From an uncultured Mycoplasma sp. (lineage in GTDB: Bacteria > Bacillota_I > Bacilli_A > RF39 > UBA660), in NCBI GenBank assembly GCA_945947035.1, contig CAMEXD010000008.1, positions 1-64,000 on the forward strand: DNA of 64,000 bases, written 5' to 3'. Below, piece after piece: positions 1-64,000 of this stretch. Position 1 is the first letter of the stretch; the number at the start of each line of letters is the position of its first letter. Position numbers and translations under genes: made by a program. The notes under the pieces are model-generated. The model worked only from the letters and a program-made list of their open reading frames with translations. It did no database searches and was not told the origin of the DNA.

Positions 1-59
<59 letters not shown>

Positions 60-175
60 ATATATTTTAAAGTTTGATTTTTATTTTCCTAGCTATCAAA
101 TAAATCAATAAATTGACGTTTTGCTTAGTTTTCAAAGATCATATCTGTGTTTGTTTTTTCCCGAGTTGCTTATTC

Positions 176-204
176 ATTGTATCAAACTTATTAAGTAAAG
201 TCAA
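176..204 (-). promoter_or_regulatory. rRNA operon promoter, proximal
   Basis: Minus strand -35 TTGACT (199-204), 17-bp spacer, -10 TACAAT (176-181), with transcription expected near 169. The leader between it and 16S contains CTTTGAAAACTAAGCAAAAC, which resembles the box-A-like leader upstream of Bacillus 16S genes. Together with the distal promoter it gives the tandem arrangement usual for rRNA operons in Bacillota. Confidence 0.85.
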
Positions 205-291
205 GCACTTTTTTATAAAAAATTAATTTTTTTTATAATTTGTTTTTCTTTATTGTGTCTTTTTCTTTCCTTTTTCCGTTTGACATGTTCT

Positions 292-320
292 AATATAACA
301 CTTCATAATATTATTGTCAA
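292..320 (-). promoter_or_regulatory. rRNA operon promoter, distal
   Basis: Minus strand -35 TTGACA (315-320), exactly 17 bp, -10 TATATT (292-297). It lies 116 bp upstream of the proximal promoter. The 55-422 stretch otherwise contains only AT-rich leader and spacer sequence, with no coding potential seen. Confidence 0.8.
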
Positions 321-422
321 CAAAAAAATGCAATTTTTTTAATTTTTTTCTAATTTGTGCTTTTTTAAAACATAACGATGATTTTCACTATAATATTATA
401 TTATAATTAACAATATAAATTA

Positions 423-962
423 CTATTTTACATTATTTTTTAAAATTTCCTGGAACATTAAATAATAGTGATTTATAACGTCATTATTAAAAGGATATTC
501 TTTATTTCTAACTTTATTAATCAAAACAGTTAATTCATTTTTCAATATTTTATCAATGTCTTTTGAATAGTTCATTAATTTTTTATGATATTGATACTCT
601 CCCCTATCTAATACTTTAAATGATCCATCAGGAAATACTCTTAAATCTAAATCATAATCAATATATTTAATTACGCCATTTTCAATTACATGAGGAGAAG
701 CCATATCACAATAATAATATATTCCATCTTTTTTTATTTGCCCAATTATATGAAACCAATTTGTTTTTGAAAAAAACACAATTGCTGGTTCTTTAGTTCT
801 CCATACTCTACCATCAAATTCTGTAACTTTTGTTTTATAATTTGCAAAAATATTATATTCATCTGTAGATGTCAAATAAATTGTTTCTTCCCAACATTTA
901 TGTACATTGCCATCATGCTTATAACATTGTGTTTTAACCTTATCACCTTTTTTTAATGTCAT
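423..962 (-). CDS. DUF402 nucleoside tri-/diphosphatase (Ntdp family)
   Basis: A 179-residue cytosolic protein of the DUF402 family (Bacillus YgaC, Staphylococcus Ntdp), whose members hydrolyse nucleoside tri- and diphosphates with a divalent metal. Visible family features are EPAIVFFSKTNWFHI in the first half, YYCDMASP near residue 85, the acidic YIDYDLDLRVFPDG stretch and LDRGEYQYHK after it. Length matches the family (about 175-180). The start has AGGAAGTGA 4-5 nt upstream. It is transcribed toward the rRNA operon and stands alone. Enzyme family is secure; the physiological substrate is not shown by sequence. Confidence 0.88.
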   Translation of the reverse strand: MTLKKGDKVKTQCYKHDGNVHKCWEETIYLTSTDEYNIFANYKTKVTEFDGRVWRTKEPAIVFFSKTNWFHIIGQIKKDGIYYYCDMASPHVIENGVIKYIDYDLDLRVFPDGSFKVLDRGEYQYHKKLMNYSKDIDKILKNELTVLINKVRNKEYPFNNDVINHYYLMFQEILKNNVK

Positions 963-1079
963 TTTCTCACTTCCTAATTTGTATTATAATATTTTTTTTA
1001 ACTTTATGCAAAAAAATATTATAAAAAAACTTATTTAACTCGTAACTTTTTAATATTACTTGTAAATAAGTCTATATTA

Positions 1080-2504
1080 TTATTTAGATAAAATTTCAAT
1101 TGCTTTATTTAATTGATTATCATTTTCCTCAATTGGATTTTTTTTGTATTCTTCACTAAGTTCTATTTCTATGGTTGGACTAACACCAACTTTATTAATT
1201 TTATTTCCATTAGATGTTAACCAAGTTTCAGATGTGATCTTTAACATACTGCCATTATCAAGTTCAATTAGTTTTTGTACCGTTCCTTTGCCAAATGTTT
1301 TAGTTCCGATTATTTCTGAATTTTTTACTTCTTTAAAAGCTGATGCTAATATTTCAGAACCAGATGCACTATTGTGATTTGTCAAAACAACTACTTTATA
1401 ATTTCTATTATCAGTAGATGTTCCATATGCTTTTTCAACAACACCTTTTCTATCAATTTGATATAAAACTTCATCCTTTGTAAAAAATAAATTTAATATA
1501 TTAGCTACCGTTGATAAATGTCCTCCAGCATTATTTCTAACATCGATTATTAAACTATCGATAGAATCTTCTTCAAGTTTTAAAAGTGCTTTTTTAAATT
1601 GTTCATCTGTATTAAGTGCAAAAATTGATATATCAATATAACCAATTTTTTTACCACTATTTTCTATTATTTTATAATCAACAGATGGAATATCAATTTT
1701 TCTTGTTACTAACACTTTTTCTAATTCTTCTTGATTTCTTAAAATTGTCATATTAACTTGTTTTTTTTCTTGTCCTTTAATTAAACTTGAAATTTCTGTT
1801 AATTTATAATCCTTAACATCCTGTCCTTCAACTTTTATTATTTTATCATTTATCTTTAAATCAACATCACTTGCAGGAGAATTATCAAAAATTCTACTAA
1901 TGTATGGATAACCATCATCTCCCACACTCATTTCAAGTCCAATACCATAATATTGTCCATCAACCTGTTCACTAAATTGTTCCCTTGTTTCTTCATCAAA
2001 ATAAACAGAATAACCATCATTTAAATAATTAAGCATACCATTAACCGCTGCTTTTTTAAGTTCTTCTTGAGTTATATCTTGGTAATATTCATTTAAAATA
2101 GTATTATAAACTTTTTCTATTTCACTAAGTGACTCGTTGGATTCAAATTTATCAGTTTTCACATCATTATATATAAATGCTTCGCTTATAAAAATACCAA
2201 ATATAAATGAAACGATAATAAGTAAAATAAGTTCCAATAAATTAAATTTTTGCTCATCAAGTTTTAATTTTTTACTAATTATATTTTCTAACCTATTAAA
2301 ATAATTTTGTTTATCTTTTTTATCAGTAATATTATTCTCTTTTTTAATTGTTTCTTTTTTATTATCGTTTTTATTTAATAATTCATTTTCTTTTTGATTT
2401 GATTCTTTTATCTTAGGTTCAACATTTTTTGTTTCTTTTCTTTTATTTTGTTGTTTTTGTTGTTTTTTTTCTGTTTGTTTCTTTTCTTTATCTTTATCTA
2501 TCAT
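1080..2504 (-). CDS. C-terminal processing peptidase (S41, CtpA/CtpB type)
   Basis: A 474-residue membrane-anchored serine protease. The order is a very charged, lysine/asparagine-rich cytosolic N-terminus of about 80 residues, one transmembrane helix (LILLIIVSFIFGIFI), an S41 N-terminal helical cap, a PDZ domain (YYGIGLEMSVGDDGYPYIS onward) and the S41 catalytic core. The catalytic serine lies in SASGSE and the lysine in FGKGTVQ. Start chosen at 2504 rather than 2531 because GGTGAT precedes this ATG. In Bacilli such proteases trim cell-wall hydrolases or, as CtpB, SpoIVFA during sporulation; which applies here is unknown. The long charged tail is unusual. Confidence 0.93.
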   Translation of the reverse strand: MIDKDKEKKQTEKKQQKQQNKRKETKNVEPKIKESNQKENELLNKNDNKKETIKKENNITDKKDKQNYFNRLENIISKKLKLDEQKFNLLELILLIIVSFIFGIFISEAFIYNDVKTDKFESNESLSEIEKVYNTILNEYYQDITQEELKKAAVNGMLNYLNDGYSVYFDEETREQFSEQVDGQYYGIGLEMSVGDDGYPYISRIFDNSPASDVDLKINDKIIKVEGQDVKDYKLTEISSLIKGQEKKQVNMTILRNQEELEKVLVTRKIDIPSVDYKIIENSGKKIGYIDISIFALNTDEQFKKALLKLEEDSIDSLIIDVRNNAGGHLSTVANILNLFFTKDEVLYQIDRKGVVEKAYGTSTDNRNYKVVVLTNHNSASGSEILASAFKEVKNSEIIGTKTFGKGTVQKLIELDNGSMLKITSETWLTSNGNKINKVGVSPTIEIELSEEYKKNPIEENDNQLNKAIEILSK

Positions 2505-2659
2505 ATTATCACCACTATTATATGATACCATATTTTAATTTTTTTGTTTACTAATTTTGCTAAATTTACAAAATTAATATGTATATATTTATTTTATAAG
2601 TATATTCTATATGTTTTTAGCAATACTATTAATGAAGAGAATAATTTATCTCTTCAAAC

Positions 2660-2697
2660 AAAAAAAGATATTAACATTTGCTTGTTAATATCTTTTA
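2660..2697 (-). terminator. rho-independent terminator
   Basis: Perfect stem AAGATATTAACA / TGTTAATATCTT with a short loop, followed on the minus strand by a T-run. It overlaps the stop codon of the membrane-anchored gene at 2695 and ends that transcript. Confidence 0.85.
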
Positions 2698-3192
2698 TAA
2701 ATTGTCTAAATATTTTACAACTTCATCATAGCCTTCAACGTAGGATACATTTTTACCATCAACAATTTTAATAATAGTTGTACCATTAATTTTTAATGAT
2801 TCAGAATCATTTGCTTTTGAATTTCCTTCCTCACCTACAATATTTTGATTTAATGAAGAATTTAAATCAACTTTATATATAGTTTTAGAATTTACATTAC
2901 TTATTTTTTCTAAAATATCATCATTCTCATAAAAAACAACATAATATTCTTTTTCACTTCTTGTAAAAACTTGACCTGCTAATATATCAGAATAATCATT
3001 ATTTGTATCATCTTCTATTTTATAATTTCCTGATGCAATACCTGAAATCATACAAATTACTATAACTGCAATTAATATACCACATATAATTTTAGAAAAA
3101 TATAATATTTGATTTTTTAATGGGTTTTCTAATTTATCATTATTTCTTACCTTACTAATATTCTTTTTGATTTTATTTTCTATTTTTGACAT
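2695..3192 (-). CDS. membrane-anchored thioredoxin-like protein lacking CxxC
   Basis: A 165-residue protein with a basic cytosolic N-terminus, one transmembrane helix (IICGILIAVIVICMISGIA) and an extracytoplasmic domain. The strand YYVVFYEND and the ending GTTIIKIVDGKNVSYVEGYD resemble the first strand and the cis-Pro/C-terminal part of a thioredoxin fold, but there is no CxxC pair, so redox catalysis is unlikely. Start at 3192 is preferred over 3207 because GAGGGTGA sits just upstream. It lies 69 nt downstream of the lipoprotein gene at 3261, probably co-transcribed. The fold assignment is an inference from weak motifs. Confidence 0.55.
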   Translation of the reverse strand: MSKIENKIKKNISKVRNNDKLENPLKNQILYFSKIICGILIAVIVICMISGIASGNYKIEDDTNNDYSDILAGQVFTRSEKEYYVVFYENDDILEKISNVNSKTIYKVDLNSSLNQNIVGEEGNSKANDSESLKINGTTIIKIVDGKNVSYVEGYDEVVKYLDNL

Positions 3193-3260
3193 ATTCATCA
3201 CCCTCATAAAAATTATATAATAAATAATTTGAAAAATAAAGAAAAAAGAGAAAAATTATA

Positions 3261-4325
3261 TTATTTTTCTCCAATTGTAGCAACTACATTTATAGATTTA
3301 GCAACTTCTAATAATTCATCAGTTGATAATACATCTGAAACTATATAATATTCAACACCATTACTAATCCATGTATAAGATGTATCTGTTAAAGCTCCAA
3401 CTGTATCAATAAGTAAATATGGTTCTCCATAACTTGGAACGATTGTAAATTCTTCTTCCTTGCTAACATTTTCTTGAACTAAAATGAATGAACTATCACC
3501 AGAAAATGTCATAATAACTCGTTCCCCTGATGTTGTTTCTATTACTTCTTTATTAGAAAGTGCAGTATTAGCAGGCAAATATAATGGAAATAATGCATCC
3601 TCTATTTTTCCTGTTGTATTTGTTTCTGATTCTTTTGGATCATTTATATTTGTTTTATCTTTCTCTGATTTATTTTGATTTTTTTCATCATTATTATTTT
3701 CCGTTTCTTTTTGTTCATCTATTTCAAAATAATTATCTTTAAAATTTGCTTTTTTATCAATATCTAATACTTTAAATGTTATTCTTGGAATATCATTTTC
3801 ATCTAATACTTCAACATATTTTAAGTTTGCATTTTTATCTAAGTGAATATTTTCTTTTACTAATTCTTTATTATTTGGATAAGAAACATCTACTTTAAAA
3901 ACATAATTACCATCTTTTTCCACAAATTCATAATCCTCGTCATTTTTTAAATCTGTCATTAAAGATTGTAATAAATAACTTTGAGAATTATTATATGGCC
4001 ATTCACTTTGAAATTTAAAACTTTTATTGAGTGAAGTATTAATAACATAAACTCCTGTTGCATTTCTTAAAATTATTTGCTCATAATTATTTGCTTTATT
4101 TAATAAAACTACTTTAAAATTATCTGGACTACTATAACTTACACTAACATCATAAGTATAAGTATCATCATTATTATTTACACTTAATTCTCCAGTCATG
4201 TAATAACTTTTTAAATCTTTGATGTTATTAATAAAATTATCCCTTAATTTTTCTTTAGAAACACTTCCACATCCTGTTAAAAATAAAGCCATAATCATAA
4301 TTAAACTTAAAAAAATTTTTTTCAA
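3261..4325 (-). CDS. lipoprotein, LolA-like / DUF4367-like (YdcC-GerS type)
   Basis: A 354-residue lipoprotein. The N-terminus is a lipoprotein signal peptide ending in lipobox LTGC, so the mature protein is lipid-anchored outside the membrane. Residues about 25-210 resemble the LolA-like fold of Gram-positive YdcC/GerS lipoproteins (YYMTGELSVNN... early strands). A Lys/Asn-rich linker follows. The C-terminal ~100 residues (LFPLYLPAN through WISNGVEYYIVSDVLSTDELL) look like a DUF4367-type domain. The TTG at 4325 is chosen as start because GAGGTG lies 6 nt upstream. Related proteins in spore formers function in sporulation or germination; that role is not demonstrated here. Confidence 0.7.
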   Translation of the reverse strand: MKKIFLSLIMIMALFLTGCGSVSKEKLRDNFINNIKDLKSYYMTGELSVNNNDDTYTYDVSVSYSSPDNFKVVLLNKANNYEQIILRNATGVYVINTSLNKSFKFQSEWPYNNSQSYLLQSLMTDLKNDEDYEFVEKDGNYVFKVDVSYPNNKELVKENIHLDKNANLKYVEVLDENDIPRITFKVLDIDKKANFKDNYFEIDEQKETENNNDEKNQNKSEKDKTNINDPKESETNTTGKIEDALFPLYLPANTALSNKEVIETTSGERVIMTFSGDSSFILVQENVSKEEEFTIVPSYGEPYLLIDTVGALTDTSYTWISNGVEYYIVSDVLSTDELLEVAKSINVVATIGEK

Positions 4326-4445
4326 TTTAAACACCTCTTTTTTATTTTTCTAGTTAATTATATTTAAAAATTTATTTAATATTCATGAATAAAAATTAAA
4401 ATAATGTTTATCCTAATAGTAGATTAAAAAAAGGAGGAGTTTATT

Positions 4446-4646
4446 TTGATTACACTACAAAAAGTTTGTCTTGTTTTTACAATAATAGGTGCAATTGTAT
4501 GGGGACTAATTGGAATCTTTGGATTTAATTTAGTTGACTATATTTTTGGTGAAGCAAGTCTCTTATCAAGAATCATCTATATTATTATTGGTATCGCAGG
4601 ACTAATTAATATTGGATTACTTGTACAAGATATAGATGTTAAATAA
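4446..4646 (+). CDS. DUF378 small membrane protein (YuzA-like)
   Basis: A 66-residue integral membrane protein with two helices: LVFTIIGAIVWGLIGIF and the segment IIYIIIGIAGLINIGLL. The pattern of a WGLxG motif in helix 1 and a YxxxGxAGL motif in helix 2 is that of DUF378 proteins such as YuzA. Translation begins at TTG with a strong AGGAGG 8 nt upstream. It is a single-gene plus-strand unit closed by a terminator. Function of the family is unknown. Confidence 0.85.
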   Translation: MITLQKVCLVFTIIGAIVWGLIGIFGFNLVDYIFGEASLLSRIIYIIIGIAGLINIGLLVQDIDVK

Positions 4647-4677
4647 AAAAACTTTCAAAATTTGAAAGTTTTTTATT
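4645..4677. terminator. bidirectional terminator
   Basis: AAACTTTCAAA / TTTGAAAGTTT stem with A-run before and T-run after. It lies between the converging DUF378 gene (+) and cdaR (-) and can serve both. Confidence 0.85.
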
Positions 4678-6076
4678 GCTTTTTAATAATAATATTAACT
4701 TTTGTTTTCTGAGGTGTGAAACTTAATTTGACATCATCTCCAATAACCATAACTTCTACTTCATGTACTCCAACACCTAAACCTTTTAAATCAACATAAG
4801 CTGTAATATTATCTGCTGTTACGTTTTTAAGATTAGTTGATGTTCCTTTTACTATGACATCAATATTACTATCTTCTTTAGATGATGCTTGTGCAACAAG
4901 TCCATTACCTAAATTTCTTGTTTCAATTGAAACATTAGATACTTTCTTTTCAGATATTTCAGATAATTTGACTTTAACAACAACACTTGAGGCACTCATT
5001 TCTTTAACACCAGATGGTTTTGATATATTTACATTAAACTCTGTATCTTTATTTAAACCAGAGACATCTATCTTAACTGGAATAGATGTAATATTATTTA
5101 ATGCATCTGCATTTCCATAAATTGTAATTTTTGTGGTACTTAAAGTCATACTTTCAATTGATTTACCAAATACTACATCACCTGTTGGTTCTACTTTTAA
5201 TGGAACATCTTTACTTGGTGATGTTATTTCAATAGTTGCATCAATTGTTCCTGGAACTATTTCAACATCCACTATTTTACCATTAACATCATAAGCAACA
5301 AGTGGAATATCTTTTAGCGTTGTTGTTCCTACAGTTGGATTTACTATTTTACTTACATCTACAAGTGCTTTAACTATTGCAACTTGTTTAAGTTTATATT
5401 CAGCACCTTTTATATAAACTTCATCTCTACTAAAACTAATATTTGAAATAGTATATTTTGAATCAAGTTTATTTTCATACATTATTTCAGATGATAGTGT
5501 TCTAGATTCTGTTAATTTTTCGTAAATAACAACTGTAACAGCAGAAGGTGTTAGTTTGTATTCCACTGATGATACTGAGCCACTATATTTTAATGGAACT
5601 TCATGTGTTCCTGGTCTTAAATCTCTTAAATCCACTATAACTTCATCATTTGGATATTGTTTTGCTAGATAAAGATCTGCTCTTCTTCCAATTAATGTTA
5701 TATCAACTGATTTAGGAAGTCCTTCAACTACATATGCTTCTTCATTATATAGTGCAGTTAATTCTTGATTAGTTAATACATCCGCAGATTTATTAAGCAT
5801 TACATCATTATTCTTATCAATAATTATAAAAACACCAAATGCTAAAACAAATGAAAATACAATTAAAAATATTTTGTTATTTAATAGTCTTTCAAATGGT
5901 CTATTGTTTGTTTTAAATAACTTTCCTACTAATATCATTAATTTACTTAAAGGAGTTATTAATAATTTATCAATTATTTTATAAATTGTTTCAATAAATC
6001 TATATATTACTCTTCCAATTTTTTTTAATAATTTATAATTTCTTTTTTTAGAAGAGGTTTTTTTTACTTTACTCAT
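4673..6076 (-). CDS. cdaR: CdaR (YbbR-domain regulator of CdaA)
   Basis: A 467-residue protein with one N-terminal transmembrane helix (KIFLIVFSFVLAFGVFIII) and an extracytoplasmic part made of repeated YbbR domains; units beginning DVTLIGRRADLY, VYIKGAEYKLKQ, ITIYGNADALNN and VIVKGTSTNLKN recur at about 80-residue spacing. CdaR modulates the membrane diadenylate cyclase CdaA. The gene starts at 6076, one base after the cdaA stop, with GAGGAGG contained in the end of cdaA, indicating translational coupling. The third member of the usual cluster, glmM, does not follow. Confidence 0.93.
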   Translation of the reverse strand: MSKVKKTSSKKRNYKLLKKIGRVIYRFIETIYKIIDKLLITPLSKLMILVGKLFKTNNRPFERLLNNKIFLIVFSFVLAFGVFIIIDKNNDVMLNKSADVLTNQELTALYNEEAYVVEGLPKSVDITLIGRRADLYLAKQYPNDEVIVDLRDLRPGTHEVPLKYSGSVSSVEYKLTPSAVTVVIYEKLTESRTLSSEIMYENKLDSKYTISNISFSRDEVYIKGAEYKLKQVAIVKALVDVSKIVNPTVGTTTLKDIPLVAYDVNGKIVDVEIVPGTIDATIEITSPSKDVPLKVEPTGDVVFGKSIESMTLSTTKITIYGNADALNNITSIPVKIDVSGLNKDTEFNVNISKPSGVKEMSASSVVVKVKLSEISEKKVSNVSIETRNLGNGLVAQASSKEDSNIDVIVKGTSTNLKNVTADNITAYVDLKGLGVGVHEVEVMVIGDDVKLSFTPQKTKVNIIIKKQ

Positions 6077-6077
6077 A

Positions 6078-6887
6078 TTACATTTCCTCCTCGTCTTCAT
6101 AAGAATCTTCAAATTCTGAAACTTTTGGTCTTAGTTCATCAATTAATAAGATTCTTGCATCGTCAATTGTTAAATTATAATACAATTCTCCTTTTACTGC
6201 GATTGATATTCTTCCTGTTTCTTCTGAAATAACTATTGCTATTGCATCTGTTTCTTCTGCTATACCTAATGCAGCACGATGACGAGTTCCAAGTCTTTTG
6301 TTTATTTTACTACTATTTGATGTTGGAAATACTGCGCCAGCACAACTAATTTTATTACCTTGAATTATAACTCCTCCATCATGAAGTGGGTTATTTGGAA
6401 AGAAAATACTTATTAATAGTTCTGGTGTTAATTCTGCATAAAGATTAATTGATTTACTAATATAATCTTGTAAACTTATATCTCTTTCTAAAACTATTAA
6501 ACCACCAATTTTTGCTTTTCTTAAATAATCAATTGCTTGAATAATTTGATAAACTAATTTTTCTCTTTCATCAACAGTAAGTGTTTTATGTCTTCCTAAA
6601 AGTTGAGTTCTTCCAAGTTGCTCTAATATTGATCTAATTTCTGGTTGAAAAATTATTATAAGTGCTAAAGGTCCCCACATAATTACATACTCTAATAAAA
6701 GTCCTACTGTAACAAGATTTAACCAATCTGCAAATAGTTTTAAAATAACAATCAATAATATTCCTTTAAATAATAATGATAATTTAACGTTGTTTTTAAT
6801 ATTTTTTAAAATAACATAAAATATCCCCCATACAATAGCTATATCTACTATTTGTCTTGCAATATTCAAAATAGAATCAAAACTCAT
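6078..6887 (-). CDS. cdaA: diadenylate cyclase CdaA
   Basis: A 269-residue membrane-bound c-di-AMP synthase. Three transmembrane helices occupy residues ~1-80, followed by the DAC (DisA_N) domain with the two signature motifs DGGVIIQ and GTRHRAA that bind ATP and metal. The acidic C-terminus (EFEDSYEDEEEM) overlaps the ribosome site of cdaR. c-di-AMP controls potassium/osmolyte transport and wall homeostasis in Bacillota. GGAGGAGGAGG precedes the ATG. Length is typical (about 270-280). Confidence 0.97.
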   Translation of the reverse strand: MSFDSILNIARQIVDIAIVWGIFYVILKNIKNNVKLSLLFKGILLIVILKLFADWLNLVTVGLLLEYVIMWGPLALIIIFQPEIRSILEQLGRTQLLGRHKTLTVDEREKLVYQIIQAIDYLRKAKIGGLIVLERDISLQDYISKSINLYAELTPELLISIFFPNNPLHDGGVIIQGNKISCAGAVFPTSNSSKINKRLGTRHRAALGIAEETDAIAIVISEETGRISIAVKGELYYNLTIDDARILLIDELRPKVSEFEDSYEDEEEM

Positions 6888-7057
6888 AAATTCCTCCTCC
6901 TCCTTAAGTTTTTATTATATCATTTATATTTTTGTTTGTAAATTTTTGAAATAAATTATTCAAAACAACTACTCTAGTATATTAATTATATTACATAAGT
7001 TTAAAAATTGTAAGATGTAAGTCGTATTTTTTATCTAAAAAAAAATAATTTTTTTAT

Positions 7058-7086
7058 TTTTCCTTATTATATAAGGATTTTTTTTA
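7058..7086 (+). terminator. orphan plus-strand terminator-like hairpin
   Basis: TCCTTA-TTATA-TAAGGA followed by eight T residues on the plus strand. No plus-strand gene ends nearby; the 6888-7140 stretch is AT-rich and holds no convincing reading frame. It could end a short unannotated RNA starting in 6900-7050, where only weak -10-like sequences are seen. Confidence 0.4.
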
Positions 7087-7100
7087 TAATTATTTACATA

Positions 7101-7130
7101 ATAAAAACTCTTGATATAGACCAAGAGTTA
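7101..7130 (-). terminator. terminator of tRNA-Ala transcript
   Basis: Minus strand AACTCTTG, 8-nt loop, CAAGAGTT, then TTTATTA. It lies 11 nt after the tRNA CCA end. Confidence 0.8.
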
Positions 7131-7140
7131 TAAACATATC

Positions 7141-7217
7141 TGGTGGAGAATAAGGGACTCGAACCCTTGACCCCCTGCGTGCAGGGCAGGTGCTCTAGCC
7201 AACTGAGCTAATTCCCC
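7141..7217 (-). tRNA. tRNA-Ala (anticodon TGC), with C at position 33
   Basis: The minus strand folds into a complete cloverleaf with encoded CCA. Acceptor GGGGAAT pairs with ATTCTCC and contains the G3-U70 wobble that identifies alanine tRNA; the discriminator is A73. D-stem GCTC/GAGC, T-arm AAGGG-TTCGAGT-CCCTT and anticodon stem CCTGC/GCAGG are intact. The anticodon loop is CCTGCAC, giving anticodon TGC but C rather than the near-universal T at position 33 (plus coordinate 7184). No other tRNA is adjacent. Confidence 0.93.
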
Positions 7218-7283
7218 AAATAAGTTGTCCAGAAAAATCTAGACAATAATTATTGTATACTATTTTTTTTAATTTGTCAATTA

Positions 7284-7532
7284 CTAAATGCTATCAACAT
7301 TAATTTTTACAAGTTTATTTCCACATAAACAACTGCTTGCTTGAACAAGAGTTCTAATTGATTTTATTACTTTACCTCTTTTGCCAATAAGTTTTGACAT
7401 ATCATCTTTATCTACAATAACTTGAATTAATATTGTTTCTGGAGCTTCAGTTTCAAATTCTCTAACTCCAACTGCATCTTTATTGGAAACAACTGCTAAA
7501 ACTAATTCTTCAGTTAATTTGACTAAATCCAT
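7284..7532 (-). CDS. khpA: KH-domain RNA-binding protein KhpA
   Basis: An 82-residue single KH domain of the KhpA (YlqC) family, with the GxxG nucleic-acid-binding loop in LIGKRGKVIKSIR and the preceding helix-strand pattern typical of the family. KhpA partners with KhpB/Jag to bind small RNAs and mRNAs and affects cell elongation in Gram-positive bacteria. The gene begins 2 nt after the rpsP stop, the standard rpsP-khpA arrangement. Confidence 0.93.
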   Translation of the reverse strand: MDLVKLTEELVLAVVSNKDAVGVREFETEAPETILIQVIVDKDDMSKLIGKRGKVIKSIRTLVQASSCLCGNKLVKINVDSI

Positions 7533-7534
7533 AA

Positions 7535-7807
7535 TTATTTGTTTCCTTTTTCTTCATGGAATTTTTTCATAACGCCTGCTTTTTGTAATAAATTTTTAGC
7601 AGTATCAGTAGTTTGTGCTCCATTTCTTAACCATTTTAAAGCAACTTCCTCATTTACTCTAATTTCTGCTGGTTGTGTTAATGGGTTATAAAATCCTATT
7701 TGTTCTATATATTCACCATCTCTAGCTTTTCTAGAATCAGTAGCAACAATACGATAACTTGGTCTTTTTTTAGATCCCATTCTTGTTAATCTAATTTTTA
7801 CAGCCAT
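7535..7807 (-). CDS. rpsP: 30S ribosomal protein S16
   Basis: A 90-residue S16 protein starting [16 protein letters not shown], with the family motifs [14 protein letters not shown] and IGFYNP. The start at 7807 is chosen over 7879 because AAAGGAGA lies 7 nt upstream and S16 begins with MAVKIRL. S16 stabilises the body of the small subunit. A good promoter lies directly upstream, so rpsP-khpA form a two-gene unit separated from ffh and rimM, which are not in the window. Confidence 0.97.
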
Positions 7808-7834
7808 AACAAATCTCCTTTCAAAATCAAATAT

Positions 7835-7878
7835 AATATACACTAAAAAATTATGATTGTCAACTATTTTTGTTGACA
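7835..7878 (-). promoter_or_regulatory. rpsP-khpA promoter with overlapping inverted repeat
   Basis: Minus strand -35 TTGACA (7858-7863), 17 bp, -10 TATATT (7835-7840). The -35 is one arm of a perfect inverted repeat TGTCAAC-N7-GTTGACA (7858-7878), which could be an operator or incidental. Confidence 0.75.
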
Positions 7879-7921
7879 AAAAATCAAAAAATCAAAAAAA
7901 TAAAACCGTAAAAAATAAAAC

Positions 7922-7949
7922 GCAAAAAAAATAAAAGGTCGACCTTTTA
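7922..7949 (-). terminator. terminator of cotE
   Basis: Palindromic stem AAAAGGTCGACCTTTT followed on the minus strand by ATTTTTTTT. It overlaps the region just after the cotE stop codon. Confidence 0.75.
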
Positions 7950-7952
7950 TTT

Positions 7953-8522
7953 TTATTTATTATCTGTTTCTTTTTCTACTTGGTCTTTTTCCAAATAGTT
8001 TTCGTCAACTTCTTTTTCTATTTCTTGCATAACTTCATCTTCTTCTTTCTCATCTGTTATTTCATCCCATTCATCTTCATTATCATCAACTGCTATTCTA
8101 ATTTTTGTATCTCCTACTATTTCTATACCAAGTTCTTTTTCAATAGAGTAATTAATGTTTCCATCAACTATTTCTGCTTTAGTACAAGTTGGTTGTTTTA
8201 AACTAACTACAATAACTTCTTCTTCGCTTGATATATCTCCTTCTCTTTTTCTAGCAACATTTAAAAGTTCATTATAGGTAATAGTTTGTTTTGATACAAC
8301 TGTTTTAGTATCATTATCATATGCATACCAAATATTAACATCACATGATCCTGTAACTCTTATTTTATCTTGTTCTTTTACTCCTTGAAATGTATGATTT
8401 ATAACCCAACACCCTAATATAGTCGTAGGTGTTTCTTCTGGTTTTAGAGTATAATTATTAGAAAAAGTTTTCTTACCCTTGCCAATAACAGATTTAGTAA
8501 CAATTTCTCTAAAGTTTGCCAA
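7953..8522 (-). CDS. cotE: outer spore-coat morphogenetic protein CotE
   Basis: A 189-residue homologue of Bacillus CotE, which builds the outer coat of endospores. Shared features are the N-terminus FREIVTKSVIGKGKK, the ILGCWVINH segment, SCDVNIWYAYDNDTKTV, the VSLKQPTC motif and a very acidic C-terminus (EDEWDEITDEKEEDEV). The TTG at 8522 is preferred because GAGGGG lies upstream and the start then matches CotE. It follows miaB, as in Bacillus where miaB and cotE are neighbours. This is strong evidence that the organism, or its recent ancestor, makes spores. Confidence 0.93.
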   Translation of the reverse strand: MANFREIVTKSVIGKGKKTFSNNYTLKPEETPTTILGCWVINHTFQGVKEQDKIRVTGSCDVNIWYAYDNDTKTVVSKQTITYNELLNVARKREGDISSEEEVIVVSLKQPTCTKAEIVDGNINYSIEKELGIEIVGDTKIRIAVDDNEDEWDEITDEKEEDEVMQEIEKEVDENYLEKDQVEKETDNK

Positions 8523-8595
8523 CTTTATCACCCCTCAATTTAATTTATGCATAATACCCATATTTGTTGCAAAAATGAAATAAAAAAAGAATACG

Positions 8596-10011
8596 TTATA
8601 AAACATATTCTCCATCTAAACTCCATGTTTTAGCATCTGTTATTTTAACATTTACTATTTCTCCAACAATATTTTCTGGACCAATAAAATTAACAAGTTT
8701 ATTACCTTCAGTATATCCCATAAGAAGATTTTTGTCTTTTTCACTTACACCCTCTACTAAAACTTTTAAAGTTTTATTTATTAACTTTTTATTGTTAATA
8801 AGTGCATATTTATTAATTTCTTCATTTAGTTTTTGTAATCTTTCATGTTTTTCTTCTAATGTTACATTATCAATCATCTTATAAGCAGGAGTACCTTCTC
8901 TTCTTGAAAAGATAAAAGTATAAGCTAAATCAAATTTACACTCTTCCACTAAAGATAAAGTATCATTAAATTGTTCTTCTGTTTCATTTGGAAAGCCTAC
9001 AATTATATCGGTTGTAATAGCAACATCTTTAATTTTTTCTTTTAATTTATGAAAAAGTGTTAGATATTCTTCCTTTGTATATCTTCTTCCCATTAATTTT
9101 AAAATATCATTATTACCTGATTGAACTGGCAAATGAATACTATTCATAATATTTGGATATTTTGCAATTACATCAATCATTTTATCAGTAAAATCCCAAG
9201 GATGACTGGTAACAAATCTTATTCTTTCTATTCCAGTTTCAGCAACATCTTTAAGTAAATCTGCCATATCATAATTTATATCTAAATCTTTTCCATAAGC
9301 GTTTACATTTTGACCTAGTAAAGTTACTTCCTTATATCCTTGTTTTATTAAATCATTTATTTCTTCTAAAATTGATTCTTTACTTCTACTTCTTTGTTTT
9401 CCTCTTGTATATGGTACGATACAATATGTACAGAATTTATCACAACCAAGTTGAATATTAACAAAAGCTTTATATTTACTAGTTCTAATACTTGGTAAAT
9501 CTTCTAAAATATTTCCTTCACAACTTAAAACGTCTATATCTAATTTATGATTATTTAATGCTTCATAAATTTTTTCAACTATTTTCTCAAAATTGTGAGT
9601 ACCAACAACAAAATTAATCCATCTATATTTATTTAATATTTCATTACAAATATGTTCTTCTTGAGCCATACATCCTGTCATGCCAACAATTAAATCTTTC
9701 TTATCTTGTTTCATATTTTTTATTCTACCAAGCATACCAAATACTTTATTATTAGCATTTTCTCTAATTGAACATGTATTTAAAATAATAACATCTGCAT
9801 CTTTCATTTTTTCAGATTTTTCATATCCCATTTCTTCAAGAAGAGCAGAAATATTTTCACTATCTCTTTCATTCATTTGACAACCATAAGTTTTAACAAA
9901 ATATTTTTTATCTTTTACAACGTTTTTATATTTTTCATCAAATGTAAATTTTTTTACTTCAACAGGATTTTTAGTTCTAATCCTAGCTTCTTTCATATCT
10001 GGTAAATTCAT
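8596..10011 (-). CDS. miaB: tRNA methylthiotransferase MiaB
   Basis: A 471-residue radical-SAM enzyme that adds a 2-methylthio group to i6A37 of tRNAs reading U-starting codons. Domains in order are UPF0004 N-terminus (FVKTYGCQMNERDSE, with further cysteines in LNTCSIRE and GMTGCMAQE), the radical-SAM CxxxCxxC motif CDKFCTYC and a C-terminal TRAM domain (LKVLVEGVS onward). Start at 10011 rather than the upstream TTG at 10026, because GGAAGTGAT serves as ribosome site. All six iron-sulfur cysteines are present. Followed by cotE. Confidence 0.97.
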   Translation of the reverse strand: MNLPDMKEARIRTKNPVEVKKFTFDEKYKNVVKDKKYFVKTYGCQMNERDSENISALLEEMGYEKSEKMKDADVIILNTCSIRENANNKVFGMLGRIKNMKQDKKDLIVGMTGCMAQEEHICNEILNKYRWINFVVGTHNFEKIVEKIYEALNNHKLDIDVLSCEGNILEDLPSIRTSKYKAFVNIQLGCDKFCTYCIVPYTRGKQRSRSKESILEEINDLIKQGYKEVTLLGQNVNAYGKDLDINYDMADLLKDVAETGIERIRFVTSHPWDFTDKMIDVIAKYPNIMNSIHLPVQSGNNDILKLMGRRYTKEEYLTLFHKLKEKIKDVAITTDIIVGFPNETEEQFNDTLSLVEECKFDLAYTFIFSRREGTPAYKMIDNVTLEEKHERLQKLNEEINKYALINNKKLINKTLKVLVEGVSEKDKNLLMGYTEGNKLVNFIGPENIVGEIVNVKITDAKTWSLDGEYVL

Positions 10012-10076
10012 ATATATCACTTCCAATAGTTAAGATTATAAACGAAAATTGTTAATAAATCAATTATTTTTTTAAA

Positions 10077-10103
10077 AGAAAAAGAACCAAATGGTTCTTA
10101 AGC
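10077..10103 (-). terminator. terminator of ankyrin-like gene
   Basis: Minus strand AAGAACCATTTGGTTCTT followed by TTTCTTTT; it overlaps the stop codon at 10098. Confidence 0.8.
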
Positions 10104-10790
10104 AACACTTTCTTCAAGTGTACCATAAATTATAATATCTAATGATTTTAACTCATGATTAAATACTTCTTTTTTAATCTTTTCAATATTACCTTTTATC
10201 ATATCAATTAATACCTCAAGTTTTGGTAATAATTCTTTATATGATAAATTTTCTAAAATAACCTCTAGATTATTTACTTTTGAATAAACTCCATAATTAC
10301 TACTTTTTACATATTTTTCATATAAGTTTCTGAAAGATACTAAATCAATGTTATTAAATCTTTCATCCTCAAGTATTTTAATGGACGTATAAATGTAATT
10401 ATTGTTAATAGATTTGTCAAGTATTGTTTCCCCCTTTTTATTTCTGATGTTTGGAATAAATTTATTATTCTTTAATAATTTATCAAGTATTTCCATTATT
10501 TCTAAATATTGTTTTGTAACTAATATATGAGCAAAAGTATCTCCATCTTTATTTTGATGATTGATATTCAATTCTTTTTTCTTCATATATTTAAGTACTA
10601 ATTCATACCAACCTTTTTTTAACATAATCATTAAAATATTATTGTCTTCTTGGTCTGTTTCATTTATACTTACTATTTTTTTTGTAAGTATTTTATCAAC
10701 TAATTCTTTATAATCTTCATTAATAAGATCAAAGATCAGTTTTGGATCGTCACTACACGCTTTGATTGTAAGTTCTTCATTATAATACAT
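10098..10790 (-). CDS. ankyrin-repeat-like protein
   Basis: A 230-residue soluble protein without signal or membrane helix. Three or four ankyrin-like units can be seen: TDQEDNNILMIMLKKGWYELV, INHQNKDGDTFAHILVTKQYLE and IRNKKGETILDKSINNNYI all show the repeat pattern of a polar turn with D/G, then a helix pair. The C-terminal ~80 residues have no recognisable repeat. GAGGTGGAT is a good ribosome site and a strong promoter lies upstream. Presumably a protein-protein interaction scaffold; partner unknown. Lone gene with its own terminator. Confidence 0.65.
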   Translation of the reverse strand: MYYNEELTIKACSDDPKLIFDLINEDYKELVDKILTKKIVSINETDQEDNNILMIMLKKGWYELVLKYMKKKELNINHQNKDGDTFAHILVTKQYLEIMEILDKLLKNNKFIPNIRNKKGETILDKSINNNYIYTSIKILEDERFNNIDLVSFRNLYEKYVKSSNYGVYSKVNNLEVILENLSYKELLPKLEVLIDMIKGNIEKIKKEVFNHELKSLDIIIYGTLEESVA

Positions 10791-10824
10791 AATTTATCCA
10801 CCTCTTTTGACGTGACAGTTATAT

Positions 10825-10853
10825 ATTTTACCAAAAAAGCAGTATTTTGTCAA
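10825..10853 (-). promoter_or_regulatory. promoter of ankyrin-like gene
   Basis: Minus strand -35 TTGACA (10848-10853), exactly 17 bp, -10 TAAAAT (10825-10830), about 35 bp upstream of the start codon. Confidence 0.8.
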
Positions 10854-10927
10854 ATTTAAGTCACATTTTTTATTTATTTGGTAATATCTGCCATTAATAA
10901 GATGAGTAAATATTTATAAATTTATAC

Positions 10928-10967
10928 AAAAAAAGATATTAACCTTTTTTAGTTAATATCTTTTATA
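10928..10967 (-). terminator. rho-independent terminator
   Basis: Stem AAGATATTAAC / GTTAATATCTT, loop of 8-9 nt, T-rich on the minus strand. It overlaps the stop of the gene at 10963. The stem is almost identical to the terminator at 2660. Confidence 0.8.
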
Positions 10968-11697
10968 TTTCAAATTCTAATGTTTCTAAAAAATCTATTA
11001 CATAGTTAAGATCATTAAAGCCATAGAAACTAAATTGATATAATTTATTATTTATATCAACTAAAGCAGTAGTTGTATAATTATCTTCTTTTTGATATGT
11101 AAATAAATAGCCATTATAATAACCTGTTATTTTTCTAAAAACAGTATTGTTAGGGAAAAACATATCAATAAAATATTGTTTTGCATAATTTTCTTTTATA
11201 TCTTTCATACTACTTAAAAGATTTAACGATGATAAATCTTTAACATCGCTTAAATATGTTATTAGAGAAAAATCATTTTTTATATTATTTTTATTAAGAA
11301 TTTTGCTTTTATTTATCTTTGAAAAATAATCAAAATTATATTTATAATATTCATCATTACTAAAAACATCTATCAAATAATCAATAGTATTTATAGTTAA
11401 AGCTTTGGGCTCTTCATCATTTATTTTAAAATAATACATATTGTTAAGATCATTAGGTTCTTCAAATTCATCATATAAAATATTTAATTTTATCCCAAGT
11501 TCTTCAATAGTAAAATAAGAATTATCTTCTATTTTTTTATGACTAAATGAGATTTCTTCTCCTATAGTTATTTTATTACCAGTAACCTCTTGTTTATAAA
11601 CGTAATTTAAAAACCAAAATTTTATACCAAAATAAGATATCAAAAGCAATAATATTATTACTATTATCACAAAAATAATTATTTTTCTTTTTTTCAT
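10963..11697 (-). CDS. membrane-anchored protein of unknown function
   Basis: A 244-residue protein with a short basic N-terminus (MKKRK), one hydrophobic helix (IIIFVIIVIILLLLISYFGI) and a long extracytoplasmic domain rich in Asn, Tyr and Asp. No family recognised. Start at 11697 chosen because GGTGAT precedes it; 11715 would lie before the ribosome site. It is a monocistronic gene between the ankyrin-like gene and tuf. Probably an exported or surface-facing anchor protein. Confidence 0.6.
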   Translation of the reverse strand: MKKRKIIIFVIIVIILLLLISYFGIKFWFLNYVYKQEVTGNKITIGEEISFSHKKIEDNSYFTIEELGIKLNILYDEFEEPNDLNNMYYFKINDEEPKALTINTIDYLIDVFSNDEYYKYNFDYFSKINKSKILNKNNIKNDFSLITYLSDVKDLSSLNLLSSMKDIKENYAKQYFIDMFFPNNTVFRKITGYYNGYLFTYQKEDNYTTTALVDINNKLYQFSFYGFNDLNYVIDFLETLEFEI

Positions 11698-11772
11698 TAG
11701 TATCACCAATACCATTATATATTAAAAATTTCTGTGATAAAATTCATTTTTTATTATTTTATAAAAGTTTAC

Positions 11773-11802
11773 GTAAAAAAAAGAGCAATTTCTTGCTCTT
11801 AA
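11773..11802 (-). terminator. terminator of the str operon
   Basis: Stem AAGAGCAA / TTGCTCTT with a TTTC-type loop and a T-run on the minus strand, directly after the tuf stop codon. Confidence 0.9.
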
Positions 11803-11807
11803 TTTAA

Positions 11808-12992
11808 TTATTCAATAATTTCTGAAATTGATCCAGCACCAACTGTTCTTCCACCTTCACGGATAGAGAATTTAGTTCCTTGTTCAAGAGCGATTGGGTG
11901 AATTAATTCAACTGTCATATCTACATTATCACCTGGCATAACCATTTCAACACCTGCTGGTAATTCAATAACTCCAGTAACATCTGTAGTTCTGAAATAG
12001 AATTGAGGTCTGTAGTTTGCGAAGAATGGAGTATGTCTTCCACCTTCTTCTTTAGATAATACGTATACAGCAGCTTTAAATTTCTTGTGAGGTGTAACAC
12101 TTCCTGGTTTAGCAAGAACTTGTCCACGTTCAACTTGTTCACGAGAAATTCCACGAAGTAATACTCCAGCATTATCTCCTGCTTCAGCATAATCTAGAGA
12201 TTTTTTAAACATTTCAATTCCTGTTGCAACAGTTTTTTGAGTAGGTTTAATACCAACGATTTCAACTTCATCATTAAGTTTTAATTGTCCTCTTTCAACA
12301 CGTCCAGTAACAACTGTTCCACGTCCAGTAATTGTGAATACGTCTTCAATGCTCATTAAGAATGGTTTATCAGTATCACGAGTTGGAGTTGGAATCCATT
12401 CATCAACTCTATCCATTAATTCTTCAACTGCTTTAATATCAGATTCAGAACCTTCAAGAGCTTTAAGAGCAGAACCACGAACGATTGGAGTATTATCTCC
12501 ATCAAATCCGTATTCAGTTAATAGTTCTCTGATTTCCATTTCTACTAAGTCTAGTAATTCAGGATCATCAACTTGATCACATTTATTCATAAATACAACC
12601 ATAGCTGGAACACCAACTTGACGAGCAAGTAAAATATGTTCTCTTGTTTGAGCCATTGGTCCATCAGATGCAGCAACAACTAAGATTGCTCCATCCATTT
12701 GAGCAGCACCTGTAATCATGTTTTTAACATAATCGGCATGTCCTGGACAGTCAACGTGAGCATAATGTCTTTTTTCAGTTTCATACTCAACGTGAGAAGT
12801 ATTAATTGTAATACCTCTTTCTCTTTCTTCTGGAGCTTTATCGATATTAGCATAATCAACAAATTGTGCTCCACCTTTTGCAGCTAAAACTTTTGTAATA
12901 GCAGCAGTTAAAGTAGTTTTTCCGTGGTCAACGTGACCAATTGTACCAACATTTACATGTGGTTTACTACGATTAAATTTTTCTTTTGCCAT
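11808..12992 (-). CDS. tuf: elongation factor Tu
   Basis: A 394-residue EF-Tu with all GTPase motifs: [10 protein letters not shown] (P-loop), switch [14 protein letters not shown] and NKCD. It brings aminoacyl-tRNA to the ribosome. Length is standard and domains 2 and 3 are complete, ending [12 protein letters not shown]. It is the last gene of rpsL-rpsG-fusA-tuf and is followed by a strong terminator. Codon use is more biased and GC slightly higher than in neighbours, as expected for a highly expressed gene. Confidence 0.99.
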
Positions 12993-13084
12993 AAATTTTT
13001 CCTCCTTTTTTTATTTACAAATAATATTTTATCTAATATTTTTCAAAAATTCAACTATTAGATGGCATTTTTTTAATTATATTT

Positions 13085-15154
13085 TTAATTACCACTTTTT
13101 TTGATTATTTCTTCAGCAATTGATTTTGGAACTTCTTCATAGTGATCAGGGATCATTTGGAATGTTCCTCTTCCTTGAGTATTACTTCTTATACATGTTG
13201 CATAACCAAACATTTCTGATAATGGTACCATTGCACTAAATGCAATAGCGTTTCCTCTAGCTTCTTGTGAAAGAGGTTTACCACGACGAGAAGTAATATC
13301 TCCCATAACTGTACCAAAGAATTCTTCTGGAACAACGATATCAACTTTCATGATTGGTTCTAGAATAACTGGTTTACATTTATTTTTAGCTTCTTTTAAA
13401 GCCATACTTGCAGCAATCTTGAATGACATTTCGTTAGAGTCGACATCATGATAACTACCATCATGTAATGTTGCCTTAACATCTATCATAGGATATCCTG
13501 CTAATATACCTGTTTTTAATGCATCTTGTAAGCCTTTATCAACAACTGGAATATATTCTCTTGGAACAACTCCACCAACAACTGCATCAACAAATTCATA
13601 ACCTTTATCTGGATTTGGTTCAAAATTAATCCATACATGTCCGTAGTTACCACGTCCACCAGATTGTTTAATGTATTTTCCTTCACAATCTCCAGCTTGA
13701 GTTATTGTTTCACGATAAGCAACTTGTGGTTTACCAACGTTAGCATCTACATTAAATTCTCTTCTCATACGGTCTACTAAAACATCTAAGTGTAATTCAC
13801 CGATACCAGCAATAATTGTTTGACCTGTTTCAGTATCTGTTCTTACCCTAAATGTTGGATCTTCTTCTGCAAGTTTTCCAAGTGCTATAGCCATTTTATC
13901 TTGATCTGCTTTTGATTTTGGTTCAATAGCAAGTTCGATAACTGGTTCTGGTGCTTCAATTGTTTCAAGAATAATTGGTTTTTTCTCGTCACATAAAGTA
14001 TCACCAGTTGTTGTATTTTTAAGTCCTACTGCTGCAGCTATATCTCCTGTAAATACTTCTTGAATTTCAGTTCTATCATTAGCATGCATTTGTAAGATAC
14101 GACCAATTCTTTCCTTAGAATCCTTAGATGAATTTAAAACATAACTTCCACTTGTTAAATGTCCTGAATAAACTCTAAAGAATGTTAAACGTCCAACAAA
14201 TGGATCTGTCATAACTTTAAATGCTAAAGCACTAAATGGTTCACTATCAGATACATGTCTTTGTTCAGCCTCACCCTTTAAATTTGTTCCATCAACTGAT
14301 GGGATATCAAGTGGTGATGGTAAGTAATCAACTACTGCATCAAGTAAGAATTTAATACCTTTATTTCCTAAAGCAGTTCCACACATAACAGGGAAGAACT
14401 TAGCTTCCAAAACTCCAGTTCTGATTGCTTTTTTAAGCATATCAACAGGAATTTCTTCTCCTTCAAGATATTTTTCCATTAATGTATCATCAAATTCAGC
14501 AACAGCTTCTAAAAGTTCAGTATGTTTTTCTTCAACTATATCTTTTAAATCTGCTGGAATTTCAATTTCAGTTACATTTTCTTGTTCAGTTCCATCAAAT
14601 TCATAAGCTTTTAATGTTACTAAATCAATTACACCAGTAAAATAATTTTCTGCTCCAATTGGCCACTGAATAGGTTTGGCATTAACTGCAAAACGACTAT
14701 CAATTGTTTTTAATGTATAAACGAAATCAGCTCCCATTTTATCCATTTTATTTGCAAAGATAATTCTTGGAACTTTATATTCACTGGCTTGTCTCCATAC
14801 TGTTTCAGTTTGAGGTTCAACACCAGCTTGAGCATCAAGTAATGTTACAGCGCCATCTAGAACTCTTAAACTTCTTTGAACTTCTACAGTAAAGTCTACG
14901 TGTCCTGGAGTATCTATTATATTGAAACGATATCCATTCCAATAAGCAGTTGTTGCTGCACTTGTAATAGTTATACCTCTTTCTTTTTCTTGTTCCATCC
15001 AATCCATTTGAGATTCACCATCGTGAGTTTCTCCTATTTTATGGATTTTATGAGTTAAGAATAATACACGTTCAGTTGTTGTAGTTTTTCCGGCATCAAT
15101 ATGTGCCATTATACCAAAATTTCTGGTTTTATCTAAACTAGTTTGTCTTGCCAT
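13085..15154 (-). CDS. fusA: elongation factor G
   Basis: A 689-residue EF-G that drives ribosomal translocation with GTP. Motifs: [27 protein letters not shown] and [10 protein letters not shown] in the G domain, then domains II-V ending with REARGNA-like [16 protein letters not shown]. The start at 15154 ([12 protein letters not shown]) has AAGGTAGG 7-8 nt upstream; a GTG at 15160 lies inside that ribosome site. Eleven bases separate it from rpsG. Confidence 0.99.
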
Positions 15155-15165
15155 AAGCACCTACC

Positions 15166-15636
15166 TTAATTCCATCTATAATGTGCGAAAGCTTTATTAG
15201 CTTCTGCCATTCTGTGTGTATCTTCACGTTTTTTAACTGCTGCTCCAGTATTATTTGAAGCATCAATAATTTCATTTGCTAATTTTTCAGCCATACCATT
15301 ACCACGGCCAATTTTAGCATATTGAGTTAACCATCTAAGACCTAAAACTTGAGCTCTTTCTTTAGAAACTTCAATAGGTACTTGATAGTTTGAACCACCA
15401 ACACGTTTTGCTTTTACTTCCATTGCTGGTTCTATATTTTCTAAAGCTTGGTTAAATACTTCCATTGCATCTTTTCCAGTTTTTTCTTTAACCAAATTAA
15501 ATGCATCATAAAGAATTTTTTCAGCTTTACCTTTTTTACCATCAATCATAAGACTATTAATTAATTTAGTAACAGTTTTTGATTTATATATAGCATCTGG
15601 TAAAACATCTCTTTTAACTGCACGTCTTTTACGCAT
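15166..15636 (-). CDS. rpsG: 30S ribosomal protein S7
   Basis: A 156-residue S7, start [20 protein letters not shown], with family motifs [15 protein letters not shown] and [12 protein letters not shown]7 organises the 3' major domain of 16S rRNA and lines the E site. It lies between rpsL and fusA in the standard str order with a clear GGAGG ribosome site. Confidence 0.99.
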
Positions 15637-15661
15637 AATATTTTTCCTCCTTCGTTATATT

Positions 15662-16072
15662 TTATTTACCTTTTTTAGTTCCGTATTTACTACGAGCTTG
15701 TTTACGATCTTTTACTCCTTGAGTATCCATTGTTCCACGAACAATATGATATCTAACTCCGATTAAGTCTTTTACACGTCCACCACGAATTAATACAACG
15801 CTGTGTTCTTGTAAGTTATGACCTTCTCCAGGAATATAACAATCAACTTCTTTACCATTAGAAAGTCTTACACGAGCATATTTTCTTAATGCTGAGTTTG
15901 GTTTCTTTGGTGTTTTAGTACCTACACGAATACATACTCCTCTTTTTTGAGGTGAAGATGTTTCACTAGTTGTTTTTTCTAATGTATTTAATCTAATACC
16001 TAAAACTGGTGATTTACTCTTTCTAACTTTTTGTCCTCTTTTTTTTCTTAATAATTGTTGAATTGTTGGCAT
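15662..16072 (-). CDS. rpsL: 30S ribosomal protein S12
   Basis: A 136-residue S12. The start [15 protein letters not shown] at 16072 is preferred over 16093 because AAAGGAGA lies upstream and matches family N-termini. The decoding-site loops [15 protein letters not shown] and the [18 protein letters not shown] stretch are intact, with lysine at the streptomycin-resistance positions in wild-type form. First gene of the str operon. Confidence 0.99.
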
Positions 16073-16127
16073 TTCATTCTCCTTTCTATACACATATCCA
16101 GGTGTATCATATATTGCGATTTTAAAT

Positions 16128-16198
16128 AGGTTTGAGATATTTCAAACCCAAATAAATTCAAACACTAGTACTATATCACTTAGAATTTTAAATGTCAA
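16128..16198 (-). promoter_or_regulatory. str operon promoter and leader hairpin
   Basis: Minus strand -35 TTGACA (16193-16198), 17 bp, -10 TATAGT (16170-16175). The leader contains a hairpin GGTTTGA / TCAAACC (about 16131-16148), which may be a regulatory structure for ribosomal protein synthesis; that role is conjecture. Confidence 0.75.
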
Positions 16199-16242
16199 TA
16201 ATTTTTTTCAAAAACCATATATATTATATGTTTAATAATTAA

Positions 16243-16276
16243 AAAATATGATAATTTTTAATCATCATATTTTTAT
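16243..16276 (-). terminator. terminator after the valS-distal gene
   Basis: AAAATATGAT / ATCATATTTT stem with an AT-rich loop, overlapping the stop at 16273. Confidence 0.65.
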
Positions 16277-16680
16277 CTCGTTTTACTTTTATTTTTTTCA
16301 GTTATTAATTTAGCAACCATTTTAAAAGCATTAATTAAATACATATTATTAATAACTTCTTCATTTTCATTGCCAATATAAATACCTAATTCTTGAAAAT
16401 TATTAATATTTAATTTTTCTAATAATTTTTTAGCAACCGAATCATTTTTTAAGCATTCTGTTGAAACATCTTTTAATTGTATTCCAATACCTGCTTTTCT
16501 ATCTTCAATTATACCTTCTAAAAACTTATCTTTTATAGTTCCATCTTTTATTAAATCATCTAAATCTTTAAAAGTTCTTACTTCATATTTTTCAAATAAT
16601 TTTTCATATAAATCATTATTAATACTATCTACTAAAATATAATCTAAATCTAGTAAATTAAATTTTTTTCTATTTATCAT
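16273..16680 (-). CDS. conserved-looking protein of unknown function
   Basis: A 135-residue, lysine- and asparagine-rich soluble protein. The sequence shows alternating short helices (LVDSINNDLYEKLFEKYEVRT, VAKKLLEKLNINNFQELG) that hint at two copies of a helix-hairpin unit resembling 'TFKDL' / 'NFQEL', but no family is recognised. A GAGGTGAT ribosome site overlaps the end of valS and only 4 nt separate the two genes, so it is in the T-box-controlled valS transcript. Confidence 0.65.
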   Translation of the reverse strand: MINRKKFNLLDLDYILVDSINNDLYEKLFEKYEVRTFKDLDDLIKDGTIKDKFLEGIIEDRKAGIGIQLKDVSTECLKNDSVAKKLLEKLNINNFQELGIYIGNENEEVINNMYLINAFKMVAKLITEKNKSKTR

Positions 16681-16684
16681 ATTA

Positions 16685-19222
16685 TCACCTCATTAATTTT
16701 TTTAAATTTTCTAATTTTTCACTTTCTTCTTTTAACTTTAGTCTATCATTTTCCACAATATTTTGTGGAGCTTTATTGACATAATTTTCATTATTTAAAA
16801 GATTTTTTCTTCTTTCAATTGAAGATTCTAATTTTTTTATTTGTTCATTTATTTCATCTAAATTAACTTGTTTTGCTTCTTCAAAATATGTTATATCAAT
16901 ATATTGTGATTTATAATTATAACTTTTTAAATCTTTATTTTCATTAATGATATTTTCTTCATCTATTCTTAAAGCAGTTTTATAAATATTTAAAAGTTCT
17001 TCACTAGTATTTATTAAAACATAAGCATTTTTAGTAATGTTATTATTAGCTTTTAAGTTTCTAATTGCAGTTATATCACAAATTACTTTATTTATTTTTT
17101 CCTCTTCTTCTTTAAATAATTCATTTTTATTATATGTAGGATATTTTGAAATCATAATACTTTCTTGTTCTTTTACTGGAAGCATTGAGTAGATTTCTTC
17201 AGTTACAAAAGGAATAAATGGATGAAGAATTTTTAAAATATCTGTTAATACTTTAAGTAAAACACTTTTTGTTGTATTATTATTCATTTTTGTTTTAGAT
17301 AGTTCAATATAATTATCACAGAAATCATCCCAAACAAAATCATAGATTACTTTAGATGCGTTGTTAAATTCATATTTTTCCATGTATTTTGTTGTTTCTT
17401 TGATTGTTTTATTTAATCTTGTTAAGATCCATTTATCAACTATATCAATGTTATCAAGATTATAATCATCTTTATCAAAGTTATCTAAAGACATTAAAAC
17501 AAAACGTGAAGCATTCCATAATTTATTTATAAAATTCCAACTTGATGCAACTTTTTCTTCATCAAATCTTAAATCCATGCCTGGTGCACTACTTGTTGAT
17601 AAGAAAAATCTAAGTGAATCTGCTCCATATTTATTTATAATATCAATTGGATCTACTCCATTTCCTAGACTTTTACTCATCTTTCTACCTTGTTTATCAC
17701 GAATAAGTCCATGAATTAAACAAGTTTTAAATGGTACTTCTTTAGTTATTTCAAGTCCTTGGAAAATCATTCTTGCAACCCAAAAGAAAATAATATCATA
17801 TGCTGTTACAAGTAAATCATTTGGATAATATCTCTGTAATGTTTTATCATCATCTGGATATCCTAAAGTTGCAAATGGCCATAATGCACTTGAAAACCAA
17901 GTATCTAGTACATCATTATCTTGAACCCAACCTTCTTCTTTTGGAGCATCGATCCCAACATATACCTCATCTTCTTTATACCAAGCAGGAATTCTATGAC
18001 CCCACCATAGTTGACGAGAAATACACCAATCATGGCAATCTTCCATCCAATGATTTAATATTTTTTCAAACCTTTTTGGAATAAAGTTGACTTTAGTATC
18101 TTTATTTTTCTGATTTTCCAAAACGTTTTTAGATAACGCATCCATTTTAACAAACCATTGTTTTGAAAGATATGGCTCAACCATAACATTAGTTCTTTCT
18201 GAATGACCTACACTATGAACTATTTCTTCAACTTTAATTAAAAGATTTTGTTCTTTTAATAAAGAAACTAATTTTTCACGGCATTCAAAACGATCTAGTC
18301 CTTTAAATACACCAGCATTTTCATTCATCGTACCATCTTCATTTAAAACATTTATTCTTTCTAAGTTATGACGATTTCCTACTTCAAAGTCATTAGGATC
18401 ATGAGCTGGAGTAATTTTAACAACACCAGTTCCAAAATCTTTATCAGCATGAATATCCGCAATAACAGGTATTTTTCTATTTACAACTGGAAGTATTACG
18501 TTCTTACCAATATATTTTTGATATCTTTCATCTGATTTATTTACTGCAACTGCTGTATCGCCAAAAAGTGTTTCAGGACGAGTTGTAGCAACTTCTAAAA
18601 ATTCATCAGAATCTTCAAGATAATACTTTATATGATAAAAAGCACCTTTAACATCTTTATAAATAACTTCTTCATTTGATAGAGCTGTTTTAGATACTGG
18701 ATCCCAATTAATGATACGCTCTCCTCTATATATATATCCTTTATTATAATAATCTACGAATACTTTTTTTACAGCTTTAGCAATTTTTTCATCTAGAGTA
18801 AAAGTTTCTTTAGAATAATCAAGAGAAAGACCCATTTTTGCCCATTGACTTCTGATATTTTTTGCATATTCATCCTTCCATTCCCAAGCTTTTTCTAAAA
18901 ATTTTTCTCTTCCTAATTCATATTTATCAATGCCTTGCTCTTTTAATCTATTAACAACTTTTACTTCAGTTGCAATTGCTGCATGATCCATTCCTGGAAG
19001 CCATAAACAATCAAAACCATTCATCCTTTTATAACGAATAATTATATCTTGTAAAGCTGTATCCCAGGCATGTCCTAAATGAAGCTTTCCTGTAACATTT
19101 GGTGGAGGTAAAACAATACAAAATGGTTTTTTTGACTCATCTCCACTTTTAAAATAATCATTTTTTAACCAAAATTTATAAATATTTTCTTCTATACTAG
19201 GATTATATTTTTTATCTAGCAT
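16685..19222 (-). CDS. valS: valyl-tRNA synthetase
   Basis: An 845-residue class I synthetase charging tRNA-Val. Visible features are the HIGH-type motif [16 protein letters not shown] near the N-terminus, the CP1 editing domain, the MSKS motif [11 protein letters not shown] and a C-terminal coiled coil ([20 protein letters not shown]) that contacts tRNA. Slightly shorter than the ~880 of Bacillus but complete. Expression is controlled by the T-box leader directly upstream. Confidence 0.98.
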
Positions 19223-19242
19223 AATATCACTCCTTTAAAAAG

Positions 19243-19455
19243 TATATAAAAAGATTCCATCCTAAGGACGAAATCTTCGTGGTACCACCTTATTTCATAA
19301 GCATACACTTATCTTAAATATTTAACGCATATTATACGAATTACTATAAGTAATTAGCTAAAAAAGCAACATTCAATTACCATAAATACTAGTTTCCACC
19401 AACCACTAGTTCTCTATTAATTATAAGTAATTTACTCCTCTTTTTCTTGGCCTGT
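19243..19455 (-). promoter_or_regulatory. T-box riboswitch leader of valS
   Basis: The minus strand contains the T-box core AAGGTGGTACCACG (19276-19292), followed by a terminator AAGATTTCGTCC / GGATGGAATCTT plus T-run (19247-19281), the classic antiterminator/terminator pair. Upstream is Stem I with AGAGAAC and GGTGGAAACTAGT. The lower stem pairs AATTAC with GTAATT, after which GAATGTTGC gives a likely specifier GTT (19368-19370), a valine codon. Uncharged tRNA-Val would permit read-through. The specifier assignment is by eye. Confidence 0.9.
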
Positions 19456-19478
19456 TGTTAAAATTATAAACTATTTTT

Positions 19479-20759
19479 TTATCTTTGTAAACTATTTTTT
19501 CTAACAAAACAACTACAATTTTCGTTTCTTTTAACAGGATACATTGAAACAATTTCTTTTGAATCTAATAAAGTGACAACCTTTAGATAATTTTCTCCAT
19601 TTTTACCAATACCTTCATAAGGAATTAAATATTTGTCATTAAAAGAAAAATCACTTGTTTTATATTCCTCAATTAAATATTTTTTAACGTCATTAAAAAC
19701 TTTGTAAACATCTATATCTTTATTAAATACAGTATTATCTTCTATATTTTGGTTTTCAATTATATTTTCAATTGCAAGGTATGGATCATATGATATAACT
19801 TGTTTTTCAGAATAACTTAAAGGACGATTTAAATAAGCATTTTTAACAAATATATTTAGTTCTTTAGAAATATGTAAAATAATTTTATAATCAACTTCAA
19901 TATTAAATCTTTTTGCAATTTCTAAATATTTTAATGACATACCATAATCTTTTTTCTTTATTCCAAGTAAAATAAGTAATCTTAAGGCATCTTTTTTATC
20001 CTTTATTGTGTTATATGAAAGAATTTCTTTAAAATAAGTTTCTGCTTCATCATATTCTCCTTGTAGAGCTTTAAGTTGTCCTAAATGAAATCTTGCTATT
20101 ATTCTTTCTTTTTTAAACTTAGAATTTAGAAATAATTCAAAATAGCTTTCAGCTTCACTATATTTTTTCTCAAGTTTAGAAAGTTTTCCTAATTCAACAC
20201 ATGCAAAACATTTATCTTTTTCTGTTCCATTTTGTAATAACTTATTAAAGCAACTTCTTGCTTCTTCATAATTTCCAAGTTTTTCATAAGTTCTTCCTAG
20301 TTCAAGTAAAGCATATGATTTGTTTCTTGTATAAGGATAGGTTTCGTCACTTTCATTTTCATGTTCTATAATTTCTAAAAAACAATCTTTTGCTTCATCG
20401 TTATCATGTTGTAAAATTGCAATTTTTCCCAGTTCAAACATAGCAAATATACGATCATTTTCCATTGAAGAGCAAAGAAGTTTTATTAAATATTTAGTAG
20501 CGGTCTCATAATCACCTTGAAATAGTTCAAGTTTTGCTAATTCAAGCAAAGCATAATTCTTATCACGTTCATACTTACTCTCTAAAACCTCTAATAATAA
20601 ACTTCTACCAAAAGATATTTGATTTCTTTTAATTAACATTCTGGCATATTCAAGTTTGATATAAGGGTCATTTTTGTTTAACTCATATAAACTAGTCATA
20701 GAATCAATATCATCACTATTTTTAGCATCAATAAAAAGTTTATATGTATATTCGTCCAT
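19479..20759 (-). CDS. tetratricopeptide-repeat protein
   Basis: A 426-residue soluble protein built largely of TPR/Sel1-like helical repeats, units of about 38 residues each beginning like ALLELGRTYEKLGNYEEA and CVELGKLSKLEKKYSEAE; at least seven are seen between residues 35 and 275. The last ~150 residues are a different, non-repetitive domain ending with CSCFVRKN. Start at 20759 chosen for its GAGGTG site. TPR arrays mediate protein contacts; the partner is unknown. It is transcribed toward valS and may end before the T-box promoter. Confidence 0.75.
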   Translation of the reverse strand: MDEYTYKLFIDAKNSDDIDSMTSLYELNKNDPYIKLEYARMLIKRNQISFGRSLLLEVLESKYERDKNYALLELAKLELFQGDYETATKYLIKLLCSSMENDRIFAMFELGKIAILQHDNDEAKDCFLEIIEHENESDETYPYTRNKSYALLELGRTYEKLGNYEEARSCFNKLLQNGTEKDKCFACVELGKLSKLEKKYSEAESYFELFLNSKFKKERIIARFHLGQLKALQGEYDEAETYFKEILSYNTIKDKKDALRLLILLGIKKKDYGMSLKYLEIAKRFNIEVDYKIILHISKELNIFVKNAYLNRPLSYSEKQVISYDPYLAIENIIENQNIEDNTVFNKDIDVYKVFNDVKKYLIEEYKTSDFSFNDKYLIPYEGIGKNGENYLKVVTLLDSKEIVSMYPVKRNENCSCFVRKNSLQR

Positions 20760-20873
20760 ATTACTCACCTCGAGTGCTATATATTAACATTTTTTTGTTA
20801 AAAAGTCAATTTTCTTAGTGATTAAGTTATATTTTGTTTTTTAAATTAGTTTAATTATTTTAAGTATTAAATA

Positions 20874-20907
20874 CAAAAAAATACTAAACCTTAGTCTAGT
20901 ACTTTAT
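20874..20907 (-). terminator. terminator after trxB cluster
   Basis: Minus strand ACTAGAC-TAAG-GTTTAGT followed by ATTTTTTT. It closes the transcript carrying uvrA, HAD, lgt, trxB and the small membrane protein. Confidence 0.8.
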
Positions 20908-20928
20908 TATTAATTATAAAATCATTAA

Positions 20929-21033
20929 TTAAAACATTCCAATTCTTGATACTGCTACAAAGAAAAATATTGCTATAACAAGTAAAATAAGTAAAAACGT
21001 CATCATTCCCCAACCTTTATTATCTAATTTCAT
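20929..21033 (-). CDS. 34-residue single-pass membrane protein
   Basis: A short gene not expected from length filters. It has a perfect AGGAGG 7 nt before ATG, an N-terminus MKLDNKGWGMM, one hydrophobic helix (TFLLILLVIAIFFFVAV) and the tail SRIGMF. It is in the same orientation 10 nt after trxB and is followed by a strong terminator, so it is likely translated as the last gene of that operon. Function unknown. The NKGWGMM plus helix pattern faintly recalls prepilin N-termini, but lacks the rest of such a protein. Confidence 0.7.
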   Translation of the reverse strand: MKLDNKGWGMMTFLLILLVIAIFFFVAVSRIGMF

Positions 21034-21043
21034 ATTTTTCCTC

Positions 21044-21946
21044 CTAACTAAGTTTTTTAACTACACTAGTTGCGCAAAGCGCTCCATCTCCAACAGCTGT
21101 TGCAATTTGATATGCTGATTTTTTAACAACATCACCACATGCAAAGATATTATTAACATTAGTTTCAAAATTTTCATCAACTTCAATATAACCTTTTTCA
21201 TCTAAAATATCAAGGCCTTTTAAAAAACTTGTTGCTGGTTCATAGCCAATAAATATAAAGCATGCTTTAACAAAAATAGTATCTTTTTTATTATCTGTTA
21301 TAATTTCAAGTGAATTTAAAATGTCACCATCTTTATTAAATTTTTCTACATCTGTATTTAAATATACTTTAATGTTATTGGTATTATTAACTTTATCTAT
21401 TAAAAGTTTATCTCCTTTTAAATTTTCACCTCTATTTAAAATAGAAACACTTTTACAGATACTTGATAAATATATTGCTTCTTCTAAAGCACTATTGCCA
21501 CCACCAATTATAGCAACATCTTCATTTTTATACAAAGCACCATCACATAATGAGCAATAGCTTACCCCTTTTCCTAGTAATCTTTCACTTTCTTCATTTA
21601 ATTTTTTGGGACATCTTCCTAATGCTAAAATAACTGCTTTAGTTTTTATTTCTTCATTTTCTAGTTTTAATACTTTATAATCTTTTTTATCTTCTATTTC
21701 TTTTACTTCTCCATACTTATATGGAATATTTAAAGTTTTAATTTGTTTGTAAAAATTACTTGCAAGATCAGGTCCAGAAATACTTGTAAATCCAGGATAA
21801 TTTTCAATAATAGATGATTTAACAACTTGACCTCCTGGAGTATCTTTTTCAATAATTAAACAATTTAAATTAGCTCTTTTTAAATATACAGAAGCTGTAA
21901 CACCAGCTGGTCCACATCCTACAACAACACAATCATAAATATTCAT
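21044..21946 (-). CDS. trxB: thioredoxin reductase (TrxB family)
   Basis: A 300-residue FAD/NAD(P)H flavoenzyme. FAD-binding GCGPAGVTASVYL is at the N-terminus, the redox pair is CSLC in VSYCSLCDGAL, the NADPH-binding GGGNSALEEAIYLS follows, and GDVVKKSAYQIATAVGDGA is the C-terminal FAD motif. It would reduce thioredoxin using NADPH. Two bases separate it from lgt, so the two are co-transcribed. The pair CSLC differs from the common CATC but keeps spacing. Confidence 0.93.
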   Translation of the reverse strand: MNIYDCVVVGCGPAGVTASVYLKRANLNCLIIEKDTPGGQVVKSSIIENYPGFTSISGPDLASNFYKQIKTLNIPYKYGEVKEIEDKKDYKVLKLENEEIKTKAVILALGRCPKKLNEESERLLGKGVSYCSLCDGALYKNEDVAIIGGGNSALEEAIYLSSICKSVSILNRGENLKGDKLLIDKVNNTNNIKVYLNTDVEKFNKDGDILNSLEIITDNKKDTIFVKACFIFIGYEPATSFLKGLDILDEKGYIEVDENFETNVNNIFACGDVVKKSAYQIATAVGDGALCATSVVKKLS

Positions 21947-21948
21947 TT

Positions 21949-22905
21949 TTATTCCCTCATTTCCAATCTTCTTATTCTTGTATCTTTGCTATTATAAATA
22001 GTTAATAATAGTCCTATTCCAAAAAGCATAATTGATACAAATTGTGCTACTCTTATATAGTTTAAGTTATTTCTAAATATTAATATAATTAAAATTCCCA
22101 AAATTAATATAACTGCACTACTTATTATAAACTTTTTCTTATCTATTTTTCTATATCTTTTATAAAGCATAAATAAAATTATTAAAATAAATATAGTAAT
22201 AAGTATAACAAGTGAGATATTACTTATCATTAAACTATCAGTTCTAAGTCCTTCGATAAAAAATCTGCCAAAAGAATACCACATAAAATATATTCCAGTA
22301 AGCATTCCTGTTTTTAAGTTTTTATATTTTTTATAAATTGTAAATAAAACGATAAAACCAATTAAATTCCATAAAAATTCAAAATAGAAAGTAGGAAGAT
22401 AATAATTACCATCAATATACATTCCTTTTATTATGAAGTTTGGAATTAACATATTTTTTAAAGCTTCTAAAGTTGTTATTCCACCATGTGCTTCACCATT
22501 AAAGAAATTACCCCATCTTCCAATTGCTTGAGCAATTATTACTGAAAAAGATGCAGCATCGGTTATTTTTAAAATATTTATTTTATGTTTTAAACAGTAT
22601 CCAACTATAGCGATAAGTCCACCTATAATAGCGCCATGAATTGCAAGCCCTCCATTCCATACTTCAAGTATTTCAAGAGGATACTTTAAATAATAATCAA
22701 GATTAAATAAACAATAGTATACCCTTGCTCCAATTATACCAAATAAAACAGCGTAAAATAATATATTTGTTATATCAACTTCACTTATTTTTTTCTTTTT
22801 AAGTGTTTTATAAAATAGAAAAGAACCAGTAAGTATAGCAAGTAACATTGTAATAGAATACCAGTAAATTTGAATAAAACCTAAATCAATAAAAATTGGA
22901 TTCAT
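21949..22905 (-). CDS. lgt: prolipoprotein diacylglyceryl transferase
   Basis: A 318-residue polytopic membrane enzyme that transfers diacylglycerol from phosphatidylglycerol to the lipobox cysteine. The Lgt signature GRWGNFFNGEAHGG and the catalytic-loop GGLAIHGAIIGG are present, along with seven core helices. It is about 40-50 residues longer than usual: the C-terminus adds two hydrophobic helices (FIISSAVILILGILIILIF and VAQFVSIMLFGIGLLLTIY) before a charged tail. It serves lipoproteins such as those at 3261 and 52454. Confidence 0.95.
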   Translation of the reverse strand: MNPIFIDLGFIQIYWYSITMLLAILTGSFLFYKTLKKKKISEVDITNILFYAVLFGIIGARVYYCLFNLDYYLKYPLEILEVWNGGLAIHGAIIGGLIAIVGYCLKHKINILKITDAASFSVIIAQAIGRWGNFFNGEAHGGITTLEALKNMLIPNFIIKGMYIDGNYYLPTFYFEFLWNLIGFIVLFTIYKKYKNLKTGMLTGIYFMWYSFGRFFIEGLRTDSLMISNISLVILITIFILIILFMLYKRYRKIDKKKFIISSAVILILGILIILIFRNNLNYIRVAQFVSIMLFGIGLLLTIYNSKDTRIRRLEMRE

Positions 22906-22917
22906 AAAAAACCTCCC

Positions 22918-23544
22918 TTATAAAATTTCTTTTAATTTATCAAATTCTCTTACTACTTTGTATTCTTTTGTATCTTTAATTTTATTAAAATAATCTACTG
23001 CAATAACATCTAAACCAATATTTATCGCACCATTAATATCAGTTTCAATACTATCTCCAATCATTATACATTCAGATATTTTATATTTTCCTATAGCATT
23101 ATAAAAAGCATCTTTTGCGGGTTTTATATACTCTTCCCCCGAATAAATTTCTTTAAAAAATGATCTAATACCTGCATTTTCCAATCTTTTTTCTTGAACT
23201 TCTTTAAAATAATTTGTCAATATCACAAGTTCATATTTATTACTTAAATATTTAAGAGTATCAATAACACTATCATCTATATCTATTAATAAACTTTGAT
23301 TTTCAAATAAACAATCAACAAAATCCATATTTAAGTTTAAATTACAAGTGTTATTTATATCATCAAGTAATATATCTTTAGAAATTTTTTTATATTTTTT
23401 TTCTAAGTTTTCAATTAAATCATCAATTACTTTAACTTCAACATTCAAATTATATTTTTCTACTACTTTTTCTAAAGCTTTTATATAGTCTTTTTTCCAG
23501 ATCATAATTGTATTATCTAAATCAAATATAATTCTTTTTTTCAT
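22918..23544 (-). CDS. HAD-family hydrolase
   Basis: A 208-residue haloacid-dehalogenase phosphatase. Motif I is FDLDNTIMIW, motif II ILTNYF, motif III lysine IKPAKDAF and motif IV GDSIETDINGAINIG, all in order with a helical cap between I and II. Probably a small-molecule phosphatase of the YjjG/YfnB type, substrate unknown. It sits between lgt and uvrA with short gaps, in the same operon. Confidence 0.85.
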   Translation of the reverse strand: MKKRIIFDLDNTIMIWKKDYIKALEKVVEKYNLNVEVKVIDDLIENLEKKYKKISKDILLDDINNTCNLNLNMDFVDCLFENQSLLIDIDDSVIDTLKYLSNKYELVILTNYFKEVQEKRLENAGIRSFFKEIYSGEEYIKPAKDAFYNAIGKYKISECIMIGDSIETDINGAINIGLDVIAVDYFNKIKDTKEYKVVREFDKLKEIL

Positions 23545-23552
23545 AAATCTCC

Positions 23553-26360
23553 CTACAATAATTTTTTTAGATATTGTCCTGTGTAACTTTCTTTTACTTT
23601 TGCTACTTCTTCAGGAGTACCACAAGCAATGATATTTCCACCTAAGTCTCCACCTTCAGGACCTAAATCTATAATGTAATCAGCTACTTTTATCATATCA
23701 AGATTATGTTCTATAACGATTACACTATCTTTATTATCTACTATTTTTTTGATTATTGCAAGTAAGTTTTCAATATCGTAAGAATGAAGCCCAGTTGTTG
23801 GTTCATCCATAATAAATAAAGTTTTTCCAGTTGGTTTTTTCTGTAATTCTTTAGCAAGCTTAACACGTGATGCTTCTCCTCCAGATAGAGTTGGAGCACT
23901 TTGTCCTAATCTTATATAGCCTAAACCTACATCTTCTAAAACTTGAAGTTTTCTTTTTATTTTCGGCTCTTTATCAAAGAATTCTAAAGCATCACTTACT
24001 CTCATTTCTAATACTTCTGCAATGTTTTTACCTTTAAATTTAACCTTTAAGCTTTCACTATTGTATCTTTTTCCATTACAACTACTGCAAGGGACATAAA
24101 CATCTGGTAAAAAATGCATCTCAATTTTTTTAACACCATCACCATGACATGATTCACATCTTCCACCTTTAACGTTAAATGAAAATCTACTTTTATCATA
24201 ACCTAACATTTTTGATTCTTTACATAATGCGAAAATTTCTCTTATATCATCAAATACTCCAGTATATGTCGCCGGATTACTACGTGGTGTTCTTCCAATT
24301 GGACTTTGAGATATATGAACTACTTTGTCAATATTTTCTAATCCTTTTATTTTTTTACAAGCTCCTGGTTTAAACTTAGAATTATAAATATTAACCGCAA
24401 GTGATTTATATAGTATCTCGTTAATTAAGGTTGACTTACCACTTCCTGATACTCCTGTTATACAAGTAAATGTCCCAAGTGGAATTTTAACATTAATATT
24501 TTTCAAATTATTTTCTTTAGCTCCAACTATTTCTAAGTATTTACCTGTGCCTTTTCTTCTTGTTTTTGGAACTTCAATACATCTTTTGGAACTTAAATAT
24601 TGACCAGTTAAACTATTTTCACACTTTGCAACTTCTTCTGGGGTTCCTGCTGCTACAACATGTCCACCTTGTTCTCCTGCAAAAGGACCTATATCTACTA
24701 GATAATCACTTCTTTTCATAGTATCAGTATCGTGTTCAACTACTATTAAAGTATTACCTGCATCACGCATTTTTAACATTGCATCTATTAACTTATCATT
24801 GTCTCTTTGATGTAAACCAATTGATGGTTCATCTAAAACATATAAAACACCAGTTAAACTTGTACCAATTTGAGTTGCAAGTCTTATTCTTTGTGATTCT
24901 CCACCTGATAAAGTTCCAGCCGCCCTATTAAGAGTTAAATAATCAAGTCCAACATTAATTAAAAATGACAAACGTGATTTTATTTCTTTAATAAGTAAAT
25001 CTGCAATAGATTTTTGTTCTTTATTCAATTTTAAGTTATCAATATAAGAATACATATCTTTAATACTTAAGCAAGTAAGTTCATAAATGTTTAGTTTTCC
25101 AACCTTTACTGCTAAAACATCATCTTTTAATCTAGCACCATGACAAGTTGGACAAGGAAGTTCAATAATAAATTTTTCAATCCATTCTCTAATCCACTCA
25201 CTACTTGTTTCAATGTATCTACGTTCTAGGTTATTTATTATTCCTTCAAATGATGTATTATTGTTTAAAACACTACCATTTTTACATTCAATTTGAAAGT
25301 TAACCATTTCATCATTACCATATAAAATAAGATCAAGCTCTTCTTTTTTTAAATCTTTTATTGGTTTTTCAAGATCTATTCCATAAAATTTACAAAATCC
25401 TTGTAATTTTTTAAAAGTTAAAGTATCAGTATCATCCCCTAGAGTTACTATACCACCATCTTTAATACTTTTATTTTTATCTGGCATAATTAAATCCGGA
25501 TCGATAACTTGTTTTATTCCAAGACCATTACAAGTTGGACAAGCACCATATGGAGAATTAAAACTAAAAGTACGTGGTTCAATTTCACTTAAAGAAAAAT
25601 TACAATGAGGACAACTAAAATGTTCTGAAAAAACAAGTGGTTCTTTTCCTACAACATCAACTACTACTTTACCATCACTTAATTTACAAGCATTTTCAAG
25701 TGATTCATAAAGACGTGATCTAACTCCTTCTTCAATAACAATTCTATCAACAACTACTGATATTTTATGTTTTTTATTTTTTTCCAAGTTGATATCATCA
25801 CTTAAATCATAAGTTACATCATCTATTATTACTCTAACATATCCTTCTTTTCTTAAATCATCTAATAAATCTTTATGTGTTCCTTTTTCACCATCTACAA
25901 TTGGAGATGTTATTATTACTTTAGTATTATCTTCAAGTGATAAAACTTTATTAGTCATATCTTCAATAGATTGGCTAGTAATAGGTATTTTATGAATAGG
26001 ACAATATGCAATTCCTATTTTTGCATATAAAAGTCTTAAATAATCATATATTTCAGTAACAGTTCCAACAGTTGATCTTGGATTTTTATTGGTTGTTTTT
26101 TGATCAATTGCAATTGTTGGAGAAAGTCCTTCAATACTATCAACATCAGGCTTTTCACTACCACCTAAAAATTGTCTAGCATAACTACTTAGACTTTCTA
26201 GATATCTTCTTTCTCCTTCAGCATAAATTGTATCAAAAGCAAGACTTGATTTACCACTTCCAGATACTCCTGTTATTACAATAAATTTATTTTTAGGCAA
26301 TTCCAAATCTATATTTTTTAAATTATTTTCTCTAGCACCTTTTATTATTATTTTATCCAT
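23553..26360 (-). CDS. uvrA: excinuclease ABC subunit A
   Basis: A 935-residue UvrA, the damage sensor of nucleotide excision repair. Two ABC ATPase modules are present: Walker A GVSGSGKSSLAFDT and GVSGSGKSTLINE, signature LSGGESQR and LSGGEASR. Zinc fingers CPHC...CPTC and CESC...CSSC are intact. Start at 26360 has AAAAAGGTGAT upstream. uvrB is not in the window. Confidence 0.98.
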   Translation of the reverse strand: MDKIIIKGARENNLKNIDLELPKNKFIVITGVSGSGKSSLAFDTIYAEGERRYLESLSSYARQFLGGSEKPDVDSIEGLSPTIAIDQKTTNKNPRSTVGTVTEIYDYLRLLYAKIGIAYCPIHKIPITSQSIEDMTNKVLSLEDNTKVIITSPIVDGEKGTHKDLLDDLRKEGYVRVIIDDVTYDLSDDINLEKNKKHKISVVVDRIVIEEGVRSRLYESLENACKLSDGKVVVDVVGKEPLVFSEHFSCPHCNFSLSEIEPRTFSFNSPYGACPTCNGLGIKQVIDPDLIMPDKNKSIKDGGIVTLGDDTDTLTFKKLQGFCKFYGIDLEKPIKDLKKEELDLILYGNDEMVNFQIECKNGSVLNNNTSFEGIINNLERRYIETSSEWIREWIEKFIIELPCPTCHGARLKDDVLAVKVGKLNIYELTCLSIKDMYSYIDNLKLNKEQKSIADLLIKEIKSRLSFLINVGLDYLTLNRAAGTLSGGESQRIRLATQIGTSLTGVLYVLDEPSIGLHQRDNDKLIDAMLKMRDAGNTLIVVEHDTDTMKRSDYLVDIGPFAGEQGGHVVAAGTPEEVAKCENSLTGQYLSSKRCIEVPKTRRKGTGKYLEIVGAKENNLKNINVKIPLGTFTCITGVSGSGKSTLINEILYKSLAVNIYNSKFKPGACKKIKGLENIDKVVHISQSPIGRTPRSNPATYTGVFDDIREIFALCKESKMLGYDKSRFSFNVKGGRCESCHGDGVKKIEMHFLPDVYVPCSSCNGKRYNSESLKVKFKGKNIAEVLEMRVSDALEFFDKEPKIKRKLQVLEDVGLGYIRLGQSAPTLSGGEASRVKLAKELQKKPTGKTLFIMDEPTTGLHSYDIENLLAIIKKIVDNKDSVIVIEHNLDMIKVADYIIDLGPEGGDLGGNIIACGTPEEVAKVKESYTGQYLKKLL

Positions 26361-26439
26361 ATACATCACCTTTTTCACATATTATACACCATTTTTTTTA
26401 ATATTAATATAGGTAAAAATTAGAAAACAATATTTTTTA

Positions 26440-26516
26440 TCACAAAATTCCGGTCATTTCAAGCTGTTTTTTCACAAAATTCCGACACTTTTTGCTTATT
26501 TTTTCACAAAATTCCA
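26440..26516. repeat. three direct repeats with a 32-bp period
   Basis: The 12-mer TCACAAAATTCC occurs at 26440, 26472 and 26504, exactly 32 bp apart, each preceded by a T-run (TTTTTT in copies 2 and 3) giving an 18-bp unit. The 14-20 bp between copies are unrelated. The array lies between a hairpin at 26523-26542 and uvrA, outside any gene. Confidence 0.85.
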
Positions 26517-26522
26517 TTTTTA

Positions 26523-26545
26523 AAAGCATCAAATAGATGCTTTAT
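26523..26545 (-). terminator. hairpin after ABC transporter operon
   Basis: Minus strand AAAGCATC-TATTT-GATGCTTT then TAAAAATGG. The T-run is weak, so termination is only probable. Confidence 0.5.
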
Positions 26546-28956
26546 ATATCATTTCTGCTTAATATCTGCGCAGGTGTTTTAATTAGTATTTTAAATACAG
26601 GTAAAAGTCCTACGATAATATTAAAGATATAAACAAATAGAATTGTAATTAACAAAGTAAATAAATTAACCATAAACTTATCACTAATAAAACTAATAAA
26701 TGATAACTGATATAAAATATAATTCATAATTAATATTCCAGGTAAACTAGCAATAGTTGTTATAGCAATTATTTCACCTACAAACATTTTATAAATATCT
26801 GTTTTTTTCATTCCAATTGCTCTATATATTCCAACTTCTTTTATTCTTGATAAGAAAGATGATCTTATAATTAAATATATTTCAATTAAAGATACTAATA
26901 AAATAATTATACTAAAAGTAATTGTTGATTTAAAACTATCTGTTTTTTCCTCTATATATTTAGTTCTACTATAATCATAGGAATCTTTTATATTTAAAGT
27001 GTTTTTATAATCCTCTAAAGTTTTTGTTTTATCCTTAGAATAAAAAGTTAAGTTTTCTGTTTTAGTAATTAAATCATATTTAATAGTATTATTTGAAACT
27101 AAATATTTATCATTATATTTATTACTTGTAAAATATCCCACTACTTTTAAATTTTTATCATTAACTTTATAATCCATTGTTTTATTTAATTCATACACGT
27201 AATTATAATCATTAGACACAATAACTTCATAATCATTTTTAGGAAGTCTTCCTTTCACTAATCTAAAGTCATCTTTAATAATATTATAATCTACTAAAAT
27301 ATTTTCTTCATCATAATCATAATAATCTTCTGATGCTTTATTATATAAGATGTTTATAAATTCGCTTTCAAAAGTATAAATTGAAGGACTTTTTTGATCA
27401 GTAATTCCTACTATTATATAATTTAAATTATAATCCAAGTAAATCGTTCTATTTAATAAGTCCCTTGAAGAAAATACTCCTGCTTGTTTTATATCAAAAG
27501 TTTTAATCAAATTATCATAAACCATTTTATCTATTACAATTTCTCTATTATTTTTTGGCATAACACCAAGTATTAAATCATCTTGATTAATCATATTAAT
27601 ACTTGATAAAGAGCCACTTAACTTTAATTCAAAATAACTTGTTTGATAATAATCGTTTAATTTAAATTTAAAGGTAGTAGTACTATCTCCAGGGAGCAAA
27701 TAATTAATGTTTGAATCACTTTCATATTTTAGATAATCAGAGACTTTAACATTTTTAATATCTGCAGTTAAATAATTTTTATTATATGTAACAAAATTTT
27801 CATCAGAAATATTATTAATGCCAAATAAAGATGAAATAGAATAAGCTATAAAAATACCTGATGCTAAAAATCCCAATAATAGCATTTTTTTAATAAACGA
27901 ATAATCTCTTACTTTTTTAAATCCGTTTATTATTGAAGTAAAAATATTAAAGATTGAGGAATATCTCTTTTTTATATTTTTGTTAATTATAGAATCAAAA
28001 TTAAAATCATATTTTTCATATTCTTCTTTAGATATTTTTTTATAATGAGAATCAACAAGTTCAATATTAGAAGAATTATCAAGTACTTCTATTTTTTTAT
28101 CAGATGTTGTTTTTATATAGATATTACCATTTACTACAACTAATTTTAAGTTAATATTATTATCATCTTCACCATAATAATCAATACTTAAATTATCTTT
28201 TTCAATTCGGTTTTGATATTTTAAATCTTTTAAATAAATCTTATTATCAAGCCTGTAATCTAGTGTATCATTATGATTTACAATTCTATCTTTAACTATT
28301 TTTCCATCTTCTAATTCTAAAATTCTACTTGAATAAAATTCTGCTAAATCTCTTTCATGAGTAACCAAAATAACTAATTTTGTCTTAGAAATTGCTTTTA
28401 TAATGTTCATAACTTCAATAGTATTTTTACTATCTAAATTTCCCGTTGGTTCATCTGCAATTATAATTTTAGGATCTTTTACAATACATCTTGCAATAGC
28501 AACACGCTGTCTTTCACCACCAGATAACATATTAGCAAGTCTATTTCTATAACGATACATTGAAACTTTTTTTAAGACATAATCTACTCTTGTTTTTATC
28601 TCATTTTTATCTTTAATCCCACACATTTTAAGTACTAATGAAACATTATCATAAACACTTAAATTATCTACTAAAAGATAGTCTTGAAAAATATAACCAA
28701 TGTCTAAATTTCTTATTTTATCAATATTATAACTACACTTTTTAGTAATTCTTTTACCATCAATATATATTTTGCCACTATTTACTTTATCTAATCCTCC
28801 AATAGCATTTAATAAAGTAGTTTTTCCACTACCACTATTACCTAAAAGTGATACTAAACCAGTCTTATCTAAAGTAATACTTGTATCTTTTATGACATGG
28901 ATTTGATTTTTCTTATGTCTATAAAAATATTTATTAACATGTTCAAGTCTTATCAT
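26542..28956 (-). CDS. fused ABC transporter ATPase-permease (MacB/FtsX type), distal
   Basis: An 804-residue protein joining an N-terminal ABC ATPase (Walker A GNSGSGKTTLLNAIGG, signature MLSGGERQRVAIAR, Walker B IIIADEPTGNLDS) to a C-terminal FtsX-like permease. The first membrane helix follows residue ~355, a large extracytoplasmic domain lies in between, and the last three helices form the FtsX core (IIILLVSLIEIYLIIRSSFLSR to the end). The gene starts 1 nt after its neighbour's stop. Proteins of this class act in peptide or antibiotic efflux and sensing, mechanotransmission rather than import. Substrate unknown; no two-component system adjoins. Confidence 0.88.
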   Translation of the reverse strand: MIRLEHVNKYFYRHKKNQIHVIKDTSITLDKTGLVSLLGNSGSGKTTLLNAIGGLDKVNSGKIYIDGKRITKKCSYNIDKIRNLDIGYIFQDYLLVDNLSVYDNVSLVLKMCGIKDKNEIKTRVDYVLKKVSMYRYRNRLANMLSGGERQRVAIARCIVKDPKIIIADEPTGNLDSKNTIEVMNIIKAISKTKLVILVTHERDLAEFYSSRILELEDGKIVKDRIVNHNDTLDYRLDNKIYLKDLKYQNRIEKDNLSIDYYGEDDNNINLKLVVVNGNIYIKTTSDKKIEVLDNSSNIELVDSHYKKISKEEYEKYDFNFDSIINKNIKKRYSSIFNIFTSIINGFKKVRDYSFIKKMLLLGFLASGIFIAYSISSLFGINNISDENFVTYNKNYLTADIKNVKVSDYLKYESDSNINYLLPGDSTTTFKFKLNDYYQTSYFELKLSGSLSSINMINQDDLILGVMPKNNREIVIDKMVYDNLIKTFDIKQAGVFSSRDLLNRTIYLDYNLNYIIVGITDQKSPSIYTFESEFINILYNKASEDYYDYDEENILVDYNIIKDDFRLVKGRLPKNDYEVIVSNDYNYVYELNKTMDYKVNDKNLKVVGYFTSNKYNDKYLVSNNTIKYDLITKTENLTFYSKDKTKTLEDYKNTLNIKDSYDYSRTKYIEEKTDSFKSTITFSIIILLVSLIEIYLIIRSSFLSRIKEVGIYRAIGMKKTDIYKMFVGEIIAITTIASLPGILIMNYILYQLSFISFISDKFMVNLFTLLITILFVYIFNIIVGLLPVFKILIKTPAQILSRNDI

Positions 28957-28957
28957 A

Positions 28958-31168
28958 TTACACCTCTTCTTTATATGTATTTAAACAACTATCTTTAAAT
29001 AATTTTCTAGTATATCTTGAAACAATTAAAAGTGTTATAACTACTAAAACTATATAGATAAATAAATAGTTGTAAAAAGATATATATCTAGTTAATTCTA
29101 AGATTTGTTTTGATACAATTACATTATTTTTTATAAGAAGAATAAAAGTAATAAATATTAAAAATGCTAAATGTGATAATGTAAATAATTCATAATTTAA
29201 AATAGATTTAACATTATTTTTAGAAGCTCCTAAAATTCTTAAAGTTGAAAAATAAGTGTTTCTTGATTTTAAAATAAGTTTAATTATAAAGTATGAGATA
29301 AAGAATAATACTACTATTAAAGCTATAATAACAATGGTTCTTATAATGTTCATAATCCTAGTTATAGTGTTATTAGAATCTGTCATAGTATCTTTTACAT
29401 AAAGAGCTTTATATCCTAAATCATTTAAACTTTTTATGGTTTCATTAACCTTTAAGGGATCTTTTACATAGACACTACTTTGATAATATTTATTAGAAAA
29501 TAATTCATCATAGTCTTTATCGTTCATAAATATAAAGCCATTATAATCATCATAACTATAACCTACTAAACTTTTCATATTATCTTTATTATAAGTATTT
29601 AATACCACTAATTTTTTTTCATAATTTTCATAGATATTATTTATTTTTAAAACAAATGAATAATTTTTACAATTATAATTTTTACATTTATATTCGTATT
29701 CTTCTCCTATTACAACTTTACCTTTAGGTACTTTAGAAGTCTTTATAATATTACCAAAATCTTTATCTATTTCACTACCTGCAAATAAATATTTTATTGT
29801 GCTATTTTCTTTTATAACTTGATTATTTAATTTTTCATAAATATATTCTGAAACATAGATATAAGTATCGTCATAACTTACTTCATCATCATATATTATT
29901 CCTACTATTTTAACAGGAAATTCTTTACTAATTACATAATCATATAAATCTTCTAATGAATAAGTTGAATCTATTATTTTACTTGGATCAGTACTTTGTA
30001 AATAATAATTACTATTTTTGTTTCCTCTTATTACAATTTCATTATCATTTAAAGGAAGTCTACCATATGATACTTCAAGATCAGAAGTATATTCTAAAAC
30101 ATAACCATAGAAGTAATAATTATTGGAAGATATAGAAATATTTCTATCTACTAAAGCATCTTGTTTTATTATTTTATCTACATTATCTATATTTTTTATC
30201 TGTTCATAAGAATCATCAGTAAAACTTTTATAATCTTCATTTTTTATAATGATTCTAGTATCACTTAAGTCAAGAAAAAACGTGTTAAAACCTTCATTTG
30301 ATAACATATAATTAGTTTTAGCAAAAGACCCATAAACGAAGAAAACAGAAAAAACGATAAATAAATAAACAGCAAGTATTAAGATACATTTTGAAAAAAT
30401 ATTAAAGGCATTTCTAAAACCAAGTCTTATTTTTGTTGATAATTTTACTTTTGATGTTTCAATTATTTCATAGTTTTGTTGTTTTTCATAATCTTTTATT
30501 TTTTTATCTTCTAAAACTTTTCCATCATGCATTGTTATTTTTCTAGTTACATATTTTTCTATTTGATCATAATTATGTGTTACAACAATAACTAGTTTAG
30601 AAGAAGATATTTCATGTAATAATTTTAAAACAGATTCACTTGATTTTGAATCCAAATTTCCAGTTGGTTCATCCGCTAAAATAATTGGAGTATCACATGC
30701 TAAAGCACGAGCAATTGCTACTCTTTGTTTTTGACCACCTGATAATTTTGATACTTTTCTATTACGATACTTATATAAATCAACTTTTTTAATTAAAAAT
30801 AGAACTTCTTCTTTTACCTCTTTTTTAGTTTTTCCCTTTAAAAGTAAAATAAGTTCAATATTTTGATAAACGGTATAGCTATTTACTAAATTAAAATTTT
30901 GGAAGATATTACTAACATATTTTTTACGATATAATTCGTAGTCTTTTTCTGTATAATGGCTTGTTTCTTCACCATTTATATACATTTCACCTTCTTCATA
31001 ACTATCAAGACCTGATATAACATTTAATAAAGTTGATTTACCACTACCACTTTCTCCAGTTATTGCAATAAATTCACCAAGATTGAATTTTAAATTTACT
31101 TTAGATATTCCTGTTGTTATTATTCCTTTACTATGATAAAACTTAGAAACGTTTTTTAACTCTAGCAT
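28958..31168 (-). CDS. fused ABC transporter ATPase-permease (MacB/FtsX type), proximal
   Basis: A 736-residue paralogue-like partner with the same layout: ATPase domain (GESGSGKSTLLNVISG, KLSGGQKQRVAIARALA, ILADEPTGNLDS), a helix after residue ~250, a ~300-residue external domain rich in Tyr/Asp, and three C-terminal helices of the FtsX type. The end GAAGAGGTGTAA supplies the ribosome site of the next gene, so the two are translationally coupled and probably act as a heterodimer. Divergent from the dCMP deaminase. Confidence 0.88.
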   Translation of the reverse strand: MLELKNVSKFYHSKGIITTGISKVNLKFNLGEFIAITGESGSGKSTLLNVISGLDSYEEGEMYINGEETSHYTEKDYELYRKKYVSNIFQNFNLVNSYTVYQNIELILLLKGKTKKEVKEEVLFLIKKVDLYKYRNRKVSKLSGGQKQRVAIARALACDTPIILADEPTGNLDSKSSESVLKLLHEISSSKLVIVVTHNYDQIEKYVTRKITMHDGKVLEDKKIKDYEKQQNYEIIETSKVKLSTKIRLGFRNAFNIFSKCILILAVYLFIVFSVFFVYGSFAKTNYMLSNEGFNTFFLDLSDTRIIIKNEDYKSFTDDSYEQIKNIDNVDKIIKQDALVDRNISISSNNYYFYGYVLEYTSDLEVSYGRLPLNDNEIVIRGNKNSNYYLQSTDPSKIIDSTYSLEDLYDYVISKEFPVKIVGIIYDDEVSYDDTYIYVSEYIYEKLNNQVIKENSTIKYLFAGSEIDKDFGNIIKTSKVPKGKVVIGEEYEYKCKNYNCKNYSFVLKINNIYENYEKKLVVLNTYNKDNMKSLVGYSYDDYNGFIFMNDKDYDELFSNKYYQSSVYVKDPLKVNETIKSLNDLGYKALYVKDTMTDSNNTITRIMNIIRTIVIIALIVVLFFISYFIIKLILKSRNTYFSTLRILGASKNNVKSILNYELFTLSHLAFLIFITFILLIKNNVIVSKQILELTRYISFYNYLFIYIVLVVITLLIVSRYTRKLFKDSCLNTYKEEV

Positions 31169-31232
31169 AAAAAGTCCTCCTAAAACAAGTATATGTATTA
31201 TTACATTTTAATTATATAAGAAAAAAATTTGC

Positions 31233-31261
31233 TTGTAAATCACTTTAAAAATAGTTATAAT
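31233..31261 (+). promoter_or_regulatory. promoter of dCMP deaminase gene
   Basis: Plus strand -35 TTGTAA (31233-31238), 17 bp, -10 TATAAT (31256-31261), 20 bp upstream of the start codon. Confidence 0.8.
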
Positions 31262-31281
31262 TATTTCATAAGAGGTATAGT

Positions 31282-31767
31282 ATGAGAATTGATAAAGTTA
31301 ATTATTATTTAGACATTGCTGAAACAGTTTTAGAACGTGGAACTTGTCTTAGAAGAAAATTTGGAGCAGTTATCGTTAAAAATGATGAAATAATTTCTAC
31401 AGGTTATGCTGGAGCTCCTCGTGGTAGAAAAAATTGTGATGAACTTGGATATTGCGCTAGAGAACAATTAAATATTCCGCGTGGTGAAAGATATGAAATG
31501 TGCAGAAGCGTTCACGCTGAACAAAATGCAATAATAAGCGCTGCTAGAAAAGATTTAATAGGATCAAGTCTTTATTTAGTAGGAAAAGAAGTAAAAGATA
31601 ATTCCTATGTTAAAAATGCTAATCCTTGTATTTTATGTAAAAGATTTATTTTAAACGCAGGTATTAAAGAAATAATAATTAGAAAAGATAAAACTAATTA
31701 TGAAGTAATTGATGTAAGTGATTATATCGAAAATGATGAAAGCTTAAATGGTACTTTTGGATATTAA
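31282..31767 (+). CDS. deoxycytidylate deaminase (ComEB-like)
   Basis: A 161-residue zinc enzyme of the CDA superfamily converting dCMP to dUMP for thymidylate synthesis. The zinc ligands and catalytic glutamate are in SVHAEQNAI (H and E) and ANPCILC (two cysteines). The second, allosteric-site-like region GAPRGRKNCDELGYC is typical of dCMP deaminases. AAGAGGT precedes the ATG. Single-gene unit with own promoter and terminator. Confidence 0.95.
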   Translation: MRIDKVNYYLDIAETVLERGTCLRRKFGAVIVKNDEIISTGYAGAPRGRKNCDELGYCAREQLNIPRGERYEMCRSVHAEQNAIISAARKDLIGSSLYLVGKEVKDNSYVKNANPCILCKRFILNAGIKEIIIRKDKTNYEVIDVSDYIENDESLNGTFGY

Positions 31768-31797
31768 AAAAATTCTTAAAACTTAAGAATTTTTTTA
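31768..31797. terminator. bidirectional terminator
   Basis: AAAAATTCTTAA / TTAAGAATTTTT stem between converging genes ending at 31767 (+) and 31795 (-). Confidence 0.85.
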
Positions 31798-32223
31798 TAT
31801 GTTCTTTTTACCACATTTTTTACAAAAATTAGAATCTTCATCAATTAAAGAGCCACAATATTTACATTTAATAAAATTATCATCACTTGTTAAGCCTTCT
31901 TTTATTGCTTTTGCAGTTTCAAAAACACCGATTCTATTAATTTCGGCACTTTTTGTTGCCATGTCTTTTAACTTTTGTTCATTATTGTCAATTATATTTT
32001 TAGTTGCTTTAATGCCATGTTCAGCCATTTTAGCACCAAAATCTACTATATCTTTTAATTCTTGTTCATTATCATTAAGCATATATTTAGTAGCTTTAAT
32101 ATTTTGCCCCATTATCTTAGATTTTAATTTTGGACTAAACATCATGAAAAAAATAAAAATAAAAATTAAAGCAACAACAATAGAAACAATTATAAATATA
32201 ATATTAAATAAATTAAAATTCAA
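31795..32223 (-). CDS. membrane protein with C-terminal zinc ribbon
   Basis: A 142-residue protein with an N-terminal transmembrane helix (IIFIIVSIVVALIFIFIFFMMF), an internal duplication of about 33 residues (NIKATKYMLNDNEQELKDI and GIKATKNIIDNNEQKLKDM) forming probable coiled coil, and a zinc ribbon CKYCGSLIDEDSNFCKKCGKKN with two CxxC pairs. The TTG at 32223 is preferred for its spacing to GGAAGTG. Function unknown; zinc ribbons of this type are common on small membrane regulators. Confidence 0.7.
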   Translation of the reverse strand: MNFNLFNIIFIIVSIVVALIFIFIFFMMFSPKLKSKIMGQNIKATKYMLNDNEQELKDIVDFGAKMAEHGIKATKNIIDNNEQKLKDMATKSAEINRIGVFETAKAIKEGLTSDDNFIKCKYCGSLIDEDSNFCKKCGKKNI

Positions 32224-32306
32224 AAGTATCACTTCCTTATTTATATATATTTTATTATAAGATTAGATATGATTTTGAAAAATTAACGAAAAGTATAATA
32301 ATGCTG

Positions 32307-32335
32307 TAGACTTTTTAACAATTTTATGTTATAAT
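32307..32335 (+). promoter_or_regulatory. ssrA promoter
   Basis: -35 TAGACT (32307-32312), 17 bp, -10 TATAAT (32330-32335), with the RNA starting 12 nt downstream. Confidence 0.75.
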
Positions 32336-32346
32336 TTTAAACACAT

Positions 32347-32693
32347 GGGGATGATTTGGGTTCGACAATTGTAAAAGGGCTTAAATTGCAAGTAGATGGC
32401 AATCTTTAAATGCAAAATTAAATATAACTGGAAACAGAAATCAATTAGCTTTCGCATAATTAATTAATTGAAAGCGCTTCTTTTATTTTTTTGCCTACGG
32501 AAAATATAAGAGGCTCATTTTAGTAGGATATATTATAAGTTCACTTACGGCTTATAATGAATTTTAGTAAGTTAGTTATTTAATTAGGAGGGGAATTCCC
32601 ATTTAAATAATGAATTGTTTGAATTTCCTAAACTTGTAGATGTTTAAGTTTGATTACTCTTGGACAGGGGTTCAATTCCCCTCATCTCCACCA
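32347..32693 (+). ncRNA. ssrA: tmRNA
   Basis: A 347-nt transfer-messenger RNA. The 5' GGGGATG pairs with CATCTCC before A-CCA at the 3' end, with the G3-U70 alanine identity pair; TTGGGTTCGACA and GGGGTTCAATTCCCC flank as in other tmRNAs. The tag is read from resume codon GCA at 32412: AKLNITGNRNQLAFA, then TAA at 32457. The LAFA ending is the degradation signal. SmpB and RNase R, its partners, are encoded at 39.2-42.3 kb. The 3' end is a classic integration site, and accessory DNA follows. Confidence 0.97.
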
Positions 32694-32737
32694 TAAGAGT
32701 TTCACTTGAACTGTCAAAAGGTCAAGTTTTATAAAGG

Positions 32738-32768
32738 GAAATCACTTGTTTGATAAAGTGATTTTTTG
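32738..32768 (+). terminator. terminator downstream of tmRNA
   Basis: AAATCACTT-N8-AAGTGATTT followed by TTTTGTTTG on the plus strand, 45 nt after the tmRNA CCA. Confidence 0.8.
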
Positions 32769-32837
32769 TTTGTTTGAATTTTTGTAGTGAAATGAGTGAG
32801 TAACATTTATAAATTAGAAATGTTTAATATACATGAA

Positions 32838-32925
32838 TCGGAAAAAAATCAGAAATTAATTGTAAATCAATCGGAAATGAAACGGAAATTATTCGGAAGT
32901 AAAACGGAAAAAAATCGGAAACTTA
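32838..32925. repeat. eight tandem 11-bp repeats (array 1)
   Basis: The sequence divides without gap into eight 11-mers close to TCGGAAATNAA, such as TCGGAAATGAA, ACGGAAATTAT, TCGGAAGTAAA and ACGGAAAAAAA. The last unit ends directly against an extended -10 (TGATATAAT, 32926-32934) that drives the gene at 32976. Position next to the -10 suggests a regulator-binding array, but no regulator is identified. Confidence 0.9.
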
Positions 32926-32934
32926 TGATATAAT
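32926..32934 (+). promoter_or_regulatory. extended -10 promoter
   Basis: TGATATAAT with no recognisable -35; the -35 zone is occupied by the 11-bp repeats. This suggests activator-dependent or repeat-controlled expression of the following gene. Confidence 0.55.
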
Positions 32935-32975
32935 GTAACTGTCAGATAAATAGTAATTTGTCAAATGGAGGATTT

Positions 32976-33305
32976 ATGAGAAAAACATTAAAAATATTAT
33001 TAATTGTAATATTTTCGTTGATTGGATTATTTATAGTATTCATTGCTGAGGAAAGTATTAGATTAAAAAATAATCCTTATGATAAACCATTAGTTATTAT
33101 TGATAAAGTTTTTTGTAGTAAAGATGATTGGGTTTGTTATGGTGAAGATGAAACATATATAGAAAAATATTGGAGTTTAGGATTCACATTGAAAATTAAA
33201 TATCATTTAGATGAAAAATCTAGTGATGATAATATTATTTATCATGTAACTGAAGAGGAATTTTTATTGCTTAACAAATTTAGAGTGTGGTCTTGGATAG
33301 AGTAA
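32976..33305 (+). CDS. small membrane-anchored protein, accessory
   Basis: A 109-residue protein: signal-anchor helix (LKILLIVIFSLIGLFIVFIA) then an extracytoplasmic acidic domain with two cysteines (VFCSKDDWVCYG) that could form a disulfide. Start at 32976 chosen because TGGAGG lies 5-6 nt upstream. No family recognised. It is preceded by the 11-bp repeat array and closed by its own terminator, in the accessory strip after tmRNA. Confidence 0.65.
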   Translation: MRKTLKILLIVIFSLIGLFIVFIAEESIRLKNNPYDKPLVIIDKVFCSKDDWVCYGEDETYIEKYWSLGFTLKIKYHLDEKSSDDNIIYHVTEEEFLLLNKFRVWSWIE

Positions 33306-33319
33306 CAAATCACAATTTG

Positions 33320-33343
33320 TAGAGCAGAAATGCTCCTTTTTTT
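33320..33343 (+). terminator. rho-independent terminator
   Basis: GAGCA-GAAA-TGCTC followed by CTTTTTTT, 15 nt after the stop of the small membrane-anchored gene. Confidence 0.9.
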
Positions 33344-33368
33344 AATGATGTAGTGATAGAAAGTACTG

Positions 33369-33412
33369 ATGGAAATGAAACGGAAAATAATTGGAAATGA
33401 AATAGGTAGTGA
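33369..33412. repeat. 11-bp repeats (array 2)
   Basis: Four units in register: ATGGAAATGAA, ACGGAAAATAA, TTGGAAATGAA and the diverged ATAGGTAGTGA. Same family as the array at 32838, here with the second motif GTAGTGA. Confidence 0.75.
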
Positions 33413-33531
33413 GTGATATGAGTGATTTTTTCAAAAAAAGTATTATTAAATATTTTACGAATGAAAAATATAAAAAATCATTTTCTAAAAAATAGCAAAC
33501 CCTTATAAAACCTAGGAAAACTCTATTTTAA

Positions 33532-33623
33532 TTCAGAAATTAACCGGAAATCAAACGGGTAGTGAAACATGTAGTGATCCAGAAATTATTCGGAAATTAA
33601 TCGGAAATCAAACGAATAGTGAT
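33532..33623. repeat. 11-bp repeats (array 3)
   Basis: Eight units starting with C at 33534, 33545, 33556, 33568, 33580, 33591, 33602 and 33613, spacing 11-12 bp. Most read C(G/A)GAAATNAA; the third, fourth and eighth contain the variant ...TAGTGA. The array ends about 30 bp before the promoter of the structured RNA at 33667. Confidence 0.8.
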
Positions 33624-33634
33624 TTTGGGTATAG

Positions 33635-33660
33635 GTCTTTGAAAAGACTTGTGATATACT
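33635..33660 (+). promoter_or_regulatory. extended -10 promoter with palindrome
   Basis: TGATATACT (33652-33660) is an extended -10. Immediately upstream, in the -35 zone, is the palindrome GTCTTTGAAAAGAC (33635-33648), a candidate operator. Confidence 0.55.
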
Positions 33661-33666
33661 GAAAAT

Positions 33667-33772
33667 GTCAACGAGGGACAGTTCATATAAGGTACGAATA
33701 TCGCACCAATAATGAATTTTTCTCTAACTAAAATTTTATATATGAACCAATCATAATGATTGATTTTTTTTT
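33667..33772 (+). ncRNA. candidate structured small RNA
   Basis: About 105 nt, from an extended -10 promoter to a terminator CAATCA-TAA-TGATTG plus T9. Two mutually exclusive folds are visible: GAGGGA/TTTCTC with TTCAT/ATGAA closing a GGTACGA...TCGCACC hairpin, or GTTCATATA/TATATGAAC across the whole RNA. It has no ribosome site or sizeable frame. It is either a stand-alone sRNA or an attenuator in front of the broken small gene at 33843. No known class was recognised. Confidence 0.45.
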
Positions 33773-33842
33773 ATGTTTTAAAAAAGTTGAAAAAAATAAT
33801 GAAAGTAAAATCTTAAATCTATTCACAGTCGGAGGAAGATTA

Positions 33843-34013
33843 TTGTTATTTAAAAGAAGTAAATTTTATCCAAAATATTTTGAATAGTATGTTGAGAATG
33901 TTACTTTAGAAGAAGTAACAAATATTTATGCTAAATACAATATGGAATTCAGAGATATTGTATGGCTTGACAATCAAAATGATAAAGAACTTTCAAAAGT
34001 TTTAAAACCTTAA
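33843..34013 (+). pseudogene. small gene interrupted by an in-frame TAG
   Basis: A GGAGG site 7 nt before TTG opens a frame of 56 codons ending at TAA 34011. Codon 15 is TAG (33885-33887). The parts read LFKRSKFYPKYFE and, after the stop, YVENVTLEEVTNIYAKYN with a Lys/Asp-rich tail. The continuous protein-like sequence on both sides argues for one inactivated gene. Family not recognised. Suppression or recoding of the TAG is possible but unsupported. Confidence 0.6.
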
Positions 34014-34038
34014 AAATAAAAAAATTACGATACATTTT

Positions 34039-34067
34039 TGACAATAGCGGTAATTTATGCTATTATT
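34039..34067 (+). promoter_or_regulatory. promoter of antitoxin RNA
   Basis: Consensus -35 TTGACA (34039-34044), exactly 17 bp, -10 TATTAT (34062-34067); the strongest promoter in the accessory strip and not followed by a coding gene. Confidence 0.85.
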
Positions 34068-34073
34068 AGTATG

Positions 34074-34190
34074 TAAGCAAGAAAACTTGCATAAAATAAA
34101 AAAAGAGGAACATTCAATAATCGCATGTTGAGTGTTACCTATTAATTGGTTTCACCTAAATCAAAGCTTGAGTTAGGTGAATTTCTTTTA
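34074..34190 (+). ncRNA. candidate RNA antitoxin of a type I toxin-antitoxin pair
   Basis: About 117 nt with three hairpins: GCAAG-AAAA-CTTGC at the 5' end; AACATTCAA / TTGAGTGTT with loop TAATCGCATG; and the terminator TTCACCTAA / TTAGGTGAA with T-rich tail. It is transcribed toward the small toxin gene on the other strand and overlaps its stop codon and 3' UTR. Two loops match the toxin mRNA leader: ATCGC faces GCGAT at the toxin ribosome site, and AAGCTTG faces CAAGCTT 25 nt before the start. This is the geometry of Fst/par and TxpA/RatA systems. Confidence 0.65.
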
Positions 34191-34271
34191 TATTAAAGTA
34201 ATAAATAACAATAATAGTAAAAGGAAGATAATAATTACTAAAGCAAAGATTAAAAAATCTTTCTTATTCAT
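34188..34271 (-). CDS. candidate type I toxin, 27-residue membrane peptide
   Basis: Starts at ATG 34271 with a strong GGGAGGCGAT site. The product is MNKKDF followed by a wholly hydrophobic segment (LIFALVIIIFLLLLLFITLI), the form of small pore- or membrane-disturbing toxins such as Fst, TxpA and the so-called holin-like toxins. A plausible promoter is TTGCTG-17-TTTAAT about 45 bp upstream of the start on the minus strand. The 3' end converges on the antitoxin RNA. Toxicity is inferred, not shown. Confidence 0.65.
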   Translation of the reverse strand: MNKKDFLIFALVIIIFLLLLLLFITLI

Positions 34272-34519
34272 CGTATCGCCTCCCTTCTTTTTGAAGCTTG
34301 GCTCCACCCAACTTATTAAATGTTCCTAAAAGCATTACAGCAAACAATTGTTTTAAACACAATGATTTTTATATTATTTTTTTGCTCGTTGTAATACATT
34401 TTGAAATTGTTTTGTTTCTTGCATCAATGAAAATAATACCATAATCACATTGTTATTTAAATACTTATTTAATAGTATTTTTTTTATTACTATTTTATAT
34501 AATTTAATGGAGGAATTAT

Positions 34520-35125
34520 ATGTATAAATTACAAAAATTACAATATCTATATCAAGATTTAGAACCTTATATAGATACTCATACTATGGGAGTTCATTAC
34601 AATAAACACGCCAAAAACTATTTAAATAAACTAAATAATTTATTAACAAAAAATAACTATAACTTTAATTATAGTTTAGAAGAATTAACATTTCATATCA
34701 ATGAATTTCCAAATGAAGATAAAGAAGATATTCTATTTAATTTAGGTGGTGTGTTAAATCATAATCTTTATTTTTCAAGTATTAGTCCTAATCATAATAT
34801 GCCATTTGGTAAGTTAAAAACTGCAATAAATAATAAATATAAAAGTTATGATAACTTTTTACAAAAACTAAAAGAAAAAGCTTTATCACTTAAAGGTTCA
34901 GGTTATACTTTTTTAGTTATTAATAATAATGATTTAGATATAGTTAATACCAAAAATCAAGAAACACCACTACAATATGGATTAATACCTTTATTAAATA
35001 TAGACATGTGGGAACATGCTTATTATTTAAATTATAAAAATGAAAAAGAAGAATATCTAAATAATTTATTTAATATTTTAGATTTTACTAATGCAAGTAA
35101 TATTTATAATAATTTAATAAAATAA
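34520..35125 (+). CDS. sodA: superoxide dismutase, Fe/Mn family
   Basis: A 201-residue Fe/Mn superoxide dismutase converting superoxide to oxygen and peroxide in the cytosol. Metal ligands are seen in order: His26 in TMGVHYNKHAKNY, His in GGVLNHNLYF, and Asp and His in IDMWEHAYYLNY. The chain is more diverged than most SODs (KGSGYTFLVIN replaces the usual GSGWAWL with Tyr for Trp). A GGAGG site precedes the ATG. Metal preference cannot be decided by eye. It stands alone, 250 bp from the toxin locus. Confidence 0.93.
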   Translation: MYKLQKLQYLYQDLEPYIDTHTMGVHYNKHAKNYLNKLNNLLTKNNYNFNYSLEELTFHINEFPNEDKEDILFNLGGVLNHNLYFSSISPNHNMPFGKLKTAINNKYKSYDNFLQKLKEKALSLKGSGYTFLVINNNDLDIVNTKNQETPLQYGLIPLLNIDMWEHAYYLNYKNEKEEYLNNLFNILDFTNASNIYNNLIK

Positions 35126-35260
35126 AGTATTATTCTTTTCAATGATTGTAAAAAATCAATAAAAAAAGCAGAAAAAATGTCAATTTTTTTATATTTTTGA
35201 AAAAATACGTTATTTTTAACTCGATTTTTTTCATTTTATGTGTCTAATTGAAATTTTTTC

Positions 35261-35289
35261 TTGATTTTATAAGAAATTTTTGATATAAT
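35261..35289 (+). promoter_or_regulatory. promoter of fic gene
   Basis: -35 TTGATT (35261-35266), 17 bp, -10 TATAAT (35284-35289). The transcript leader is only about 12 nt. The 35126-35260 spacer holds nothing else recognisable. Confidence 0.8.
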
Positions 35290-35307
35290 TTTGACGAGGT
35301 GAAAAAA

Positions 35308-36387
35308 ATGGAAGCAATGAAAGTTAATAAATTACCTATTGATTATAATATTGATAAAGAACTACTAAATTTAATTTCTGAAGCTAATACCAAATTCGGA
35401 GAATATAAATCATATTTAAAGAATATGGAATTTGATTCAAAATTCTTTTTAGACTCAATTATATTAAATGAAAGTTTTAAATCATCGCAAATTGAAGGAA
35501 CTCAAATTTCACAAGATGAAATGTATTATTTAAAATACATGCCAAAAACTGATGATAATTTAGAAATTCAAAATTTAAAAGAAGTAATAGAATATTCAAA
35601 AAGATATTTAAAAGAAAATAATAAAATAAATGTAACTTTTGTTAATAATATTCATAAAATTCTACTAGATAGTGTCAGAGGTAATGAAAAAGAGCCAGGA
35701 AAAATAAGGGACATTCAAAATTGGATCGGTCCAAAAGGTTGTACTATAGAAGAAGCAATATATGTACCTCCAAAACCAGATGATGTTCCAATGCTACTTG
35801 ATAATTTATTTCAATATATGAACGATGAATTTATTGATCCTATATTTATAAATCTAGCCATTTCCCATTCACAATTTGAAACAATACACGCTTACAGAGA
35901 TGGTAATGGTAGACTTGGAAGAGCATTAATACCAATTCAACTTTCAATGTTAACAAATGAAGAACCAATCTTATTTCTATCAGAAATTATAGAATTATAT
36001 AAACCTAGTTATTATAAATTTCTCAATGAAAGTAGAAAAGGAAATATGCTTGGATTTATTAAATTCTTCTTGCAATGCATTATTGATCAATGTAATAATT
36101 ATATTGCTAAAATTAATAGAATTAAAAATATTTATAATACTGACATGAAAAAAATAGACTCATTAAATAGTTCATCTGTTTATAAAATAATGCCAATTAT
36201 AATGAAACAAATAGTGTTCACTAAAAAAGAAATACAAGAAGAGGCCAAGGTATCAAACAATACAATTTCTCGAATACTTGATAAATTAGTAGAACTTAAT
36301 ATTTTAATACCAGATAAAACCTACTCTAAATACGGATATAAATATAAAGAAATATATGACGTTTTTGTAGGAAAAGATATTTACTAA
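35308..36387 (+). CDS. Fic-domain AMP-transferase with winged-helix C-terminus
   Basis: A 359-residue class II Fic protein. Order: an N-terminal Fic_N part with the inhibitory motif SSQIEGT (Glu63) that blocks the active site in cis; the Fic core with catalytic HAYRDGNGRLGR (His194); and a C-terminal winged-helix (KKEIQEEAKVSNNTISRILDKL). Such proteins AMPylate other proteins and may be self-regulating DNA-binding factors. Start at 35308 preferred over GTG 35299, which lies in the GAGGTG ribosome site. Target unknown. Confidence 0.93.
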   Translation: MEAMKVNKLPIDYNIDKELLNLISEANTKFGEYKSYLKNMEFDSKFFLDSIILNESFKSSQIEGTQISQDEMYYLKYMPKTDDNLEIQNLKEVIEYSKRYLKENNKINVTFVNNIHKILLDSVRGNEKEPGKIRDIQNWIGPKGCTIEEAIYVPPKPDDVPMLLDNLFQYMNDEFIDPIFINLAISHSQFETIHAYRDGNGRLGRALIPIQLSMLTNEEPILFLSEIIELYKPSYYKFLNESRKGNMLGFIKFFLQCIIDQCNNYIAKINRIKNIYNTDMKKIDSLNSSSVYKIMPIIMKQIVFTKKEIQEEAKVSNNTISRILDKLVELNILIPDKTYSKYGYKYKEIYDVFVGKDIY

Positions 36388-36416
36388 AAAAAGATAACTT
36401 AGTTTATCTTTTTTTA
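36388..36416. terminator. bidirectional terminator
   Basis: AAAAAAGATAA / TTATCTTTTTT stem between fic (+) and the DUF5698 gene (-). Confidence 0.85.
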
Positions 36417-36896
36417 TACCTTTTGTATTATCCTTTTATACTTATTATTACTCTCATCAATATATTTATCAAGCAATTTACTTTTTTCCTTAGTTTCAAC
36501 ATAAGCAGTAATAGCTAAAGTCTTTTTAAAATCTTTAGTATATCCATCAGTAGTTAAATTAGTAATCTTATGTTTTTGTAAGTAATTTCTAAGTTCAATC
36601 ATTGCATCCATATCATCAGACAATAAAATATTTACATATAATCTTTCCTTAGAAAATTTATTACCAATTAATATAGCAAGATATGTACCAACACCACTTG
36701 CAATAGATATAATATACATAATTAAATCACTTTCAGCATCAGTTACTGCATCAATAAGTTTATAAAATATTACTTGAGAAACAATTACAGAAATACCTGC
36801 TAAAATAGCTTTATTTCTTTGAATTAAAATAGTCTTTCCAGTACTAAGTATATTATCAATTATTTTAATAATAGATAGAATAATTATATTTAACAT
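36414..36896 (-). CDS. UPF0316 / DUF5698-DUF2179 membrane protein
   Basis: A 160-residue protein with three membrane helices (IIILSIIKIIDNIL, ILAGISVIVSQVIFYKLI, LIMYIISIASGVGTYLAIL) and a cytosolic ferredoxin-like DUF2179 domain. The order, with GKTILIQRNKAILAG between helices, matches UPF0316 proteins of Bacillota. Start at 36896 chosen because AGGAGG lies 6 nt upstream. Function of the family is unknown; the C-terminal domain is thought to bind small ligands in related YitT proteins. Confidence 0.8.
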   Translation of the reverse strand: MLNIIILSIIKIIDNILSTGKTILIQRNKAILAGISVIVSQVIFYKLIDAVTDAESDLIMYIISIASGVGTYLAILIGNKFSKERLYVNILLSDDMDAMIELRNYLQKHKITNLTTDGYTKDFKKTLAITAYVETKEKSKLLDKYIDESNNKYKRIIQKV

Positions 36897-37117
36897 AAAT
36901 AACCTCCTAAATAAGCTTATAAAGTTTATCATACTTTTATGAGAAAAGCAAACATTATTTATTAAAACAATATGTTATAAAAATTTCCATACTTAACTAG
37001 TAAAATTTTATTATTATTTTCATTTTTTATTATATTCTTGTATTCTCTTAAATTAATTATAATACACATATAAATAAATATAACACACGCACCTGTTAAG
37101 TATTTTTTTGAAAAAAA

Positions 37118-37161
37118 CAAAAAATCTTTCCAATTTGAAATTAAATTCAAATTGGAAAGAT
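37118..37161 (-). terminator. perfect inverted repeat 1, terminator-like
   Basis: ATCTTTCCAATTTGAA / TTCAAATTGGAAAGAT, 16 bp arms and a 6-nt loop (37124-37161), with a T-run on the minus strand. It is the most distal of three consecutive inverted repeats after the lectin-like gene. Confidence 0.8.
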
Positions 37162-37182
37162 ATATAATTTATTATTTTATTT

Positions 37183-37220
37183 TTTCCAGTATTTCAAAAT
37201 CCTGTTTGAAATACTGGAAA
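37183..37220. repeat. perfect inverted repeat 2
   Basis: TTTCCAGTATTTCAAA / TTTGAAATACTGGAAA, 16-bp arms and 6-nt loop ATCCTG. No T-run immediately after, so it is not an obvious terminator; it may form a cruciform. Confidence 0.85.
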
Positions 37221-37289
37221 TATCCTCTTTTTTCTTATTTTAGAAAAAATTAATTTTTCTCTTCTTCGTTATAGTGGGGTTATAGTTCT

Positions 37290-37317
37290 TTAACTAATTG
37301 TTTTAACAATTAGTTAA
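37290..37317. repeat. perfect inverted repeat 3
   Basis: TTAACTAATTGTT / AACAATTAGTTAA, 13-bp arms and a 2-nt centre, overlapping the stop codon of the lectin-like gene at 37310. Confidence 0.85.
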
Positions 37318-39190
37318 TTATCAAAGAGGACCTGGAACTGTAATTGCTGAAACCATTGCCATAGTTGAAGTAATAGTAGAAAATCCCTGCGTCCGAACCA
37401 TTGCTGTAGTTACCGCCACGTCTAAACCAAGGGCTATTGCCACTTACAAAGTTCGCGTAATCACCAAACCAATTTTTTGCTTCAGTAAGTGCATGTTGCA
37501 TATCACTTGTATAATTTGTTATTGGAGATCCTGCTGTTCCTGTATTTGTATAACTATTATAATATTTACTTTCTGGATATGCTACTCCATCATATGTACT
37601 ACTACAACTACTTCCTAGGCATCCACTAAATCCTGAATTTGATGTTGAATTATATCCAGACCAGTTTTTTGTTCCATCTGTATATACACCCATTACAAAT
37701 TCATATGCTCCACCAGACATATCATATACGCCATAGATATTTCCGGTTGTTGAGGCATCTTTTCCTAAAGCAGTTTCGTAAGTACCATTTGTTACTGAAC
37801 TACTACTTCCTGCAGGAGCTCCATATCCTGTTATATAACCACTTTTATTATTTATTCCTACTTCTGTACAACTTGTACTTGATGTACATCTTCCATAGAT
37901 ACTTTGTGTAAGATATGCTACTGCTCCCCATTCATTATTTTTCATCATATGTGTATCTAGTGTTGTATCTGTTTTATTATCGAAGCCATAAATATTATTC
38001 GTTTGTTCCATACTTCTTCCTAAATAGTAGAAACTGCTCACTGTTTGACTTCTTAATGATTTTACATTTGGTTTTATTACTATATTACTTATACTACAAT
38101 TTTCTGTGGTACATGCACTTGATAATGTTCCTCCGATTTCAAACTTGCCTACCCATAATCCATTTAAGCTTTGTGTTCCAAATGTGAATGCATCATGGGC
38201 TGTTGTTTTATTATCCACAAATGTTATATTAAATGCTCCAGGACTATCTATATTATTTGTTCCATTAAAAGTATCATAATCACCTGTAGCTGTAAATCTT
38301 GGTATCCACACCCACATTGTATTTATATCATCCATAGATATTGGTGTTCCAACATCTGCTTTTACATAAGTATCTCTATTTGTATCAAAAACAGTTACTG
38401 CATTAGCCCACATTTTATTATCATAATCATACCATTTATTATTTGCATCTTTATTGTTACTATCTGCCTTTTTCCATACCTCATTTGTTTCATCATAATA
38501 TACTGGTATCATATTTGTTGCTAGAACTGGCACATTTGCTCCACTTATATCTAAGTTACCACTTGCAACTACTTCAACATTTAATTTGCCACAATAGTTT
38601 TTGGGTGTAGAATTATTTCCATCAACATACAAATCACTATTTGTTGCTTTTTCACTAATCCAAATACGCATTTCATAAGTATCTGTTTCTACTCCATTTA
38701 ATTTAAATTTTTGATTTAATTCATTTATTCCTTCTCCTGTTATTATTTCTCCTGTTGTTACATTTTTTAATTCATAATTAATTAAACTTTCATCTATTTG
38801 ATAACCTGATGTACAATTACATGTTTGTCCATCTCCTAAATCACAAGAATCTGTTGCACAAGTACTACAAATACTTTTCATTGAAATTCTATATGATAAT
38901 GATTCACAATTATTACTATTACTTTTTATATAAAAAGTATATGGATCATATTCTTTAGCAGTTGCATAATCCATAGGATAACTACTTGTTAATCTTACTG
39001 GATTATTATCTTTAAACGATATATCAATTGAACAATTTGATATTTTATTAGTATTTAAACCAACATAATTGATATTATATGTTAATGCATAAGAAAAAAG
39101 TCCCACTGAAATAAGTAAAAGTAGTACTGTTAAAACAGTCATATATTTTTGTCTTTTCGTAGTTAAAATTTCATTTACATTTTTTTTCAT
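37310..39190 (-). CDS. membrane-anchored FGE-sulfatase/C-type-lectin-fold protein, probable DGR target
   Basis: A 626-residue protein. One N-terminal helix (YMTVLTVLLLLISVGLFSYAL) anchors it. Residues ~30-200 are an extracytoplasmic, Cys-rich part (CSTCATDSCDLGDGQTCNC). From ~260 on comes an FGE-sulfatase/SUMF1-like C-type-lectin fold (MWVWIPRFTATG, GVYDMSGGAYEFVMGV). The C-terminus NSPWFRRGGNYSNGSDAG and the Tyr/Asn/Ser-rich end that follows are typical of the variable region of DGR target proteins. No FGE catalytic cysteines are obvious. Start at 39190 follows AGGGTGAT. It lies 50 nt after smpB. Confidence 0.85.
   Translation of the reverse strand: MKKNVNEILTTKRQKYMTVLTVLLLLISVGLFSYALTYNINYVGLNTNKISNCSIDISFKDNNPVRLTSSYPMDYATAKEYDPYTFYIKSNSNNCESLSYRISMKSICSTCATDSCDLGDGQTCNCTSGYQIDESLINYELKNVTTGEIITGEGINELNQKFKLNGVETDTYEMRIWISEKATNSDLYVDGNNSTPKNYCGKLNVEVVASGNLDISGANVPVLATNMIPVYYDETNEVWKKADSNNKDANNKWYDYDNKMWANAVTVFDTNRDTYVKADVGTPISMDDINTMWVWIPRFTATGDYDTFNGTNNIDSPGAFNITFVDNKTTAHDAFTFGTQSLNGLWVGKFEIGGTLSSACTTENCSISNIVIKPNVKSLRSQTVSSFYYLGRSMEQTNNIYGFDNKTDTTLDTHMMKNNEWGAVAYLTQSIYGRCTSSTSCTEVGINNKSGYITGYGAPAGSSSSVTNGTYETALGKDASTTGNIYGVYDMSGGAYEFVMGVYTDGTKNWSGYNSTSNSGFSGCLGSSCSSTYDGVAYPESKYYNSYTNTGTAGSPITNYTSDMQHALTEAKNWFGDYANFVSGNSPWFRRGGNYSNGSDAGIFYYYFNYGNGFSNYSSRSSLIIN
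37313..37444 (-). other. candidate variable repeat (VR) of a diversity-generating retroelement
   Basis: The last ~44 codons differ in base use from the rest of the gene: higher GC and many codons ending in C (AAC, TAC, AGC, GAC, TTC) in a genome that prefers T. The residues at the presumed variable positions (N, Y, S, D, F, G) are all reachable from AAC/AAT by adenine-specific change, the hallmark of DGR mutagenesis. No template repeat or reverse transcriptase was seen in the window. Confidence 0.65.
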
Positions 39191-39239
39191 AACTATCACC
39201 CTATTATGTATACATGATAACACAAAAAGAACTTAAAAA

Positions 39240-39677
39240 TCAACCATTTTTAAGTTCTCTTTCTAATTTTCTTTTAATATCTTTTTCTTTTATAGACTCT
39301 CTTTTATCAAATAATTTTTTACCTTTACATACCCCTAATTCTACTTTAACTTTATTTTTATTAAAATAAACTCTTAATGGTATTAAAGTATAACCTTCCA
39401 TCTCACATTTATCACGTAATTTTTTTATTTCTTTTTTATGTAAAAGTAGTTTTCTTTTTCTCGTTTCATCAGTATTAAATATATTTCCTTCTTTATATTT
39501 TTTAATAAACATATTTATTAAAAATACTTCATCATTTCTTATATAAGCATAACTATCTTTTATATTACAAGAACCTTCTCTAATTGATTTTACTTCACAA
39601 CCATTTAACTCAATTCCACATTCTATTTTTTCTTCTATAAAATAATTAAAGTTTGCTTTTCTATTTAGTATTTCCAT
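39240..39677 (-). CDS. smpB: tmRNA-binding protein SmpB
   Basis: A 145-residue SmpB. The RNA-binding OB-fold motifs NRKANFNYFIEEKIECGIEL, LNGCEVKSIREG and the basic tail LFDKRESIKEKDIKRKL are present. It loads tmRNA onto stalled ribosomes. AAAGGAGAA precedes the ATG. In most Bacillota smpB directly follows rnr; here about 550 bp containing a decayed RhuM gene separates them. Confidence 0.97.
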   Translation of the reverse strand: MEILNRKANFNYFIEEKIECGIELNGCEVKSIREGSCNIKDSYAYIRNDEVFLINMFIKKYKEGNIFNTDETRKRKLLLHKKEIKKLRDKCEMEGYTLIPLRVYFNKNKVKVELGVCKGKKLFDKRESIKEKDIKRKLERELKNG

Positions 39678-39716
39678 AAAAATTCTCCTTTAAATAGGCT
39701 TATTTTATTTAATCCT

Positions 39717-39815
39717 ATTAATATTTTTTCATTAAATAATTTTTTGCAAAAATAACATCAGATACAATGATTTTACCATTTGGATAGTTTTTCAAAATAT
39801 ATAATCCCAAATGAC
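39717..39815 (-). pseudogene. short protein-like remnant
   Basis: In one minus frame the sequence reads HLGLYILKNYPNGKIIVSDV then IFAKNYLMKKY and stops at TAA. It lacks a start codon with ribosome site. It follows the RhuM remnant and may be a fragment of another inserted gene. Family not recognised. Confidence 0.3.
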
Positions 39816-39820
39816 ATGAA

Positions 39821-40203
39821 TTAATTTTTAACATCTATTTTTTCTAAATCTTTTATACTTTCTAAATAATGAAGTTCAACCTCACTTGGTTTTAATGCAA
39901 TTCTATTTTTATATTTATCATATTCTGTTCTTGCATGAAGCATTGCTTCTTCATGACTTATTATACCAGCATATTTTAGTAATATATTCAGTTAATCTCT
40001 AGTTTGCCAACTTTTTAAAATTTGTACCAATATTAAAGTTAACTCTAAATCCTACAACAACTGTTATATCCTAATTATAACAATCCATATTATACGAATT
40101 TTTGTTTGATGCAACTGTTCGGAATTTCCGAATAGTTGACAATTCTTCCAATTTGCCCTCTTCAATTATGTGTTTTATATACTTTGATATATTTGATTTA
40201 TTG
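39821..40203 (-). pseudogene. degraded RhuM-family gene
   Basis: Fragments in the minus strand match the RhuM family in order: NKSNISKYIKHIIEEGKLEE, STIRKFRTVASN, then YN-stop-DITVVVGFRVNFNIGTNF (compare YNLDVIISVGYRVNS), a second stop, and after a frameshift KYAGIISHEEAMLHARTEYD up to a final TAA. At least two in-frame stops, a frameshift or deletion and loss of the N-terminal domain make it non-functional. RhuM-like genes are typical cargo of mobile or defence islands. It splits rnr from smpB. Confidence 0.75.
40112..40138. repeat. 27-bp palindrome
   Basis: CAACTGTTCGGAA-T-TTCCGAATAGTTG, arms of 13 bp with one G-T mismatch, inside the RhuM remnant. Could be coincidental to the old coding sequence or a protein-binding site. 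Confidence 0.6.
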
Positions 40204-40223
40204 TTTATCTACAATAACTTTTA

Positions 40224-42347
40224 TTATTTTTTCTTTTTAAATATTTTAAATTTAGTTTTTGGTTTAAAATTTTTATTATTTGCAAGTGCAAAATCTATTA
40301 CTTTTTCTTCTTTACTTGCCTTTATTACTTTAACACGAATTTTATCACCAAGTCTATATATTTTTTTATGTCTTTCTCCTACGACTATTTCTAAATCTTC
40401 ATTATAAACATAGTAATCATCCATTAATGAAAAGTCAATTCTACCTTCAACTAAATTATCTAACATAACAAACATCCCATTAAAAGTAAAACCAGATATT
40501 TTGCCATTAAATTCTTGACCAATATATTTTTCCATAAAACTAGCCATTTTCATTTTATTAGCGCATTTTTCACAATTATCTGCAACACGTTCCATTTCTG
40601 ATGAATGAACTGCTATATCTATTATATTATTTTTATATATTTCTCCATTTAATTTTTCAATATTATTATCTAAAATATTTGATAGAATACGATGTATTGT
40701 TGTATCAGGATATCTTCTTATTGGACTTGTAAAATGAGTATATGCTTCATTTTTTAAATGATTAATACCAATACCAAAATGTCCTTCATTAACATTACTA
40801 TAACATGCTTTAGCCATACATCTTAAAATCATATTAGAATAAATATCATAGTTATCTGCACCTTTTAATTCATGTAAAATATTTTGAATTACTTTAGGAT
40901 CTTTCATATTTAATTTTACATCTAATTTTTCACCATAACTTTTAATAATTCCTACTGCTTTTGTAAGATTTTCCATATTTGGATAGTCATGTATTCTATA
41001 AATACTTGTTATACCTAAATTATAGATATAAGTAGCAACACATTCATTAGCAGCAAGCATAAAGTCTTCGATTAAATTTTCTCCAACACTTTGAACTCTT
41101 TTCTTTATAGAAGTTACATTACCATCATCATCAACATTTATTTTTATTTCACTTGAATCAAAATCAAGTAATCCTCTTTTTAATCTCATTTTTCTAAGAA
41201 TTCCTGCTAAAGTTTCCATATTTTTTAATGTATCAACAAATTCTTCATAACCAGAATCTACTATATTTTCTAAAAGTATTTTATTAACACTATCATAGTT
41301 CATCTTTAATTTAGAGTTAATAACACTTTTAAAGATATCAAAGTTTATTAAATTACCTTCTTTATCAATTTCCATCATTACTGAAATTGCAAGTCTATCT
41401 ACGCCTTCATTTAATGAACATATTCCATTTGATAGTTCTACTGGATACATTGGTTCAACAACTCCAGGCATATAAATACTTGTTGCTTTAAATCTTGCAT
41501 CTTTATCAATGGCAGTATTTTCTTTAACATAATGTGATACATCTGCGATATGTACTCCAAGTAAATAATTACCATTATCAAGTATTTTTAATCCTACTGC
41601 ATCATCTATATCTTTAGTATCAACACCATCTATAGTAAATATAGTATCTTGTCTTAAGTCATGTCTATTTTCTATATCACAAGAATTAACACTACTTGGA
41701 ATATCTTTTACTTCTAAAAGAGCTTCATCACTAAAACCATGCATACCACCATTTTCATAGATTATTTTTATTTCATCTATTTTTGGTGCATTTTTATGAC
41801 CTATTACTCTATCTAATGTTGCTTTAAAATACTTACCAGTTTTTACTTTATCTACTTTAATACCTATAAGCATACCATCAACTATGTTATTAGGTAAATC
41901 AATCTCATACATTGCATTACCAATAACTGCATATCTTTTATTTTTAATTGTTTTTACTTCTCCAATTATACCATGTCTTTCTATTATCTCTTTTATAGAA
42001 CAAAAACAAGCATTATAATCAGTAACTCTTATTAATACTTTATCTTTATCACAAGCTCCTACAGTATTTTTTATTACTTTAAATGTTTCTAATCCACATT
42101 CAACATATATATCTTTATTTTTTTTGATAAAACAGGTACCCTCTTTAAATGGATTTAAAATATATAATCCTTTTTTAGAATTAGTACAATAAACTTGTTT
42201 TTCTTCTATTAAGTTTTTTAATTCATCACATAATAAATCATACATTTTAGGATCTTTTGTACTATGAAATATTTTTAAATACATTTCATCTATAGTTATA
42301 GCATTGTTTCTATTTAATTTTAAAACTTCTAATAATTTTTCTTTCAT
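40224..42347 (-). CDS. rnr: ribonuclease R
   Basis: A 707-residue 3'-5' exoribonuclease (RNB family). It has an N-terminal winged-helix region, cold-shock domains (GTCFIKKNKDIYVECG onward), the RNB catalytic part with aspartates in TIDGVDTKDIDDAVGL and HYTSPIRRYPD-like THFTSPIRRYPDTTIH, a C-terminal S1 domain (GQEFNGKISGFTFNGMFV) and a short basic tail. It degrades structured RNA and tagged non-stop mRNAs together with tmRNA-SmpB. AAAGGGC-type spacing upstream is AT-rich; the start ATG is followed by KEKLLEVLK as in relatives. Confidence 0.97.
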   Translation of the reverse strand: MKEKLLEVLKLNRNNAITIDEMYLKIFHSTKDPKMYDLLCDELKNLIEEKQVYCTNSKKGLYILNPFKEGTCFIKKNKDIYVECGLETFKVIKNTVGACDKDKVLIRVTDYNACFCSIKEIIERHGIIGEVKTIKNKRYAVIGNAMYEIDLPNNIVDGMLIGIKVDKVKTGKYFKATLDRVIGHKNAPKIDEIKIIYENGGMHGFSDEALLEVKDIPSSVNSCDIENRHDLRQDTIFTIDGVDTKDIDDAVGLKILDNGNYLLGVHIADVSHYVKENTAIDKDARFKATSIYMPGVVEPMYPVELSNGICSLNEGVDRLAISVMMEIDKEGNLINFDIFKSVINSKLKMNYDSVNKILLENIVDSGYEEFVDTLKNMETLAGILRKMRLKRGLLDFDSSEIKINVDDDGNVTSIKKRVQSVGENLIEDFMLAANECVATYIYNLGITSIYRIHDYPNMENLTKAVGIIKSYGEKLDVKLNMKDPKVIQNILHELKGADNYDIYSNMILRCMAKACYSNVNEGHFGIGINHLKNEAYTHFTSPIRRYPDTTIHRILSNILDNNIEKLNGEIYKNNIIDIAVHSSEMERVADNCEKCANKMKMASFMEKYIGQEFNGKISGFTFNGMFVMLDNLVEGRIDFSLMDDYYVYNEDLEIVVGERHKKIYRLGDKIRVKVIKASKEEKVIDFALANNKNFKPKTKFKIFKKKK

Positions 42348-42411
42348 ATCATCATCTCATACTTATAATAACACATTTTTATCTTATTTTCGATTTTTTT
42401 AATAAAAAAAG

Positions 42412-42462
42412 AATAAAAAAACTATTAAAAGTCAATTTCTAACCTTTAATAGTTTTATCTTT
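42412..42462 (-). terminator. terminator of surface-protein gene
   Basis: AAAACTATTAAA / TTTAATAGTTTT stem followed by TTTATTC on the minus strand, next to the stop at 42461. Confidence 0.8.
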
Positions 42463-44230
42463 ATATTTCTCTTTTTACTCCAGTATACTTATATCCTTGA
42501 TTGATTAAATATTTATCATCTTCACTAGTAGACCAAATTTTTGAAGTATATGCTTCTTTAATTAAAGTTCTAGTTTTTGTATGATAATAATATTCATAAG
42601 TTATAGTTTCAATTTGATTTTTGTTATATCCAATTAAAGTTGATTTTGTTCCATAAACTGGAATACTTACTGTCTTAACATTACATTTTGCAGATAATTC
42701 ACCTTCAGTTTCTGTTTTTGCTGTTACTTTTCTTGTATAAACATCAACTATATAAACTGGTTTTGATGTACAAGTATTTTTACATACTGCATAGTTAATA
42801 TCTCTAAATCTATAATCCGTTGTTGCAGTAGGGTTTGGTATACTTGATACATTTGTTAAAGTATGACTATATACAAACTCACTTGTTTCATATGTTGTAT
42901 TAGTTGTTCCATCTCTAAAGTATGTATAACCATCACAAACATAATCTTTATAAGTTCCAATTTGAACATATTTAACTTGCCAAATTGGACTATTTTTATC
43001 AACTTCATATGTTGTTTTAGTTGTTTTTTTAGCACCATTTTTTTCATTCCATACAAGTTCTTGTTGTCCCCAAGTGATATTGTCTTTTTCTGTATAAACT
43101 TTATTTGAAGACCAATCAGACCATTCACTATATTCATTATCAAATTCTTTTTCATATAGATATTCATATCTAACTACTTTAGTTTCTTTTGTTACTTCTA
43201 TACTACATGTTGCTGTTTTACCACTTGAATTTTTAACATAACCATATACTTTTGTTGTTCCTCCATCTGTTACTGTGTAAGTTTTATTTGTATAGTTTGT
43301 AGTAAGTCCAATACCAGATCCTTTTAAAGTAGCATTTTTACCAGCATTTACTTTATCAAATCCTATTACTACATCGCTTTTATAAGTTCCATTATTATTT
43401 AAAGTTCCACTTACAACTTTTAAACTACATGATGGGCTTCCAACTTCAACTGGTGTTTGTTTTACTTTTTCTACAGTTATATTACATACAGCTGTTTTAC
43501 CATTTGAATCTTTAACATAACCATATACTTTTGTTTTACCATATGATTTTACAGTATATACTGAATCTTCATAATTAAGTTTTAATCCAATTCCATAGTC
43601 AGTAATAGATGCTCCATTACTTGCCTTTTTACTTGCAAAACCTATTACTACATCACTTGTATATTTACCATTTGATCCTGTACCTTTTACTACTTTTAAA
43701 GTACATGATGGATTAGATATAACTACTTCTTCTTTCTTTTCATCTTCTACTTCACAAACATAGTTCTTACAGAAATTATAACATCCTAAATATACAATTA
43801 TATAATCTTCTTCATTTCCACAAGATAAATTAACTTTTAACATATACTTATCACCAACTTTAGTGATTTCAGTATATGATTTATTAACATCACAAGTATC
43901 TCCATACTTATCAGTTAATGGTAATAGTAATTTTAAATCAATCATTTCTTTTAAAGTTAATTTATAAGTTTCTCCTTCTTTTTGAGGAACTTTGTCTACT
44001 GAATAATAATCTTTAGCAGCATCTTTCATAATGTTAATATTATCAGTAAATATTCTGTTTAAAAGTGGATCTAAACCATTGTTGTTATTATTATTTTTTG
44101 ATGTTCCTTTTATTAGCCAAATTATTAAAATTATTAATAGAATGACTAAAATAATTGATAAAGTCCATTTTAATACTTTTAAAAGTGGATTTTCATTTTT
44201 TACTGTTATTTCATCGTATTCATTATTCAT
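42461..44230 (-). CDS. membrane-anchored protein with duplicated Ig-like/beta modules
   Basis: A 589-residue single-pass protein. A cytosolic N-terminus of ~17 residues precedes helix VLKWTLSIILVILLIILIIWLI and an Asn-rich linker. The outer part begins with a Cys-containing domain (LSCGNEEDYIIVYLGCYNFC) and continues with two copies of an ~90-residue module: SCTLKVVKGTGSNGKYTSD... and SCSLKVVSGTLNNNGTYKSD..., each ending KVYGYVK(D/N)S(N/S)GKTA. The C-terminal ~230 residues are Tyr/Thr/Lys-rich and repetitive (KTKTRTLIKEAYTS). No family identified. A GGGGG site precedes the start. 15 nt follow the next gene upstream. Confidence 0.7.
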   Translation of the reverse strand: MNNEYDEITVKNENPLLKVLKWTLSIILVILLIILIIWLIKGTSKNNNNNNGLDPLLNRIFTDNINIMKDAAKDYYSVDKVPQKEGETYKLTLKEMIDLKLLLPLTDKYGDTCDVNKSYTEITKVGDKYMLKVNLSCGNEEDYIIVYLGCYNFCKNYVCEVEDEKKEEVVISNPSCTLKVVKGTGSNGKYTSDVVIGFASKKASNGASITDYGIGLKLNYEDSVYTVKSYGKTKVYGYVKDSNGKTAVCNITVEKVKQTPVEVGSPSCSLKVVSGTLNNNGTYKSDVVIGFDKVNAGKNATLKGSGIGLTTNYTNKTYTVTDGGTTKVYGYVKNSSGKTATCSIEVTKETKVVRYEYLYEKEFDNEYSEWSDWSSNKVYTEKDNITWGQQELVWNEKNGAKKTTKTTYEVDKNSPIWQVKYVQIGTYKDYVCDGYTYFRDGTTNTTYETSEFVYSHTLTNVSSIPNPTATTDYRFRDINYAVCKNTCTSKPVYIVDVYTRKVTAKTETEGELSAKCNVKTVSIPVYGTKSTLIGYNKNQIETITYEYYYHTKTRTLIKEAYTSKIWSTSEDDKYLINQGYKYTGVKREI

Positions 44231-44245
44231 ATTATTACCCCCTTA

Positions 44246-46204
44246 CTATCTAACTCTTTCAAAGCCTTGTTCTTGTTCTAATTCTTCTTGTGTTAAATAT
44301 TCTTCAACTATTTCTTCATAAGTATATGTATCATCTACTACTTCATTATTTAATTCATCTTCTGTTAATATTTCTTCATAATTTTTTTCAAGTTCTTCAT
44401 TAGAAGAAGTATTATAATTACCTTCTTGTTTATCTAATTCATCTTGACTAATGTCTTCCTCTTCTGTTATTTCTTCTTTAGAATAGTCAAAATCAAAATT
44501 CTTATATTGATCTTTTATACTTTGAAGTTCAGATTTACCATAACTTACTGCAGCATCAACGCCACTATTATAGTAACTTTTATTACTTCCTGTATAACTA
44601 TTTTTTAAGCTATTACCAATTGCAGTAATATCAGATAAACTAACTCCATTTGCTGCAGTTTCATTTCTTCTTGCAATCTCTAAAACTTGTTCTATAGCGC
44701 TAATAGCATCACTCATACCATCGCCATAAGCTTGTTCTTTAGCGTTTTTATCACCATATTGTGCTTCAAATTCTTGATCAGCTTTAGCTTCAGCAGCACG
44801 TTTTTCTTCTTCTGTTAAAGTACTCGGATCAACTATTGTTGAAGAACTTGATGAAGTACTATTATTTGAATTATTTTTATTATTACTTCCAGAGTTATTT
44901 TTATTTCCACCATAAGTTTTTTCATATATTTTATTTCTTACTTCATTAACATAATTTAATGCATCAGATGTTGTAATTTCTTTTTCAACTTGATATTTCT
45001 CATTTAAAGAATCAAACCAAGGTTGTAAAACATCTTCATTTCCTTCAGCACTAGCCATTATTTGTACGTTTAATTTATCAAGTAAGTTAAGTTCAATATC
45101 ATTACATGTTACCATTTCAATTGGACCATGATTTTCAATTAAATTACCATTTTTATCATAATTATAGATACCCATAGCATTATTATATGTATTTTGAGAA
45201 ATTAATCCTAACATCATACTAGATGTTGTAATAGTGTGTCCTATAACTGATGATACACCTTTATATTCTTCATAAATTGATCTAGCACCTGTTGTAACAC
45301 TTGTTAAACCATAAATTTCTTTTGTTAATTCTTCTAAAGCTTTTTTATTTTCTTTAGTAGGTTCATTTTGTGCTTTTTTGAAAGTATTAAAGTAATTTAA
45401 GTAAATATTATAAGCTTCTTCATTTTTAAAGAAATTTTTAGATAAAGCCGGTTCATCAGATACAATATTAAATGTCATCATTTTTTCACAGAAACTTCTG
45501 TAATAATCAGATGTCTTAGAGTAGAAGTTTGGATTACCTTCTAAGATACTACTTAATTCTTGAATTGTGTAATCATAACTATTTAAATAGATATAAGCAG
45601 TTAACCATTCTTCTGCAGATACAAAATATTCTTTATCATCAATTTTATATTTTGAAGATAATTTTGAAAAATCATCCATAGAATTTTCAACTACTGTTTG
45701 AACTTGAGCTAAAACATCTTCTTCAATTGATATCACATCTAAATTATTTTTATTTTTACCTTTAAATAACTTATCTAATAGTCCTGTATGTTTAGCACAT
45801 CCTCCAACACCAAGTATTATTCCTGCAGCTACTAAAACTGATATAACAGCTTTTTTCCAGTTCTTTTTAGACTTATTATCGTTTTCTCTATGTTCGACTG
45901 ATTCAACTTTTTTAGGTTCTTCTTCTTTTAAATCAAGTACAACTTCATTTTGTTTTTCATCGTTTAATTCATCCAAGAATAAAGAATTCAAACCATAAAG
46001 TCTATCAACTCTTTTTATTTTGCCACTATTAATATCATTTACTACTTCTTTATCAAGTTCCATTATTTGGTCTAGTACTTCTTTGAAAGAATTTTTTTTC
46101 AAATCAAATACTTGTCCATTAAAAGTCATAGATACTGGATTAATATATTTTCCAGATTCATCTTTTGTTTCATAATTTACATAAATATTTCTATCTTCGT
46201 TCAT
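44246..46204 (-). CDS. large membrane-anchored protein of unknown function
   Basis: A 652-residue protein. Unusually it begins with ~120 cytosolic residues, then one helix (KAVISVLVAAGIILGVGGC), then an extracytoplasmic region. That region is helical up to residue ~430, with a Ser/Asn low-complexity linker (NSNNSTSSSSST) near 460, and ends in an acidic, Glu-rich tail. AAAGGGGGAA defines the start at 46204, not 46279. It is co-transcribed with the module protein at 42461 (15 nt apart). Domain family not recognised. Confidence 0.65.
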   Translation of the reverse strand: MNEDRNIYVNYETKDESGKYINPVSMTFNGQVFDLKKNSFKEVLDQIMELDKEVVNDINSGKIKRVDRLYGLNSLFLDELNDEKQNEVVLDLKEEEPKKVESVEHRENDNKSKKNWKKAVISVLVAAGIILGVGGCAKHTGLLDKLFKGKNKNNLDVISIEEDVLAQVQTVVENSMDDFSKLSSKYKIDDKEYFVSAEEWLTAYIYLNSYDYTIQELSSILEGNPNFYSKTSDYYRSFCEKMMTFNIVSDEPALSKNFFKNEEAYNIYLNYFNTFKKAQNEPTKENKKALEELTKEIYGLTSVTTGARSIYEEYKGVSSVIGHTITTSSMMLGLISQNTYNNAMGIYNYDKNGNLIENHGPIEMVTCNDIELNLLDKLNVQIMASAEGNEDVLQPWFDSLNEKYQVEKEITTSDALNYVNEVRNKIYEKTYGGNKNNSGSNNKNNSNNSTSSSSSTIVDPSTLTEEEKRAAEAKADQEFEAQYGDKNAKEQAYGDGMSDAISAIEQVLEIARRNETAANGVSLSDITAIGNSLKNSYTGSNKSYYNSGVDAAVSYGKSELQSIKDQYKNFDFDYSKEEITEEEDISQDELDKQEGNYNTSSNEELEKNYEEILTEDELNNEVVDDTYTYEEIVEEYLTQEELEQEQGFERVR

Positions 46205-46348
46205 ATCAATTTCCCCCTTTTGATAATCTAAATGCACTAATAATTTGTACATTTCTAAGAACGGCTTATATTCTACCACAAAAATATGTTTTTGTCAAAT
46301 TTTGTAACATATTTTTATTTAATAATTACAATATATTAAATTATAAGA

Positions 46349-46396
46349 AAAAGACTAGTAAAATATTAGTCATTTATTTAGACAATTTTACTAGTT
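46349..46396 (-). terminator. terminator of glycine-rich gene
   Basis: ACTAGTAAAAT / ATTTTACTAGT stem with T-run on the minus strand, overlapping the stop at 46391. Confidence 0.8.
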
Positions 46397-47470
46397 ATTG
46401 TTATTGTTGCCACGATAAATTTTTATAAAACCGGAAGAACCTGCCAAGCCAGAATAACCAGCACCTTCATTAAGATTTCTATAACCACTGCCACCTTTTC
46501 CTCCAACATTTCCTCCAGTATATCCTGCTTCTCCTCCTGCTCCACCAGTTGCCTCCCAGTAGTTAGCAGAAACATATGTAGTGGTTCCACTTTTTCCAGC
46601 AAGTCCATTTAAATTTTTATAATTGCCACCACTTGCTATTCCACCATAGCCACCACTGCCTCCAGTATATCCTCCCTCTGTAGGACTACCTCCAACACCT
46701 CCACTTTTTACTTGAATAGTATCATAAGTATCAAGCGAAATACTTACTATAGCAGATGATGTTAAGCCAGAAGAACCAATAGTCAAAGAAATAGTTTCAC
46801 CTTTTTTCATAATTACACGAGAGTTGGCATAACCTCCTCCGCCTCCGCCGCCACCAGCAGCAGGAACTATAGCATGACCTCCATATGCATTACCACCATT
46901 TCCACTTGCTCCGAAAACTTCTATTTGAAAATATCCATCTTCTGGAGCAGTCCAAGTTTGGGATGTTGTATATGTGTTTATTAAAATATATTCTGTTGGT
47001 TCATTTGGAAAAGTTACAACAATTATATTATCGCTTACATTTGATTCTTTGTTATAATTACCATTTATATCTTGAATTACATTTTCCTTTAACTTTATAT
47101 TTCCTATGGTACTTATTTCTCCTGATGTTATCTCTATTATATATTTATAACCATCATCTATTTGTTCTTTAGATATATTACTTATTGTTATATCACCAGT
47201 TACAATAAAATTATCACTTACTAAATCAGTATCAACTACACCAAAATCATCTGTACAATTCATAGTATAATTTGCATTACTATTTGCTCCTATTTCAGAA
47301 GTATCTGGTCCATCTATTACACATATTGGTCCTTTTAAATCACTATATACTATTTTTATATTACCTTCTTGTTCTACTTCATAACTAAATAATGCATAAG
47401 AAGATAATCCCACGCATGATAGTATTACAAGTATTATCGTTATTAATAAATATTTATTTATTATTTTCAC
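46391..47470 (-). CDS. glycine-rich surface protein, probably phase-variable
   Basis: A 359-residue protein as readable from GTG 47470. A hydrophobic helix (YLLITIILVILSCVGLSSYAL) is followed by a beta domain (residues ~45-155, two Cys) and a glycine-rich domain of the Gly_rich_2 type (TYTTSQTWTAPEDGYFQIEV, then YGGIASGG-like runs and a string of nine Gly). The GTG has no usable ribosome site. The strong site GGAGGT lies before ATG 47538, which is separated from this frame by an 11-G tract; a tract of 12 G would fuse them (see finding). So in this sequence the gene appears switched off. Confidence 0.8.
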   Translation of the reverse strand: MKIINKYLLITIILVILSCVGLSSYALFSYEVEQEGNIKIVYSDLKGPICVIDGPDTSEIGANSNANYTMNCTDDFGVVDTDLVSDNFIVTGDITISNISKEQIDDGYKYIIEITSGEISTIGNIKLKENVIQDINGNYNKESNVSDNIIVVTFPNEPTEYILINTYTTSQTWTAPEDGYFQIEVFGASGNGGNAYGGHAIVPAAGGGGGGGGYANSRVIMKKGETISLTIGSSGLTSSAIVSISLDTYDTIQVKSGGVGGSPTEGGYTGGSGGYGGIASGGNYKNLNGLAGKSGTTTYVSANYWEATGGAGGEAGYTGGNVGGKGGSGYRNLNEGAGYSGLAGSSGFIKIYRGNNNNN

Positions 47471-47506
47471 ATCGGTTAAGAGGAAGCTTCTTAGTTTTTT
47501 AACTTG

Positions 47507-47517
47507 CCCCCCCCCCC
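47507..47517 (-). repeat. homopolymeric G tract (11 G on minus strand)
   Basis: Eleven consecutive C on the plus strand in an otherwise very AT-rich region. It lies between ATG 47538 and GTG 47470: 21 + 11 + 36 = 68 nt, one short of a multiple of three. With 11 G the ATG frame stops after 15 codons (TAA at 47491). Confidence 0.9.
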
Positions 47518-47566
47518 ATATCGAATTTTTGTTTGCATTTTTTTATACCTCCATTTTTTAACACAA

Positions 47567-47609
47567 AAAAATGTGTTATATTCTTATGAATTAATTCTAA
47601 CACATTTTT
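47567..47609 (-). terminator. terminator of spoIIR
   Basis: AAAATGTGTTA / TAACACATTTT stem followed by TTTTG on the minus strand, 18 nt after the spoIIR stop. A second small hairpin AACACA/TGTGTT overlaps the distal arm. Confidence 0.75.
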
Positions 47610-47626
47610 ATATTTTTTGTCTATTA

Positions 47627-48157
47627 CTATTTATTTAAAATATACTTATCAAACAAATCTTTAATTAAAAATCTATATTCAATATCATCTGTTTCTTCTG
47701 CTTCTAAAGTACAAATTGGTGGAAATAAAACACACCAGAAATTTTCTCCTTCACCTTCTCCTAGCGTTATAACTAATGACTCATAATTTCCTTCTTCATA
47801 AATAACTCCTTTATATTCTTTTTCTGGAAAATAATTAAGACCATAATTAATTGTAAAACCTTCATCATAAGATAAATCATCTAAAGTTTTTTGAACTATA
47901 CTTTTATAATTATTAATATTATTTGTAATAATACTTCTTGATTCTTCAATAGAAGTAGAAGTACTTAAATCATCATAAAAACTTTTTTCTAAACTTTCTT
48001 TAACTTTAACTTTTACATATTTATCATAAACACTATTACTATTTGCAATAACTCTAAATCTAATAGAATCATCTGGAATTATATAATAATCTTTTTTTTC
48101 ATTTATAAAAACATATCCTAAAACTATAATTGCTAGAACGATTAAAATCTTTTTCAT
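47627..48157 (-). CDS. spoIIR: stage II sporulation protein R
   Basis: A 176-residue exported signalling protein. One N-terminal helix is followed by IPDDSIRFRVIANSNSVYDKYVK, then YFPEKEYKGVIYEEGNYESLVI, and the hallmark GEGENFWCVLFPPICTLE. In Bacillus, SpoIIR made under sigma-F in the forespore triggers SpoIIGA to process pro-sigma-E in the mother cell. Start at 48157 with GGGTGAT. It is the second sporulation-specific gene in the window. Confidence 0.95.
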   Translation of the reverse strand: MKKILIVLAIIVLGYVFINEKKDYYIIPDDSIRFRVIANSNSVYDKYVKVKVKESLEKSFYDDLSTSTSIEESRSIITNNINNYKSIVQKTLDDLSYDEGFTINYGLNYFPEKEYKGVIYEEGNYESLVITLGEGEGENFWCVLFPPICTLEAEETDDIEYRFLIKDLFDKYILNK

Positions 48158-48209
48158 TATCATCACCCAAGGTAATAATGATTAGTTTTAAAAAAAATTA
48201 TGCAATATA

Positions 48210-49157
48210 TTAAAAATTTAAAAACCAAAATGTTAAATATAATAAAACTACAATAACCGATGGTATTATATATGTTAGTTTACAAAAACTTTTACATCTT
48301 ATATTTTGAATAAAACTAATTAATGTTGTTATAATGCAAAGTTTTAACATCAAAACACTTGAAAAATCAGCATAGTAATAAATTTGATTATGTCTAAAAA
48401 TAATATCTCCAATTGAAATTACAATTAAGTTAAATAAATTACTTCCTATTATATCAGATAAGGCCATATCATAGTTATTTAATTTAATAAGAGAAATAAA
48501 AGTTATAACTTCAGGAAGACTTGTTGTAATACCAAGAAGTATTGCTCCAATAAAACTAGATGAAAAACTTGGACTAAGTATAGAAATTTTATTAACAATT
48601 ATTGTTAATAATGTACTTATTATAATTAAGAAAATTGCTGTTAAAATAAATTTTAAAACGATAAATTTTTCTTTTTTTACTGAAGTATTATCCTTTTCTT
48701 CTTCTGTTTTTAATTGTTTTCTTAAATAAAAAGTATAAGTAAATAACACAATAAAGGTTGGAAGTCCTATATTAAACAATGAAAAATTAATAATACCAGT
48801 TAATGCTAGAAAAATAAAAGTATAGTTTATTAACAAAATAATATATACTAATGCTTTTGATGTTGTCTTATTAAACATCATTTTTTTTATAAAAATAATG
48901 TCAAAAAAACAAATTATAGTTATATTAAATAAGTTACTTCCTATTATATCTCCTACAGCTAAATAGATATTATCTAAATAAATTGATGAAAAACAAGTAA
49001 TAAGTTCAGGTAAACTAGTAATTCCTGCTAAAAGAATGCCTCCTATGGCTTCAATACTTGCTTTAGTTGTTTTTGATAATACATCAGCATAGTAAGACAT
49101 TTTAATACTTAAAAAAATTGTCAAAATTGAAAGTAATAAAAAAAATACTAGAATCAT
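48210..49157 (-). CDS. Na+/Ca2+ exchanger family antiporter (CaCA, YrbG-like)
   Basis: A 315-residue membrane protein with about ten helices arranged as two homologous halves. Each half carries the alpha-repeat motif: GITSLPELITCFSSI with GDIIGSNLFNI, and GITTSLPEVITFISL with SDIIGSNLFNL. These acidic residues coordinate cations. The halves are separated by a cytosolic loop (TEEEKDNTSVKKEK). AAGGAGAAA precedes the ATG. Transport of Ca2+ against Na+ or H+ is the family role. Confidence 0.9.
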   Translation of the reverse strand: MILVFFLLLSILTIFLSIKMSYYADVLSKTTKASIEAIGGILLAGITSLPELITCFSSIYLDNIYLAVGDIIGSNLFNITIICFFDIIFIKKMMFNKTTSKALVYIILLINYTFIFLALTGIINFSLFNIGLPTFIVLFTYTFYLRKQLKTEEEKDNTSVKKEKFIVLKFILTAIFLIIISTLLTIIVNKISILSPSFSSSFIGAILLGITTSLPEVITFISLIKLNNYDMALSDIIGSNLFNLIVISIGDIIFRHNQIYYYADFSSVLMLKLCIITTLISFIQNIRCKSFCKLTYIIPSVIVVLLYLTFWFLNF

Positions 49158-49200
49158 AACTTTTCTCCTTGTAAAGTATATGATATGATTCTAAGTATTA

Positions 49201-50415
49201 TTATAAGTTTTCTTCTATTCTAATTAATCTATTATATTTACAAATTCTTTCTCCTCTTGATAATGATCCAGACTTCATCCAAGATAAATTAAGACCAACA
49301 GCTAAATCTGATATAAAAGTATCTTCTGTTTCACCACTTCTATGAGAAATAATAGTTTTGTAATTATTATTTTTTGCTAAAGAAATTGTTTCAAGCATTT
49401 CAGTAATTGTACCTATTTGATTTGCTTTTAAAAGAATTGCATTACAACTATCAAAATCTATTCCTTTTTGAAGAAGTTTTTTATTAGTAGTAAATAAATC
49501 ATCCCCTACTACCATAATATCTGTTTCTTCCTTTAATTTATGAAAACTTTCAAAATCATTTTCATAAAAAGGATCTTCAATTGAAATAATTGGATAAGTT
49601 TCAATTAAATATTTATAATAATTTAGAAGTTCTTCTTGAGTTAAATTCTTATTATTTACATGATAAATATTATTTTCTTCATCATAAAAGCTTGTTGCAG
49701 CAACATCTAAACAGATACTTACATCTTCTTTTAATTTGTATCCAGCATTATTTATAGCTTCACAAATAAGTTTTAAAGCTTCCTCATTATCTTTTAAATC
49801 TGGAGCAAAACCTCCTTCATCACCAACACTTGTTGCAAGGTTATTTTCTTTTAGTAATTTTTTTAAAGTATGAAAAACTAAACCTGCTACTTCTAGTTGA
49901 TCTTTTATAGATTCTCTATTTACTGTTATCATAAATTCTTGAAAATCAACATTATTATCTGAGTGCATACCACCATTTAATATATTAAACATACATTTTG
50001 GTATTGAATAAGTATTGCCAACATATTCATATAACTCTTTACCACAAGATTTAGCACATGCTTTTAAATATGCTAAAGAAACTGAAAGAATTGCATTAGC
50101 ACCAAGTTTTGTTTTATTTTCTGTACCATCTAATTTTATTAACAAATCATCCAGTTCTTTTTGATTCTTTATATCAATATTAATAATATTTGGTTTTATA
50201 ATATCTAAAACATTAGATACAGCTTTTTTTACTCCTTTTCCCATAAATCTTTTTTCATTATCACGAAGTTCAAGTGCTTCATTAAAACCTTTTGATGCTC
50301 CACTTGGAACGCTTGCACGTCCAATTATACCACCATCTAAAATAACATCAGTTTCAACAGTAGGAAATCCTCTTGAATCTAATATTTCACGACACTTTAT
50401 ATCAACTATTTTCAT
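49201..50415 (-). CDS. eno: enolase
   Basis: A 404-residue enolase converting 2-phosphoglycerate to phosphoenolpyruvate. Motifs: IKCREILDSRGFPTVE at the N-terminus, catalytic SVGDEGGFAPDLK, metal ligands in SIEDPFYENDF and VGDDLFTTN, and ISHRSGETEDTFI. About 25 residues shorter than usual, mainly in the C-terminal helices and loops. AGGGAGG precedes the ATG. gapA is at 54.9 kb, not in one operon. Confidence 0.97.
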   Translation of the reverse strand: MKIVDIKCREILDSRGFPTVETDVILDGGIIGRASVPSGASKGFNEALELRDNEKRFMGKGVKKAVSNVLDIIKPNIINIDIKNQKELDDLLIKLDGTENKTKLGANAILSVSLAYLKACAKSCGKELYEYVGNTYSIPKCMFNILNGGMHSDNNVDFQEFMITVNRESIKDQLEVAGLVFHTLKKLLKENNLATSVGDEGGFAPDLKDNEEALKLICEAINNAGYKLKEDVSICLDVAATSFYDEENNIYHVNNKNLTQEELLNYYKYLIETYPIISIEDPFYENDFESFHKLKEETDIMVVGDDLFTTNKKLLQKGIDFDSCNAILLKANQIGTITEMLETISLAKNNNYKTIISHRSGETEDTFISDLAVGLNLSWMKSGSLSRGERICKYNRLIRIEENL

Positions 50416-50537
50416 AACATTCCTCCCTATATAATAATTATAACTAATTTTAGAATTTATTAAAAGATATTATTGATTTTTAGTGAAAAAAATTATATTA
50501 TTAAGGTATAATAAAAAGAGAAAGGAACGTGGTTTTT

Positions 50538-51803
50538 GTGAAAATAGTCAGCTTAACTCCACAACAATTTGATTTTTTTTCTTATAATCACCATATGCAT
50601 TCATTTTATCAGACAAGTATGTATGCTAATTTAATGTCAAATTATAACTATGTTCCATCTTATTACGGATTTGTTGATAATGAAGGAAAATTAATTGGTG
50701 CAACAATGATGATTAGTCAAAATATTTTAGGAAAATTTAAATATGCTTATTGTCCAAGAGGATTTTTAATAGATTATGATAATAAAGAATTATTAAAGGA
50801 AATAACAACTAAATTTAAAAATTACTTAAATAAAAAGAATTATTTATTTTTAAAAATGGATCCACTAGTTATAAATAATAAAAGAGATAAAGAAGGAAAT
50901 ATTATTCCTAGTCCTTACTCAAGTGATCTAGTTCCTTTTTTACAAAATATTGGTTATAAATATTATGGAGAAAATAAATATTTTGGAACATTAAAGCCAC
51001 GTTGGAATGCTATTTTAAAAGTAACAGGATCTAGTGTAACTCTATTTAAAAACTTTGATGATTCAACGAGAAATAAAATTAGAAAAGCTCAAAGTAGAGG
51101 AGTTGAAATATTCCAAGGAACGGAAAATAATATTAAATTATTTTATAGTTTTATAGCTAGAAAACAAAGTCATAACCTTGCTTACTATAAAAATTTTGCA
51201 GCTTGTTTTGGTAAAAACTTTGAAATATATTTTGCAAGACTTAATACTGAAAAATACTTAACTAATGTTAAAAAATTATATGAAATTGAGATGCTTAATC
51301 TAGAAAATTTAAATAATGAAATTCAAGAAAAGAGTTTAACTAATAGCATTTCTGATAAATTAATGAATTTAAAGTTAGAATCAGATAAATTAGTAGCAAC
51401 TTATAAAAATGAATTGCAAGAAGCATCAAAATTATTTGAAAAACATCCTGAAGGTATTGTTATTGCATCATGTGCTGTTGTACTAGATAGAAATGGTGTT
51501 GAATTTTTAATTGATGGTCAAAATCCAGCTTATGGTCTTTTTTATCCAATTTATTTACTTAAATGGCATATTATTGATAAATATGCAAAACAAGGTGCAA
51601 TTTATTTTGATATGAATGCTATAACAGGATACTTTGGAGATAATAATAAATATCGAGGTTTAAATGAATCAAAATTAGGATTTAATGCTGATGTTACAGA
51701 ATATATTGGTGAATTTGACCTTGTTATAAAACCTACTATTTATAAGTGGTATTGTGAAAGTAAATTCTTTAGAAAACTTATGAAGAAGAAAACCAAACAA
51801 TAG
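50538..51803 (+). CDS. FemAB-type peptidoglycan bridge aminoacyltransferase
   Basis: A 421-residue member of the Fem/MurM family, which adds amino acids from tRNA to the lipid II stem peptide to form interpeptide bridges. Two GNAT-like domains (HSFYQTSMYANLM; SCAVVLDRNGVEFLIDGQNP) are separated by a long helical arm (residues ~240-310, coiled coil). Characteristic motifs: YCPRGFLIDY, NKIRKAQSRGVEI and YFDMNAITGYFGDNNKYRGLNESKLGF. Both 50529 and 50538 are GTG; 50538 has better spacing to AAAGGA. Single gene. Confidence 0.9.
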   Translation: MKIVSLTPQQFDFFSYNHHMHSFYQTSMYANLMSNYNYVPSYYGFVDNEGKLIGATMMISQNILGKFKYAYCPRGFLIDYDNKELLKEITTKFKNYLNKKNYLFLKMDPLVINNKRDKEGNIIPSPYSSDLVPFLQNIGYKYYGENKYFGTLKPRWNAILKVTGSSVTLFKNFDDSTRNKIRKAQSRGVEIFQGTENNIKLFYSFIARKQSHNLAYYKNFAACFGKNFEIYFARLNTEKYLTNVKKLYEIEMLNLENLNNEIQEKSLTNSISDKLMNLKLESDKLVATYKNELQEASKLFEKHPEGIVIASCAVVLDRNGVEFLIDGQNPAYGLFYPIYLLKWHIIDKYAKQGAIYFDMNAITGYFGDNNKYRGLNESKLGFNADVTEYIGEFDLVIKPTIYKWYCESKFFRKLMKKKTKQ

Positions 51804-51873
51804 TTAACCTTGAATTTATATATTTGTATGTTACAATTTATACATCAAGGATTTCTTGAATATAATGAAAAGG

Positions 51874-51916
51874 ATACATTTGAAATCGGTATCAAATGCT
51901 TTTTCTGTTTTTTTAG
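51874..51916 (+). terminator. terminator 1 after Fem gene
   Basis: CATTTGA-N8-TCAAATG followed by CTTTTTCTGTTTTTTT. Confidence 0.75.
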
Positions 51917-51917
51917 T

Positions 51918-51960
51918 TAGCATCTGAAATCAACCTTAGTTACTTCAGATGCTTTTTTTT
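51918..51960 (+). terminator. terminator 2 after Fem gene
   Basis: GCATCTGAA-N15-TTCAGATGC followed by eight T. It forms a tandem with the previous hairpin; the same GCATCTGAA word recurs in the opposite terminator at 52060. The remaining 51804-52090 spacer holds no gene. Confidence 0.8.
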
Positions 51961-52054
51961 ATATTTTTAATAACTTTATTATTATGATAAATAAGACATT
52001 TTCTCTTTTTGTCATAACAATCACCTGCCCTTATCTTATCTTTTGATAATAATA

Positions 52055-52091
52055 AAAAGGCATCTGAATTATTAATTCAAAAGCCTTTCTA
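52055..52091 (-). terminator. terminator of lipoprotein-membrane pair
   Basis: Minus strand AAAGGC...GCCTTT stem with imperfect inner pairing (TTTTGAATT / AATTCAGA) and T-rich tail. Confidence 0.65.
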
Positions 52092-52092
52092 T

Positions 52093-52440
52093 TTAATTAT
52101 TTAATTTTTTTTGGTTTGAATAACCAACAAATCCAAGAACAATCATAGGTACACAAAACAAAACATACATAATAAATAACAATGCTGAAATACAATACAA
52201 AATTGCACCAACTAAAGCTGCCCATGGTTTTCTAGTGAAAAATCCAATCCAGGAAAATATTGCTCCTATTCCCATCACAACCATATGAGGTGTAACTAAT
52301 GCTGTTGCTATAGCACCACCAATTTCTTCTGAGGAATTTAAATCGCCCATTGCTCCACCAAAATAAATAATTAAATAAATTAAATAAATTGTTGCAAGCA
52401 AAGAACATACAAACAATGCCTTACTCCTATTTTTAAACAT
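52093..52440 (-). CDS. four-helix membrane protein of unknown function
   Basis: A 115-residue protein with four predicted helices (LFVCSLLATIYLIYLIIYFGG, ALVTPHMVVMGIGAIFSWIGFF, ALVGAILYCISALLF, IMYVLFCVPMIVLGFVGY). AGAAAGGATG supports start 52440. It begins 13 nt after the upstream lipoprotein gene and shares its transcript. No family assigned; similar hydrophobic proteins accompany DUF4352 lipoproteins. Confidence 0.7.
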   Translation of the reverse strand: MFKNRSKALFVCSLLATIYLIYLIIYFGGAMGDLNSSEEIGGAIATALVTPHMVVMGIGAIFSWIGFFTRKPWAALVGAILYCISALLFIMYVLFCVPMIVLGFVGYSNQKKLNN

Positions 52441-52453
52441 ATTAACATCCTTT

Positions 52454-52948
52454 CTATTTAATAACAATTTCAAAAGTAGGTTCTTCATCAAATAATACAT
52501 TAGAATAATATAAAAGTTTTAATGAAGTTTCATTTTTTGGTTCTTCAAAAACTAAAGTTCCCGTTTTTATTCCATTTGGAGCCAAATCGCCACTACCTAA
52601 ATTTGTATCACTATCTATTGTTGTAAAAGCTTCATCATCTTCTTGACCCTGAGAATTAATTATCTGCCAGTCAAAACTATTATACGAAATTTTAGAGTCT
52701 GACTTGTTTTCAATTTTTAATGAAATGATTACATAGTTATTACCGCTTGCTGGAACATTCCATTCATCTCCATTTGAATATGAAACATTTGTAATAGTAT
52801 AATGTACTCCTTCATATACAGCAGTTTCATTTACATTGAAACTTGTTTTTTCATTGCCGTTTAAATCAGTAACACCAATGGAACTTGAGCAACCAGTTAA
52901 TCCAATCATTAAAAAAGCAAGAAAAATACTAATTAAAAATTTTTTCAT
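52454..52948 (-). CDS. DUF4352 lipoprotein
   Basis: A 164-residue lipoprotein with signal peptide ending LTGC, so it is lipid-anchored outside. The mature domain resembles DUF4352: an immunoglobulin-like fold with GVHYTITNVSYSNGDEWNVP, NNYVIISLKIENKSDSKIS and DLAPNGIKTGTLVFEEP. Start at 52948 has AAAGGAGG. Function of the family is not known. Transcribed away from the XRE gene. Confidence 0.85.
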   Translation of the reverse strand: MKKFLISIFLAFLMIGLTGCSSSIGVTDLNGNEKTSFNVNETAVYEGVHYTITNVSYSNGDEWNVPASGNNYVIISLKIENKSDSKISYNSFDWQIINSQGQEDDEAFTTIDSDTNLGSGDLAPNGIKTGTLVFEEPKNETSLKLLYYSNVLFDEEPTFEIVIK

Positions 52949-53062
52949 ATAAAATCCTCCTTTCTTTAATAAAACAATTATACCACAAAAACTTCTATCA
53001 GGCGACATATTTTTTTATATTTTTGTGAAATAATTTCCATATAAGGAGGTGCTAAAACTTCC

Positions 53063-53302
53063 ATGAGAAGATATACAAAACAAGATTTATCTATAAAAGT
53101 AAGAAAAAATATAAGAAAATATAGGCTTATACGTGGATATACTCTTCAAGAGTTAGCAGATTTAACTGATTTAACTCATGGTTATGTAAGAGATTTAGAA
53201 TGTCTAAGTATTGATAAAACTCCAACGCTAGAAACTATCGGAAAATTTGCTGATGCATTGGAAATAGATATAAGACAACTATTTGATGACACAAATAATT
53301 AA
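53063..53302 (+). CDS. XRE-family transcriptional regulator
   Basis: A 79-residue helix-turn-helix protein with little beyond the DNA-binding domain: VRKNIRKYRLIRGYTLQELADLTDLTHGYVRDLE is the helix 1-3 region and LFDD ends it. It resembles Cro/C1-type regulators. The nearest GGAGG is 12 nt upstream, slightly long. It is convergent with the PIN-ImmA pair and divergent from the lipoprotein gene. Confidence 0.85.
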   Translation: MRRYTKQDLSIKVRKNIRKYRLIRGYTLQELADLTDLTHGYVRDLECLSIDKTPTLETIGKFADALEIDIRQLFDDTNN

Positions 53303-53332
53303 AAAGATTCAGCTTAAAACTGAATCTTTTTC
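53303..53332. terminator. bidirectional terminator
   Basis: AAAAAGATTCAG / CTGAATCTTTTT stem between the XRE gene (+) and the PIN gene (-). Confidence 0.85.
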
Positions 53333-53824
53333 TAATTCATTTATTAGATTATCAATATCATTTTTTGGTATTCTAGTTTTAGGAGATTTCTTTAATAAAT
53401 TACACGCATCTATTGCCTTTCTACAAGAAATAATATTATTTTCCTTCATTAATTTGATAATTTTTAATATTCTAAAAACCTCAATACCATTTTTTTCACA
53501 AATATTTTTTAATCTATTATCACCTGTTGCTAATATGCAATTATTATCTCTTGCTATTACATAATTAAGTAAATCATATACTGATAACTTTTTTTCATTA
53601 ATAGAAAGATTACTTACCTCTTTTAATTGCTCAAAAGATGCTGATATAACCTTAAACTTATTAATTAATTTAACATTACCAGTCTTATAATTTATTTCAT
53701 CATTTTTAATCATATCACTTATATAAACATTATCTAGATTAATAAATTCTTTTAAAATATTTGCATTATTTAAGTCTGTTATTATATTGGTATCAGTAAT
53801 TATTATCTTCGTTGTTATATTCAT
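53309..53824 (-). CDS. PIN-like nuclease-domain protein
   Basis: A 171-residue protein whose N-terminal 115 residues fit a PIN fold: first strand ITDTNIITDL with the active-site Asp, NDEINYKTG, SVYDLLNYVIARDN and CILATGDNRLKNIC with a further Asp. The C-terminal ~55 residues are a helical tail. The gene overlaps the end of the ImmA/IrrE gene by 32 nt, so it is translated from the same mRNA. In such pairs the PIN protein is the likely toxin or effector; RNA cleavage is inferred. Confidence 0.75.
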   Translation of the reverse strand: MNITTKIIITDTNIITDLNNANILKEFINLDNVYISDMIKNDEINYKTGNVKLINKFKVISASFEQLKEVSNLSINEKKLSVYDLLNYVIARDNNCILATGDNRLKNICEKNGIEVFRILKIIKLMKENNIISCRKAIDACNLLKKSPKTRIPKNDIDNLINELEKDSVLS

Positions 53825-54836
53825 CTATTGTAATTCCTAATAATTCACAAGCCTTATTTAATGAAATTATTTCATCAGTTTCAAGTTTATGTACTATTTT
53901 TTTAAATTGAAATGATGTTTCTGGTTGAATAGGATCTTTATCATTTTTTCCTACTTGTTGACTTAAAAATATGCTTAATTTTTTATATAAATATTCTGAT
54001 ATAATATTTAAATCCTTTAATCTATATATAATTGCTGTATAACTAACTTTAAATTCTTTTTTAAAGGTAATAAGTTCAAAAAAACTAATATTTCCTCTAG
54101 ATATACCAAATTCATTTATAACTGCATCTTTTGGCATTAATAATGCACTAGCAAACCTATTACATAATTTTTCTTCATCTAATTCTTCATTATTAATATT
54201 TAATAATAAATGTCCTAATTCATGTGCAATTGTAAATCTCTGTCGTGCTCCATCTTTTATTCCATCTAATATAACTATAATAGGAATATTATTAACTATT
54301 TCACCTAAACCATCGAAATCATTAAACCGATTATCTGGATTCTTAACTTGGATTATAATAATGCCTAAATTTTCTAATATATTTATTAAATCTGATATTG
54401 GTTGTTTAGTTGATATTCCTATAAATTTTCTAAAATCATTTGCTGCTTTTTCTGCATCTTCTAAATTATTGCATAAATACTTTTTAAGTTTTATATTTTT
54501 TTCTTCAATACTATTCATTTCAATTACTTCAAAATATTTAGCAACTTCATCTTGAATTATTTCTTCTAATAGTTTTAAGTTTTGACCTTTTAATCTCTTT
54601 TTCTTTCTAAATGAAGTAAACTTCATCTTAGGAGCATCATAAATCTTTAATAAATCAACTGATTTAACTTTATAAGCATTGGCAAATTCTATTATTTTTT
54701 TAGAATCTGGTAATATTTCTTCTTTTTCATATTTTAAAATAGCAGTTGCACTCATGTTTAAAAGATTACCTGCTTCTTTTAGTGATAAATTTTTTAACAA
54801 TCTAATTTTTTTCAAATTATTCCCAATTCCATGCAT
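53793..54836 (-). CDS. XRE-ImmA/IrrE fusion: HTH repressor with metallopeptidase domain
   Basis: A 347-residue protein. The N-terminal HTH (LKKIRLLKNLSLKEAGNLLNM) binds DNA; a linker follows; the COG2856 peptidase domain carries RFTIAHELGHLL with the zinc motif HExxH, and further acidic residues EEKLCNRFA. The last ~60 residues form a tail. Related ImmA and IrrE proteins cleave a repressor after a signal. Two direct repeats cover its own promoter, suggesting autoregulation. It is paired with the overlapping PIN gene, an arrangement seen in toxin-antitoxin and defence islands. Confidence 0.88.
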   Translation of the reverse strand: MHGIGNNLKKIRLLKNLSLKEAGNLLNMSATAILKYEKEEILPDSKKIIEFANAYKVKSVDLLKIYDAPKMKFTSFRKKKRLKGQNLKLLEEIIQDEVAKYFEVIEMNSIEEKNIKLKKYLCNNLEDAEKAANDFRKFIGISTKQPISDLINILENLGIIIIQVKNPDNRFNDFDGLGEIVNNIPIIVILDGIKDGARQRFTIAHELGHLLLNINNEELDEEKLCNRFASALLMPKDAVINEFGISRGNISFFELITFKKEFKVSYTAIIYRLKDLNIISEYLYKKLSIFLSQQVGKNDKDPIQPETSFQFKKIVHKLETDEIISLNKACELLGITIDEYNNEDNNY

Positions 54837-54861
54837 ATTTTTTCGCCTCCTTTTGGTTTAT

Positions 54862-54919
54862 ATTTTATCATACAAAATCACAATTGTAAACTAAAAAGAA
54901 TAAATTTCAAACTAAAAAG
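54862..54919 (-). promoter_or_regulatory. immA promoter with two direct-repeat operators
   Basis: Minus strand -35 TTTACA (54885-54890), 17 bp, -10 TAAAAT (54862-54867). Two 17-bp direct repeats, AATTGTAAACTAAAAAG (54882-54898) and AATTTCAAACTAAAAAG (54903-54919), start 21 bp apart (two helical turns), the first overlapping the -35. Likely sites for the HTH domain of the gene itself. Confidence 0.7.
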
Positions 54920-54946
54920 GCAGACCTTTTTGTCTACCTTTTTTAG
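54914..54946 (-). terminator. terminator of gapA
   Basis: Minus strand AAAGGTAGAC-AAAAA-GGTCTGCCTTT with T-run, just after the gapA stop. Confidence 0.85.
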
Positions 54947-54953
54947 ATTATTT

Positions 54954-55955
54954 TTATCTTTTCATTAAATACTTAGCAGTTCTAATCATTTGTGCAGTAT
55001 AACCAATTTCATTATCGTACCAACATACTACTTTTACAAGTTGTTTACCATTATTTTCAACAACTTTTGTTAAACTGCCATCTACCAAACATCCTGATGT
55101 GCATCCAATAACATCACTTGATACTATTGGATCAAATGTTATATTAATAGTTTCATTTTTATTATTAACAAACAAATTGTTAATTTCTTCAACACTAACA
55201 TTTTTATCAAGTTCTAATACCAAATCAACTACTGATCCATCTTGAACTGGAACACGAAGTGCATAACCTTCAAGTTTTCCTTCCAAACTAGGTATTACTT
55301 TTCCTATGGCAGATGCAGCTCCAGTTGATGTTGGAATTATATTTAAAGCTCCAGCTCTTCCTCTTCTTTCTTTTATACCTTTTTTATGACTTACATCAAG
55401 TATTACTTGATCATTAGTATAAGCATGAACTGTTGTCATAAATCCTTTTTCTATTTTAAAATTATCTTCAATTAACTTAAGAACTGGTGCTAAACAATTT
55501 GTAGTACAACTAGCAGCACTTATAACTTCTTCACTTCCATCTAAAATTTCATGATTAACATTATAAACAATTGTCTTCATATTACCTTTACCTGGTGCTG
55601 ATATTATAACTTTTTTACAACCAGCTTCAATGTGTTTATAAGAATCTTCATATTTAGTAAACTTACCACTACATTCAAAAACTAAATCAATACCAAGATC
55701 TTTCCATGGCAAATCTTTAGGATCCATACATCTAAAAATACTAACCTTTTTATTACCTACATATAAATTATTTTCATCATAACTAATCTCATTTACTTTA
55801 TAACTACCATAATTTGTATCATACTTTAGTAAATAAGCAAGTTCAGAAGGATCACCTAAATCATTAATTGCTACAACATCGAAATCTTTGTCATCACAAA
55901 GTAATTTAAATACTAATCTACCTATTCTTCCAAATCCATTAATTGCTACTTTCAT
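54954..55955 (-). CDS. gapA: glyceraldehyde-3-phosphate dehydrogenase
   Basis: A 333-residue type I GAPDH. NAD-binding INGFGRIGRLVFKLL is at the N-terminus, the catalytic cysteine is in SAASCTTNCLAPV and the HAYTNDQVILD histidine region follows, ending in WYDNEIGYTAQM. It oxidises G3P to 1,3-bisphosphoglycerate in glycolysis. It lies 10 nt after the nucleoside kinase gene and probably shares its transcript. Confidence 0.98.
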   Translation of the reverse strand: MKVAINGFGRIGRLVFKLLCDDKDFDVVAINDLGDPSELAYLLKYDTNYGSYKVNEISYDENNLYVGNKKVSIFRCMDPKDLPWKDLGIDLVFECSGKFTKYEDSYKHIEAGCKKVIISAPGKGNMKTIVYNVNHEILDGSEEVISAASCTTNCLAPVLKLIEDNFKIEKGFMTTVHAYTNDQVILDVSHKKGIKERRGRAGALNIIPTSTGAASAIGKVIPSLEGKLEGYALRVPVQDGSVVDLVLELDKNVSVEEINNLFVNNKNETINITFDPIVSSDVIGCTSGCLVDGSLTKVVENNGKQLVKVVCWYDNEIGYTAQMIRTAKYLMKR

Positions 55956-55965
55956 AATTCATCTC

Positions 55966-57618
55966 CTATTCAAAATAACTATTTCCAATAAATTCTCTTA
56001 AAATAGAATCACTCGGAATTGCTTCAGTTGGAACTGCTAAAAACATATCTAAAAAGTTAAGTAATCTTCTTGCCTCTTCATAATAAATACTACTAGAATC
56101 AACTTCATAAAGAAGTGGTTCAGCATATAACTTTAATACACCAATTTCATAAGTTAAAGCAGTATTATAAATTTTATCTGCTTCATCTTGATAAGGAAAT
56201 ATATAATTTTCCTCACCTTCTCTTACTAGATTCCATTTTCTTATTGTCTCTTCTGCTTTATAACCTCTAGTTCTATTATCTCTTACTATTCTTCTTAAAA
56301 GTCTAACATCACTTGTTGAAACAATATTATGATTATCAATATTTAAATCAGTAAGTGGTGAAATATATATTTTATATTTATTTTCCTTTTTTATATGACC
56401 AGTTAATTCTTCATTTAAACCATGTAAACCTTCGATTATAATGATATCATTTTCTTCTAATTTAAATGGTTTATCACTTATAGTAGGTTCTCCAGTTATA
56501 AAATCAAATTTAGGAAGATATACTTCTTCATGATTTAAAAGTTTCTCTAAATGTTCATTAAATAGTGATATATTTAAAGCATTTAAAGATTCGAAATCAT
56601 ATTCCCCATTTGGTAATTTTGGAGTTTGTTCTCTTGGTAAAAAATAATCATCAATAGAAATAGGCTTAGGATTTAAACCAAAACTATTAAGATATAATGA
56701 TAATTTTTTAGAAGTTGTTGTTTTACCACTAGATGATGGACCAGCCATTAAAACTATTTTAATTTTATCTTTTTTATCATAAATATCCTTTGCTATTTCA
56801 AATAAATTATTATTTGCCAAAGTTTCATCTAATTTTATAATATCACTAATTTTACCACTTGCTACTTTTTTATTAATATCAGATGATGTAAAAATATCTA
56901 ATTGTTTAGCATACTTATAATTTTTGTTAAATGCATCAATAATTTTTGGATGATTTTTATAACTAGGTATTAATCCATTACTTGATGGTGTTGGAAATTG
57001 TAAAATGAAATCTCTCTCATCAATATATTTTAAATCAAATTTATTAAAACAAGATGTACTAATAGGTAAACAACTATAAAAATAATTATAAATATTACCT
57101 AATTTATAAAGTGTAACATAATGTGATGTTTGATAAAGATATGTATCAGCTTTTTTATCATCTAATAAATTATTAAAATATTTTACTGCATCTTTTTTTA
57201 AACTTAAACACCTAGATATAGGAAGGTTTAAAGAAACCATCTCTTGCATCTTTAATTTTATCTTATTTAGCATTTCTTCATCTAGAGAAAAATAAGTTTT
57301 AATGCTAATTGCTTTATCTATTGAATGACATACTTTAATACGATAATCTTTACCATATAATTCATTTATTGCAGATAAAAGTAAAAATATTAATCCTTTT
57401 TGATATATTCTATTTCCTACTCTATCATTAAAATCAATAAATGTGATATTACAATCATTTTTAACTTGGTAATCTAATTCTGTAATTACATTATCAACAT
57501 AAGCAACAAGTGGAGGATTTAAAAGTCCTGTATCTACTTGTTTTGATATACCTAAAAGTGTTGTATTTTTAGAAAAACTATAGCTTTCTTTGTTTACTAT
57601 ACAATTTATTTTGTCCAT
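55966..57618 (-). CDS. TGS-domain uridine kinase-like protein
   Basis: A 550-residue protein with an N-terminal TGS-like domain (residues 1-60), a helical ThrRS-SAD-like part (~60-280), and a C-terminal P-loop kinase related to uridine kinase/phosphoribulokinase: Walker A LMAGPSSSGKTTTSKKLSL, SIDDYFLPREQTP, IIIEGLHGLNE. In Bacillota such proteins are annotated as nucleoside kinases. The substrate is inferred only. Long 5' gap of ~110 bp to divergent clpP contains both promoters. Confidence 0.88.
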   Translation of the reverse strand: MDKINCIVNKESYSFSKNTTLLGISKQVDTGLLNPPLVAYVDNVITELDYQVKNDCNITFIDFNDRVGNRIYQKGLIFLLLSAINELYGKDYRIKVCHSIDKAISIKTYFSLDEEMLNKIKLKMQEMVSLNLPISRCLSLKKDAVKYFNNLLDDKKADTYLYQTSHYVTLYKLGNIYNYFYSCLPISTSCFNKFDLKYIDERDFILQFPTPSSNGLIPSYKNHPKIIDAFNKNYKYAKQLDIFTSSDINKKVASGKISDIIKLDETLANNNLFEIAKDIYDKKDKIKIVLMAGPSSSGKTTTSKKLSLYLNSFGLNPKPISIDDYFLPREQTPKLPNGEYDFESLNALNISLFNEHLEKLLNHEEVYLPKFDFITGEPTISDKPFKLEENDIIIIEGLHGLNEELTGHIKKENKYKIYISPLTDLNIDNHNIVSTSDVRLLRRIVRDNRTRGYKAEETIRKWNLVREGEENYIFPYQDEADKIYNTALTYEIGVLKLYAEPLLYEVDSSSIYYEEARRLLNFLDMFLAVPTEAIPSDSILREFIGNSYFE

Positions 57619-57727
57619 ATTATCACTTACCCCTTTTACTATATAATACTATTTTATCATATATTGTAATATTTTAGAATGAATAATTTTAATTTTTTTA
57701 ACTATTTTATTAATAGGTGATAAAATA

Positions 57728-58309
57728 ATGAATTTAATTCCATCAGTAGTTGAAAGATGCAGTAACGGAGAAAGAAGTTATGATATTTATTCTAGATTAC
57801 TTCAAGATAGAATAATAATCTTAAATGGAGAAATTGATGATAATACATCAAATATTATTGTCGCAGAACTTCTTTATTTAGATAGTCAAAATCATAATGA
57901 TATTAGTTTGTATATTAATTCTAATGGAGGATCAGTAACATCTGGTATGGCAATTTATGATACTATGAATTTTATTAAAAGCGATGTTTCAACAATTTGT
58001 ATTGGAATGTGTGCTTCTATGGCTGCTTTTATTTTATCTAGTGGCAAAAAAGGTAAAAGGTATGCTTTACCTAACTCTGAAGTTATGATTCATCAACCTC
58101 TTGGAGGAGTTCAAGGCCAAGCAACTGAAATTAAAATTGCTGCGGAAAGAATTCTTAAATTAAAAGAAAAAATGAATAAACTTCTATCACTTAATACTGG
58201 TCAAGATATAAAAAAGATAGAAGAGGATACTGAAAGAGATCTTTTTTTAAGTGCAGAAGAAGCAAGAGATTATGGTTTAATTGATAAGGTTATTGAAAAA
58301 CAAGACTAG
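57728..58309 (+). CDS. clpP: ATP-dependent Clp protease proteolytic subunit
   Basis: A 193-residue ClpP. Catalytic Ser97 lies in [11 protein letters not shown], His122 in [12 protein letters not shown], and the Asp in [16 protein letters not shown]. It forms the 14-mer chamber fed by ClpX/ClpC and degrades, among others, tmRNA-tagged proteins. N-terminus [24 protein letters not shown] is standard. GGTGATAAA precedes the ATG. Length is typical. Confidence 0.98.
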
Positions 58310-58357
58310 ATTTTGATTTTTTGTTAGTTATATAGTATAATGAGGTCGGTGATTCAT

Positions 58358-59275
58358 ATGAAAAGTTGTGTCCTTATATGTAATTTAGAAAGTGGTAAAG
58401 GAATAAAAGAAAAAGACATTGAACTTATTAAAAATTTAATAACTAAAAATGGTTATAAAGTAAAACTTTACATAACAAAAAAAGAACATGACGCTACAAA
58501 TTTTGTACAAAACATGCCTTATTGTGATCTTGTTTTATCAATTGGAGGAGATGGCACATTTAATGAAGTTGTAACTGGAAACTTTAAAAGAAAAGAAAAA
58601 CTTGTTTTATCTCATATTCCTGTTGGTACTACAAATGATATTGGTAATATGCTTGGAATGAGTAAAAACATAGTAAAAAGTGTACAAGATATTTTAAATG
58701 GTGAAATAAAACAAGTAGATATTGGACTTATTAACAATAATCCTTTTGTCTATGTCGCAGGGTTTGGAAAATTTATCAATGTTCCTTACGAGACAAACAG
58801 AAAATTTAAGAAAAAGTTTGGGCACTTAGCTTATCTTATAAATGGCGCTAAAGAGTTTTTTCAAAAAACAAGGCTTTATGAACTTGAATATGAAATAGAT
58901 GGTAAAACTTACCATGGACTTTATTCTTTAATTTTAATTTCTAATGCAACAAGAATTGCTGGATTTAATAATATTTATAAGGATGTAAAACTTGATGATA
59001 ATAAATTAGAAGTTACTTTTTGTAACTTAACAAGACGTGGTGACTTAGCAAAATCAATAATTATGTTACTTACTCATGATATTACAACGATACCTGGTAT
59101 TTATTGTCATAGAACTAATGAAGTAACTATAAAGTTTAAGAAAAGAAACAAGCTTCATTGGACTATAGATGGTGAAAAATTAAAAGATGAAAAATTAGTT
59201 TATCATATTACTGTAAATAGAAATATAAAAATGCTTTTGCCTAAAAAGAACTTAAATACTTTATTTAAAAAATAA
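58358..59275 (+). CDS. diacylglycerol/lipid kinase (DagK/YegS family)
   Basis: A 305-residue soluble lipid kinase. The nucleotide-binding motif SIGGDGTFNEVVTG is intact, with HIPVGTTNDIGNMLGM following, and the C-terminal beta domain ends with HWTIDGEKL. DagK-type enzymes phosphorylate diacylglycerol for phospholipid recycling, which Gram-positive cells need after lipoteichoic acid and Lgt reactions. Start at 58358, with GGTGAT, preferred over 58340. 48 nt after clpP. Confidence 0.9.
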   Translation: MKSCVLICNLESGKGIKEKDIELIKNLITKNGYKVKLYITKKEHDATNFVQNMPYCDLVLSIGGDGTFNEVVTGNFKRKEKLVLSHIPVGTTNDIGNMLGMSKNIVKSVQDILNGEIKQVDIGLINNNPFVYVAGFGKFINVPYETNRKFKKKFGHLAYLINGAKEFFQKTRLYELEYEIDGKTYHGLYSLILISNATRIAGFNNIYKDVKLDDNKLEVTFCNLTRRGDLAKSIIMLLTHDITTIPGIYCHRTNEVTIKFKKRNKLHWTIDGEKLKDEKLVYHITVNRNIKMLLPKKNLNTLFKK

Positions 59276-59301
59276 AAAATACTAATCACTAGTATTTTTT
59301 T
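59272..59301. terminator. bidirectional terminator
   Basis: AAAAATACTA / TAGTATTTTT stem between dagK (+) and whiA (-). Confidence 0.8.
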
Positions 59302-60211
59302 TAAAACCTTCAAGTTTTTGTCTTAATTCTTTTATTTTTCTCATTCTATGATTAAGTCCTGATTTTGTAATAGGAACTCCTGTTTCATAAGACATAATTT
59401 CACTAAGTTCTTTTAAAGAAACTTCTGGATATTTTTTACGATAAATAATTACTTCCTTTAATTTTTCAGGAATAGCATCAAGTCCAATAAGTTCTATAAT
59501 TCTATCGATATCTTCAATTTGAAGAAGTGATGAATTGATTGTTTTATTCATATTAGCTTGTTCACAATTATTTAATCTATTAGTCATATTTTTATGATCT
59601 CTATATATTCTTATATCTTCATAATATAAAACGGCTTTATTAGCATTTATTATTCTTAAGAAATCTCCTATCTTATCGGCTTCTTTAACATATATCATAA
59701 ATCCATTTTCTCTATTTATTATTTTGTTATTAATATTAAAATAAGTTAATATTTTTGAAATAAATTTAGCTTCTTCTATTTTTTCTATTAAAAATTCTAA
59801 ATGATATCTAGATGTTTTTGGATCATTTATACTTCCTGATGCTAGAAATGCTCCTCTTAAATAAGATTTTTTAAGATCATCTGAATCTATTATATATTCT
59901 TTAGGTTCATCATAAGAAAGCATCAAATCTTCAGTTATTTCTTCTACTTTTTCATTTATTGTTAAATAATAAAAATTTTTTTTAGAAAAATTAACACCTT
60001 TTTTTTGTTCAATAATAACATTTACTTCGTAAATATCTCTAAATAAAGTGAAAACTCTTCTTGCTACTTTAGGATTTTCACTCATCATTAAAATAACATC
60101 ATTTTCTTTTAACCTGTTATTTCTAACAAATGCGCATAGTTCAGAGATGTATTCTGGTCTACTATTTTTTAACATACATATTTCAGATTTAACTTCAGTA
60201 CTAAAAGACAT
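59282..60211 (-). CDS. whiA: WhiA, DNA-binding protein
   Basis: A 309-residue WhiA with an N-terminal LAGLIDADG-like fold without nuclease residues (SYLRGAFLASGSINDP) and a C-terminal helix-turn-helix (VSLKELSEIMSYETGVPITKSGLNHRMRKI). WhiA influences chromosome segregation and division in Bacillus and sporulation in Streptomyces. It follows yvcK by 2 nt. rapZ, the usual third gene, is absent. Confidence 0.95.
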   Translation of the reverse strand: MSFSTEVKSEICMLKNSRPEYISELCAFVRNNRLKENDVILMMSENPKVARRVFTLFRDIYEVNVIIEQKKGVNFSKKNFYYLTINEKVEEITEDLMLSYDEPKEYIIDSDDLKKSYLRGAFLASGSINDPKTSRYHLEFLIEKIEEAKFISKILTYFNINNKIINRENGFMIYVKEADKIGDFLRIINANKAVLYYEDIRIYRDHKNMTNRLNNCEQANMNKTINSSLLQIEDIDRIIELIGLDAIPEKLKEVIIYRKKYPEVSLKELSEIMSYETGVPITKSGLNHRMRKIKELRQKLEGFKKNTSD

Positions 60212-60213
60212 AT

Positions 60214-61149
60214 TTACCTCTTTAAATAAGAATTAATAACTAAAGCAAGATTTTTACTATCATGACGGATAAAGTCATCTTTAATAGTTAAAAGATTTGC
60301 TTCTATTAATTCACAATTTATATTTTCTTTATCTATTTTTACTATATTTTTACTTTCTTTAGCATATTTTTTTAAGATTTCATTAGATAATTTTGTATTT
60401 GATGCAACAACTACATCTATTTTTCTTTTTCCTAAATATTTATTTAGTAGATTAACATGATCTGATACATTAAAATAATCTGTTTCTCCTTTTTCGGTCA
60501 TTGCATTACAACAATACATTATTTTAGCTTTAGATTTATCTAAGACATTAATTAATTCTTTACATAATAAATGAGGTAAGATACTTGTTATTAAACTACC
60601 CATGCTAAATATTATTAAATCAGCATCTAAAACAGCATCTTTTACTTCATTTAAAATATGTGGTTCTTCTAAATATGATATTTTATCAAAATTTAAATTA
60701 GCCATAGTTATATTTTCTTCACCAGATATTTTTCTACCATTTTTAGTTTCTCCCACTAAAGTTAGATTATCTTCACTTATTGGAAATACTTTGCTTTTTA
60801 TATTTAAAAATTTACTTAATACTTCAATTGATTCTTTTAAACTGCCTGTTAAATTATACATGGCAACAAGTATTAAATTGCCTATTGGATGTCCATCTAA
60901 ATCACTATAAGTATCAAAGCGATAAGATAATAAGTCCTTGATTTTAGAATCTGTATCAGCAAGACTTACTATAACATTTCTAATATCTCCAACAGCAGGC
61001 ATATTAAATTCTTTCCTTAATTTTCCAGTTGATCTGCCATCATCAGATACACAAACTACTGCGGTTAAATCATAATCATAATCTTTAAGTCCCGATAAAA
61101 GAATATTTGAACCTGTTCCTCCACCAAAAACAACAATATGTTTTTTCAT
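60214..61149 (-). CDS. YvcK, gluconeogenesis factor / UDP-sugar sensor
   Basis: A 311-residue CofD-like protein with FGGGTGSNILLSGLKDYD at the N-terminus, SDDGRSTGKLRKEF, GDIRNVIVSLADTD and HPIGNLILVAM. YvcK binds UDP-sugars and is needed for growth on gluconeogenic carbon and for cell shape in Bacillus. It overlaps functionally with whiA, with only 2 nt between them. 3 nt after the upstream membrane protein gene. Confidence 0.95.
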   Translation of the reverse strand: MKKHIVVFGGGTGSNILLSGLKDYDYDLTAVVCVSDDGRSTGKLRKEFNMPAVGDIRNVIVSLADTDSKIKDLLSYRFDTYSDLDGHPIGNLILVAMYNLTGSLKESIEVLSKFLNIKSKVFPISEDNLTLVGETKNGRKISGEENITMANLNFDKISYLEEPHILNEVKDAVLDADLIIFSMGSLITSILPHLLCKELINVLDKSKAKIMYCCNAMTEKGETDYFNVSDHVNLLNKYLGKRKIDVVVASNTKLSNEILKKYAKESKNIVKIDKENINCELIEANLLTIKDDFIRHDSKNLALVINSYLKR

Positions 61150-61152
61150 ATA

Positions 61153-61920
61153 TTATGAAACCTTTATAGTTAGCTCAAGTTTTTGAGTTCCTGCTGTCAT
61201 TATTAATTTTGTAGAGCCACTTTTTATACCAAGAATTTTATCTCCTGTTGTAAATGCAGCAATACTAGGATCTTCTATTTCATATTTTATATTTTCATAA
61301 CAGGCATCTGGTGTTCCTATATCAAATTTTAATCGTGCTGTACTATCTTTTAAAACATTAATTGTAGTACTTTCAAATAAATCACTTGTTAATTTTTTGC
61401 ATACAGCAATTTTATCGCTTACTGCAGATTCATTCTTTTTGCCACCTTCTACTTTGACATTTATATAAAACGTTCCAGTTTCTTTAGGAATTATTGTATT
61501 AGTAACACTGCTTCCTGTTAAAGTTTCATGTTTTAATGAAGCACTTCTTCCTGATACTGTAAAGTTTAGCTTAGTATCTTCTAAATTTCCAACACCATAT
61601 ACATTAACAGTAAAGTTTGTTTCTTCTTCTAAATATACTATTTTTGGATTTTTTATAGTAATATCAGTTATCCCAGTTTTTTGCTTATTTCCCGGCACAT
61701 TAAAAGATATAAAAACAACTAGAAAGAATATTACAAAAGCTATTAAAGACATTATTGGAATAAATGTTTTTTTCTTTTTAAATTGATTAAATTTATAAAC
61801 TAAATTATTAACAAAAATTACAAGTGGTGATTCAAAGTTATCACTTCCAAATACTTCTTCTCCAACTTCTTCGTATATTTCTTCTTCCTGTTTTTTCTTT
61901 TTTATATCACTACTTCTCAT
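61153..61920 (-). CDS. membrane protein with Ig-like extracytoplasmic domains
   Basis: A 255-residue protein: a charged cytosolic N-terminus with KKKKQEEEIYEEV, one helix (IPIMSLIAFVIFFLVVFISF) and an outer part with probable Ig-like (BIG_2) folds, ending IKSGSTKLIMTAGTQKLEL. Start 61920 is the ATG with best, though long, spacing to AAAGGA. It begins the yvcK-whiA transcript. Function unknown; the position may reflect a wall-related role. Confidence 0.65.
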   Translation of the reverse strand: MRSSDIKKKKQEEEIYEEVGEEVFGSDNFESPLVIFVNNLVYKFNQFKKKKTFIPIMSLIAFVIFFLVVFISFNVPGNKQKTGITDITIKNPKIVYLEEETNFTVNVYGVGNLEDTKLNFTVSGRSASLKHETLTGSSVTNTIIPKETGTFYINVKVEGGKKNESAVSDKIAVCKKLTSDLFESTTINVLKDSTARLKFDIGTPDACYENIKYEIEDPSIAAFTTGDKILGIKSGSTKLIMTAGTQKLELTIKVS

Positions 61921-62041
61921 AATAAATATCATTCCTTTCATTTTATTAAACATATAAATATATGTAAACCTTTTTAATTATCTCCCTTAAAAATATTATA
62001 ACCTATTTATATCGTTATTAGCAAATAATTTGTAAAAAATA

Positions 62042-62072
62042 AAAAAACTTGTGAAATTATCACAAATTTTAT
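62042..62072 (-). terminator. terminator of rpsF operon
   Basis: Minus strand AATTTGTGA-TAATT-TCACAAGTT with T-run, at the rpsR stop codon. Confidence 0.85.
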
Positions 62073-62284
62073 TTTGTATATGGTAATAAGGCAATTGCTC
62101 TTGCTCTTTTAACTTGTTCTGCTATATATCTTTGATGTTTAGCACAAGCTCCAGTTACACGTCTTGGTAAAATTTTACCTTTATCATTAACGTACTTTTT
62201 TAAGATATCAACATTTTTGTAATTAACATCTTTTCCAGCACACATATAACAAACTTTTTTCTTTTTTCTAAAAAATTCTGCCAT
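62069..62284 (-). CDS. rpsR: 30S ribosomal protein S18
   Basis: A 71-residue S18 starting [18 protein letters not shown] and ending [19 protein letters not shown] before ATG 62284 decides the start over 62329. The N-terminal CxxC and DVNYKN segment are standard for this phylum. It is the last gene of rpsF-ssb-rpsR. Confidence 0.97.
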
Positions 62285-62303
62285 AAAAATCCTCCCTTTC
62301 TGA

Positions 62304-62786
62304 TTAAAATGGTAATTCACTATCTTCAATTTTTATTTCTTCACCAAAATCTTTAAAAGGATCATCTTTTAAGTCTTCACTTCTAACATCCATATCAACA
62401 CCAGCAGCATTATCAATATAAGCTGGCATATCATATGGACTTGGGTTAGAACTATTTTTTTCACGACTAGCTTTTGTATCTAAAAATTGAACATTATCTG
62501 CAATAACCTCAGTAACGTATCTTTTTACGCCATCTTTATCATCATAGTTTCTTACTTGAATACGTCCATCTATTGCTACTAAACTACCTTGATTTGTATA
62601 ATTTTTAACATTCTCTGCTTGTTTTCTCCAAACAACTACAGGAATAAAATCTGCTTCTCTTTCTCCACTTTGACTTGTATAATTACGATTTACTGCTATA
62701 GTAAAGGTTGCAACTGGAATATTACTTCCAGTATATCTAAGTTCTGGATCACGAGTAAGTCTTCCAATTAGAAATACTTTATTCAT
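62304..62786 (-). CDS. ssb: single-stranded DNA-binding protein
   Basis: A 160-residue SSB with an N-terminal OB-fold ([38 protein letters not shown]) and a flexible acidic tail ending in the DSELPF motif that binds partner proteins. It protects single-stranded DNA in replication and repair. Located between rpsF and rpsR as usual in Bacillota. Confidence 0.97.
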
Positions 62787-62796
62787 TTTATACCTC

Positions 62797-63084
62797 TTAT
62801 TTTTCTACTTTTACAATTAAATGACGAATAACGTTTTCATTAACGTTTGCAAGACGATTAAATTCTTTTATAACATCTGGTGTTGTAGTTACTGCATAAA
62901 AGAAATAATATCCTTTTTTATGTTTATTAATTTCATAAGCTAAATCTCTTTGGCCTATTTCTTGTTCTTCTGTTACTTCTCCTTTAGCTTTTACAATAAT
63001 ATTTTTCATATCTTCAGCAACTTTTTTAATTGATGCTTCATCTAAAGTAGGATTAACAATAAACATAATTTCATATTTATTCAT
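62797..63084 (-). CDS. rpsF: 30S ribosomal protein S6
   Basis: A 95-residue S6 (MNKYEIMFIVNPTLDEA, RDLAYEINKHKKGYYFFY, VIRHLIVKVEK). AAGGAGGTG lies 7 nt before the ATG. It forms a heterodimer with S18 on the small-subunit platform. First gene of rpsF-ssb-rpsR. Confidence 0.97.
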   Translation of the reverse strand: MNKYEIMFIVNPTLDEASIKKVAEDMKNIIVKAKGEVTEEQEIGQRDLAYEINKHKKGYYFFYAVTTTPDVIKEFNRLANVNENVIRHLIVKVEK

Positions 63085-63099
63085 ATTTTTTACACCTCC

Positions 63100-63182
63100 T
63101 TTTGGACATAAGGCTTCTATTGAAGCAAGGAGTAAATTAATTACTCGATTGGTATTATATCAATATTTATTAAAATTTACAA
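63100..63182 (-). promoter_or_regulatory. rpsF promoter and structured leader
   Basis: Minus strand -35 TTGTAA (63177-63182), 17 bp, -10 TATAAT (63154-63159). The leader has hairpins GAGTAA/TTACTC and GCTTC-AATA-GAAGC just before the ribosome site. S6-S18 feedback leaders occur at this place in other bacteria; the required consensus was not clearly recognised here. Confidence 0.65.
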
Positions 63183-63189
63183 GCCTTTT

Positions 63190-63546
63190 TTATGAAATTC
63201 CTTTAAGTACAACAAATGTTATTAAGGATACTAAAAAAATAAGAGATACAACTTCCATTATAATTAATACTGCAGCATATGCTTTATTATTAGATTCTAT
63301 TTTGTAAGTTGGCATTCCTGAATAATAACTTGTTTGATTAGGTGTTGTAATGTTATTTTCTAAACTTGGCAAATCATGAGGCATCCCATTTGTTCTTACT
63401 CTTACATTTGCTTTATTAATTCCTGAATCAATTGTTTCATTACTTTTTTGCTGAACTACTTCTTCTAAATTTAATTTTTTCTTAGTATCTTCAATAATTT
63501 TTTGACAATTATCTATTGTATATTGTTCTTCATTACCACTATTCAA
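63190..63546 (-). CDS. tail-anchored membrane protein of unknown function
   Basis: A 118-residue protein with a polar N-terminal part (NSGNEEQYTIDNCQKIIEDT) and a single C-terminal helix (YAAVLIIMEVVSLIFLVSLITFVVLKG), i.e. tail-anchored topology. TTG at 63546 is the likely start, 1 nt after the upstream stop and with GAAGGTG as ribosome site, so it is coupled to the preceding gene. No family assigned. Confidence 0.6.
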   Translation of the reverse strand: MNSGNEEQYTIDNCQKIIEDTKKKLNLEEVVQQKSNETIDSGINKANVRVRTNGMPHDLPSLENNITTPNQTSYYSGMPTYKIESNNKAYAAVLIIMEVVSLIFLVSLITFVVLKGIS

Positions 63547-63547
63547 T

Positions 63548-64000
63548 TTAAACACCTTCTCTTATTCCTTTATTTATTACAACATTACATATTCTATTTA
63601 TTTGTTCATCACTTAAATTATAACTAGAAAATGATTTTTTAACTTCATTTTTTATTTTTTCTGTAAAGTTTTGATCATAATATTCTTCAAATGATGTATC
63701 ATATTCCATTTTTCTAAATATATTTATAAAAAATGGTCTCAACCATTCTGGTACTTTTGACATATAATAAGAAAAATTTTCTAATACATCTAAATCATTA
63801 GATATAGCATCTTTATTAGGATTACAATACCATCCTAAAACCATTAAAGCAAAAGAAATTCTTTTATGTTCTTTGGTTGATTTTCTATCTGCGATTAAAC
63901 TAACTCCAGTATTAAATCCAGCCATTGTTTTATCTAAATCATTTTCGTTACTAAATAATTTTTCAGGTAAGATAACTTCACCTGTTATTTTGTTAATTTG
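63548..64000 (-). CDS. protein of unknown function, 5' part outside the window
   Basis: The reading frame is open from the right edge to the stop at 63548, 150 residues visible. An internal ATG at 63925 (MAGFNTGVS) exists but the frame before it (NKITGEVILPEKLFSNENDL) is protein-like and there is no ribosome site at the ATG, so the gene probably starts beyond 64000. The visible part is soluble and helical, with WYCNPNKD and a Lys/Ser-rich end. No family recognised. Confidence 0.6.
   Translation of the reverse strand, partial: QINKITGEVILPEKLFSNENDLDKTMAGFNTGVSLIADRKSTKEHKRISFALMVLGWYCNPNKDAISNDLDVLENFSYYMSKVPEWLRPFFINIFRKMEYDTSFEEYYDQNFTEKIKNEVKKSFSSYNLSDEQINRICNVVINKGIREGV

Follow-up and report, generated by a model that had tools for sequence, protein, structure and literature searches.

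The most familiar cases of poly-G phase variation come from epsilon- and beta-proteobacteria and from other pathogens. Coding-frame contingency loci with poly-G or poly-C tracts have been described in Campylobacter (PMC8355987), in Helicobacter canadensis (PMC2823697) and at meningococcal hmbR/hpuAB (PMC3786947). In the Neisseria porA switch, the G tract lies in the promoter spacer (PMC3639595), and in the pil1 attenuator of Streptococcus gallolyticus a repeat is located in a leader peptide, one frame of which brings the ribosome into a terminator upstream of the surface operon (PMC3894217). Surface genes of Candidatus Mycoplasma girerdii are often OFF in the population consensus, with ON states among minority variants (PMC5476646). 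Bacilli of the RF39/UBA660 type are genome-reduced gut bacteria (PMC13155120); among the open-licence PMC papers searched, none described phase variation in RF39/UBA660-like lineages or mentioned shared poly-G leader cassettes.

Here we describe an 11-G tract on the minus strand of a 64,000-nucleotide stretch of DNA (hereafter the window) from an uncultured bacterium. Its genome size and low GC, the presence of spoIIR and the many families of mycoplasma size in its class suggest that it is of this type. We interpret the tract as a reversible slipped-strand reading-frame switch of a membrane-anchored, glycine-rich surface protein, a reading to which we assign a probability of about 0.87; slippage, cell-to-cell variation and the surface role are inferred. 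The system resembles the Campylobacter, Helicobacter and Neisseria loci in placing a G tract within the 5′ part of the coding region, with ON/OFF control by frame, putative surface functions and many loci in one small genome. It differs from them in belonging to a low-GC uncultured lineage, in using one species-specific leader cassette at many loci, and in the fusion of the tract to the signal-anchor of secreted proteins. With Candidatus M. girerdii it shares an uncultured host read from metagenomes and a mostly-OFF consensus; unlike the bacterium studied here, M. girerdii relies mostly on dinucleotide repeats and BspA-like proteins, and no shared leader cassette has been described for it.

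Anatomy of the poly-G tract

The initial annotation had proposed ATG 47538, 8 nt downstream of GGAGGT, as the start of the gene at 46391–47470, and direct reading of the minus strand gives exactly this arrangement, with the ribosome-binding site (Shine–Dalgarno sequence, SD) GGAGGT at 47547–47552. The codons after the ATG are CAA ACA AAA ATT CGA TAT, ending at 47518, and encode the leader MQTKIRY (47518–47538, minus strand). The 11-G tract (47507–47517, minus strand) begins 21 nt after the ATG and is followed by 36 nt (47506–47471) up to GTG 47470, in exact agreement with the 21 + 11 + 36 nt division first suggested. On the 3′ side of the tract, the minus strand reads CAAGTTAAAAAACTAAG... and enters the frame of 46391–47470.

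Translation bore out both of the proposed frame outcomes. At 11 G, the frame of ATG 47538 encodes MQTKIRYGGGGKLKN and is closed after 15 codons by a TAA read directly at 47491–47493 (minus strand); at 10 G it stops after 12 codons, and the third frame of the window copy also meets a stop a few codons from the tract. At 9 or 12 G, by contrast, the product is MQTKIRYGGG(G)QVKKLRSFLLTDVKIINKYLL..., which continues into the 46391–47470 frame and joins the short leader to the membrane helix (MQTKIRYGGG(G)QVKKLRSFLLTDVKIINKYLLITIILVILSCVGLSSYALF...). The proposed switch is thus open (ON) at 9 or 12 G and shut (OFF) at 10 or 11 G, and the assembled state of the window copy is OFF. A tract of at least 8 early in the coding region, with one open length class and early truncation in the others, is among the marks of a contingency locus, and the window copy has these properties. 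Such a run had been judged unlikely to arise by chance, and the counts agree: it is the sole G or C run of at least 6 in the 64-kb window, which contains dozens of A/T runs of 7–8, and 100 shuffles gave an expectation of zero G9 matches.

The window arrangement corresponds to neither of the other two described designs. The tract sits after the start codon, not between −35 and −10, and the locus is therefore not a porA-type promoter-spacer switch. The region between the tract and the membrane helix contains no terminator and no second SD-ATG, as would be needed for a leader-peptide attenuator of the pil1 type.

Upstream, a candidate promoter (TAGACA-18 nt-TGTTAGAAT; 47594–47623, minus strand) lies inside a block common to other cassettes. 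Because consensus matches are frequent in this AT-rich region (12 found versus 9.5 expected), its support comes from conservation among most cassettes. An AT hairpin (TAACACA-TTTTTT-TGTGTTA; 47559–47578, minus strand) is located in the cassette 5′ leader of most copies; it is absent from L050 and L054 and hence not essential. We considered this hairpin as an attenuator and rejected it, because its longer form has the candidate −10 within the 5′ arm, and two cassettes have no such hairpin.

The switched gene (QVKKL...; 46391–47506, minus strand) encodes one N-terminal membrane helix followed by a glycine-rich C-terminal half, features from which a surface role is inferred. A domain match, to ALK_LTK_GRD (PF12810; E = 0.0075), scores 16.7 bits and does not reach the Pfam cut-off of 24.5. 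Only sub-threshold matches were obtained against Pfam and NCBIfam and weak ones against PHROGs, leaving no confident domain, and viral contigs contained no match for the cassette or for the protein. Single-sequence folding was poor (mean pLDDT 37), with the membrane helix alone modelled with any confidence. The upstream neighbour is spoIIR (47627–48166, minus strand; PF09551, E = 8e-36), which provides context and is not part of the switch. Elsewhere in the window, an open reading frame at 50529–51803 lies on the plus strand, opposite to most of its neighbours. Its sequence recalls peptidyltransferases of the FemAB/MurM type.

Eleven copies of one cassette

The genome from which the window derives (G000) is a 1.17-Mb assembly of 42 contigs, 71% complete. 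It contains 11 tracts of G9 or longer, all in copies of a single cassette (SD-ATG-MQTKIRY-Gn-Q(V/A)KK) located 5′ of membrane-anchored genes. The cassette combines the candidate promoter (TAGACA-18-TAGAAT) with the SD, the leader and the tract, and most copies also carry the small AT hairpin. The leader DNA is identical in 7 of the 11, the other four having one or two mismatches, and identity falls 3′ of the tract, where the genes differ. Tract lengths of 9, 10 and 11 G are found in three, six and two copies, respectively, the window copy being one of the 11-G pair and 9 G being the open state. At the loci examined, both incorrect frames close within 1–12 codons. The genes behind the tracts either are glycine-rich, like that of the window, or are longer and carry a lectin/FGE-type C-terminal part (with one weak FGE-sulfatase match), and several signal-anchor types are represented.

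Tract-free paralogues also exist, which marks the switch as something added to the gene family and not part of its fold. One of them (MQTKINYGGYAKKL, C3:25462) adjoins a switched copy and has Gly-Gly in place of the tract. At this locus (L046, G000:C3:20500-27500), the paralogue lies directly upstream of the switched copy, and a mutS-like gene lies directly downstream of that copy.

The Gly-Gly at the same place in a tract-free paralogue would suit a different explanation, in which the G run is a mere codon run in a glycine-containing leader and expression proceeds irrespective of the tract. Translation would then start at GTG 47470 or, where there are 10 G, at a second ATG (gATGGGG...) that touches the tract. 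Both of these codons can be in frame. However, no SD precedes GTG 47470, as the initial annotation had also stated, and none precedes the second ATG, for which the SD would sit about 30 nt away. The second ATG is moreover in frame for one tract class only (10 G, as in six sister copies), the SD and leader are among the most conserved parts of the cassette, and at about 25% GC glycine codons would not all be GGG. We consider tract-independent expression very improbable.

The C-termini encoded at L047, L048, L049, L051 and L058 (..PWFLRGGYYxxGxxAGVFYY..SSRSSLIIN) vary strongly from one paralogue to the next and resemble the variable, lectin-fold termini found in targets of diversity-generating retroelements. 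We rejected such a retroelement as their origin, since no reverse transcriptase (RVT_1) was found in G000, with the reservation that the assembly is 71% complete.

Tract length and selection between orthologues

The only other genome of the genus is the metagenome-assembled genome JAQXMG01 (SUG1322), hereafter the sister genome. Scanning genome contigs for a second strain of the species returned only this sister species, with the same stretch as its locus L097. The presence of spoIIR next to both loci anchors the orthology of the window locus with L097. Over 1,814 bp, the two are 91.7% identical with 147 substitutions, and the single gap is the tract, which has 11 G in the window and 8 G in L097. 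In another orthologous pair, located where contig C29 ends, the counts are 11 and 9 G. Tract length thus varies among copies and species while the flanks are kept, and the fixed length across relatives that would have refuted switching is not seen; no other strains of the species entered this comparison.

The frame that follows the tract has a dN/dS of 0.30 over the 107 codons common to the window copy and its orthologue, both of which are out of frame in the assemblies. The neighbouring spoIIR has a value close to this (0.24), and paralogues have values of 0.36–0.46. Purifying selection (dN/dS about 0.3) on genes that are shut in the assembly implies that they are translated at times, since permanent silencing would leave no such ratio.

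Three arrangements across the family

We searched 386 genomes of the family, representing 150 genera, for an SD and ATG followed by 8–36 nt and G8. Matches were present in 56 of the genomes and 40 of the genera, mostly in multiple copies. Leaders are repeated within a genome and differ between species (MKEKIRL in G135, MLTNTNI in G300 and MKDKSMYTERKF in G239). Outside the family, a class-wide sample of about 258 genomes yielded 11 matches, and the repeated form occurred in only two (G639 and G625). Because at least 8 G were required, the counts understate shorter tracts; only the anchored searches of G000 and G206 are free of this limit. Examination of about 130 regions distinguished three arrangements, termed A, B and C.

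Arrangement A, in which the tract is fused to the leader as in the window, is found in G135, G043, G074, G239 (prepilins), G196, G206, G031 and others; the 21 copies of G206 have the tract inside the signal peptide.

In arrangement B the tract forms part of a promoter spacer (TTGACA-N-Gn-TATAAT), as in porA. It occurs in 38 of the 386 genomes and in 27 genera, whereas the reversed pattern, used as a control, had no match in any of the 386; G000 has no match to the promoter-spacer pattern. The 101 distinct promoters have spacers of mostly 18–20 and tracts of mostly 8–11 G (range 8–12), and in 11 promoter groups flanks identical within one genome enclose one G more or less. Spacers of 19 are the most frequent, exceeding the usual optimum by one to two. 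Genomes with such tracts include G028, G196, G292, G119, G372, G297 and G210, with up to about 20 matches per genome, a number that sets these relatives apart from Neisseria porA.

An artefact of assembly or sequencing, or gene decay with a chance frameshift, might be suspected at the window locus, since the metagenome assembly is only 71% complete and contigs end near 4 of the 11 tracts of G000 (0.05 expected); lengths of tracts near contig ends are accordingly less certain. Against both stands the recurrence of this design across dozens of genera, in genomes independent of one another whose leaders are particular to each species and whose genes are intact and under purifying selection. Spacer tracts whose reversed control has no match likewise argue against them. 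We regard this as the least credible of the explanations considered.

In arrangement C, a short open reading frame carrying the tract is followed by an intrinsic terminator and then by the SD-ATG of a surface gene. It was identified in G208 (L118-L126), G292 (L128-L136), G346 (L074), G324/G250 (L194-L211) and G094 (L203). One frame takes the ribosome into the hairpin and two stop earlier; in one example, the stop is at 39 with the hairpin at 29–55, and the other frames stop at 11 and 7. In dinucleotide shuffles, exactly one open frame arises by chance with P of about 0.32–0.58 per locus and 0.006 for six representatives. On its own, the frame pattern is therefore only modest evidence. Taken together with the terminator, it suggests that these loci are probably phase-variable attenuators like pil1 of S. 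gallolyticus. They differ from pil1 in using a G tract in place of GCAGA repeats and in occurring at several loci per genome.

The proteins encoded behind the tracts start with a membrane segment at the N-terminus and continue with lectin/FGE-like, DUF6273, Big_2 or glycine-rich parts; prepilins and an acyltransferase are also represented. The acyltransferase is a tract-switched gene of G370 (L066). Prepilin-like switched genes (FTLIELLAVIVIL, N_methyl) are found at L104 and L115 (G135), L197-L201 (G239), L172-L176 (G074), L214 (G031) and L087 (G108). Judging from these sequences, pilus-like fibres may be phase-variable too.

An excess of copies one G beyond the open frame

If tract lengths were free, about one third of copies would be expected to be open, and the observed distributions do not fit this expectation. 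The most frequent state has one G too many in G000 (6 of 11 copies), G135 (21 of 21), G206 (18 of 21), G208 (9 of 10), G300 and G074. In G206 those 18 copies have 9 G, the remaining three have 10 G (two too many), and none is in the open frame (8 or 11 G). In G135 (L100-L116) the total spacing from ATG to gene is the same in all 21 leader copies despite changed tract-edge bases. The total length is mostly kept in G208 as well, again with changed edge bases, which in both genomes speaks against very frequent slippage.

This excess, the conserved total length in G135 and G208, and purifying selection on genes every one of which is out of frame in the assembly could also be explained by recoding. 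Some full-length protein would then be made because RNA polymerase slips, or the ribosome shifts by +1, on the G run; alleles with one G too many would be weakly expressed rather than silent, and frequent changes of the DNA would not be needed. Open-frame copies nevertheless exist (3 of 11 in G000 and most of those in G196), as do copies that are two off. Orthologues are also unequal in tract length, as are copies whose flanks are identical, and promoter-spacer tracts, which have no reading frame, share the 8–12 length range. Recoding is unlikely in our judgement, although less so than either of the alternatives discussed above.

That frame-less promoter tracts show the same lengths indicates a preferred length of 9–10, which explains part of the excess. 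We favour slipped-strand switching with a default-OFF state, as reported for M. girerdii. It is possible, and we propose it only tentatively, that the one-G-too-many setting is itself selected. Large surface-gene repertoires would be held default-OFF one base out of frame (or 1–2 bases past the best promoter spacing), rare single-G deletions or G-run recoding would release a few genes at a time, and a short promoter-leader-G-tract module would be kept alike across unrelated surface genes within a species.

Discussion

In the mechanism that we envisage, replication slippage would add G's to the tract or remove them. At 9 or 12 G, a ribosome starting from ATG 47538 would continue into the membrane-anchored, glycine-rich surface protein, and at 10 or 11 G it would halt within 12–15 codons. 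With at least 11 copies of the leader cassette, each cell could display an individual set of surface proteins. Switching might serve escape from phage or immunity, or alter adhesion; no evidence presented here bears on its use.

Slipped-strand phase variation, as put forward in the initial annotation, gains support from several direct observations: the anatomy of the locus, the exclusivity of the tracts to the cassette, the length differences among paralogues and between orthologues, selection on the protein, and similar arrangements built on the same principle in related genera. All of this evidence comes from assembled genomes, with neither mixed reads nor protein data. At the level of the genome, phase variation is strongly supported; without raw reads, variation within populations and expression are not demonstrated. 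The principle is known. What appears new, within the literature searched, is the repetition of a species-specific cassette, the number of its loci, the occurrence of three designs alongside one another and the lineage.

Poly-G switches appear to govern the surface of a large uncultured family of Bacilli that have small genomes and probably live in the gut, with 10 to about 50 tracts in single genomes and three designs. Gene calls in this family should be used with caution, because they truncate many surface proteins or give them a wrong start. Strain-level surface states become readable from existing metagenome reads, and the family offers a genus-level comparison for how such switches arise and persist. 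Poly-G switching would explain surface variation in genome-reduced commensals that have few regulators.
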